This document shows positions 1-38,685 of a stretch of 38,685 nucleotides of DNA, in pieces. The stretch is from Candidatus Bathyarchaeota archaeon (GTDB lineage: Archaea; Thermoproteota; Bathyarchaeia; Bathyarchaeales; Bathycorpusculaceae). The notes beneath the pieces are model-generated. The model saw only the letters and a program-made list of their open reading frames with translations. It searched no databases and was not told where the DNA came from. A program made the position numbers and the translations under genes. Each line of letters starts with the position of its first letter. Positions within the stretch are counted from its first letter, which is position 1. The stretch lies in assembly GCA_012515445.1 (NCBI GenBank), contig JAAYYI010000046.1:1-38685 (forward strand), read 5' to 3'.

Positions 1-38
1 ATAGAAAGAAAAAGGGTTAGGAGAACGATTGTTCTCCG
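1..38 (-). terminator. Hairpin terminator after the first propeller gene
   Basis: Just past the stop codon of the minus-strand gene ending at 40 there is a perfect 7-bp stem (GGAGAAC at 20-26, GTTCTCC at 31-37) with a 4-nt loop. On the minus strand it is followed by a T-rich run (the complement of positions 1-13). This is the layout of an intrinsic-type terminator. Archaea often need only the T-tract. Confidence 0.6.
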
Positions 39-39
39 T

Positions 40-2649
40 TTAGGGTTTTTTCCTAAGGATAAGGACTGTAGCCAAGGCTAAAGCGACAATGATTGCTATG
101 CCCATAGCGATTATGTAGGTTTCATAGGGTGGATTTGCAACTGTTGGCTGGACCGTAGAGGTAGGTGATGCTTGTTCTTCAACGACAAACGCGTTTTGTG
201 CGCGTGACCCGTAGTATCCGTTTGAGCCTTCAAAGATCGCGTAGACCTGGTATTCGCCTGCAATGTCTGGTGTCCATGTGTAGCTAAAGAAGCCCTCAGA
301 ACTGCTGGTGGTTGTGCCTATTGTGCGGTAGTTGCCGTTTGAGTCGATGACGTTGATGCTTACTTGTACTCCGCTTGCGTTTGTGGGTCTGGTGAATTGC
401 TTGTAGACGTATAGCATCCAGTCTGACATTGAATCATCTGAGACAGCTGCGACTCCATTGGGGAAGCGTATCTTGACTTTTTCGTCTGCTGTGCCCGGCG
501 AGACGTCTGTTACGGTTCCTTTGATGGTTACTGCTTTTCCGTATTCAACGCTTGTATCTGGCGCTGAGACTGTGGTTGCTGTGGCTCCTTTTCCGATACC
601 GTACACCATCTGGTTGTATGAATCCATTGTAGCGATGATGCTGTCGCCCATTACTGCACTTCCGCCCCAGTCGGTCTGTCGGAATAATCCCGCCACTTGC
701 CAGATGACTTCGCCGGTTGTGGCATTGAGGCATACGAATGGTGCGCCGCGTGGCTGTGGCTGGTTGACTGAGTGTTCGCTTTGTCCGAGGTAGATTTTGC
801 CGTCTGCTATGATGCGTGGTCGTAGTGATGACCAGTAGTCTGACCATAGGGTTTCTGACCATGGATCTTTGTAGGTGTAGTTCCATAGTAGGTTGCCGGT
901 TTTTGCGTCGTAGGCGTACATTATACCGCTCATACCATTGGAGTAGAGTATGTGATTGTAGATGCGTGGGTACATTGCGAAGATGTCTAGATAGTTCTGT
1001 GCCGGTGTTGGTCCCCAAACTAGGTTGCCGTTATCAATGCTGTATGCCCAGAATTGTCGTAGTTCTTTTGACCAGAGTACTATGACTCTATCGTCTTGGC
1101 TGCCGGTTGAAACGGATAAAGTTACGTTGCCTGCTGGTGCTGCGATGGTTTTGTTGAATTTCAAAGCGCCTGTCTTTGCGTCAATACCCCAGAGTACGAA
1201 GGGTGCATCGTTTAGAGTGATAACTGTGAACATGCCGCTGGTTTGAAGTCGCTGATAGCCTACGATAACGTCGTCTGCGTAGACCAGTTGGGCGCTTCCA
1301 AGTAATCCTTTGGGTATTGTTATGTTGTGTGTGAAGCCGTTGTAGCCGAATGGTGTTGCGTAGGTTACGGGGCATTTGCCTTGTGCGTTTATAATTTTAC
1401 CCTGTGGCTGGTATGAACCGAACATGGGGCTGTTTTCTGTTGTTCCCCAGTATGCGTCGATGACAGATGACGAGTTCCAGATAGTCATGTAGCCTGCTTG
1501 CTGGTTTATGGTGTAGATCATTATTTCTCCGTTAGGTCCATACTGGCGTGTTCCGGAAGGCATGTTCTGGTATTCAAACAGCCAGCGTCCGGTGAATGGG
1601 TCAAAGGCTTCAAGTGTTGACGAGGCTCCACCGAAGAATCCGCCTGAAACACCGCAGAACAGAATCGGGTAGACTCCTTGGGTGTTGTAGCTCTTCCAGT
1701 ACATTACTTGACCGTATTGTGGTACCACGCGGGATCCGTTGGGGTCATAGAGGGCTTTTTCCCATAATGTTTCGCCTGTGTGTATGTCTACTGCGACGAT
1801 CCAGTTGTCAACTTTTTTAGCGCCGACTAAGTTTGTGCCCATTGTGCTGACTGATTCGCCTACGCTGTCAAACTTTTGATAGATTAATACGCCCATGATT
1901 ACTAGAGAGTTGCTGAATTTTCCTTCATATGCGTCGCCTGGAAATACAGCTGCCGGCTCAGATATGCCGCTACCGCCAGCTAAGCCACCGATTTGTAGCT
2001 GCTTTTGCCATATTATGTGTGCGGTTTCTGGTGCGTCATCTTGGCCTAGAGTTTCTGCGCCGCCGTAGCTGCCTGGTGAAAGCCAGCTTCCAGAAACAGA
2101 CCACCATTCTCTGATTTGGCTATCTATTGGTCTGCTCCAGTACTCTGTTGGCAGAGAGAAACCTGGCCAGAACTTGGAGGCTTCAGCGCCGACAATAAGG
2201 TTCAGTACTTCGCTATCGGATGCTTCGTAGTAGCATTTCACGTTCTGTTGTCCTAAGAAGAAATCGTTTGTGCTATAGTTGTACCATTGAGCAGGGAAGT
2301 GGGTTTGAAGTTTGTAGGTGCCTTCTTGGTCTGGTACTAGGACAGTGCCTGTGCCGCCTGTTGAGTCGGTGTTAAATGGACCAAGTGTTAGAGTGGTGCC
2401 GTCTGGTTTGGTTACGGTTACGGTTAATCCGAACCATTTATCCTGTGTTATCTGTAGAGCTTCGGATATTCCTAAGTGCACTAGAACTTCTTCGCCGACT
2501 GCCACGGGGTTGGGTGTTGCGCCGACGTATGCATAGGTTTTTTTGGTTCCTGTGTAGCTTTGTCCTTGGACTGGTGTTATTGCCATCGTTGTTAGCATAC
2601 TTGCAATCATAATAAGACCGAAAATAGTTGCTATTTTTTGCGTTTTCAT
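40..2649 (-). CDS. Secreted, membrane-anchored PQQ-like beta-propeller protein (paralogue 1)
   Basis: A predicted cell-surface protein of 869 aa. It has an N-terminal signal peptide (about residues 1-29, ending near VQGQ), then an Ig-like segment. The large central region has PQQ/WD-like blades, recognisable from repeats such as AVDIHTGETLW, AYDAKTGNLLW and LNATTGEVIW. A second Ig-like domain follows at about 690-825, then a Ser/Thr/Pro linker, one transmembrane helix and a basic tail, LRKKP. The blade motif is that of the pyrrolo-quinoline quinone propeller superfamily, but archaeal members of this type are usually structural or binding proteins and no enzyme activity can be claimed. The start ATG is preceded by GGAG 10 nt upstream. 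The gene is the tandem paralogue of the 847-aa gene at 3368-5911 and shares its 5' leader. An anchored surface or S-layer-associated role is inferred. Confidence 0.85.
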   Translation of the reverse strand: MKTQKIATIFGLIMIASMLTTMAITPVQGQSYTGTKKTYAYVGATPNPVAVGEEVLVHLGISEALQITQDKWFGLTVTVTKPDGTTLTLGPFNTDSTGGTGTVLVPDQEGTYKLQTHFPAQWYNYSTNDFFLGQQNVKCYYEASDSEVLNLIVGAEASKFWPGFSLPTEYWSRPIDSQIREWWSVSGSWLSPGSYGGAETLGQDDAPETAHIIWQKQLQIGGLAGGSGISEPAAVFPGDAYEGKFSNSLVIMGVLIYQKFDSVGESVSTMGTNLVGAKKVDNWIVAVDIHTGETLWEKALYDPNGSRVVPQYGQVMYWKSYNTQGVYPILFCGVSGGFFGGASSTLEAFDPFTGRWLFEYQNMPSGTRQYGPNGEIMIYTINQQAGYMTIWNSSSVIDAYWGTTENSPMFGSYQPQGKIINAQGKCPVTYATPFGYNGFTHNITIPKGLLGSAQLVYADDVIVGYQRLQTSGMFTVITLNDAPFVLWGIDAKTGALKFNKTIAAPAGNVTLSVSTGSQDDRVIVLWSKELRQFWAYSIDNGNLVWGPTPAQNYLDIFAMYPRIYNHILYSNGMSGIMYAYDAKTGNLLWNYTYKDPWSETLWSDYWSSLRPRIIADGKIYLGQSEHSVNQPQPRGAPFVCLNATTGEVIWQVAGLFRQTDWGGSAVMGDSIIATMDSYNQMVYGIGKGATATTVSAPDTSVEYGKAVTIKGTVTDVSPGTADEKVKIRFPNGVAAVSDDSMSDWMLYVYKQFTRPTNASGVQVSINVIDSNGNYRTIGTTTSSSEGFFSYTWTPDIAGEYQVYAIFEGSNGYYGSRAQNAFVVEEQASPTSTVQPTVANPPYETYIIAMGIAIIVALALATVLILRKKP

Positions 2650-2668
2650 TCCATTTTTTCTCCTATCG

Positions 2669-2760
2669 GCAGAAGCATAGCTAACGCTGATTCCGATAGT
2701 GTGCTAACCAACTGTTTTTATTGCTGATTAGCCAGTGAAAAAGCTAACTAGCCGTTGCCT
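2669..2760 (-). ncRNA. Conserved 5' leader RNA of propeller gene 1
   Basis: This transcribed leader, read on the minus strand, contains two blocks that align without gaps to the leader of the paralogue. Block 2724-2760 matches 6000-6036 at 27 of 37 positions. Block 2669-2707 matches 5942-5980 at 31 of 39 and ends in the invariant TAGCTATGCTTCTGC. Block 1 forms the helix GTTAGC/GCTAAT. In the other copy this is ATTAGC/GCTAAT, so the closing pair changes from G-U to A-U and is preserved. A second stem, CTATCGG/CCGATAG (2693-2699 with 2663-2669), runs into the Shine-Dalgarno GGAG in this copy only. A cis-regulatory RNA is inferred; descent from a recent duplication is the alternative. Confidence 0.5.
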
Positions 2761-2792
2761 CTGTCCAATAGTGTGCCTTTATGAAGCGTTTT

Positions 2793-2802
2793 GTTTATAA
2801 AA
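2793..2802 (-). promoter_or_regulatory. TATA-like element for propeller gene 1
   Basis: On the minus strand the sequence reads TTTATAAAC, about 145 bp upstream of the start codon. The same element sits at the equivalent place before the paralogue (6064-6073). It places the transcription start just upstream of the conserved leader blocks, so the leader is expected to be transcribed. Confidence 0.5.
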
Positions 2803-2890
2803 TTTGTGCAATTTTTTTAATCATAATCAAATTTTTTTAAACGATTAATGTCAAAGAAATGAAAAATCTGACAGCATCTAAACGGCTTTG

Positions 2891-3175
2891 ATGCCACAAA
2901 AAGAATCCGTCGTTTGTAAGAAAGAATTTTTAACCTTAACGCAAATTAGTGTAGGCATGGGAAAATGTACAAGAACCGTTGGTGAACGCCGACTCGGCAG
3001 AACCATCTACAAACTGGGCAACAGTGTAGAACTCAGCAGCAAAGAAGGAAAAGCAAAAGTAGCCGAGCAGAAATACAAGCAGAAAACCCAAACCGAACAA
3101 GGCTTTGCGTCAGATTCACCCGTCGAGAACATTCGTGACCCCTCCAACTGGAAGAAGAAGCAGCCACAACAATAA
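2891..3175 (+). CDS. Small basic hypothetical protein
   Basis: A 94-aa ORF from ATG 2891, or 72 aa from the internal ATG at 2957 (MGKCTRTVGERRLGRT). The product is hydrophilic and Lys/Gln-rich with no signal peptide, membrane helix or recognised domain, and ends in KKKQPQQ. Codon use resembles neighbouring genes and the overlapping minus-strand reading is implausible (Cys/Phe-rich), which favours this strand. Neither start has a strong ribosome-binding site. It is divergent from propeller gene 1 and is followed at 3188 by a highly structured noncoding segment. Function unknown. Confidence 0.45.
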   Translation: MPQKESVVCKKEFLTLTQISVGMGKCTRTVGERRLGRTIYKLGNSVELSSKEGKAKVAEQKYKQKTQTEQGFASDSPVENIRDPSNWKKKQPQQ

Positions 3176-3187
3176 CCTCTTTTCATC

Positions 3188-3310
3188 ATACGCTTAGCGT
3201 ATTGGTTAGGTCTGCTGGGGTATCTGGAATTTGCCATTTAGGAGAAAGAGAAAGTTACATGAAGCTGTAGCAATGTAACTGAGCCCAGAGACCTACTCAG
3301 CCCTAACCAA
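3188..3310. ncRNA. Candidate structured RNA or hairpin element
   Basis: This noncoding segment can fold into nested helices. A 6-bp hairpin, ATACGC/GCGTAT, lies at 3188-3202. A 9-bp perfect outer stem pairs TTGGTTAGG (3202-3210) with CCTAACCAA (3302-3310). It continues inward as TCT/AGA and CTGGG/CCCAG (3211-3219 with 3284-3291, one bulged G). A terminal 8-bp stem pairs AGTTACAT (3253-3260) with ATGTAACT (3273-3280). About 25 bp of nested pairing in 109 nt is hard to explain by chance. It matches no tRNA, 5S, SRP or RNase P signature that I can see. The strand is undetermined. A MITE-like element with 9-bp terminal inverted repeats is the main alternative. Confidence 0.45.
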
Positions 3311-3315
3311 CTATG

Positions 3316-3334
3316 CCTTAAAATAAAAAAAGGA
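3316..3334 (-). terminator. T-tract terminator of propeller gene 2
   Basis: Downstream of the stop codon at 3368, the minus strand reads CCTTTTTTTATTTTAAGG. Archaeal RNA polymerase terminates at such T-tracts without needing a hairpin. This is the only T-rich run between this gene and the structured segment below 3310. Confidence 0.4.
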
Positions 3335-3367
3335 AGGAAGATAGTTGTCGTTGTCGTTTTCTTCACC

Positions 3368-5911
3368 TTATGGATGCTTTCTTAGTACAAGCGCGACTAA
3401 TGCGATGACGACTATGATTGCGATGAAGAGTCCTGCGATTGCCGGGATGAAGTATAGGTCAGCTGCTGATGGCGTTATGGTTGCCTGCGGTGCGGCTGTT
3501 GCTGATGCATCTACTACGGCGATTGCTGTTTCCGACGATGATCCCCAGTATGATTCTGTGCCTCCGAAGGTTGCGATAACACAGTATTCGCCTGCGACTT
3601 CTGGAACAAACGTTACTTTGTAGTGGCCGCTTTCTTCGCTTGTTGTTGTGCCGACGACGTATGTGTTGCCGTTTGGATCGACCACACTCACGACGACTGG
3701 TACACCTGTGGCGTTGGTTGGTTTAGGCTGCTGCATGTAGACGTATTCCATCCATGCACTTTGACTTGAATCAGAGACTGCTGGGACACCGTTGGGGAAC
3801 CTTGCTGTTCTGTCTGAGTCTTTTGTACCTGCAGAAATATCCATCACTGTACCTTCGACTAAAACCAAGTTTCCTTGTTCTGAAACCTTTGGTGAAGCTG
3901 TAACTGCTGTTTGTGTTGGGCCTTTGCCTATCGAGTAGATTTGGCTGTCAAAGCAGTTCCACTGTATCAGGTAGCCATCGGCTGCGGCTGTTGGCACACG
4001 CCCAGTGAAGCTTAGTATGCTCCATACTAGTTCGCCTGTTGTGGTGTTGATTGCCAGCTGCTGTGCGCCTGGATAGACTGGTGGGTCATACATGTGGCTT
4101 TCTGAGATGAAGAGTTTGCCGTCTGCAATCATGCCGTTGTACCAGACGGGGTAGATGCCATAGCCAGTGTTGTATCCTGAACTTCTAGGTACATAAGTCC
4201 AGTCGATGTTTCCGGTTGCTAAGTCAACTGCATTGACGTATCCGCCGAAGCCGAAAATGAACATTTTGCCGTATGCAAACTCGGCAGCTATTGATATGTG
4301 GTCCCATGCGTTTCCCTGCATTTTTACTGGTCCCCATATTTGGTCACCGGTTGTCAGCGAGTAACCATAGGCTTCGTTCGTATCTTTGTTATGCAGTACG
4401 TATACTTTGTCGCCCGCACCCATTACCGATACATCTTGGAGTTTAGGTATAGTTTGGTTCTTGGGACCCCAGAGTAAAGCGCCTGTTTTCGCGTCAAAGC
4501 CTGCAGTCACTTGAGAGCCGTAGCTCAGCGAAGAGAACATGTTGTATGTTGGCGCATACCTGAGTACGATTACGTCGTGGTCGCGTATTGCTATTCCACC
4601 TTGAGATATTGCGGCTGGTAGAGCGACGGTCCACTCGATTCCTTCGCTCCAGTCTTTAGTGCCGGAGGGACGCATTGTTATCCCGTCTGAGCCCAGCATC
4701 AGTCTGCTGGAGTTCCACATTGTAAGGTTGCCGCCGCTTGTGTAGTAGCCAAGAAGGCTGCCTTTCTGGTCGGAATCTTCAGAGTCGTCGATTAAGAACG
4801 CTGGATTCTGGATGCCAGTGATGTTCATCAAATATTCGCCGCTGTAAGCGTCGTAGACTGACATGTATTCTGGGTTGCCAAAGAATGACGCTGAGGGACA
4901 ACTGTATAGGAATGCCCATGAGCCGAATTCCTGTATAGATTTGAAGCGCATTACTTGACCCATGCGGATAACCTCATTTCCTGATTCACCTGCTGATCTT
5001 GTCCAGAGGGTTTCGCCTGTGCGTATATCGACAGCTACCCAAGCTGTTTTTGCGGCGCTGGGGCCTGAGTATTCAGTATAGTAGAGTACTCCGTTGAGGA
5101 TTATCGGCTCGAAGAAGTTGGTGGCGATTGTAGTTGTCATGTAGTTGCTCATTTGGTCGTTGGGTATTGGAAGTCCCGGTTGGCCTCCGAAGTGAGTCGG
5201 TTTAACCCACATTATGTGTCCAGTGTTTGGCGCTGTTCCGTATGGCTGGAAATTGCCGGTAGCATCATAGCTGCCAGTGGTTGCAAAAGCTGGTGCTGCT
5301 AGCCCATACCAGTTAGAGCCAAGTGTAGCCCAGAAATAGTTCTGTGCCTGAATTGGTCGTGACCAGTACTCGGTTGGAAGCGGGGCAGTGTTGAACATTG
5401 GTATAGGTTCCGCTTGAACAGTAAGAGTGATGGTATCACTTACGCTTGGTTGGTAGGTGATGTTGTAGAAGGTTGGTGGACCGAAGAAGTTCATAACGTT
5501 TTCTTCAGCATGCTGTCCAGGGTAGGTGGCTTTGAATGTGTAGTTGCCGGTTTGGTCAGGTGTAAAGTTAGTCCATGTGCCGCCTGTGCTGTCAGATTTG
5601 CCCATATCTAGGGTTCGTTTGGTTCCATCGGGTGCTGTGACTTCAACTTTGATGCCTTCAAACATAGTTCCTGTTCCCATGAATCCAGCGGTGATTGGTG
5701 GTTTAGTCATGAATGCATTGACTAGCGCTTCTTGACCGGAGCCTATTGGGTTCGGAGCGACGTTAATCATCAGAAAAGTGGGAACTTCGGTAGCTACAGA
5801 GCCGTCGGTTTGTGCGCTAATGAGCGGCAGAGCAGAAAGCATGCTTATTATTAAAAGCAGAGTTGTAGTGAACACAGCCAACTTTTGAGAAATTTTCCGT
5901 TTTAACTTCAT
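3368..5911 (-). CDS. Secreted, membrane-anchored PQQ-like beta-propeller protein (paralogue 2)
   Basis: An 847-aa predicted surface protein with the same architecture as the gene at 40-2649. It has a signal peptide (about residues 1-33, ending LISAQ), an N-terminal Ig-like domain beginning near APNPIGSGQEALV, and propeller blades with AVDIRTGETLW, GFDAKTGALLW, AVDLATGNIDW and AINTTTGELVW. A C-terminal Ig-like domain follows (about 675-800), then one transmembrane helix and the tail LRKHP. Shared landmarks include the phrase PTEYWSRPI after the first Ig-like domain and FPNGV(A/P)AVSD in the C-terminal domain. GGAG lies 8 nt before the ATG. The two genes probably arose by tandem duplication and now flank a small ORF. 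Catalysis is not implied; ligand binding or surface-layer function is inferred. Confidence 0.85.
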   Translation of the reverse strand: MKLKRKISQKLAVFTTTLLLIISMLSALPLISAQTDGSVATEVPTFLMINVAPNPIGSGQEALVNAFMTKPPITAGFMGTGTMFEGIKVEVTAPDGTKRTLDMGKSDSTGGTWTNFTPDQTGNYTFKATYPGQHAEENVMNFFGPPTFYNITYQPSVSDTITLTVQAEPIPMFNTAPLPTEYWSRPIQAQNYFWATLGSNWYGLAAPAFATTGSYDATGNFQPYGTAPNTGHIMWVKPTHFGGQPGLPIPNDQMSNYMTTTIATNFFEPIILNGVLYYTEYSGPSAAKTAWVAVDIRTGETLWTRSAGESGNEVIRMGQVMRFKSIQEFGSWAFLYSCPSASFFGNPEYMSVYDAYSGEYLMNITGIQNPAFLIDDSEDSDQKGSLLGYYTSGGNLTMWNSSRLMLGSDGITMRPSGTKDWSEGIEWTVALPAAISQGGIAIRDHDVIVLRYAPTYNMFSSLSYGSQVTAGFDAKTGALLWGPKNQTIPKLQDVSVMGAGDKVYVLHNKDTNEAYGYSLTTGDQIWGPVKMQGNAWDHISIAAEFAYGKMFIFGFGGYVNAVDLATGNIDWTYVPRSSGYNTGYGIYPVWYNGMIADGKLFISESHMYDPPVYPGAQQLAINTTTGELVWSILSFTGRVPTAAADGYLIQWNCFDSQIYSIGKGPTQTAVTASPKVSEQGNLVLVEGTVMDISAGTKDSDRTARFPNGVPAVSDSSQSAWMEYVYMQQPKPTNATGVPVVVSVVDPNGNTYVVGTTTSEESGHYKVTFVPEVAGEYCVIATFGGTESYWGSSSETAIAVVDASATAAPQATITPSAADLYFIPAIAGLFIAIIVVIALVALVLRKHP

Positions 5912-5941
5912 TTTCTATTCTCCATTTTTCTTTTTGGTTGA

Positions 5942-6036
5942 GCAGAAGCATAGCTATCGCTAATTATGATGCAATGCTAAATAGCGGCTGCAGTTGCCAC
6001 CTATTAGCAAGCAAAATAGCTAATCAGCCACTGCCT
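5942..6036 (-). ncRNA. Conserved 5' leader RNA of propeller gene 2
   Basis: This is the counterpart of the leader at 2669-2760. Block 6000-6036 contains a perfect ATTAGC/GCTAAT helix around a 10-nt loop. Block 5942-5980 begins TTAGCA and ends TAGCTATGCTTCTGC, identical to the other copy in that stretch. It also contains TAGC-GATA-GCTA, a small hairpin. The blocks lie 19 nt apart here and 16 nt apart in the other leader. The stem that overlaps the Shine-Dalgarno region in copy 1 is not conserved here. Confidence 0.5.
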
Positions 6037-6063
6037 GCCCGAAATCCGTATTCGTCTCGTTTG

Positions 6064-6073
6064 CTTTATAAAA
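6064..6073 (-). promoter_or_regulatory. TATA-like element for propeller gene 2
   Basis: The minus strand reads TTTTATAAAG about 155 bp before the start codon and about 35 bp before the conserved leader. It matches the element before the paralogous gene. Confidence 0.5.
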
Positions 6074-6276
6074 CTTACCACAAAATAGGAAATTATGGAA
6101 ATTACTCAGGAGTTGAACGATGGTTTATCTAATTTTTTGGCACTCGCAGGTTTAACCGACAGGCACCCCCATTTTTTAAGCATTATATGGAAATTAATAG
6201 TGCACGCTGGGAAGAACTTAAAAAAGGATACCACCATCTGTTTCATTAGACATAGGTATTAAGGGAGGGGTAGGCA

Positions 6277-7248
6277 GTGAGTCAACCAATAGATGCGATA
6301 GATGCAAAAATAATCAAGGACCTTTTAGCTAATGCACGCAAAAATTTTGTTGACATCGCCTCGGAATGCAACCTGTCAACTGCCGCCATAAGTGACCGTT
6401 TTAGTCAACTTCGAAAAGCAGGCGTTATAGTTGGCTCCACTATTCAAGTTAATCATAAGATGCTAGGACATGGAGCTCTCTGCAATGTATTGGTAAACGT
6501 GCATCACCAAGAGATTGATCAAGTAGTTGATTTCATAAAAAAACTACCGTATATGACGTCGTTAATTGCTCCAGGCCCTAAAAACAGTGTTGGCTTAGTC
6601 GCAGGCTTTAACGATATACGTGATGTAGGAAAATTCAAGGAAAGCATTAGAAGAAACAAGTATGTAACGGATGTTAAAGTTGAAGTCTGGACAGACATAA
6701 AGAACATGCCTGAACGGCTTAAAGTATCTGAGCAAAGCACTTCAACTGAAGAAAACGTAGAGTTATCTGTAGAGAGCCAAAAGACGGATTACGCGCTAGA
6801 TGATATGGATCGTAAAATTATCGACAAGCTACTGGCCGATAGCATGCAGCCGTTCGGTAAAATCGCCAAAGAGATCGGCACCTCCATAAACACTGTATCC
6901 AGGAAATACAAGAAATTAAACGCGCATAAGGTAATTAAGCCGACAATCCAGCTGAACCTTACGAAAATAGGCTACAACGCCGTAGTAAGCTTCCCGATCA
7001 CCTTCGCCTCAGAAACTGAGCCCAATGATGTGATGAAAGAGATTTTAACGTTAAAGGACAGTGTGCTGTTGATTAAAACAAGCGGCGAAGTCGACTTATT
7101 CGCCTACGTAATGCTTAGAGACCTAAACCAGCTGCTTGAAACACAAAAGCAGGTTTCACTGATCAAAGGAATCTCGAGGATGGATATGAAAATCTTCCCA
7201 GTATTGGTACCTTGGCCAGCCCTAGGCGAATACATCTCAACTTTCTAA
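6277..7248 (+). CDS. Tandem Lrp/AsnC-family transcriptional regulator
   Basis: A 323-aa DNA-binding protein that appears to contain two Lrp/AsnC units in one chain. The first helix-turn-helix is at about residues 6-55 (IDAKIIKDLLANARKNFVDI), followed by a ligand-binding-type RAM-like region to about 145. A second HTH begins near 174 (DDMDRKIIDKLLADS), followed by another alpha/beta domain to the C-terminus. Ordinary Lrp proteins are about 150 aa with one HTH, so this is a fused or duplicated form; such two-HTH forms are known in archaea. It starts with GTG behind a good ribosome-binding site, GGGAGGGG. It is divergent from the secreted propeller gene and precedes uvrB by 133 bp, but its targets cannot be told from sequence. 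Confidence 0.8.
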   Translation: MSQPIDAIDAKIIKDLLANARKNFVDIASECNLSTAAISDRFSQLRKAGVIVGSTIQVNHKMLGHGALCNVLVNVHHQEIDQVVDFIKKLPYMTSLIAPGPKNSVGLVAGFNDIRDVGKFKESIRRNKYVTDVKVEVWTDIKNMPERLKVSEQSTSTEENVELSVESQKTDYALDDMDRKIIDKLLADSMQPFGKIAKEIGTSINTVSRKYKKLNAHKVIKPTIQLNLTKIGYNAVVSFPITFASETEPNDVMKEILTLKDSVLLIKTSGEVDLFAYVMLRDLNQLLETQKQVSLIKGISRMDMKIFPVLVPWPALGEYISTF

Positions 7249-7381
7249 AACCCCTCTATGCACACAAGCTTTTCTGCTAATTGCGGTTTGGGTCTAAATT
7301 TGCGTTGTTGAATGCAAAAACCTATTAATCCAAACGGTAAGGTCATTTTGTTCATTATCAATTAGGGGAAGTAAGTAGAAT

Positions 7382-9340
7382 TTGCAGTTTGAGCTTGTTG
7401 CGCCATACAAAATCTCTCCCGGACAGCAAGACGCCGTTGAGAAACTAGTCAAGAACTATCAGGCTAAGGATAAGCAAACGCTACTGGGTATAACGGGCAG
7501 TGGCAAAACCTTTGTTATGGCGAACGTCGTCAACAAGCTTCAGAAACCCACACTGATTCTGGCACATAACAAGACGTTGGCGGCTCAGCTCTATGGCGAA
7601 TTAAAAGAGCTCTTCCCGCATAACCGCGTGGAGTTCTTCATATCATTCTATGATTACTACCAGCCCGAATCCTACCTGCCAGCGCAGGATATGTACATAG
7701 AAAAAGACAGCACCGTCAATGACGAAATCGAGAAGATGCGCATGCACGCCGTCTCATCCATAGTCAGCCGAGACGACACAATAATCGTCGCTTCTATCAG
7801 CTGCATCTACTCACTAGGTAATCCAGACGACTTCCGTACCATGGCTCAGAAGCTTGAGGTGGGCGGCAAAATGAATCGGCAGCAACTCATCCATCAACTC
7901 GTGGACATGCAGTACGAGCGCAATGACCAAGTGCTTGAGCCCGGTCGGTTTCGAGTTAGAGGCGACACAATCGATATTGTGCCCTCATACGAGAATGACA
8001 TCATCCGGGTTGAATTAGCCGGCAACATCATCAGTAAAATAAAAGAAGTCCACGCCATAACAGGCAACGTTAAGAACACCGTTGACCGCCTCACACTTTA
8101 CCCGGCTAGGCAATATGTTGTGCCCGAAGAGAAGCATGCCCAAGCACTCGAAGCCATCCAGCAGGAACTTGAAAGACGCCTGCCCGAGCTGCCGCCACTA
8201 GAGGCACAGAGGCTAAAGCAGCGTACAAACTACGACTTAGAGATGATCCGAGAAGTCGGCTTCTGCAGCGGTATGGAAAACTACAGCCGCCACTTCGACG
8301 GCCGCCGACCAGGAGTGCCGCCCTTCACATTAATCGACTACTTCCCCAAAGACTTCCTACTCATAATCGACGAGAGCCACCAGACCATCCCGCAGGCACG
8401 CGGCATGTACAACGGCGACTATAGCCGCAAAAAGAACCTTGTGGACTTCGGCTTCCGCCTGCCAAGCGCACTCGACAACCGCCCCCTGCAGTTCAACGAG
8501 TTCGAGGGTAAAATGGGCAGAGTACTCTTCGTATCCGCAACCCCAGCTGAGTATGAGCTTGAAAAGAGTGGGCCACCAGTCGAGTTAATCACCAGACCCA
8601 CAGGGCTACTTGATCCAGAGGTTGAGATGCATCCAATCGAGGGTCAAATGCAGCACCTAATGCAAGAAGCAAAGAAAACGATTGAGCGCGGCGACCGCGT
8701 CCTAGTAACCACCTTGACTAAGCGTATGGCAGAAGACTTAACCGATTACCTCGTAAAAGAAGGCTTCCGTGTTAGATACCTCCATAGCGAGATCGAAAGC
8801 TTAGACCGCATCGAATTGATCCGTCAGCTCCGCGTGGGCGAATTTGACATTTTAGTTGGCATTAACTTGCTGCGGGAGGGCTTGGATATTCCCGAAGTGG
8901 CATCCATCTTTATCCTCGACGCCGACAAAGAGGGTTTCCTGCGTGATGAACGTAGCCTTATCCAGACCATCGGCAGAGCAGCCCGAAACGTCAATGGCAA
9001 AGTCATCCTATATGCGGACATACAAACCCAGAGCATCAAGCGCGCTATGGAAACTACCTATTATCGCCGCAACTTCCAGAAGCGCTATAACGAAAAATAC
9101 GGTATCACACCCACGACCATTATTAAAGCAGTCACAATAAAGGAATCCACGATTAAAGGTGTTAAGCACCTCGCTAAAGCCGACATCGAACGCCAAATCA
9201 TCGAGTTAGACGCCAAGATGCGTGAAGCCGCCGAGAAGTTGGAGTTCGAGAAAGCCATCGAATTGCGCGATGCGATTGCCGAGCTACAGAAGGGATTAGC
9301 GCTTAAAGAGGAAAAATCAGCCATTAAACCCGAAATTTAG
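7382..9340 (+). CDS. uvrB: Excinuclease ABC subunit B
   Basis: UvrB is the damage-verifying helicase-like subunit of nucleotide excision repair. It is loaded by UvrA and recruits UvrC. The 652-aa protein has Walker A GITGSGKT (36-43), the beta-hairpin region with YYQPESYLP (about 90-98) that clamps one DNA strand, the DEAD-like box IIDESH, helicase motif VGINLLREGLD, motif VI QTIGRAARN, and a C-terminal UVR domain (AEKLEFEKAIELRD) that contacts UvrC. The length is normal for the family. The start is TTG, downstream of AGGGGAAG. uvrA follows 81 bp later on the same strand. UvrABC is of bacterial type, and its presence in archaea is generally attributed to horizontal transfer. Confidence 0.97.
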   Translation: MQFELVAPYKISPGQQDAVEKLVKNYQAKDKQTLLGITGSGKTFVMANVVNKLQKPTLILAHNKTLAAQLYGELKELFPHNRVEFFISFYDYYQPESYLPAQDMYIEKDSTVNDEIEKMRMHAVSSIVSRDDTIIVASISCIYSLGNPDDFRTMAQKLEVGGKMNRQQLIHQLVDMQYERNDQVLEPGRFRVRGDTIDIVPSYENDIIRVELAGNIISKIKEVHAITGNVKNTVDRLTLYPARQYVVPEEKHAQALEAIQQELERRLPELPPLEAQRLKQRTNYDLEMIREVGFCSGMENYSRHFDGRRPGVPPFTLIDYFPKDFLLIIDESHQTIPQARGMYNGDYSRKKNLVDFGFRLPSALDNRPLQFNEFEGKMGRVLFVSATPAEYELEKSGPPVELITRPTGLLDPEVEMHPIEGQMQHLMQEAKKTIERGDRVLVTTLTKRMAEDLTDYLVKEGFRVRYLHSEIESLDRIELIRQLRVGEFDILVGINLLREGLDIPEVASIFILDADKEGFLRDERSLIQTIGRAARNVNGKVILYADIQTQSIKRAMETTYYRRNFQKRYNEKYGITPTTIIKAVTIKESTIKGVKHLAKADIERQIIELDAKMREAAEKLEFEKAIELRDAIAELQKGLALKEEKSAIKPEI

Positions 9341-9421
9341 GGGTTTAGTGCAATAATGTTCTAATCTCGGAGCAGTAGAGAAGATAGAATCTGCTAAAAA
9401 AAGGAGAGGGGAGCCAATAGT

Positions 9422-12283
9422 ATGCGCGACGTTATAAGCATCAAGGGTGCAAGACAGCATAACCTTAAAAACATCGATTTAGAGTTGCCCCGCAACAAAC
9501 TAATAGTGATAACTGGGCTCAGCGGCTCAGGCAAATCTACGCTGGCATTTGATACAATCTACGCTGAGGGCCAACGCCGCTATGTAGAAAGCCTCTCCGC
9601 ATACGCGCGCCAATTCTTAGGATTAATGGATAAACCCGACGTGGACTCAATTGAAGGATTATCGCCTGCGATCAGCATTGAGCAGAAGAGCACAAGCAAG
9701 AACCCCCGCTCAACCGTTGGCACAGTCACTGAAATCTACGATTATTTAAGACTCCTATTTGCCCGCATCGGAGTGCATCATTGCCCTAAATGTGGAAGCA
9801 GTATCCATCCCCAAACACCCGAAAACATCACCAGCCTTATTATGGCTGAAAAAGGCAAAACCCTCGTCTTCCTAGCCCCAATCATCCGCGGAATGAAAGG
9901 CACACACGAAAACGTGCTTGAAGACCTAAAAAAAGACGGCTACACAAAAATCCGAATTGACGGAAAAATCTACGAATCAGACACCGTCCGAGAAGAAGTC
10001 AAGCTTGTACGTTATGAGAAACACTGGATTGAACCAGTAATCGATACAGTACTAATCTCTGATGAGGAACGCTCACGTATCGCCGAAGCCGTCGAAGCCG
10101 CTCTTAAAGCTGGCAAAGGCACAATGATAGTCATAGACGCCAATCTAGATACCAGCCAAAAGAAGGAACTCGAAAGCTTTGAAGGCGTAAACATGTACAG
10201 CACCTTCGGCGCTTGCCCCAACCACCCAGAAGTAATGTTTGAAGCGCTGGAGCCACGTATGTTCAGTTTCAACTCACCTTGGGGTGCCTGCCCAACCTGC
10301 CACGGACTCGGAGAAATCACGGAAGTTACAGCAGACAAAGTTATCCCAAACCGCAACCTCTCCATCATGGACGGCGCTTTAGCGGTTTATGGCAAAATGG
10401 ATCTTAGCTGGCGTGTTCAGCAATTAGCGGCAGTGGGTAAAAAGCATGGCTTTGACGTGTTCACACCTGTCAAAGACTTTACTGAAGACCAACTACATGT
10501 GCTACTTTATGGTGATGGTGAACCCATCAATGCCAACTGGTCAAACGGCGCTAACATGTATATGCGGGAAGGCTGGGAAGGCGTCATACCCCAAACTATG
10601 CGTCTGTACCGCCAAACCGAGAGTGATTGGCGCAAAGCAGACATAGAAAAATTCATGACTGCACGACCCTGTAACGGCTGCAACGGTAAAAAACTTCAGC
10701 CGCTCGTACTTGCGGTACAGATTCAGGGTAAAAGCATCATTGACGCAACCGACCTCTCGATTGAGGAAGCAGTGGACTTCTTCCACGACCTACCGCCCAA
10801 ACTTAACGAGAAAGAAATGTCGATTGCCAATCAAGTCCTCAAAGAAATCAACGCACGACTTGGCTTCCTCAAAAACGTAGGCTTAGGTTACCTCTCACTT
10901 TCACGTGCAGCCAAAACCCTCTCAGGCGGCGAAGCACAACGCATCCGCCTCGCAACGCAGATTGGCAGCAACCTAATGGGCGTCCTCTACATCCTCGACG
11001 AACCGAGCATCGGCTTACACCAGCGCGATAACGCCAAACTAATCAGTACACTCGCACGTTTACGCGACCTCGGCAACACCCTAATCGTAGTAGAGCACGA
11101 CGAAGACACGATGCGTCACGCTGACTACATAGTTGATATGGGTCCGGGCGCAGGAGTACACGGTGGCCACATCGTAGCAGAAGGAACCCCAGACAGTGTC
11201 ATGCAGAACCCCCGGAGCTTAACTGGCAAATACCTCAGTGGCGAACTCCAAATCGAAGTTCCAACAGAGCGCCGCCAACCAGTCACTTACATCACCCTCA
11301 GGGGCGCTAAAGAAAACAACCTCAAAAAACTCAGCGTACAGCTACCTCTCGGCGTGCTTTGCGGCATCACAGGCGTCTCTGGCTCAGGTAAAAGCACGCT
11401 TATGAACCAAACCGTCATCCCTGCGCTAAAGCAGATGTTCGGTGAACAAGTTGACCGCGTTGGCAAACATGACACGCTTGAAGTGCCAGAGGTAGTACGT
11501 AACGTTATAGTTATCGATCAAGACCCGATTGGGCGAACGCCACGCAGCAACCCTGCAACCTACACTAAACTCTTCGACGAAATCAGGCGTATATTCGCTG
11601 CCACAAAAGAAGCCAAAGCCCGTGGCTACAAGGAAGGTCGCTTTAGCTTCAATGTTAAAGGCGGCAGATGCGAGACCTGCCAAGGGGACGGAGTGTTGCG
11701 AATCGAAATGAACTTCCTCCCTGATGTCTATGTGCAATGTAGTGAATGTAAGGGCAAACGCTACAATCACGAAACCCTCGCAGTCCTATACAAGGGCAAA
11801 AACATCGCTGAAGTACTGGACATGACCGTTGAGGAGGCAGCCAAATTCTTCGAAAACACCCCTCAAGTACACCGCAAACTCCAAACTCTACTCGACGTCG
11901 GCTTAGGTTACATAAAACTTGGCCAGAGCTCGACGCAGCTTAGCGGCGGAGAGAGCCAACGCATAAAAATCACCCGCGAACTATCCAAACACAAGTCTGG
12001 CCATGTCGTCTACATGCTAGATGAACCCACCACGGGATTACACTTCGACGACACCAAACGCCTCATCAAAGTCCTCAACCGCCTTGTAGAGAATGGCAAC
12101 ACCGTCTTCATCATTGAGCACAACCTCGACGTCATCAAAAGCTGCGATTACCTCGTCGATTTAGGTCCAGAGGGCGGTGCAGCAGGCGGGCAAGTCCTCG
12201 CATCGGGCACACCGGAGGAAGTCGCGAAAGTGGAAGGAAGCTACACGGGGCAGTTTCTGGAAAAAATATTAACCCACCGATGA
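9422..12283 (+). CDS. uvrA: Excinuclease ABC subunit A
   Basis: UvrA is the dimeric DNA-damage sensor ATPase of nucleotide excision repair. The 953-aa protein contains two ABC modules: Walker [10 protein letters not shown] (about 32-40) with signature LSGGEAQR and Walker [11 protein letters not shown], then a second Walker [10 protein letters not shown] with signature LSGGESQR and [10 protein letters not shown]. Zinc-binding cysteine pairs are visible in CPKC, CPTC, CNGC and in CETC...CSEC, the last being the essential C-terminal zinc finger. Length and order are as in bacterial UvrA. A strong ribosome-binding site, AGGAGAGGGGA, precedes the ATG. It is probably expressed with uvrB just upstream, though an 81-bp gap could hold a separate promoter. 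Confidence 0.97.
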
Positions 12284-12290
12284 CCAAAAA

Positions 12291-12318
12291 ACGCCTGCGG
12301 CGATTTACCTTCTTTTTT
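12291..12318 (+). terminator. Terminator after uvrA
   Basis: A short GC hairpin (CGCC-TGC-GGCG) just after the uvrA stop is followed by a run of six T (12313-12318). It lies between uvrA and the convergent gene ending at 12330. The stem is only 4 bp, so the T-tract may be the functional part. Confidence 0.35.
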
Positions 12319-12329
12319 CAATTAAGGCA

Positions 12330-13091
12330 TTAAAAGCGCTCAGTTTTTATCAGTGTGCTTTCAAACGTCGTTACTGCACTTTCCAAAGCGGTAGTCATGT
12401 TGAACTGCAGCCCGCTTTTAATCTGCTTACAGCTGTCAATCTCCAGAAGTGCCCACCCTAAAACGCCTGCGTACCCTTCCTCTGGATTACGGGCGGTTTG
12501 CTGTACCTGCGCAAACTCTAACCTAAAAACTCTAAAATCCCCCGCCTCAACCGTAATATCCTCGGCTTCTAAGGGCTTTATAGCAATTTCTGCCTCGTGT
12601 GTTTCAATATTATTGCAGATAACAGGCACATGGAATGCTTCCCCCATTTTTGCTTCTTTTTGGCTTAGGATGGCGGTTTCGAGTGGGATGCTATAATTCA
12701 TGCTCTGGGTGTACTGGAGAAGAGTGACAGGCATTAGTGTGAAGAGGTTGATTGCGTCGGCGCGGTTGACTTTAAGAGTGTGGCATATCGCATCTTTGGC
12801 TGTTTCTGGGATGATGGTGTAGTTTAGAAGGTAGCTGTCTGGGTTTATGCTTAATACTTCAATTATGAGTGTGCTCTGTGTGCCTGATGCAGTCACTGTC
12901 TCGGCGCCTTTTTGGCTGGTGTAGACTGAAGTGAGACTGTACGTTAGTTTCTCGCCGGCCGCATAGTGGGTTTCCAAAGAGATTGTTCCAATATTGCTCC
13001 TTGACGCAGAAAACAGCGCAAACACCACTACAATAATAACTATGATGGCTGAAGAGACCAGTTGCAACCTTCTGCCGATTTTACTGTTCAT
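12330..13091 (-). CDS. Membrane-anchored exported hypothetical protein
   Basis: A 253-aa protein with one N-terminal hydrophobic helix (about residues 9-28, VSSAIIVIIVVVFALFS) that is either a signal anchor or signal peptide. The rest is a predicted extracytoplasmic domain rich in beta-strands (TLIIEVLSINPDSYLLNYTI). No catalytic motif or named family is recognised. It lies 15 bp downstream of the secreted gene at 13107-13823 on the same strand, and both open with a similar theme (AGEKLTYSLT here, AGDWIEYNVT there). They may be distant relatives in one operon. Function unknown. Confidence 0.7.
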   Translation of the reverse strand: MNSKIGRRLQLVSSAIIVIIVVVFALFSASRSNIGTISLETHYAAGEKLTYSLTSVYTSQKGAETVTASGTQSTLIIEVLSINPDSYLLNYTIIPETAKDAICHTLKVNRADAINLFTLMPVTLLQYTQSMNYSIPLETAILSQKEAKMGEAFHVPVICNNIETHEAEIAIKPLEAEDITVEAGDFRVFRLEFAQVQQTARNPEEGYAGVLGWALLEIDSCKQIKSGLQFNMTTALESAVTTFESTLIKTERF

Positions 13092-13106
13092 GGATTTTTA
13101 GCGCCT

Positions 13107-13823
13107 CTAGGTGGTACGAATTTTTCTTCTGCGGAAAGCCATCACTGCAAGTAGCACAGCCACAGCAGATACTACAGCAACCCCAAAGAACGCGTACACG
13201 GGGGTGTATGGGGTTTGGGTTTCCCACATGTTGGTAGCTACTGCCTCAACAGTCGCGGTTAAATCCTCTATGTACCAGCCGTCTTTGTTAGTTACGTTCC
13301 GGTAGGTTTCTGTAGACCAGACGAAAACGCCGGTGGTTTTGTCCCATTCTTTATGTCTAAAGGAGTCGTTGGCATACGTGACAGTTCGGGTGGCGCCAAG
13401 AAGAGTTATGTCTTCCTGCCGCTGGATTGTTACGTTCACGGGTCTGTGGTTATGTATGCTTGAGTCGTAGAATTGCATTCCTGGGCTCAAGTTGCCGGGG
13501 ATGATGGTCCATCCGCCCACCGTTCCTTCAGTATAATTATAATTCCAAACTGCACTGCCTACGGTACCGTTTCTGTAGTTAGCAGTGAAATTCGCCGCGA
13601 TAGTTTCAGCCTCTGCCTCAATGATTTCTATTCTGAAATGAACCACGTCATGTGTGGGAGGTGGAGCGCCCTTGCCGGTGATGGTAACGTTATATTCAAT
13701 CCAGTCGCCTGCTTTTACACCGATGGTTGATGCTTCAGAGGTCTGCGCGTTTGAAGCAATTACGCTTGTGAATGAAGCTGCGGTTATCACAGCCAGCAAA
13801 AGCAAAGTTATGTATATCTTCAT
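13107..13823 (-). CDS. Secreted hypothetical protein with C-terminal membrane anchor
   Basis: A 238-aa protein with a signal peptide (residues 1-26, ending IASNAQ), a beta-rich exported domain beginning GVKAGDWIEYNVT, and one C-terminal transmembrane helix (about 208-230) followed by RRRKIRTT. The arrangement is common in archaeal cell-surface proteins. Many N-x-S/T sequons in the exported part would suit archaeal N-glycosylation. No enzyme motif is recognised. It is the first gene of a probable two-gene operon with 12330-13091. Its promoter shows a TATA-like ACTATAAAAC with a perfect inverted repeat just upstream (13871-13886). Confidence 0.7.
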   Translation of the reverse strand: MKIYITLLLLAVITAASFTSVIASNAQTSEASTIGVKAGDWIEYNVTITGKGAPPPTHDVVHFRIEIIEAEAETIAANFTANYRNGTVGSAVWNYNYTEGTVGGWTIIPGNLSPGMQFYDSSIHNHRPVNVTIQRQEDITLLGATRTVTYANDSFRHKEWDKTTGVFVWSTETYRNVTNKDGWYIEDLTATVEAVATNMWETQTPYTPVYAFFGVAVVSAVAVLLAVMAFRRRKIRTT

Positions 13824-13852
13824 GTTTGGTCAATTGTTTCCTTGGGATTGTT

Positions 13853-13886
13853 AGTTTTATAGTCTTTTTCGTCAAGAAACCTTGAC
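13853..13886 (-). promoter_or_regulatory. TATA element with upstream palindrome for the secreted-protein operon
   Basis: The minus strand has the TATA-like ACTATAAAAC (13853-13862) about 30 bp before the start codon. Ten bp further upstream lies the perfect inverted repeat GTCAAG-AAAC-CTTGAC (13871-13886). A dyad abutting the TATA box is a typical place for an archaeal regulator to act. Which protein binds is unknown. Confidence 0.4.
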
Positions 13887-14050
13887 TAAACCCGGGAGGT
13901 GGAGAGGTTTTATATTCGTGTTCAAGACTTTCGGTAAAGTTTTAGAGCAGGAAAAAACCTCTGCTTCGATGTCTATACTGGGAAGCTGCTTGTAGTAATT
14001 TACCACGCCCTAATTTTTGCAGTGATAAACTCTAAGGACAGTGTTTGTTT

Positions 14051-14958
14051 ATGAATCAATGCAATAATATCGGCCACACAAAAACAATCCATCAAACATT
14101 GGAGGTTGATGGTCAACAAATTTTTTATCGCCAATGCGGTAGAAGAAACGGTCCAGCGGTACTGCTGCTACATGGTTTTCCCAGTTCATCCTTTAGCTTT
14201 AGAACGCTAATGCCCCTGCTGTCGGATACTGCCGATTTAATCGCACCCGACTTACCGGGCTCTGGGTTTACAGAGAACACCAACGATTATGTCTACACTT
14301 TCGAGAACATGTCTCACACCATCGAGCACTTTCTAGATAAACTGGGAATCTCTCGGTACTTCGTGTACTTAACTGACTTTGGCACCCCGGTGGGTTACTA
14401 TTTGGCTATGCGCCATCCAGAGCGTATAATGGGTCTTATTGTGCAGAACGGAAACGCCCACGAAGAGGGGCTGGGTCCAGTATGGGATGCGGTGAAGGCG
14501 TACTGGGCGACGCCGAGCAGGGAGAATCGAGCGAGGATTGGCGACTGGTTTAATTTCGAGGGCACCAAGGATCAATATGTCGGCGATGTTCCTGAACGCG
14601 TTAAGCCGCTTTTTGCTCCTGAAGCTTGGCACTTAGACTGGGAAAGGCTGTCTCGTCCGGGCTACACAGACATCCAGTTCCGGATTTTTGAAGATTATAA
14701 GAATCATGTTGCCAGCTTCCCACAGATCACTGCCTCCACAAGTTGCATCAGCCGCCATGCTTGATAATGTGGGGACGTCATGACAAATTTTTCAGGGTTG
14801 ATGAGGTCTTAGCATACGCACGTAAGTTAGACTACGTGGAAATCCATGTTCTGGATGGTGCACATTTTCTCTTAGAAACACATGCAGAGGAATGTTCGGC
14901 GCTTATGAGGAGATTTATCCAGTATATCATTAAGGTCAATGACGTTACTGTAAAGTAA
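14051..14958 (+). pseudogene. Alpha/beta hydrolase, split by a frameshift
   Basis: The reading resembles the haloalkane-dehalogenase-like branch of alpha/beta hydrolases. It shows the oxyanion-hole motif LLHGFPSSS (about 39-47), the nucleophile elbow TDFGTPVGY with Asp at the nucleophile position, and later WGRHD and the catalytic His in GAHFLLE. Frame 1 runs from ATG 14051 and stops at 14764. The conserved C-terminal part (KLHQPPCLIMWGRHD) continues in another frame to 14958. Alignment to the family pattern places a one-base loss near 14738-14740 (TCCACAAG), with the spacing to PP restored exactly. The rest is intact, so this is either a recent inactivation or a sequencing/assembly indel. 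No slippery heptamer of the canonical type is present, so programmed frameshifting is unlikely. Confidence 0.75.
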
Positions 14959-14974
14959 CTCCAAATCGGTAGTT

Positions 14975-15121
14975 ATGTTACGTGACTGCGGCAACAGCAG
15001 TAGAAAAACAAGTCTAAAAATCAGTTTTAAAACGCTAATTACAACCACACTGCAACGCATAGCAAACACAGAAGCAAAAAAACCCAGCAACCCACACACC
15101 CGCATAGAAGAGGAAGAGTAA
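14975..15121 (+). CDS. Possible small basic protein
   Basis: A 48-codon ORF from ATG to TAA that begins MLRDCGNSSRKTSLKIS and ends with an acidic tail, RIEEEE. The body is Lys/Arg/Thr-rich. Codon use resembles adjacent genes, but the ribosome-binding site is weak and no family is recognised. It fills most of the gap between the split hydrolase and uvrC. It may be spurious. Confidence 0.3.
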   Translation: MLRDCGNSSRKTSLKISFKTLITTTLQRIANTEAKKPSNPHTRIEEEE

Positions 15122-15224
15122 GTCAAGCTACTGCCGTCATCTTAATAGAAAAAACAGATTTTGGGCAGTTATGAGAAATGCTTAATGCGTTCAGCGTTCA
15201 GTCAAATAGCAGCGGCAGAAGCTC

Positions 15225-16877
15225 ATGATTCCATTATCAGGTCCAGATGATTTCAAAGCAATCGATATACCAACTGACCCAGGTGTGTATCTCTACCGCA
15301 ACAGCGAAGGTGAAATTATCTACGTGGGCAAAGCCAAAAACCTCCGTAACCGCGTTAAATCCTACTTCTCAAGCATCTACCAACCCGTAAAAACCCGCCA
15401 GCTTGTCCTGCACATCCGAAGCATAGACTGGATGGTAGTAAACAACGAAGTCGAAGCCCTGCTTCTGGAAAACAAGCTAATCAAGCAGCACACGCCTAAA
15501 TATAACATCAACCTCAAAGACGCCAAAACCTACGCTTACATCTCACTTACACGCGAACCCTACTCACGGATTCTGACAAGTCGCAAAGTCAGCCGCAAAC
15601 TCGAATCCTTCGGCCCCTACACAGACGGCTACACCCGCCAAGACCTCCAGCGGCTAGTCACTAAAGTATACAAGCTCCGTACATGCAAAAACATGCATAA
15701 ACGCGCCTGCCTAAACTACCACATCCACCAGTGCAGTGCCCCCTGCGTCGGCAAAGTCACCCCTGAACAGTATGCCCAGCAGGTAGAACGCGCCAGAGAT
15801 TTCCTCGGCGGCAACTACGAGGGAACGTTGGGGATGCTTAACGAAAGGATGGCGGCTGCTTCTAAGGCGATGCAGTTTGAAACCGCACTGGAACTTCGTA
15901 ACCAGATCTCATCCATTCGGCTTCTTACGGAGCGCCAGATTGTGGATAACGAGCGCCGCTACGACCAAGATGTGATGGTCTTCCGCCAAGTGGGCGAGAA
16001 GATGCTGGCGGTGCAGATGGGTGTCCGCAAAGGCGTATTGTTAGGCAAGAAGGAGTTCAGCGTGGACCTGCAGTCGATGGTTGAGCAGGAATTCCTAAAA
16101 GCATACTACACCTCAAACCAGATTCCCCGCGAAATACTGCTTAACAAGCCCTGCTGGACGGAGCCTACCGAGAAAGCTGCGCTCGAAGAATTCCTCGCCT
16201 CGCGGCGACTGGCGCCTGTTTCGCTAACCGTGCCCCGTCGCGGAGACAAGGTTGCGCTGGTGCAGCTTGCAGAAAAGAACCTTGAGTCCTCACTCGAAGT
16301 AGACGGCGCACTCGTAGACCTCCAGAATAACCTTAACCTTCCAGCGTTGCCACGCATAATCGAGTGCTTCGACATCTCTAACCTCGGCACCGAACACGTC
16401 GTGTCAGGCATGGTAGCCTTCCGCGATGCTAAACCAGACAAGAAGAATTACCGTAAATTCAAAATTAATACCTTCACAGGACAAGATGACTTCGCAAGCA
16501 TGAACGAGGTTGTCACGCGCCGTTATAAACGCCAAATCGAGGAAAAAAATCCTCTGCCTAACCTGATTGTTATCGACGGCGGGCCAGGACAGGTGCATGC
16601 AGCCAAAACGGCACTCGAAAAGCTCGGTGTGAAACTGCCGCTCATCGGGTTAGCGAAGGAACGTGAGGAAATCTACTTCCCAGACGATCCAGCTCCGCAC
16701 AGCTTCGATGCAAACAGTCGCATGATGCTACTGCTCAGAAGAATCCGCGATGCCACCCATGACTTTTCATTGGGCTACAACCGCAAACGACGCGAGATGC
16801 AGGTGAGGGATGAATTCAAGCATCCAAGCCGCCGCGCTAAACCAAAAGGTGCTCAAGCAGGATCTTCAAGCCAATAA
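15225..16877 (+). CDS. uvrC: Excinuclease ABC subunit C, short form
   Basis: UvrC makes both incisions in nucleotide excision repair. The N-terminal GIY-YIG nuclease is clear (GVYLYRNSEGEIIYVGKAKN, about 20-39). It is followed by a Cys-containing region (CKNMHKRACLNYHIHQCSAPC), a UVR domain near 200-235 and the RNase H-like endonuclease domain with FDISN, VIDGGPGQ and DATHDF supplying the Asp-Asp-His catalytic set. The chain ends about 30 residues after that His in a basic Ser/Gln-rich tail (RRAKPKGAQAGSSSQ). The (HhH)2 DNA-binding domain usual in bacterial UvrC is not seen, and the length is 550 aa rather than about 600. Its last 41 bp overlap convergent mntP. uvrBA lies about 3 kb upstream on the same strand. 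Confidence 0.95.
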   Translation: MIPLSGPDDFKAIDIPTDPGVYLYRNSEGEIIYVGKAKNLRNRVKSYFSSIYQPVKTRQLVLHIRSIDWMVVNNEVEALLLENKLIKQHTPKYNINLKDAKTYAYISLTREPYSRILTSRKVSRKLESFGPYTDGYTRQDLQRLVTKVYKLRTCKNMHKRACLNYHIHQCSAPCVGKVTPEQYAQQVERARDFLGGNYEGTLGMLNERMAAASKAMQFETALELRNQISSIRLLTERQIVDNERRYDQDVMVFRQVGEKMLAVQMGVRKGVLLGKKEFSVDLQSMVEQEFLKAYYTSNQIPREILLNKPCWTEPTEKAALEEFLASRRLAPVSLTVPRRGDKVALVQLAEKNLESSLEVDGALVDLQNNLNLPALPRIIECFDISNLGTEHVVSGMVAFRDAKPDKKNYRKFKINTFTGQDDFASMNEVVTRRYKRQIEEKNPLPNLIVIDGGPGQVHAAKTALEKLGVKLPLIGLAKEREEIYFPDDPAPHSFDANSRMMLLLRRIRDATHDFSLGYNRKRREMQVRDEFKHPSRRAKPKGAQAGSSSQ

Positions 16878-17397
16878 GGATCAACACGGCGCCGCCAACT
16901 ATTTCTATTCTGTGACCGAAGACTTTGCCTAAGCCGCTGCCGAAGTAGAAACCGACAAGTGAGAGCCCGAACGTTATCGCCCCGATAGCCGCAATCGGCA
17001 GTACTATGGAGGTTTGTAGAAATGCAAAGCTTAAGCCGACCATCAGGGCGTCGATGCTGGTTGCAACCGCCATAATCAGAAGTGCATGAATCTTCAAGTC
17101 TTTGGGGCCTTTGTGGTCTTCGTCTTTTTTGCTACCTTCGTAGATCATTTTTGCGCCAATAAACGCTAAGAGACCAAACGCGATCCAGTGATCAAACCCC
17201 GATATGACGTCTGCGAGGCTTAACCCGACGGCCCAACCTATCACAGGCATAAGCATCTGAAAGCCGCCGAAAAAAGCCGCAGTTAACAGCCCTGCCCTGT
17301 GCCTGTCTCGACTGATGGTCATGCCGCTGGCTATGGACACCGCAAACGCATCCATCGCTAAGCCGACAGCGATCAGAATGATTGTTAAGGCGTCCAC
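16837..17397 (-). CDS. mntP: Manganese efflux pump MntP family protein
   Basis: A 186-aa integral membrane protein with six predicted helices in two repeats of three. Each half carries the family's acidic signature in a membrane helix: AMDAFAVSIASG (about 14-25) and TSIDALMVGLSF (about 113-124). MntP proteins export Mn(II). The start is GTG at 17395-17397. The length is typical. The 3' end overlaps uvrC by 41 bp on the opposite strand. No manganese riboswitch of the yybP-ykoY type was recognised in the short upstream region. The family is clear; the metal is inferred from it. Confidence 0.9.
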   Translation of the reverse strand: MDALTIILIAVGLAMDAFAVSIASGMTISRDRHRAGLLTAAFFGGFQMLMPVIGWAVGLSLADVISGFDHWIAFGLLAFIGAKMIYEGSKKDEDHKGPKDLKIHALLIMAVATSIDALMVGLSFAFLQTSIVLPIAAIGAITFGLSLVGFYFGSGLGKVFGHRIEIVGGAVLILIGLKILLEHLLV

Positions 17398-17456
17398 TGG
17401 TCACACCGTAAATATGCCATGCTACTGTTTGGGCAATATAGGCTTTTTCGAGTCGA

Positions 17457-17876
17457 TCAGACGAATTTACGTAGAGTCTCCTCTAATTCGTCAAAGCCTC
17501 GGATAATCATGTCTGAATGGTACACTATCCAGGGGCTTAGGCACTTGATCGGCGAAACCACAATGATCTGTTTACCCTTGCGTTTAGCGTAGAACATCTC
17601 CATGCAGGCGCCAGCTGAGAGAACCGGCAGGTACACGACCATAATGTCACATCGGTCGGCATCGTCGAGATCCCGTTGCACAAAATCAAACGTAGGCACT
17701 TTATCCCACCAGCACTCCTCCGTGCCTTTGTAGATGACTCTTTCCCGTTTCCAGGGATCAATTACTTCTAAATCAAGTTTATTGGCTATGGCGGTTACTG
17801 TTTGGCGGTAATCCTGCTGTTTTTCCATACCGATTATGGGACCCGAAATGAATAGCTTCTTCAACTCAGCGACCAA
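17457..17876 (-). CDS. Nucleoside 2-deoxyribosyltransferase-like protein
   Basis: A 139-aa cytosolic protein. It begins with LFISGPIIGM, matching the N-terminal strand and glycine of the nucleoside 2-deoxyribosyltransferase fold. It then has the segment FVQRDLDDADRCDIMVVYLP, and LSAGACMEMFYAKRKGK, which matches the family region that carries the catalytic Glu (typically SxGTxxEI). Family members cleave or exchange the glycosidic bond of deoxynucleosides or related nucleotides. The substrate is not predictable. The start is a TTG; a second TTG four codons in is possible. It lies 59 bp upstream of mntP on the same strand. Confidence 0.7.
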   Translation of the reverse strand: MVAELKKLFISGPIIGMEKQQDYRQTVTAIANKLDLEVIDPWKRERVIYKGTEECWWDKVPTFDFVQRDLDDADRCDIMVVYLPVLSAGACMEMFYAKRKGKQIIVVSPIKCLSPWIVYHSDMIIRGFDELEETLRKFV

Positions 17877-17967
17877 CTATTACTCTATATACCGCAACGT
17901 AATAAATAGCCCTCAACGCTACGCAAAACAGAGTGCATTTTAAACTCCCTAATACTACTAGTTAATT

Positions 17968-18720
17968 ATGCGCAGTCAAGAACTCATTTTAGAGCGCTAC
18001 GAAACCGATAAAGTAAAAAACCGTTATCTAGAAAACTATGACCCCATACTTGAGCCGTGGGTAAAAAAGGAAGTCGCACTACTGGAAATCGGGCTTCATA
18101 AAGGCGGCTCACTGCTGCTTTGGCAAGATTACTTCTCGAAGGGAAAGATAACTGGCATAGACATTCATCTACCAAAAGAGTTCCAGCCGACAGAACGCAT
18201 CAAGGTTTTCGAAGGCGACCAAGCAGACACGGCATTCCTTTCAAGGGTTGCAAAAGAGACAGCGCCCGACGGGTACGACATCATTATCGACGACGGATCG
18301 CATATTGGTGAATTCACAAGAAAATCGTTCTGGCACCTCTTTGATAACCACCTAAAACCAGGCGGATTATACGTGATTGAGGACTGGTACACGGGCTACT
18401 GGGAGGATTGGCCAGACGGGAAGCAATACATAGAAGAAAAAGCTGGGAAGCCAAGTTTAAAATGGCGGCTCATTTCCAAAGCGAACGCACTTGTCAGGAG
18501 GCATAACCTCAAAGTGCCCTCTTCTCTGTATAGATTATCCAAGAAAACCTACAGCTCCCACAGTTATGGCATGGTTGGATTCATCAAACAACTTGTTGAT
18601 GAGCAAGCCGCCGCTGAACTTACCAAGGGACGCTCCGATGGTACGCCGCAGAGGCAATCCCGCTTCGAGAGCCTGCATATTACGCCGTCAATTGTTTTTG
18701 TAAAGAAAAGTCAAACGTAA
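17968..18720 (+). CDS. Class I SAM-dependent methyltransferase
   Basis: A 250-aa soluble methyltransferase. SAM-binding motif I is ALLEIGLHKGGSL (about 33-45), motif II is GIDIHLP, and the acidic loop IIIDDGSHIGEFT is followed by LKPGGLYVIEDWYTGYW. That DDGSH...EDW combination resembles the macrocin/cephamycin O-methyltransferase group of cation-dependent sugar or small-molecule methyltransferases. The substrate is unknown. It may modify a surface glycan or metabolite, but no glycan cluster is adjacent. It is divergent from the deoxyribosyltransferase-like gene. Confidence 0.75.
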   Translation: MRSQELILERYETDKVKNRYLENYDPILEPWVKKEVALLEIGLHKGGSLLLWQDYFSKGKITGIDIHLPKEFQPTERIKVFEGDQADTAFLSRVAKETAPDGYDIIIDDGSHIGEFTRKSFWHLFDNHLKPGGLYVIEDWYTGYWEDWPDGKQYIEEKAGKPSLKWRLISKANALVRRHNLKVPSSLYRLSKKTYSSHSYGMVGFIKQLVDEQAAAELTKGRSDGTPQRQSRFESLHITPSIVFVKKSQT

Positions 18721-18796
18721 AAGGCTAAGAGTCTTAGTTAAACCTGCTTTTTGGCAATCTTATTTAGATGCTTAAATGCAGTATAGGTAGTTTATT

Positions 18797-19675
18797 ATGT
18801 CTAAGACTCTTGCAATGCAGGAAAAAGCCAGCGCATACGATAAAGTAGGTACCAGCCGCGCCGAAGTCAACAGGGCACTCACAGCCCTCAAAGAGCTCAG
18901 AGCAAAGTATCCCTTCACAGAAAACCTTCGGGAAATAGAATGGCTCGACCCAGACAAACTCTTCAAATTAAACCCAGATGAGACAGGGGAATTCTTTCGA
19001 CTAATAGAAACATACATGAGACCGCTGGGCTACGCAACCGTGAACAGCAGCAACGTCTACCGCAACGCCCGCCTGCAGATCAAGGACTTCAAAAACCTGC
19101 TACGATTAACCGTAGACGAACGGAAGTCTCTGGCTGAAAAAATCGATGCTCCATGGGATCGTATTGGAGGCTTGGGGCAGGACAAGCATTTGGCCAAGCA
19201 GATAATATTTTGCTTCAACTTTGACCGCGGCACCGTATTGCCCATCTTTAGTAATCAGCACCTGCGGCACTTCGCAAGCCGAGTTGCAGAAGGTACCAGT
19301 AGTCAAACTAAATATTTCTCACCTGGGCAAGAATACGAACACTACACCAAAGAGTTGATATCTTCAAAGAACAGCCGACCCATAACCAAAGCCTGGGATG
19401 TCACCTATTTTGTGCGGTTTCTCTATCGGACGTTTCCGCCGCCGGACAGTGAACGGATTGGAGTTAACGTTTCAAGCGAACGTAAAGTAGGCATGGCTAT
19501 ATCCAATGAGCAGCTTGAGTTACAGGGGTTCATGAGGCTGCTAGGTGAGCTACAGAAGCTGAGAAAAATCGATGGCGAACAATTCAGGAATTACCGCGCA
19601 TTGTGGAATTCGCAGCCGAGTGATCGTGAGGGGCTGGTGTTGCGTTTGAAACGGCTACTCAACCCCGAGGCCTAG
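18797..19675 (+). CDS. Hypothetical protein, 292 aa
   Basis: A soluble, strongly basic and alpha-helical protein that I do not recognise. It has charged helices throughout, a central stretch with aromatic residues and His (IFSNQHLRHFASR, about 151-163), and a C-terminal helical segment (LQGFMRLLGELQKLRKIDG). No signal peptide, membrane helix, nucleotide-binding motif or Cys cluster is visible. It lies 76 bp after the methyltransferase on the same strand. Codon use is like its neighbours, so it is very probably a real gene. Confidence 0.75.
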   Translation: MSKTLAMQEKASAYDKVGTSRAEVNRALTALKELRAKYPFTENLREIEWLDPDKLFKLNPDETGEFFRLIETYMRPLGYATVNSSNVYRNARLQIKDFKNLLRLTVDERKSLAEKIDAPWDRIGGLGQDKHLAKQIIFCFNFDRGTVLPIFSNQHLRHFASRVAEGTSSQTKYFSPGQEYEHYTKELISSKNSRPITKAWDVTYFVRFLYRTFPPPDSERIGVNVSSERKVGMAISNEQLELQGFMRLLGELQKLRKIDGEQFRNYRALWNSQPSDREGLVLRLKRLLNPEA

Positions 19676-19763
19676 TTTCCAAGCAAGAGGAAATTGTTGT
19701 AGCAACATCGGGAACTCACAATCCTTTAGAAGAAACGTCAAGCAAAGAACATCTTGGATTTAT

Positions 19764-19901
19764 ATGAACACACAACTTGAGGAGCCATCTCCTTATCCGC
19801 AGCCGAACCCTGAGCCTGAACCATCACCTAACCCGGAGCCACAACCTAACCCAGAACCGCAGGAGCCAGAGCCGGAGCCGCCGACCAAGCCTCCGCCATA
19901 A
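19764..19901 (+). CDS. Pro/Glu-repeat micro-ORF
   Basis: A 45-codon ORF whose product is almost wholly Pro, Glu, Asn, Gln and Ser, built on the repeating unit P-E-P-x-P (for example PNPEPEPSPNPEPQPNPEP), and ends PPTKPPP. The periodicity is visible at DNA level as CCNGARCCN units. No signal peptide precedes it, so an extracellular linker role is not supported. It sits alone between two larger genes with a T/A-rich sequence just before the ATG. It could be a real small protein or a degenerate repeat. Confidence 0.4.
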   Translation: MNTQLEEPSPYPQPNPEPEPSPNPEPQPNPEPQEPEPEPPTKPPP

Positions 19902-19944
19902 TTTATTTAGTTTTAATCAAGGATACCACTGATTATAGCTAACG

Positions 19945-21210
19945 GTGTTAAAGTTGGACACCTCGGTTTTTCGGGAACGATTACAGAACTTGATTAGTCA
20001 GCAGTGGTTCTTAGAGGGCTTTGTAGCGCCCGACTACTCAGGGCTTAACTTAAAGAACCTTGTACCGCAAATTGCGGCTTTATTCGGTGTTGGAACTCCG
20101 TACTGTTCGACTCTTCCTTCCGATTGTCTTGCCGAAAACGAAGGCGTAGAGAAGGTTATGCTTGTAATTCTCGATGGTTTAGGCTACAACCGCCTTCTGC
20201 ACCACATTAATAGTCACAACGGCACTTTTGCTGAAATCGCCGAGAAAGGTACTCTAAAACCTTTGACGACGGTTTTTCCCTCTACTACTTCAACCGCCTT
20301 GACCAGCCTATTCAGCGGATTATCGCCAGCCCAGCACCAAATCATAGGCTACCATATGTTCTCGAAAAAGTACGGGTTAATCTACAACACGTTGGACATG
20401 AAACCAGTCTACGGATACAGCAGCAGAGTTGAACTTGCAAAAGACTACGCACACCAAATACCACTTCTAGCGCCTCTACTGGAAGAAAGAGGTATATGTG
20501 TATCAGCAATCACAAGAAGCCACATAGCGGGAAGCGGACTATCGCAAATCACACACAGAGACCAAACACCAACTCCATATCTTTTAGCCTCTGACATGTG
20601 GACTCACTCAGCTCAAGCTCTGCAGAAAAACAGCCCAATGCTCTCAATAGTCTACTACAGCGGCGTAGATACACTTGCACACAAGTATGGTCCCTACTCA
20701 AAAGAGGTAACCTTCGAATTGACAACGCTGGAGCATAACATCGCTGACTTCGTTGGGGGGTTAAGTGAAGAGATAAAGAAGGAAACGCTTCTGGTGTTCG
20801 CCGCTGACCACGGGGTGGTAGAAGTTGGAAAATCAGTTTACCTTAAAGACTGCCCCGAATTGATGCAGCACCTGCAGCTACCTCCAGTCGGCGACTGCAG
20901 GGCATCTTATCTGTTCTGCAAGCCTAACCGAGAACAAGAATTCCGCGAAGCCTTTGAACGCCAATCGGAGAGGTTTAAGTTGATGCTGACTGACGATTTG
21001 ATAGGCAAAGGCGTATTTGGAGAACCATTAAGCCGTGACTTGCTTAAAGAGAAGCTAGGTACATTCACGGCCTTAAGCAGCGGCGGCGATGTTTTGGACT
21101 ACCCGTATTTTGAGGAGGATCGACAGAGTCCACAGAGAGGCGCTCACGGCGGGATGACTGCGGAGGAGATGATTATTCCACTGTTATCGATAAGGCTCTC
21201 ACAGCTTTAG
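19945..21210 (+). CDS. Alkaline phosphatase superfamily phosphodiesterase/pyrophosphatase
   Basis: A 421-aa enzyme of the type I phosphodiesterase/nucleotide pyrophosphatase group. Metal-binding and nucleophile positions are visible: VMLVILDGLGYN (first metal Asp, about 71-82), FPSTTSTALTSL with the likely Thr nucleophile, YYSGVDTLAHKYG (Asp and His), FAADHG (Asp-His) and GAHGGMTAEEM (His). It would hydrolyse a phosphodiester or pyrophosphate bond using two metal ions; the substrate is unknown. No signal peptide is present, so it is predicted to be cytosolic, unlike many relatives. It starts with GTG (MLKLDTSVF). Confidence 0.8.
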   Translation: MLKLDTSVFRERLQNLISQQWFLEGFVAPDYSGLNLKNLVPQIAALFGVGTPYCSTLPSDCLAENEGVEKVMLVILDGLGYNRLLHHINSHNGTFAEIAEKGTLKPLTTVFPSTTSTALTSLFSGLSPAQHQIIGYHMFSKKYGLIYNTLDMKPVYGYSSRVELAKDYAHQIPLLAPLLEERGICVSAITRSHIAGSGLSQITHRDQTPTPYLLASDMWTHSAQALQKNSPMLSIVYYSGVDTLAHKYGPYSKEVTFELTTLEHNIADFVGGLSEEIKKETLLVFAADHGVVEVGKSVYLKDCPELMQHLQLPPVGDCRASYLFCKPNREQEFREAFERQSERFKLMLTDDLIGKGVFGEPLSRDLLKEKLGTFTALSSGGDVLDYPYFEEDRQSPQRGAHGGMTAEEMIIPLLSIRLSQL

Positions 21211-21282
21211 CGTCGCAAGTGCTGTGTTATGGCAGTCACAAAAATTTATCCACATGACTGATTCATTGCGTTCGGTGCATTT

Positions 21283-21456
21283 ATGGCTGAACGAAATCAG
21301 AAAAGCTCCAGACAGAAAGTCCCCGATAAACCCACCCAATCCCCTGATCTGCCGCCGGGCGCCAGAGGAAACCTGCCGCCGATTCAACCCGAGCGGGTTA
21401 CGCGCCAAACGGCCAAAGATCTAGCGAAGAAGCCGGCTAACCAAACCCAGACATAA
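21283..21456 (+). CDS. Possible small Pro-rich basic protein
   Basis: A 57-codon ORF that begins MAERNQKSSRQKVPDKPTQS and ends in KKPANQTQT. It is hydrophilic, Pro/Gln/Lys-rich, probably disordered, and has no known domain. Codon choice is balanced as in neighbouring genes (CCG, GGC, GCC, CTG). Overlapping frames give Cys/Arg-rich products that look like shadows. It lies 73 bp after the phosphodiesterase gene on the same strand. Confidence 0.45.
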   Translation: MAERNQKSSRQKVPDKPTQSPDLPPGARGNLPPIQPERVTRQTAKDLAKKPANQTQT

Positions 21457-21769
21457 CCAAATCACAGACCCTTTTTATAAGGGGAAGGGGTAGCTGGCAA
21501 ATCAAACAGAACCCCAAAATGACCAAATGAGCATGCTCTCGGCATAGATACATAGCCGACTGCTAATTTGCCTGCAAACGCATAAGCACTTATTCTCAGG
21601 AACTGCAAACGCATTCTCCGCAGCCCGCTTTCTTTAGCAACCGTTGAGCCTTTAAATAAGGGGGTCTAGAAAAATCGCACATTAGATTCAGATTGCATTT
21701 TTATCAATCCTTTAATTGACCCTAAAGCATATTAGCTGTTCTACGAATCCATTCATCAGGTCCCATTGG
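21457..21769. other. 313-bp noncoding region with direct repeats and pairing segments
   Basis: No ORF of note. Seen here: a TATA-like TTTTTATAA (21472-21480); the pair GGCAAAT (21496-21502) and ATTTGCC (21566-21572) enclosing TCGGC/GCCGA (21539-21543 with 21555-21559); the 10-bp palindrome GAGCATGCTC (21529-21538); and a perfect 12-bp direct repeat, CTGCAAACGCAT, at 21572-21583 and 21603-21614. A second TATA-like TTTAAATAAG near 21652 probably serves the membrane protein gene. A small RNA is possible but unproven. Confidence 0.3.
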
Positions 21770-22192
21770 GTGTACGAAGAAATAATCTACCTCATCCTAT
21801 CGATAGTCTTCGAAAACGAAGGCGGCAACCTATATGGTGTCGCAGTAGGATTCGACCCAGCAATAGTATTCATATGCACACTCATAATCAACCTTCTAGT
21901 CGTATTCACAGCCTCAATGCTAATCGAAAGGCTGCTAAACTGGAAAAAAGGCTTAAGAGCATGGATCGAGCGGCGCACTGCACGTGGTCAACGCCTAATC
22001 AACAAGTACGCCTGGTTTGGGGTACTCGCCGGAACGTTTGTGCTTTCGCCTATGCAGACAGCCATCGTCGGCAAATTGCTGCTGATTGAACCAAAAAAGT
22101 TCTATCCGCCGCTTATTCTGGGAACGGTGCTCGGCTGCATGGTCTCGATGGGTGTAGCATTAGGCATATTCAAACTCATACTAGGCTGGTAA
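21770..22192 (+). CDS. Small integral membrane protein (small multidrug export-like)
   Basis: A protein of about 141 aa from GTG 21770, with CAGGT about 9 nt before it; an upstream TTG at 21716 would add 18 residues with no hydrophobic character. Three to four membrane helices are predicted: LILSIVFEN..., AIVFICTLIINLLVVFTASM, WFGVLAGTFVLSPMQTAIVG and LILGTVLGCMVSMGVALGIF. A basic cytoplasmic loop (RRTARGQRLINK) separates them. The spacing of the last two helices around KYAWFGVL resembles the small multidrug export (COG2426-type) family, but similarity is weak and no transport activity should be assumed. It is convergent with trmO, with only 5 bp between the ends. Confidence 0.65.
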   Translation: MYEEIIYLILSIVFENEGGNLYGVAVGFDPAIVFICTLIINLLVVFTASMLIERLLNWKKGLRAWIERRTARGQRLINKYAWFGVLAGTFVLSPMQTAIVGKLLLIEPKKFYPPLILGTVLGCMVSMGVALGIFKLILGW

Positions 22193-22197
22193 AAGCG

Positions 22198-22710
22198 CTA
22201 CTTGCAGAATCGCCCGTCATCACGGGTAAATTCAAGCTTATCGATTTTGCTGCTAAACCAACCAATCCGCTCTGCCTGCACACAATCAAACGCGGGAACA
22301 TACGGCTTGATATCCAAAAGCGGCGTTCCCTCCACAATATCCAAATCGCAGACAAACAAAACGTTGCCCTCGATACGCTGCAGCCTAACCACAGAGAAGC
22401 CGATCCGGTTAGGTCTACCTGGCGCACGGGTCGCGAATACGCCGTGAAGCTTATCATCCAAGAAAGGCTTAACCATCAAAGCAGAAGCCTTCACCAGATG
22501 CAGATGATAAAGTAGAATTATGTATGAAAAGCCTTCTAAATCAGTTAAGCCCTGTGCATATTGGGGGTAGATTTCGATTGTGCCCTCAGTGCCCCTTGAT
22601 GCGGCTGCCTGGATCGGCACGTTTTTAGGTTCCTTAAAGGGCGAATGGATTACACCTATTGCTTTAAAGGTAAATTCACTCAAGGCATTTCCATCTCTAA
22701 TCAGGTTCAT
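22198..22710 (-). CDS. trmO: TrmO-family tRNA (t6A37) N6-methyltransferase
   Basis: A 170-aa protein of the YaeB/VirR family. Members use SAM to methylate N6 of threonylcarbamoyladenosine at position 37 of certain tRNAs (giving m6t6A). Family hallmarks are visible: AIGVIHSPFKEP near the start, GLTDLEGFSYIILLYHLH, FATRAPGRPNRIGFSVVRL (about 93-111) and GTPLLDIKPYVPAFD. The fold is a beta-barrel rather than the Rossmann type. The start overlaps the end of modC by 14 bp, so it is probably translated from the mod operon mRNA. Relatives were once annotated as molybdenum-linked because of this kind of neighbourhood. Confidence 0.85.
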   Translation of the reverse strand: MNLIRDGNALSEFTFKAIGVIHSPFKEPKNVPIQAAASRGTEGTIEIYPQYAQGLTDLEGFSYIILLYHLHLVKASALMVKPFLDDKLHGVFATRAPGRPNRIGFSVVRLQRIEGNVLFVCDLDIVEGTPLLDIKPYVPAFDCVQAERIGWFSSKIDKLEFTRDDGRFCK

Positions 22711-23797
22711 TATCGGTAAACACGTTTAATGCTTCTGGGCTAAAGCAAACATGCACCTTATCGCCCACGCTTAAGCCTTGCTCCTTAATGGTGCTCAATG
22801 ATAGCCTGGCTTTAAGCTCGAATCCCACGTCAACTGTGACTTGCGCGGTTGAACGCATCGCCGTCAACTCTCTTATTGATCCCTCAACAACGTTGCCAAG
22901 GTTACATTGGGAATCAACGTTTTCTAAACTAATATCCTCTGTCTTTAAAGTAACTACAACATTTTTGCCTATTAAGCCAGATGGAGTGTTTGCCGCCAAC
23001 AGACGGATACCATTAGCTTCAATCTCTAACAGGCCATCACTCGATTTTACTGCCATACCATTAAAGGTATTGATTCCCAAGAACTTTGCCACATAACTTG
23101 AACGAGGTTTATCAAAAATCTCGCTAGCAGAACCAACCTGTTCAATGCGTCCGTTGCCCATAACCGCGACCCTATCAGACATAATAAAAGCTTCAGACAG
23201 ATTATGCGTCACGTAAACAACGGTGATTTGAAGTCTGCGAAGATAACTTTTTAATTCCAAACGGAAAGACTCGCGCAACTGCGGATCAATAGCTGATACG
23301 GGTTCATCAAGCAGGAGCACTTTGGGTTCCGTCGCTAGTGATCTTGCAAGCGCCGTGCGCTGTTTCTGTCCCCCGCTGAGTTGACTGGGGTAGTATTGTG
23401 CATAATCAGCCAAACCAACAAAGTCCAGAAGCTCCTTTGTTTTATTTTTAATTTGCTGCTCTGGCAGATGCATAGCTTTAAGGCCGTAAGCAACGTTGTC
23501 ATCAATGCGCATGTTAGGAAAAAGAGAAACAGTCTGGAACAGGTAGCCGATTTTGCGATCTGAAGGCTTTAAATCAACCCTTTTCGTACCCTTTTGACCA
23601 CTTACCATTACACCATTGATATGGACGTCGCCGCTGTCCTGACGTACCAAACCAGAAATGATATTTAGAAGCGTGCTTTTTCCGCAGCCATTAGGTCCAA
23701 GAAGACACAGAATCTCGTTCTCTTTCATTTCAAGAGATAAATCTTTAAGAACTGTCTTTTCACCGAAGCTTTTAGTAACGTGGTCTATTTTGATCAT
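22697..23797 (-). CDS. modC: Molybdate/tungstate ABC transporter ATP-binding protein
   Basis: A 366-aa ATPase subunit that powers oxyanion import. It has Walker A GPNGCGKST (about 34-42), a Q-loop in GYLFQTVSLFP, the ABC signature LSGGQKQR, Walker B LLLDEPVSAID and the H-loop VTHN. The C-terminal 130 residues form a TOBE/MOP-type regulatory domain, probably two repeats (NTFNGMAVKS... and ...VVEGSIRELTAM), as in ModC and WtpC where it can bind the oxyanion. It overlaps modB by 4 bp and trmO by 14 bp. ATP-binding subunits of this class cannot reliably be assigned to Mo, W or sulfate alone; the ModA partner supports Mo/W. Confidence 0.85.
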   Translation of the reverse strand: MIKIDHVTKSFGEKTVLKDLSLEMKENEILCLLGPNGCGKSTLLNIISGLVRQDSGDVHINGVMVSGQKGTKRVDLKPSDRKIGYLFQTVSLFPNMRIDDNVAYGLKAMHLPEQQIKNKTKELLDFVGLADYAQYYPSQLSGGQKQRTALARSLATEPKVLLLDEPVSAIDPQLRESFRLELKSYLRRLQITVVYVTHNLSEAFIMSDRVAVMGNGRIEQVGSASEIFDKPRSSYVAKFLGINTFNGMAVKSSDGLLEIEANGIRLLAANTPSGLIGKNVVVTLKTEDISLENVDSQCNLGNVVEGSIRELTAMRSTAQVTVDVGFELKARLSLSTIKEQGLSVGDKVHVCFSPEALNVFTDNEPD

Positions 23798-24678
23798 AAT
23801 CTTTTAGCCCCGAACCTTTTTTGTTCCAACAGTTTAACAGCGATTAACACTGCGAAAGAGATGGCAATTAAAATTATCGACAAAACGATAGCGCCGCCCT
23901 GATTGGAATAAAGCAGCGTATAGATAGCCAGCGGCATAGTTGCAGTTACACCCGGCAGGTTTCCGGCAAACATCAAGGTTGCACCGAATTCACCCATAGC
24001 TCTCGCCCAAGTCAGCATTGTTCCAGAAATTATTCCCCGACTCGTCAAGGGCAAAGAAATAGTGAAGAACACGCGAAGTCGTGAGCCACTCAGGATTCTA
24101 GCGCTATTATAGATGTCTTTGTCTAGGTTTTCAAATCCTGTTTTGGCTGCCCTGAACAAAAATGGAGAAGCTACAAAGACTTCCGCGATGATAACAGCCA
24201 CAGTATAGCCAGGAAGCGTAATACCTAAACTGCTAAGAAATGACCCCAGAACACCGCGTGGTGCAAAAGCATAGAGTAAGGCGACTCCTGCAACAGCCGG
24301 CGGCAGCACGATAGGCAAATCCATAATGGTATCGACGATGGCTTTTCCGGGAAATCTGCGTGTCGCCATAAAATATGCGGATGGAACCGCTAGGATAAAA
24401 GCGATAAATGCTGCAACAGCTGAGGTGTAGAGGCTTAACTGAATGGCGCTGATGACTTGCCAATCCTGTAATTGAGTCCCGATTTGGGTTGAATCAAGCC
24501 TGAGGAAAACAGACGATAAAGGCAACGCTATAAAGATAAAATATATGACTACGATTAATCCAAGTACAACAAGCGAGCTTCTATCGATAAGCGAAAAAAA
24601 CTTTTGTATTCCTGCCGTGGAGGTCTTCTCTACTTTATCGGGTTTGCTTTGACCTGAAATAGAGCTTGCTTGAGTCAA
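23794..24678 (-). CDS. modB: Molybdate/tungstate ABC transporter permease
   Basis: A 294-aa inner-membrane permease with about six helices after a polar N-terminus of roughly 30 residues. The first helix is VVLGLIVVIYFIFIALPLSS. The EAA-type coupling loop, WARAMGEFGATLMFAGN (about 224-240), is the characteristic ModB/WtpB/CysT motif that contacts ModC, and the family motif PIVLPPAVAGVALLYAF is also clear. It overlaps modC by 4 bp. A hairpin with a T-tract lies between modA and this gene. Confidence 0.88.
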   Translation of the reverse strand: MTQASSISGQSKPDKVEKTSTAGIQKFFSLIDRSSLVVLGLIVVIYFIFIALPLSSVFLRLDSTQIGTQLQDWQVISAIQLSLYTSAVAAFIAFILAVPSAYFMATRRFPGKAIVDTIMDLPIVLPPAVAGVALLYAFAPRGVLGSFLSSLGITLPGYTVAVIIAEVFVASPFLFRAAKTGFENLDKDIYNSARILSGSRLRVFFTISLPLTSRGIISGTMLTWARAMGEFGATLMFAGNLPGVTATMPLAIYTLLYSNQGGAIVLSIILIAISFAVLIAVKLLEQKRFGAKRL

Positions 24679-24691
24679 TACTTACACCGTT

Positions 24692-24727
24692 CTATTGGAA
24701 AAAGAGTGGAAGTGCTTGATAAGCACT
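24692..24727 (-). terminator. Hairpin between modA and modB
   Basis: One nt after the modA stop the minus strand forms AGTGCTT-ATC-AAGCACT, a perfect 7-bp stem with a 3-nt loop (24711-24727). It is followed by TCCACTCTTTTTCC. Partial termination or a 3'-end stabiliser here would yield more binding protein than permease, a common need in binding-protein transporters. Confidence 0.45.
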
Positions 24728-24728
24728 C

Positions 24729-25592
24729 TTAAATTCCAAACCCATAATATGCCAGTAAAGCCTGTCCCTGTTCAGATGACCAGTAATCCATGAATTTCTG
24801 TGCAAGCTCTGATTGGCTAGTTGAGCCAGTGACGGCTATTCCGTATGTCGCTTTTAGGTTTACCTCTGCAGGTATGGAAAGGAATTCGGTCGGTTGACCT
24901 GTTAAAGCACCATAGACACCATCGGAAGTGTATACTATGCCTGCATCGTAGAGACCTGTTTGGCCTGAGAGTGCAACTGCTCCAACAACGTTTTCAACGT
25001 TAGTTTCATATGATTTGACGTTGCTGTAAATGCTGGCGTTGTAGTTGACGTAGGCACCTGAAGCAACATAACTGGAGCTGCTTGGGTTACCCCATGTTGA
25101 TTCGATTTTCCAAATGGTTTTGTTTGCATAGTTCCCTGCTGGAACGGATGGTGCTGCTATGACGATTTTTACGCCGGGTTTCGCTAAATCCGCCAGAGAG
25201 GTAATGCCTGCAGGGTTGCCGGGTGCAATGATGACTGCCATACGATTGCTCGTAAAGTCTACAGCGTTGTCTTGGTATAGAAGTCCGTTTGTCTTTAGCT
25301 GGTTAGTCCATTTATTGTCAGCAGACATGAAAACGTCGCAGGGTGAACCTTCAGTGATTTGGGTATATAGCGCACCCGAGGAGGCTGCGTTGATGACTAA
25401 TTTGCAGTTGTAAGCTTCTTCAAATTGTTGGGTCATATTTTGTACGGCATAGGTTAAGCTGGCGGCGATGAATACTCGTAGTTCGGTAGGTTCAGATGGG
25501 GGAGATGCGTAATTACTGTAGATCATGTAACTTGCCGCTGAGGCGGCTGCTATAATTACTATAAGGGTTATTGCAAGGATTTTCTTGTTCAT
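24729..25592 (-). CDS. modA: Molybdate/tungstate-binding protein
   Basis: An extracytoplasmic solute-binding protein of the ModA family, 287 aa from the preferred start ATG (MNKKILAIT); an ATG seven codons earlier is in frame. An N-terminal hydrophobic helix (LAITLIVIIAAASAASYMIYS) acts as signal anchor. No lipobox Cys is visible. The oxyanion-binding signatures are present: VFIAASLTYAV, NAASSGALYTQI, PCDVFMSADNKW, plus TYGIAVTG and the C-terminal LLAYYGFGI. ModA proteins bind molybdate or tungstate tetrahedrally through Ser/Thr and backbone amides. It is the first gene of the modABC-trmO operon. Both in-frame ATGs lie within copies of a repeated ATCGATATG. Confidence 0.85.
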   Translation of the reverse strand: MNKKILAITLIVIIAAASAASYMIYSNYASPPSEPTELRVFIAASLTYAVQNMTQQFEEAYNCKLVINAASSGALYTQITEGSPCDVFMSADNKWTNQLKTNGLLYQDNAVDFTSNRMAVIIAPGNPAGITSLADLAKPGVKIVIAAPSVPAGNYANKTIWKIESTWGNPSSSSYVASGAYVNYNASIYSNVKSYETNVENVVGAVALSGQTGLYDAGIVYTSDGVYGALTGQPTEFLSIPAEVNLKATYGIAVTGSTSQSELAQKFMDYWSSEQGQALLAYYGFGI

Positions 25593-25660
25593 ATCGATCA
25601 CGTCAATACACATATCGATGTTACAATTTAATCATATCGGCTAAGTGATCGCTTATAAAC
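25590..25660 (-). promoter_or_regulatory. mod operon promoter with three phased repeats
   Basis: A TATA-like GTTTATAAGC (minus strand, 25651-25660) lies upstream of modA. Downstream, the plus-strand motif CATATCG(A/G) occurs at 25590, 25611 and 25633, so the copies are 21 and 22 bp apart, two helical turns. They overlap the expected transcription start and the start codons. This is consistent with an operator array read by an oxyanion-responsive regulator. It could also reflect duplication of the initiation site. Confidence 0.4.
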
Positions 25661-25847
25661 CTTCGCCCGTAAACAGCCGCTAACCAAACGTAACGAAGAA
25701 AAAACAAAAATTAAGTGCTTACACAATAACACGTCAGGCACAGCAACTCACCCCAAACATAAAAACCAAAACAGAAGATTCTATAAAATTCAGTAGTTGA
25801 AATACAATGAAGGGAAGGTTGGGATTATATTCAATAGAAGAACAGTA

Positions 25848-26099
25848 TCAGGCTTTGCCGAACCACTTCTCAAACCAAGCCGAGTACATTCCCATGCACT
25901 CTTTCTGGTAAGACTCTTCGCTCTCTTCTTTCAGACAGCTGGCAAGCTCCAAATTATGCAGAAGCTCCTCCTTAGCCTCCTGCATTACCGCATTTACGTC
26001 ATCTAGCATGTCGTTGCCGCCGGAAGCGTAATCTTTTGTTGCCTGACGCAGAAAAGCCCGTTTACTCTTGATTAGTTGCTCTATTTTGCCCTCACTCAT
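25848..26099 (-). CDS. Small helical hypothetical protein
   Basis: An 83-aa protein from ATG 26099 (MSEGKIEQLIKSKRAF); an ATG five codons upstream is also in frame. It is charged and almost entirely helical, with two Cys (LELASCLKEE, KECMGM) and a C-terminal aromatic end, WFEKWFGKA. No domain is recognised. It follows the DNA glycosylase gene after a short gap on the same strand and probably shares its transcript with the EF-2-like gene. Function unknown. Confidence 0.65.
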   Translation of the reverse strand: MSEGKIEQLIKSKRAFLRQATKDYASGGNDMLDDVNAVMQEAKEELLHNLELASCLKEESEESYQKECMGMYSAWFEKWFGKA

Positions 26100-26136
26100 A
26101 GCTACACCACGCATTCAAATGCCAGCCGACGCCATT

Positions 26137-26997
26137 TTAACGTTGTGTTCGCTCGTAATGGTAGAGGTACTCCTGCGCGTAACCAGCATACTGCCCGAAG
26201 TATCCTCTTGCGAAGTCACCGATTTTTAAGTATTCTTTGTTAGTCAAGGTTTGGCGGCTCTGTAACCGTTTCACAAGCTCAGAAGACAGCTTATCAGAGT
26301 AATGGTTGAGGATAACCCGCTTAACCCACACGTCAACAGGGAAGGCTTCGGTTTTATCCAGCGAAAACAGCAGTACACAATCCGCCACCTTCAACCCCAC
26401 GCCCATAAATTCCAGTAGCTTCGAGCGCGCCTCAAGATACGGCAGCTGTCTTAAACTGTTAAGATCAAAGTTTTCGTCTACGATTTTCTGGGCGGTTGCT
26501 TTGACATATTTAGCTCTGAAACCCAAGCTGCATTTCCGCAATCCGATCTCGCTTGCCAACGCCAACTGCTCGGCAGTGGGAAAGAGGTGGAATGCTTTGC
26601 CGTCGAATTCGCGTTCTACGCCAAAGAGGCTAGACATTTGCTGTAACATGTTTTCTATTGCAGGGATATTCTTCTGGATCGAGCAGATAAAGCCCACGAG
26701 GCAGTTCCAGGGTTCCTGCCGCACCAACCGAAGCCCAGCATACTGCTTGAGTGCAGTATGAATGTAACTATCCCTATCAACACAGCGGCCTATCTCCGCT
26801 AAATCATCATCTAACCTGAAATAGTACCGCACAAATCCCTCGTCTGCGCCTTCAAACTCGAGTTCGCAGCCGCACTGACGAATTTTTAAGACTTTGTCAC
26901 CGACGACGCCGTACCACCAGCCATCCAGCTTCTGCCAACGGAACACTTGACCGCAGCAAAGCGAGAAATCAAGATCAAACGGTACAGTAAGCCGCAT
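26137..26997 (-). CDS. OGG1-type 8-oxoguanine DNA glycosylase
   Basis: A base-excision repair enzyme (286 aa) with the N-terminal OGG domain (FSLCCGQVFRW, about 11-21) followed by the helix-hairpin-helix/GPD fold. The HhH reads LLEFMGVGLKVADCVLLFSL, where the Lys after GVGL is the expected Schiff-base nucleophile. The catalytic Asp is in FPVDVWVKR. The motif GFRAKYV, also seen in human OGG1, is present. It would excise 8-oxoguanine opposite C and cleave the abasic site. It lies only 2 bp after the EF-2-like gene, which suggests co-transcription. AlkA-type specificity cannot be fully excluded. Confidence 0.88.
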   Translation of the reverse strand: MRLTVPFDLDFSLCCGQVFRWQKLDGWWYGVVGDKVLKIRQCGCELEFEGADEGFVRYYFRLDDDLAEIGRCVDRDSYIHTALKQYAGLRLVRQEPWNCLVGFICSIQKNIPAIENMLQQMSSLFGVEREFDGKAFHLFPTAEQLALASEIGLRKCSLGFRAKYVKATAQKIVDENFDLNSLRQLPYLEARSKLLEFMGVGLKVADCVLLFSLDKTEAFPVDVWVKRVILNHYSDKLSSELVKRLQSRQTLTNKEYLKIGDFARGYFGQYAGYAQEYLYHYERTQR

Positions 26998-26999
26998 AG

Positions 27000-29123
27000 C
27001 TACTGTTGCTCCATAAACTTCTCTGGCTTAGGAACCTCCGACGCTAAACCCTTACGCCTGCGTAGTTCAGCGATGACTTCTGCCGCCTGTTTTTTCGGCA
27101 TCTTTTCCCAGTGATCGAATAGTGACTGCCAAACCGCCCGGCCTGATGTAGCCGAACGCAGTTCCTTGGAGAACCCAAAAGTTTCCGCCACTGGAATATA
27201 ACCTGTGATCTGGGCTAAGAGGCCTTTCTGCTCGTAACCTGTGACTTTTCCACGCTTCGTTTGCAGGATACGGGAGGATTCGCTTGAGAGCTCCGAGGCA
27301 ACAGTTATTATGATCTTGTAGATTGGCTCAAGCAGTGTTGGGTCAGCGGTTAGGAAGCTTGCGAATACTGCTTTGCCGACGCCGCGCATAACCTCCGAGT
27401 TGCCCTCTGCGTCTGCGGCAAGTTCCAAGTCGATCAGGTCCACCTGTATATGGCGCATCGGTTCACCGCAAAGTGGACCCGCTTTGCAGGCGTACTCGAA
27501 CCCCGCGATTATCGCCTCAAGCACATCCTCAGATAACGCATAGGTTTTTGCGTTGTAATCCACCAGCGTATTGCGCTGCTCGTCAAGCGACAGAATAGTG
27601 CCCCGGTCTTCAGCCATGTAGGCGCCGTGCTCCTTCTCGGATTCAACCTGTACCCAGAAGCTGCTGCGTTTATCCGGACTTTTAGCCAGCGCCGTCGCCC
27701 CATCCTTCTGGATAGTCTCCATGTAGACGACTCGGGGAGAAGAAACCGTCACTTCTAAGCCTTCAGCCTTCAACTGGTTAATCGCAACTTCAAGATGCAA
27801 CTCGCCCATGCCGCTAAGCAGGTACTCCCCCGTATCCTTATCCACTGCAGCTTTGAGGTTCGGGTCCTCAGCCGACAGCTTCTCAAGCGCCTTCTGTAGC
27901 GCTTCGATATCCTGGGGGTTCTTGGGTTCAACGGCCAACGTGACGACGGGTTCTGAAACGTATGTTATGGCTTCAAAAGGCATCATACCCGCTCCATTTG
28001 AGAGGTCTACCAGTGTTTGCCCAGCGGAAGCCCTACCTGCCAGCGTAAGCGTAGCCAAGTTGCCGGCGGATACTTCAGGTACCTCTTCACGCATCGCGCC
28101 CATGTCAACCGAGACCGATTTAACTTCGATTTCGCTTAAGGCCTCGATGATACGCAGCTTGTCTGCTTTGCGTATTTTGCCGGAGAAAAGCCGACCTGAT
28201 GCTATAGTGTCGCCTGCTTGATCGGTATGCACGTTGGTGATAAACATCACCGCGGGGCCGCTGTCGCTGCAAGCCACCAAAGCGGCGCCAGTTTGTGAAT
28301 TCAGGCGGCCGTCCCATATGCCGCCGATACGGTAACCCTGCGCCTCCCTTGGGTTAGGCACAGATTTGATAGCCATCTCAAATATTGCCTCGTAAACCGG
28401 CAGGGATTTTTTGAGTTTGGCGCCGTCACCGTCCTTGTAAGCCCTAATGATATCCGAAAACTTGACGTCATGCCGCTTAGCCATATCTAATGTGAAGCCC
28501 CAGCCGTACAACGCCGCACCGAAAGCAACGTTGCCCTTTGCCGGACTGATCTTCCAAAGCGACTTATACTGACCCTCAGCATAGAGCTCAATTAAGTCGT
28601 TAAAGGTGCCGATTATGTGGTCCAGCTTTTTCTGCAACTGCTCCTCGTTAAGCTGCAATTCGGTGATTAAGCGGTCGATTTTGTTAATGAAAAGTACGGG
28701 ACGGACCCGTTCTTTGAGCGCCTGCCGCGTCAGAATCTCGGTTTGCGCCATAATCTCCTCTACCGCATCCACGACGACTACTGCTCCGTCGATAACCCGG
28801 AGCGCACGGGTGACTTTGCCCGTGAAGTCCACGTGTCCCGGCGTGTCAACGAGGTTGATAATGTAGGATTTGCCGTTTGGGCTGTAGAGAAGTGAGATGT
28901 TAGCGGTTTTAATGGTGATTTTTCGTTTCTGCTCTTCGTCGAGGTAATCCAGCACCCTCGCCACGCCAGCCATCTGAGGCGAAAGCAACCCAGTCCCCGC
29001 AAGCAAACTATCTGCCAAGGTGGTTTTTCCGTGGTCAATATGGGCGATTATGCCTATGTTTCGTATGCAGTCTTTGTTGCCCATTAACTGCTGGATTTGG
29101 CTGATTTGTCTGAACCGCGGCAT
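27000..29123 (-). CDS. EF-2-like translational GTPase lacking the diphthamide motif
   Basis: A 707-aa homologue of archaeal elongation factor 2. The GTPase domain is complete: AHIDHGKTT (G1), DTPGH (G3), NKID (G4), and the N-terminal lead RFRQISQIQQLM...CIRNIG is EF-2-like. Domains II-V are all present (GMGELHLEV, GYIPVAETFGF near the C-terminus). Domain IV is aberrant. Canonical archaeal EF-2 has DAIHRGPAQ, whose His becomes diphthamide; here the region reads ADAEGNSEVMRG and Gly574 occupies roughly that place, two residues shorter overall. The other tip loop SPNKHN is SPDKRS (482-487). Switch I has RKITI where RGITI is usual (Lys68). Such features match the EF-2 paralogues reported in Asgard archaea and Korarchaeota. 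A normal EF-2 must be sought elsewhere in the genome. Confidence 0.9.
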   Translation of the reverse strand: MPRFRQISQIQQLMGNKDCIRNIGIIAHIDHGKTTLADSLLAGTGLLSPQMAGVARVLDYLDEEQKRKITIKTANISLLYSPNGKSYIINLVDTPGHVDFTGKVTRALRVIDGAVVVVDAVEEIMAQTEILTRQALKERVRPVLFINKIDRLITELQLNEEQLQKKLDHIIGTFNDLIELYAEGQYKSLWKISPAKGNVAFGAALYGWGFTLDMAKRHDVKFSDIIRAYKDGDGAKLKKSLPVYEAIFEMAIKSVPNPREAQGYRIGGIWDGRLNSQTGAALVACSDSGPAVMFITNVHTDQAGDTIASGRLFSGKIRKADKLRIIEALSEIEVKSVSVDMGAMREEVPEVSAGNLATLTLAGRASAGQTLVDLSNGAGMMPFEAITYVSEPVVTLAVEPKNPQDIEALQKALEKLSAEDPNLKAAVDKDTGEYLLSGMGELHLEVAINQLKAEGLEVTVSSPRVVYMETIQKDGATALAKSPDKRSSFWVQVESEKEHGAYMAEDRGTILSLDEQRNTLVDYNAKTYALSEDVLEAIIAGFEYACKAGPLCGEPMRHIQVDLIDLELAADAEGNSEVMRGVGKAVFASFLTADPTLLEPIYKIIITVASELSSESSRILQTKRGKVTGYEQKGLLAQITGYIPVAETFGFSKELRSATSGRAVWQSLFDHWEKMPKKQAAEVIAELRRRKGLASEVPKPEKFMEQQ

Positions 29124-29173
29124 AGCTGAACACGTAAAACAGGCATATTTGAAGTGATGTGGCTTTTATCTTT

Positions 29174-29884
29174 TTATTCTGAAAGGGGTTGGCTGTGCTG
29201 ATTAGAAGTTGCTGGATAGAACTTTTTAGACTGTTTTATACTGTTGACAACTTGGTTCATCTTCACCAAGTTGAATGTCACCGTTACATAAGTTACCGCG
29301 GAAAACACGATTGCCGCCGCCAAAGGCGCATACAGTGTCGATAACAGCAATCCATCGGTTAATCCGTTTCCCCCAATTACTGCACCAACATAGTATGGGG
29401 AATAAACTAAGTCAACAGCGAAAAGCGAGAGCGGAACACAAACCATCGTTAACGCCAACGAAGCAAACATGCTCGCATGTAACCCTCTGCTGGGTCGGGG
29501 ATAGAGGTTAACGCTGGCAGCAACTACGCTTACTAAGAACGCGTATAGCAGCGGGTAGCCTGCGACGCCGTCGGCGGTCTGGCGGCAGATGGTAAAAGCC
29601 AGAATCGTAGAAACTGAAAAAACTAAAGCCAGCCTCTTGAATGGAGACTTCGCCAACTTTAGAAATAAAGCTGCGAATACTGGCGCTAATAACAACGGGA
29701 CAACAGCGCCATAGATGTCGACTCCCAAAGTCTTCGTTATCATAAATAGCGCATAAGCAGGGTAAGCTGCGTAGTAATCTCCGAAGGCGCCGACTGCAAG
29801 TATACCCAGAGTCGCCACTACCACACCCAGAAGGGCAACAGCGGCAGACCTAATGTAGGCAATAACTTCAGCGCTGACTGGCAA
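29174..29884 (-). CDS. Multi-pass membrane protein, unknown
   Basis: A 236-aa protein with about six to seven hydrophobic helices, beginning AAVALLGVVVATLGILAVG, and a polar C-terminal tail (about 205-236, SIKQSKKFYPATSNQH). A glycine-containing segment, AVIGGNGLTDGLLLSTLYAPL, distantly recalls small DUF1614-like archaeal membrane proteins, but I am not confident. No transporter signature or catalytic residue is apparent. It lies 50 bp upstream of the EF-2-like gene on the same strand, so it could be the first gene of that operon. Confidence 0.65.
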   Translation of the reverse strand: MPVSAEVIAYIRSAAVALLGVVVATLGILAVGAFGDYYAAYPAYALFMITKTLGVDIYGAVVPLLLAPVFAALFLKLAKSPFKRLALVFSVSTILAFTICRQTADGVAGYPLLYAFLVSVVAASVNLYPRPSRGLHASMFASLALTMVCVPLSLFAVDLVYSPYYVGAVIGGNGLTDGLLLSTLYAPLAAAIVFSAVTYVTVTFNLVKMNQVVNSIKQSKKFYPATSNQHSQPLSE

Positions 29885-30002
29885 ACAGCTTCACACCCAA
29901 AACAACGGCGGCGCCGTTATAATTGCATTAATACGTCACTTTTGGACACACGACTATGCGGAAAGGCTTTTCTCTTTCAGAGCCCCCTTCTTTGCTGATA
30001 CT

Positions 30003-30779
30003 ATGCCTAAATCAGCCATCGTCCCAATAGCGGAACTCGCAGCGGAGCCATACGCTTCTGTCGTGTGCTACCCGAGGGCAACCCCTGCCGAGATACAGGT
30101 CCGCTTAGAGGAACTGCAGGAGCTGGGCGTGGAAGCCATAGAGTTCATCGGTACAACTTCAGCGCATGTTATGCAGGTCTACGGCAAAGGCTACGTCGGC
30201 ATAGTCGTAATTGCGCAGGTTAATGGCCAGCGGCTGGCGCTTAAAATGCAGAGGGTTGATTCAGACCGCGAAAGCCTCGAGAGGGAAGCTGAACTGCTGG
30301 GCAAAGCAAACTCGGTAGATGTGGGGCCAAAATTCATCGCGGTAACAAAACATTTTCTACTAATGGAGCTAATAGACGGCGGCTCACTTGAGATGTGGCT
30401 GCAAAACCATCAAGACCCAGCCGAAGTCCGCAACAAAGTCACCGACATCTTGGAACAATGCTGGCGCCTCGACGAAATCAGCCTCGACCATGGAGAAATA
30501 AGCAAAGCCCCAAAACACCTCCTCGTTAACAAAGACGGTAAACCCTGCATCGTCGACTTCGAGACCGCTAGTACAACACGCAACGCCTCCAACGTGACTT
30601 CGGTTTGTCAGTATCTGTTTCAAGGCCAAAGCGAAGCCTGCAAAGCAATCGCACAGGCCATAGGCGAAAGACACCGCGACGAGCTGGTTTCTGCATTAAG
30701 GAAGTATCGGAAAGAACCTAACCGAATAAACTTCGAAGCACTGCTACATCAATGTCTGGTGCAGCATGCATTATTTTAA
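30003..30779 (+). CDS. Predicted Ser/Thr protein kinase-like protein (COG2112 type)
   Basis: A 258-aa small kinase-fold protein. It has a Gly-rich loop (YGKGYVGIVVIA, about 60-71), the ATP-binding Lys in LALKMQR, a hinge near LLMELIDGG, a catalytic-loop equivalent LDHGEISKAPKHLLV (about 161-175) and a metal-binding VDFETAS. The usual catalytic Asp of HxD/HGD is Glu in HGE, and DFG is DFE, which agrees with my recollection of this archaeal family, so activity is uncertain. The substrate is unknown. The DUF2283-like gene follows within about 25 bp and may be co-transcribed. Confidence 0.75.
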   Translation: MPKSAIVPIAELAAEPYASVVCYPRATPAEIQVRLEELQELGVEAIEFIGTTSAHVMQVYGKGYVGIVVIAQVNGQRLALKMQRVDSDRESLEREAELLGKANSVDVGPKFIAVTKHFLLMELIDGGSLEMWLQNHQDPAEVRNKVTDILEQCWRLDEISLDHGEISKAPKHLLVNKDGKPCIVDFETASTTRNASNVTSVCQYLFQGQSEACKAIAQAIGERHRDELVSALRKYRKEPNRINFEALLHQCLVQHALF

Positions 30780-30805
30780 ATATTTAAAGCGTAAAGTTGC
30801 CTGTT

Positions 30806-31048
30806 ATGAGTGCTGTAGCTTTCGATGCTCGAAAGGTGCTTGAGCAACTTGAAACCAAATATGGCCTAACGTTACCCCGTAAAGTGATAACCATAGACTA
30901 CGACAAAGATGTTGGCGACCTCTTCATACGATTTAAGAATACTGAAGCTACAGAGGGCGAGCCGACAAGCGACGGAAAAGCTATCGTTCATTACGATAAA
31001 AATGAAAAAATAGTTGCAGTGGAAATAACTGATGTGACTGCTTTCTAA
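30806..31048 (+). CDS. DUF2283-like small protein
   Basis: An 80-aa protein whose core, ITIDYDKDVGDLFIRF, and later AIVHYDKNEKIVAVEI, match the DUF2283 pattern (a YDxxxDxLYI strand followed by a second strand with D/E-x-I-V-A-I-E-I). Such proteins often occur near toxin-antitoxin genes, but nothing like that is visible beside it. ATG 30806 is chosen over a TTG three codons earlier. Its last 4 bp overlap convergent purP. Confidence 0.7.
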   Translation: MSAVAFDARKVLEQLETKYGLTLPRKVITIDYDKDVGDLFIRFKNTEATEGEPTSDGKAIVHYDKNEKIVAVEITDVTAF

Positions 31049-32130
31049 GCGACTACTTCGTGTAGCCTTTTCTGCTTAACAGCTTCTTTTAGTTCCATTG
31101 CGATGCGTCTGCCCATGTACATGTTCTCGCCGTAACGAAGGTACGCGTATGGTGAGGTGCCGATGCCGACGTTGGTGCCTGCGACTATGCGCGCGCTGAT
31201 TTCGAAGCAGTAGATTTTAAGGTCGTCTGTGATGACGGTTTCGAGGCAGAATGGCCCGATGATGCCGGGCGGCGCAAGCTCTTCGGCTTTTTTGTGGACG
31301 TTTTCGCCCATGCGCATGATTTCTGGCAGGAGGGATTCTCGGAGTACGATTGGGAAATTGCCGACTACCGTGTATGTTGGGGCCACATCGATTTCAAGCT
31401 GCTGCTGCGCTGGGATTTTGCCGATGCTGTCCACTGCGGATTCATAGCGACGATCCATAGCGAGCAGTTCCACGTCGTTGTTAAGTATACTGCTGAAGTA
31501 GCTGGGGTACACGTTAACGCCCAGAGCGTATTCTTGGAGGTGAACGGTTTCGATGTCCTGCTTAGTTACTAAACCGCGCTTCATCATTTCCTCAGCTTTC
31601 TTGTAGAAGCCCTTTGGAGTGTTAGCAAGGAAGTAGCCTCTACCCCCTTTTGCGCCCTGCAATTTGGCGATAACAAGGCAGTCGATGTCATCAGGGCTTT
31701 TGAATGTTGCTGGTAAGCGTAGGCCAGCTTGGCGCAACCATTCTTCCTGTGATTTGCGGTTGGCTTCCCAGTGCAGCAGCTGACGGTTGCCCAGCATGGG
31801 GACTTTGAGGCTATCGGTTAACTGCTCTGTGCTCAGGTACGCGGTGAATGAGCCATGCGGAATCAAAACCACGTTAAGCTTGCGTAAACGATCTTGCAGT
31901 TGTTCGCTGAGGAGTTCGGTGAAGTCTTTAACTATGATTAACTCGTCTACGAGGGGATACTTCTGGTACATGATGGCGTCTTTTTCTTTGCAGATGCAGA
32001 CGGTTCGAAACCCCTCTTCTTTGGCGCCCTTGAAAATGTTAAGAGAACTATGGGAGCCCAGCGTGCCGATTGAGAGTTTGGATTGATCGTATTTCTCGAT
32101 GATTTTACCGACTGCTTGGGCGTCTATCAT
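31045..32130 (-). CDS. purP: 5-formaminoimidazole-4-carboxamide ribotide synthetase (PurP)
   Basis: PurP converts AICAR, formate and ATP to FAICAR, the archaeal alternative to the folate-dependent PurH step. The 361-aa ATP-grasp protein opens with an N-terminal DUF1246-like domain (IGTLGSHSSLNIFKGAKEEGF, residues 21-41). It shows the ATP-grasp Gly loop KLQGAKGGRGYFLA (about 172-185) and the C-terminal DUF1297-like segment ending FEISARIVAGTNV and GRRIAMELKEA. All hallmarks of the canonical subgroup are intact. It is the last gene of the purC-purP2-purP operon, 2 bp after its paralogue. Confidence 0.88.
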   Translation of the reverse strand: MIDAQAVGKIIEKYDQSKLSIGTLGSHSSLNIFKGAKEEGFRTVCICKEKDAIMYQKYPLVDELIIVKDFTELLSEQLQDRLRKLNVVLIPHGSFTAYLSTEQLTDSLKVPMLGNRQLLHWEANRKSQEEWLRQAGLRLPATFKSPDDIDCLVIAKLQGAKGGRGYFLANTPKGFYKKAEEMMKRGLVTKQDIETVHLQEYALGVNVYPSYFSSILNNDVELLAMDRRYESAVDSIGKIPAQQQLEIDVAPTYTVVGNFPIVLRESLLPEIMRMGENVHKKAEELAPPGIIGPFCLETVITDDLKIYCFEISARIVAGTNVGIGTSPYAYLRYGENMYMGRRIAMELKEAVKQKRLHEVVA

Positions 32131-32132
32131 GT

Positions 32133-33233
32133 TTAAGTTACCACATCTTGGAGTCTACGTTTTCGGATTGCGCGTTTGATTTCCATAGCGACACGTTTGC
32201 CCGGGCCAACTTCAGTGCCGTACTTGTACTTCATGTAAGGCGAGGTTGGCTCGACACATGGACAGCCGGGTACGCGTGGACTGACGTCGAATATCTTGAA
32301 TTGCAAATCTTTGGTGACTGCGCCCTGAAGTGCGAAGAGCCCGATCATTCCCGGTGGGAACTCTTTGTGGCACACAGAAACCCAGCGTTCGCCGGCTTCG
32401 AAGACTTTTTCTAGCTGGCTTTCGCGCATTGTTGCTCCCGAGTGGCCGATCTCGATGTTCTGTGTGGCAACGTTGAGTTCAAGCTGCTCTCTTGCAGGCA
32501 GATCAAGTACGCCGTCTAGGTCTGTTTGGATACGTCTATCGAATCCTAGGAGGTCGATCTCGTCGGTTAGGGGTGAATAGAAGTAGTTAGCGTTGAATTT
32601 CGCGCCTAAAACGTATTCTTCGATTACTGATTCCTCTAAGGCTTCGCGTGTTATGATTCCTGCTTTGATACGTTTTTCTGCTTCACGCTCGTATTCCTCG
32701 GGTGATGATGCGTAGAAGAAGGCGCGCTCGATTGTTCGGCCTTTCTCGGCGACTTTAACGATTACGGGGCGGTCGATTTCTTTTGGTGACTTGAAGGCTA
32801 AGGGCAGCTGGATGCCTGCTTCTTTTAGGAGCCAAAGCTGGTTTTTGGGTGCTGTGCGTTCCTCGGTTTTGAGTAGCCAGCGGTTGCCCATGAGTGGGAC
32901 TTCGAATTTGTTCTCGATGGCTTCGTAGCCTGCGTAGACGCTGAAGCTGCGGTTCGGAACAAAGATAGTGTTTAGTTCCTGTATTTCCTTGACTGTTTCC
33001 GGCTTGGTTATATCGCTGAATTGGTCGAGGAAGATGAATTTGTCAAAGATGTTTCGGTAGTAGCGGGCATAGGTTTTTTCTCTTCCGTTCTGGCAGACGA
33101 CAACGGTTTCGAATCCTTCCTGCTTTGCGCCGGATGCTATTTCAAGAGCGGAGTGGCTACCTAATACGCCTATTCGGATTTTTTCGGGGTCATAATCCAT
33201 GAGTAATTGCTTGATTTTTCCTTCCATATTCAT
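32133..33233 (-). CDS. PurP-like ATP-grasp ligase, divergent paralogue
   Basis: A 366-aa protein sharing PurP architecture: DUF1246-like start (GVLGSHSALEIASGAKQEGF), ATP-grasp middle and DUF1297-like end (KRVAMEIKRAIRKRRLQDVV). Two active-site regions differ. The GAKGGRGYF loop is replaced by VAEKGRTIERAFFY, and EISARIVAGTN by DVSPRVPGCPC. Many archaea carry a second PurP-subfamily gene of uncertain function, and this fits that group. It may work with PurP as a partner or act on a related substrate. The start overlaps the purC stop by 4 bp, a sign of translational coupling. Confidence 0.8.
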   Translation of the reverse strand: MNMEGKIKQLLMDYDPEKIRIGVLGSHSALEIASGAKQEGFETVVVCQNGREKTYARYYRNIFDKFIFLDQFSDITKPETVKEIQELNTIFVPNRSFSVYAGYEAIENKFEVPLMGNRWLLKTEERTAPKNQLWLLKEAGIQLPLAFKSPKEIDRPVIVKVAEKGRTIERAFFYASSPEEYEREAEKRIKAGIITREALEESVIEEYVLGAKFNANYFYSPLTDEIDLLGFDRRIQTDLDGVLDLPAREQLELNVATQNIEIGHSGATMRESQLEKVFEAGERWVSVCHKEFPPGMIGLFALQGAVTKDLQFKIFDVSPRVPGCPCVEPTSPYMKYKYGTEVGPGKRVAMEIKRAIRKRRLQDVVT

Positions 33234-34288
33234 ACTTTTTCACCCATAAATGCTTTGTAATCGTCGATAACCTTCGACAGCGCTGGTGAGTCGAAGAACC
33301 GTTTGCCGGTCATCTCGTTGGCGACGGACATGTACATTTGACTTATGATCTTCTTAAGTTTTGGATCAAGCTTTGGAGGTTGCGATTTGCAGAGTGCTTT
33401 CCAATCTTGAATGCCTCTGGTTTCCATTTCCTTCTTCGCCTGCTCCAAATCGCTGTACCATGAGGTTTGCTTGTAGAATTGGCGTGCAACCTCTTTACTG
33501 ACGTGTACGCCGTTAAATGTAAATCTGCACTCGTCTAGTGTGCCTAGTACGTCTACGAGCATGAGTCCTCGGTTTTCGTCGAAGGCTAACTCGATTTTGC
33601 CATCCTCGTTTTTGAGGCCTGCGTTGCCCGCGGCTTTAGTGATTGTCTGGTCAGCCTTTAGCAGGACATCTTTGACATCTACTAATTCGGCTTCTGTTAA
33701 GCCTGCTATTTTCTGTGCCTCAGCCCAAGTGACGTAACGGTCGGTTTCCTCGAGCTTTGTGGATACGTCAAAAATTGGTTTTTGGAGGGTTTCTCCGGGT
33801 TGGGGTTGGCGATCAAAACCTAGGTCTGCGAGCGTTACTTTGCCTTGTGCGAGGCGTTTGAAGACTGATGAGCCGTCTGGCAGGCCGTTTCTGTAGATAA
33901 TTTCAAGAGGTATAAGACAGTTTCTAAGGTTGGGTGTGTAGATGCTGTAGTCGTGGACGATTTTGCCGTTAGCCACGTTTGCGGTTGGTTTATAGACGTT
34001 AACCAATGCGACTTCCATGATGCTTGAGGGCTCTTTCAGGTCCCCGATTCTTACGACTTGTCCGTCCTGGTTTACGAGGCCGCGGTAGTGGGTTTTTATG
34101 CCCAGTTTTTCTAGTTGCTCAAAGCAGTATGCACCCATTGTGCAGAGAGCAGCGCCTTTGCTTTCGATGTGATCAGGCATTTCCCCCCAGTCAAACACGC
34201 TGTACCGGTCTGAGAATAGGAACCTGCCTGTTCCCATAGCTGTCTGGGTTGGTTTAGCCATTACTTGTAGGTCTTTTACGCTGCCCAT
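33230..34288 (-). CDS. purC: SAICAR synthetase (PurC)
   Basis: Phosphoribosylaminoimidazole-succinocarboxamide synthase, which joins CAIR and Asp using ATP in purine synthesis. The 352-aa protein has the family's early motif FLFSDRYSVFDWG (about 23-35) with KG following (HIESKGAALC), and a central LIPLEIIYRNGLPDGSS (about 126-142). FDENRGLMLVDVLGTLDE, which carries the ATP/metal-binding acidic residues, also fits. The length is longer than the ~240-aa bacterial form and suits archaeal versions. It heads the purC-purP2-purP operon, whose TATA-like GATATAAG (minus strand, 34325-34332) lies about 37 bp upstream. Confidence 0.88.
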   Translation of the reverse strand: MGSVKDLQVMAKPTQTAMGTGRFLFSDRYSVFDWGEMPDHIESKGAALCTMGAYCFEQLEKLGIKTHYRGLVNQDGQVVRIGDLKEPSSIMEVALVNVYKPTANVANGKIVHDYSIYTPNLRNCLIPLEIIYRNGLPDGSSVFKRLAQGKVTLADLGFDRQPQPGETLQKPIFDVSTKLEETDRYVTWAEAQKIAGLTEAELVDVKDVLLKADQTITKAAGNAGLKNEDGKIELAFDENRGLMLVDVLGTLDECRFTFNGVHVSKEVARQFYKQTSWYSDLEQAKKEMETRGIQDWKALCKSQPPKLDPKLKKIISQMYMSVANEMTGKRFFDSPALSKVIDDYKAFMGEKV

Positions 34289-34324
34289 CTATACTCGCTC
34301 TTGCTGTGAATATTTCTTTTTGTA

Positions 34325-34332
34325 CTTATATC
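34325..34332 (-). promoter_or_regulatory. TATA-like element of the purC operon
   Basis: The minus strand reads GATATAAG, 37 bp before the purC ATG, giving a predicted leader of about 12 nt. In the same divergent region a 7-bp inverted repeat, AATCCGC/GCGGATT (34375-34381 with 34412-34418), lies upstream of both purC and the CorA-like gene. Confidence 0.4.
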
Positions 34333-34450
34333 GCTTTATCTAGTAATAAAAGGCAACCTATCATATCGAGATATAATCCGCGTCAAGCAAAAGTCTTTTA
34401 TCTTTAACTTTGCGGATTGGGCTAATATATCAAAGGCAAAAGAGAGGGGA

Positions 34451-35647
34451 GTGTATACGGCAGCAGCACAAGAGCAGATTCAAACTTCACAGACAAGATT
34501 CTCGGGTTCACCTAACGGTTCCTTAGAAATGGCGCCTAAGCGTTGGTTCTGTACGGGTTTAGAGTCTTCCGGACGAACGATCCGGCAGGAAGCTGAGACG
34601 CCAGCTACTTTCCTTGAGATACTGAATCGCTCCATGATCGCGTGGGTTGACTACATCACTGATGATCCAGCCAAGGATTTGCCTATGGTTGCAGCTCAGA
34701 TGGGTTTCAGCGAAGCCTTCATATCTAATTTAGCATGCTGCGACCAACTGAATTATTCTGATTTTGATACGGAAATGTGGTTGACTTTTCCAACCATTCA
34801 GATCAGAGGAAACGACGTTAAAGCTCATAGCATGGTCGTTTTGATACGCAAGAACCTGATTGTTACTTTTCACGTTCGAACAGTTGATAAGCGTTTCATA
34901 AGGCTACGAAGATACTCAGAGACGATTCTTAGAAAAATCCCCCTAGACATTCGATCTGAGGATAAACTCACTGTTCTTCTTTCCCGCATTTTAGAGGCTA
35001 ATAACGATAGTAACTTTAGGCATCTGCGGATGATTGAGGAATTCGGCGATGAATTAAACAAGGATCTCATGGATAGAGATGTTGATAAGTCTACTTTGGG
35101 CCCTAAAATCTATGAGATGAAGCATGCGCTCATTATCTATATGAATTCGCTTTGGGAATCTGTGGATGTGCTTCAGGCTATTCGTTATGGTGATGCGGAG
35201 CTTTTAACTGATGATCCAAAGCTGGTAAACATGTTTACTGCTATGGTTGATCAGGTTAAGAGTCAAATTGGTTTATCTGAGCACATGTCTGAGGTTTTGG
35301 CTTCTGGTATTGAGGCAACACAGTCGATCTATAACAATCAATTAACTATCTCAAACAACCAGTTGACTATTTCAAACAACAAATTAACTATGCTAAATAA
35401 TCGGTTATCTAAAGTGGTCGCGATCTTAACTATCGTTGGTACCGCTATACTGATACCTAACACTATTGCTACTGTGCTTGGGAATTCTGTGTGGACTATT
35501 GGGCCCGAGTTTCTGCCGATGTATCTGGCGCTTATGATTGTCGCCACTGGGGTTGGCAGTTTTCTGATGTGGTACTGGATTAAGCGTACCGGTTTGATGG
35601 ACTTAGAGCGGGAATGCTATACTGATAACGGCAAGAAAGCGGTTTAG
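34451..35647 (+). CDS. CorA-like divalent cation transporter
   Basis: A 398-aa CorA-superfamily protein: a large N-terminal cytoplasmic alpha/beta domain, a long stalk helix, then two C-terminal membrane helices (VVAILTIVGTAILIPNTIA and LPMYLALMIVATGVGSFLM). The pore-loop motif GMN of classical CorA is not present; the equivalent place reads VLGNSVW, so ion selectivity is uncertain. Residues 295-322 of the stalk contain four heptads (NNQLTIS, NNQLTIS, NNKLTML, NNRLSKV), matched by 21-bp DNA repeats. The start is GTG directly after GAGGGGA, with almost no spacing; ATG 34529 is an alternative that would drop 26 residues. A strong terminator follows the stop. Confidence 0.82.
   Translation: MYTAAAQEQIQTSQTRFSGSPNGSLEMAPKRWFCTGLESSGRTIRQEAETPATFLEILNRSMIAWVDYITDDPAKDLPMVAAQMGFSEAFISNLACCDQLNYSDFDTEMWLTFPTIQIRGNDVKAHSMVVLIRKNLIVTFHVRTVDKRFIRLRRYSETILRKIPLDIRSEDKLTVLLSRILEANNDSNFRHLRMIEEFGDELNKDLMDRDVDKSTLGPKIYEMKHALIIYMNSLWESVDVLQAIRYGDAELLTDDPKLVNMFTAMVDQVKSQIGLSEHMSEVLASGIEATQSIYNNQLTISNNQLTISNNKLTMLNNRLSKVVAILTIVGTAILIPNTIATVLGNSVWTIGPEFLPMYLALMIVATGVGSFLMWYWIKRTGLMDLERECYTDNGKKAV
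35333..35416 (+). repeat. Four 21-bp heptad repeats in the CorA-like stalk
   Basis: Four consecutive 21-bp units encode NNxLxxx heptads. The first two are identical at protein level and close at DNA level. They extend the stalk helix by whole coiled-coil periods without breaking the frame. Confidence 0.7.
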
Positions 35648-35669
35648 CGTATAATTATACGCTTTTTTG
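35646..35669 (+). terminator. Terminator of the CorA-like gene
   Basis: The perfect 18-bp palindrome AGCGTATAATTATACGCT (35646-35663) overlaps the stop codon and runs directly into TTTTTT. This is a textbook intrinsic terminator form. Confidence 0.7.
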
Positions 35670-35720
35670 TCTGTAGATAATGATCCAGTTGATCAAACAG
35701 GAAATGTCTCTCTGAAACTC

Positions 35721-35742
35721 TCGGGTACCCGAAACTATATAT
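35721..35742 (+). promoter_or_regulatory. Palindrome next to TATA box of the beta-helix gene
   Basis: The perfect 12-bp palindrome TCGGGTACCCGA (35721-35732) is followed 2 bp later by the TATA-like CTATATAT (35735-35742). The start codon is at 35778, so the leader would be about 13 nt. The dyad occupies the BRE position, where a bound protein would block or aid TFB. Confidence 0.5.
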
Positions 35743-35777
35743 CAAATCCGCCAAAGGGGCTATCATAAGTGGTTTAG

Positions 35778-37091
35778 ATGAATAGAGCAATGGGCGTTTT
35801 GCTTCTTTCTATCGCCCTCGTCGGCTTAGTTTTAGTATCCGGAGAGAATTCCGTGTCTGGGCAGTTGCCAACGGAGGTAAGTGGCGTTTTGACTCAGGAT
35901 ACTGTCTGGAGCAGGGAGGGCAGCCCCTACGTCTTTGTCGGCGCTGTAGGTGTTCCGGCGGGTATAACTTTAACGGTTGAAGCAGGCGTGACGATTGATA
36001 TCGGCGCGTTCTACTTGGAAGTCAACGGAACCCTGAACGTGAAAGGCACAAATAGGGATAGGGTGGTTTTGAGGGCTGATGTGAACCCCGCCTATGGTGC
36101 AGTTGTGGGTTGGGATGCCGCGGTACCTGTTGGTGCCGACCACGGCTATAACAACATAGTTGCTGCATACGGAAACCCGACAATCAACCTTGAATATGCG
36201 GTTTTTAATAATACATCAATTTTTGGGCAGGGCATCTACAGCGAAGCCGTCGTCACAGTAGACGGTTGCACTTTACTGGGCTCGGCGGTTAACGTTTGGG
36301 GTTCAACCAGTATCAGCAACAGTTACTTAACTGGCGCGGTTGTATCGAGAGGTAACGTTAGTTTATCCGGTAATACTTTCTTAAACGGTATAGAAGTATC
36401 GGGTAATTTTACTGTCAGTGCTAACAGTATCACTAAAAACAGTGGGGCTGCCGTGACTGCTTGGGGTTCTGGAGCGATAAGCGGTAACATAATTGCAGAT
36501 TCCACTTATGGCGTCACTCAGGATGACAAAACAACCCTGTCTGCAACTGTTGAACGCAACCTAATCAAAAACAACACTTATGGAGTCTACCTAAGAGACG
36601 AATCCGACGATACAGTAATCAAAGACAACACGTTCAATGGGAATGCGGTTGGAATTTTTAATCCAACCTATAGGAGTACTATAGTGGGCAATAACTTTGT
36701 AGGTAGCATGCAGTTTGATGTCCAAGCTGGGGTTGATGCGGCGAGTGCTGCAAATAACTGGTGGGGCACAACCGAGAGCGTCGAAATCAGTATTAAAATC
36801 TTTGATTCAAACGACGATTTTAGCTTAGGAACCATCATTTATACGCCGTTTTTAGATTCACCTAACGCCTATACACCACAAACCCCAGAGGAGCTAATGT
36901 CGCCTACACCTATGGCTTCGCCTACGGGAGACGTGGTTTTTCAATCCGTTAACCATTCTGATCTGCTGAGCGGGTTTGAAGTCGGCGTAGCGTCCGCGGG
37001 GGTAATCACAGCTGTTTTAGTTGCCCTACTGGCTGTGTATGCGCATAGGAAAAAAGGGCTTAAAAGCAATAGAGCGCTCAGTATTCCATAG
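35778..37091 (+). CDS. Secreted parallel beta-helix (NosD-like) surface protein
   Basis: A 437-aa exported protein with a signal peptide (about 1-29, ending VSGQ), a right-handed parallel beta-helix and a C-terminal anchor. The helix rungs show the short hydrophobic/Asn pattern SISNSYLTGAVV, SLSGNTFLNGIEV, TVSANSITKNSGAAV, AISGNIIADSTYGV and TVIKDNTFNGNAVGI, ending with NNWWGTTE, typical of NosD/pectate-lyase-like folds. A Pro/Thr/Ser linker precedes one transmembrane helix (about 402-424) and the tail AHRKKGLKS. A role in polysaccharide binding or the cell envelope is inferred; no catalytic site is clear. Confidence 0.8.
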   Translation: MNRAMGVLLLSIALVGLVLVSGENSVSGQLPTEVSGVLTQDTVWSREGSPYVFVGAVGVPAGITLTVEAGVTIDIGAFYLEVNGTLNVKGTNRDRVVLRADVNPAYGAVVGWDAAVPVGADHGYNNIVAAYGNPTINLEYAVFNNTSIFGQGIYSEAVVTVDGCTLLGSAVNVWGSTSISNSYLTGAVVSRGNVSLSGNTFLNGIEVSGNFTVSANSITKNSGAAVTAWGSGAISGNIIADSTYGVTQDDKTTLSATVERNLIKNNTYGVYLRDESDDTVIKDNTFNGNAVGIFNPTYRSTIVGNNFVGSMQFDVQAGVDAASAANNWWGTTESVEISIKIFDSNDDFSLGTIIYTPFLDSPNAYTPQTPEELMSPTPMASPTGDVVFQSVNHSDLLSGFEVGVASAGVITAVLVALLAVYAHRKKGLKSNRALSIP

Positions 37092-37097
37092 ATATCT

Positions 37098-37583
37098 ATG
37101 GCTATTAGAATTCCCAATCCTATGCCTCAGCAGGAGCTGGAAGAATACCTGAAAGCTTTCCTTAAACAGAACAACATGTGCGTGCTTGCTACAAGCAAAG
37201 GTGACGTTCCGAGGGCTACTCCGATTGAGTATCGAAGCAAAGACTTAACATTGTATCTTGTGGCGGAAAACGGTCAGAAACTCAAGAACATCGCGTATAA
37301 CCCGAATGTAAGCATAGGAATTCACCTGCCATATAAAGGAATGGAAACCGCGAAAGGCGTACAGATTAGCGGTAAAGCCACAGTGCTTAGCCAAGGCACA
37401 GTCGAGTTTACGGAGGGTCTTGCCGTGTATAACTGGGAGAAGACATCCAAGGAAATGGGTTTAAAATCGTTTCCTGCTTCTCTGTGTCTGATTCGGGTTG
37501 ATCCGACCAAAATCGAGTTGACAGATGCGTCTTTGAAGAAAAAAGGCTATAGTCCACGCCAGACGTTGAAGCTAGATAAATAA
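37098..37583 (+). CDS. Pyridoxamine 5'-phosphate oxidase-fold flavoprotein
   Basis: A 161-aa split-barrel flavin-binding protein. It begins with a short helix and then CVLATSKGDVPRATPIEYRSKDLTLY, the standard opening of the PNPOx-like fold. Next come KLKNIAYNPNVSIGIHLPY and GVQISGKATVLSQGT. It probably binds FMN or F420 as a dimer and acts as an oxidoreductase; the substrate is unknown. It begins 6 bp after the beta-helix gene with no clear ribosome-binding site, so it is probably in the same transcript. It is convergent with the TspO-like gene across a strong hairpin. Confidence 0.8.
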   Translation: MAIRIPNPMPQQELEEYLKAFLKQNNMCVLATSKGDVPRATPIEYRSKDLTLYLVAENGQKLKNIAYNPNVSIGIHLPYKGMETAKGVQISGKATVLSQGTVEFTEGLAVYNWEKTSKEMGLKSFPASLCLIRVDPTKIELTDASLKKKGYSPRQTLKLDK

Positions 37584-37606
37584 TCGCTGAAACAGGGGAA
37601 AAGGGG

Positions 37607-37640
37607 GGTTAAGTGTCCAGTTGTGACTGGATATTTAACC
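37607..37640. terminator. 15-bp hairpin between convergent genes
   Basis: The segment folds as GGTTAAGTGTCCAGT, loop TGTG, ACTGGATATTTAACC: 15 consecutive pairs including two G-U. It lies between two convergent stop codons (37583 and 37646) and is followed on the plus strand by a T-rich stretch. It probably ends transcripts from both sides or protects their 3' ends. Confidence 0.6.
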
Positions 37641-37645
37641 GCTGT

Positions 37646-38422
37646 TTACTTTCGCTGTTTTCTTCTTTTTAGACCTACAAACGCCGCTATTACTACCAGC
37701 GCTATGGCTGCAATGACTGCGCCGACCTGAGTGGCCAAGACAACGTTTGTGTTGCTTTGGTTTACGCTGATGCCTACCAGCGCCCAGACTACCACCAGCG
37801 CGTAAGCTATGTCTTTTCGGATGCCAAGCATAAGCATCGTGAGGACAAGAACTACTGCGACGATTAGTATAGCCCAGATCTCGGGGCTTATGCCGAATCC
37901 GTCCCAGCTGTAAGCGACCAGCGTTGCTGAAATGTTAGCTATGGTAGCGATGCTTAACCAGCCGAGATAAACGCTAAACGGCAAGTGAACGGCCAGCTTC
38001 TCGCCGAGGGTAACTCTCCCTTTACCGATGTTTAGGCGCAGGTAAATCGCGATGAGCGATAGCAGGAAAGCCGATATAATCACCGCTGAAGCTGAAAGTA
38101 TTTCGTATTGCCAGACAAACAGCCATACGATGTTTAGGATGCTGCTTATCACAAACAGCCAGCCGATTCGGCTTACAAAGTCGCCGCCTTTCTGTTTTGG
38201 TAGCGCCGAGTAGACCACAAATACGCCGAGCAGAAGGTAGATGATTCCCCAGATGGCAAATACGTAACCTGCGGGGGTGACGAGTGTGGGGTACTTGTCG
38301 GATACAGCCGCCGTGTCCTGTCCGCCGATAAGCGTGGTACTGCCGGCTAAGCTGTTAACGATAACGGTTAGGATAAACGCCACTATGTTTGCATATTTTA
38401 GGATGGCTGGGTTACTCTGCAT
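37646..38422 (-). CDS. TspO/MBR-related membrane protein
   Basis: A 258-aa integral membrane protein with about eight helices. The segment TPAGYVFAIWGIIYLLLGVFV (about 49-69) is the conserved Pro-Ala-Gly/Trp motif of tryptophan-rich sensory (TspO/MBR) proteins, and a second Trp-rich helix, NIVWLFVWQYEI, follows. It is longer than the ~160-aa bacterial TspO; longer relatives with extra C-terminal helices are known. TspO proteins bind porphyrins or similar ligands, but ligand and role here are unknown. It is divergent from a partial secreted gene. The TATA-like TTTTATATA (38458-38466, minus strand) is 36 bp upstream. Confidence 0.75.
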   Translation of the reverse strand: MQSNPAILKYANIVAFILTVIVNSLAGSTTLIGGQDTAAVSDKYPTLVTPAGYVFAIWGIIYLLLGVFVVYSALPKQKGGDFVSRIGWLFVISSILNIVWLFVWQYEILSASAVIISAFLLSLIAIYLRLNIGKGRVTLGEKLAVHLPFSVYLGWLSIATIANISATLVAYSWDGFGISPEIWAILIVAVVLVLTMLMLGIRKDIAYALVVVWALVGISVNQSNTNVVLATQVGAVIAAIALVVIAAFVGLKRRKQRK

Positions 38423-38497
38423 AAGAATTAGCTCCTTAATTATTCTGTAGCTGAATGTATATAAAACAATCTGTAGCGGCGAATTTTAGGCGCAGTT

Positions 38498-38540
38498 GAT
38501 TCAGGAAATCGTTTCAGGGACTGTTTCAGTTTTGTTTCAG
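38498..38540. promoter_or_regulatory. Iterated GTTTCAG operator-like repeats
   Basis: GTTTCAG occurs at 38511, 38523 and 38534, with a near copy GATTCAG at 38498. The spacing is 13, 12 and 11 bp, close to one helical turn. The array lies in the 166-bp divergent region, about 32 bp upstream of the TspO-like gene's TATA element. Confidence 0.45.
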
Positions 38541-38588
38541 CCAACATCCAAACCATGCAGAGCCCAATATAGTGTTGAGGAATAAAAA

Positions 38589-38685
38589 ATGAACACAAAA
38601 CTAATCCTTGCAGTAATCGGAGTCGCCCTTATCGCTACGGCTCTAATAGGCGTCTCGGCAGCTCAGTACATCGGCGCCCAAAACA
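38589..38685 (+). CDS. Secreted protein, 5' end only
   Basis: An ORF from ATG 38589 that is still open at the end of the window (32 codons visible). The visible part is a typical signal peptide: MNTKLILAVIGVALI followed by small residues (ATALIGVSAAQ), then YIGAQN. The mature protein is not in the window, so its function cannot be stated. Confidence 0.6.
   Translation, partial: MNTKLILAVIGVALIATALIGVSAAQYIGAQN

Follow-up and report, generated by a model that had tools for sequence, protein, structure and literature searches.

Results

The window, the whole stretch of 38,685 nucleotides analysed here, comes from a 2.44 Mb Bathyarchaeia genome and carries two genes, p1 and p2, that encode secreted PQQ-type beta-propeller proteins. 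Their TATA boxes and Shine-Dalgarno (SD) sites were read from the sequence:

40..2649, minus strand: gene p1, an 869 aa secreted PQQ-type beta-propeller with an Ig-like C-terminal part
2660..2663, minus strand: SD site GGAG of p1, just 3′ of the leader hairpin
2794..2801, minus strand: TATA box TTTATAAA of p1
3368..5911, minus strand: gene p2, an 847 aa secreted PQQ-type beta-propeller with Ig-like parts
5920..5923, minus strand: SD site GGAG of p2, separated from the leader hairpin by an A-rich linker
6065..6072, minus strand: TATA box TTTATAAA of p2

Matches to p2 number 27 in the window's genome and between 4 and 42 in each member of the genus. The p1 and p2 proteins are 32% identical by BLASTP and lie far apart on a tree of 128 family proteins. 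Over aligned codons, protein identity was 35% and third-position identity 38%, while fourfold sites at conserved residues were 40% identical, which is near saturation.

The two leaders

A sequence-only reading of this DNA had proposed a leader RNA before each gene, at 2669-2760 and 5942-6036. Both positions, which lie on the minus strand, and the alignment were as claimed: local alignment gave 65 identities in 92 positions (71%) with one 3-nt gap and a score of 69, whereas scores from 2000 shuffles averaged 19.9 and never exceeded 43. The invariant 15-mer TAGCTATGCTTCTGC was found exactly in both leaders and nowhere else in the genome, where matches at one or two mismatches occurred at about chance level. 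The matching TATA elements were also borne out, with the same octamer about 30 nt upstream of each leader; transcription of p1 is predicted to start about 25-30 nt downstream of its box.

The same reading held that the proteins had diverged much more than the leaders, and that synonymous identity equal to leader identity would point to a recent duplication. The comparison with third codon positions upheld the first point (leaders 71%; third positions, fourfold sites and proteins as above) and gave no such equality, at 40% versus 71%. Orthologues of p2 with 83-84% protein identity were only 47-54% identical at fourfold sites, and the highest fourfold-site identity among all pairs examined was 59%. 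The p1/p2 value equals that of old orthologue pairs, and the leaders are therefore more alike than neutral sites in any examined pair, which excludes a recent gene duplication.

Searches for further copies of the window sequence returned little. The exact motif is limited to the window's own genome, and the 32 genus genomes gave only scattered one-mismatch matches. A third copy in the same genome, TAGCTATTCTTCTGC on contig C56, was rejected because the stretch examined held no arrangement of TATA box, leader and hairpin. The pattern TTGGGCAA...TTGCTCAA was likewise set aside: only two of its eight matches were leaders, both of them those of the p1 orthologues themselves. On inspection of the sequence, an upstream open reading frame from the ATG in GCTATGCTT was also rejected: it lacks an SD site, sits within the stem, stops at a different place in each leader and does not occur in the orthologues.

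Folding of the window leaders

Each leader is predicted to fold as one long imperfect stem-loop, and together they form an unusually long, related pair:

2663..2771, minus strand: p1 leader hairpin, -40 to -44 kcal/mol
2669..2683, minus strand: TAGCTATGCTTCTGC, the 3′ arm of the basal stem in the p1 leader
5940..6040, minus strand: p2 leader hairpin, about -41 kcal/mol
5942..5956, minus strand: TAGCTATGCTTCTGC, the 3′ arm of the basal stem in the p2 leader

The p1 hairpin gave fold z-scores of -5.0 and -6.6 with a basal pairing probability of about 1; the p2 hairpin was less exceptional (z = -1.8 to -2.7). In p1 the pairing of TAGCTATGCTTCTGC was near certain; in p2 it was less uniform. Both hairpins start about 30 nt past the TATA box, at the predicted mRNA 5′ end. 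In both leaders the SD site lies 3′ of the hairpin, with only its first G touching the last pair in p1.

One structural claim was not sustained. In both single-sequence ensembles, a helix (G/A)TTAGC...GCTAAT in the first alignment block formed with a probability of about 0, since one long hairpin takes up the entire leader. The helix appeared only in the two-sequence consensus fold of a MAFFT alignment, with no compensatory change in the helix.

Orthologues in related genomes

Orthologues of both genes were found in genomes G010 and G018, of p2 in G013 and of p1 in G016. The particular leader sequence of the window is not conserved among them, being absent from orthologues of 74-84% protein identity. 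In all four genomes a hairpin nonetheless stood at the corresponding place in the orthologue leaders; its basal stem, UUG(G/A)GC...GCUCAA, differed from that of the window leaders, and its loop was short in some and up to about 70 nt long in others. Across the four genomes the stem can be written UUGRRC...GYUCAA. These data indicate that position and structure persist while the sequence turns over. A structured leader thus stands before both paralogues, more similar than their coding regions; in the wider set, the part of the original proposal that holds is the presence of structured leaders before homologous secreted-protein genes, and the part that does not is the exact sequence. The conserved feature is a predicted 5′-terminal hairpin whose basal-stem sequence is unlike the window's.

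The gene order around these leaders differs between genomes. The pairs orf95-p1 and lrp-p2 are swapped in the window (2669-7248) relative to L064/L065 of G010/G018, which is a small local rearrangement.

A covariance model of the recurring stem

A covariance model, R1, was built from 11 hairpins and searched in the 32 genus genomes. About 15 matches outside the training set were found in the genus at E ≤ 0.1, of which 11 immediately preceded a family gene, at 53-75 nt from the start in nearly every case; a long-loop copy in G013 lay 95 nt before one. A twelfth match (L248, G022:C92) precedes a frame-disrupted, likely family gene start, possibly a decayed family copy. An order-wide search of 163 genomes with stricter filters gave only two matches outside the genus, both with E near 0.006 and neither before a family gene. 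Matches were concentrated in a few genomes (seven in G005, five in G022 and four in G012).

In 27 aligned R1 copies, 92.5% of pairing cells were standard pairs, compared with 38-50% when the arms were slid. Double changes occurred at 8 of 13 pairs, in 25 cells versus 7.1 in shuffles, so that structure was retained under sequence change, as expected for a 5′-terminal stabilising stem-loop. One C-G pair was invariant in all 27 copies and the neighbouring outer pairs were nearly so, while loops ranged from a few to about 70 nt. Stems of this subclass combine many G-U pairs with a recurring sequence. As to how such counts should be read, alignment A2 was chosen from leaders having hairpins, and alignment A4 was fitted to structure, so that its counts lean toward structure. 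When run on the window, R1 recognised neither leader; the link of the window leaders to this subclass rests on orthology, position and overall shape.

Enrichment across the family and strand bias

Genes and TATA boxes were called in about 120 stretches of related genomes. Among leaders of 24-130 nt, a fold z-score below -2 was found for 54% of family genes (n = 70) and 6% of other genes (n = 157), p = 7 × 10−14, although p values are only indicative, given a simple TATA caller and the non-independence of paralogues. A fixed-window fold test made without promoter calls agreed, at 25% for the family versus 3% for other genes (p = 4 × 10−11); among other genes that probably encode a signal peptide, it gave 5%. 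In 30 of 45 family leaders with z < -1.5, the first stem began 30-33 nt after the TATA box, which in structured family leaders is about the predicted transcription start. The hairpin is not universal: about one third of family genes have a leader too short for it, and when 16 further family leaders were examined in the window's own genome, most of them had no strong hairpin.

In unselected family leaders, the transcribed strand folded better by 1.6 kcal/mol (p = 0.016); other genes had no such bias. A strand-symmetric scan gave 59 G-T against 32 A-C pairs in family stems (p = 0.006), and 78 against 79 in control stems. The excess of G-U pairs, the strand bias and the non-constant spacing of the arms favour an RNA structure over a DNA palindrome.

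Similar leaders before diverged paralogues

When the R1 type and the window form were placed on the protein tree, at least eight changes were required for 14 rows. Leaders in G005 were 95-98% identical before proteins of only 41-47% identity, and in G024 leaders of 95% identity preceded proteins 38% identical. For pairs below 50% protein identity, leaders were more alike within than between genomes (p = 4 × 10−4), on a measure with a high baseline of about 0.79. Leaders with a common stem often have the unpaired linker in common as well, and in some cases the promoter, an indication that the block was copied as a whole. Since the orthologues lack the window sequence, the window pair too looks like leader copying within one lineage; it would fit the pattern as a one-lineage leader form common to two distant paralogues.

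Other elements near family genes

Lrp/AsnC-type regulator genes lie divergently beside p2 and its orthologues (window 6277-7248; L025, L031, L064, L065), and two other family genes are preceded by sequence that resembles the beginning of such a gene. A sequence close to TTGTCTCAAC-N5-GTGGTTACAAGG, probably a DNA site for a regulator, precedes the TATA box of five paralogues in the window's genome (L048, L051, L053, L057, L058). Other family genes (L102, L108, L123, L056, L170) share an inverted repeat near CTCACGATAGGTGAGTGAG, immediately before the promoter.

A leader hairpin was also seen on Alba genes. Its outer arms GTAACGTT...AACGTTAC are conserved and its interior is variable (L231-L239), with nine copies in seven genomes (G005, G006, G007, G010, G013, G015, G021) and none in the window's own. 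Alba is typically an abundant protein, and a comparable hairpin on its genes fits a stability role.

Discussion

Computation places a hairpin mostly 30-33 nt after the TATA box, enriched in one family, covarying within a subclass and biased toward the RNA strand. We infer its 5′-terminal position and a role in mRNA stabilisation. Most likely, the hairpin on secreted beta-propeller mRNAs protects or controls these messages. The specific reading that we prefer, and hold with middling confidence, is of an undescribed 5′-terminal stem-loop that putatively stabilises mRNA and has been copied between diverged paralogues.

Under this reading, the leaders would be 5′-terminal stem-loops on the mRNAs of a large Bathyarchaeia family of secreted PQQ-type beta-propellers. 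The hairpin would start at the predicted transcription start or a few nucleotides away and end before the SD site, usually followed by an A-rich linker, its structure and position being retained as sequence and loop length vary. Its main effect may be to shield the mRNA 5′ end from 5′-to-3′ decay, raising the yield of the secreted proteins with the ribosome site left exposed. Copying of the promoter-leader block between paralogues would then account for the likeness of leaders before diverged paralogues within one genome.

Some elements of this mechanism have precedents. Bacterial mRNAs can be stabilised by a 5′-end hairpin (PMC3997798), and Sulfolobus aCPSF2 is a 5′-3′ exonuclease (PMC3792030). 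An aCPSF2-type enzyme is the candidate decay nuclease here: beta-CASP nucleases were present in 13 of 13 genomes checked, most of which encode a 420-460 aa protein besides one of 640-700 aa, and by its size the shorter form could be aCPSF2-like. RNase J was absent from the genomes of the 21 relatives searched and was ruled out as the decay enzyme on that ground. With the SD site outside the stem, a stabilising or protein-binding element fits better than a switch. A riboswitch or RNA thermometer was rejected on this observation, together with the lack of a T-run after the hairpin and of any Rfam match.

A pure stability element would need neither the many G-U pairs nor the recurring stem sequence of the R1 subclass, and this counts against the stabilisation reading; the recurring sequence leaves room for a specific binding factor. 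The hairpin might instead be the site at which a trans-acting RNA-binding protein, or a small RNA, controls a set of paralogues together, the stem sequence common within a genome marking membership of the regulon. The recurrence of UUGRRC...GYUCAA before paralogues far apart on the tree, its concentration in a few genomes, and the near-invariance of the outer pairs around one fixed C-G pair while loops vary would all be expected. Set against them are the shared linkers and promoters, which block copying would explain, the loss of the recurring stem from the window's own pair, and the fact that no candidate binding protein was identified. We regard such a regulon as possible but rather doubtful. 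A combined form, in which each lineage has its own stem, spread by leader copying and read as a recognition code by a dedicated RNA-binding factor, seems unlikely; if true, it would amount to a regulon at the RNA level, one that undergoes concerted evolution and varies from species to species.

Improbable, in our view, is that the inverted repeats are DNA operators for a transcription factor, for example of the Lrp/AsnC type. Archaeal repressors often bind over the transcription start, and the Lrp/AsnC-like gene divergent from p2 (6277-7248) adjoins it both in the window and in G010 and G018. An operator would be expected to have constant half-site spacing, yet loop length ranges between a few nt and about 70 nt among orthologues and paralogues alike; equal complementarity of both strands is contradicted by the G-T and A-C counts, and the strand bias and one-sided G-U changes are unexpected for a DNA palindrome. 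Several paralogues, moreover, have separate conserved motifs upstream of the TATA box. Equally improbable is a reading in which recombination between neighbouring genes alone made the window leaders alike, with no selected function: p1 and p2 are adjacent, their leader identity exceeds synonymous identity even between orthologues, the orthologues do not share the sequence, and leaders are copied elsewhere in the genus, but this would leave unexplained both the family-specific enrichment and the same-position hairpins with compensatory changes in other genomes, and recombination does not preclude function.

The means by which archaea protect or control single mRNAs are little known. The leader element described here covaries and extends across one very large secreted-protein family, with some 4-42 genes per genome, in a widespread class of uncultured archaea, and its leaders appear to move as modules between diverged paralogues. 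It offers concrete sequences for asking whether archaea stabilise mRNA by 5′-terminal hairpins. As a general idea, the undescribed structured leader first proposed is supported and extended, its function being inferred. Neither the window leaders nor related copies matched Rfam 15 (gathering threshold and E = 2), and a literature search found no description of the element, in line with the original suggestion that it is undescribed.

Among known systems, the candidate structured RNAs and ribosomal-protein leaders of PMC2864571 and PMC7247131 are likewise covarying cis leaders found by comparative genomics, from which the present element differs in having no match in Rfam 15. Methanolobus psychrophilus 5′ UTRs (PMC5378194) are also archaeal leaders with a predicted stem-loop; there the stem masks the ribosome site, whereas in the window leaders the SD site is outside it. 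The E. coli ompA and papA and B. subtilis aprE leaders (PMC3997798) differ in that the host here is archaeal, with RNase J not detected in 21 genomes, that a recurring stem here spans a multigene family, and that stabilisation here is putative. The two kinds of leader nevertheless share a hairpin at or near the 5′ end, which for the archaeal leaders is the predicted one, a free ribosome site, a structure that is kept while its sequence varies, and a place on genes for secreted or surface proteins.
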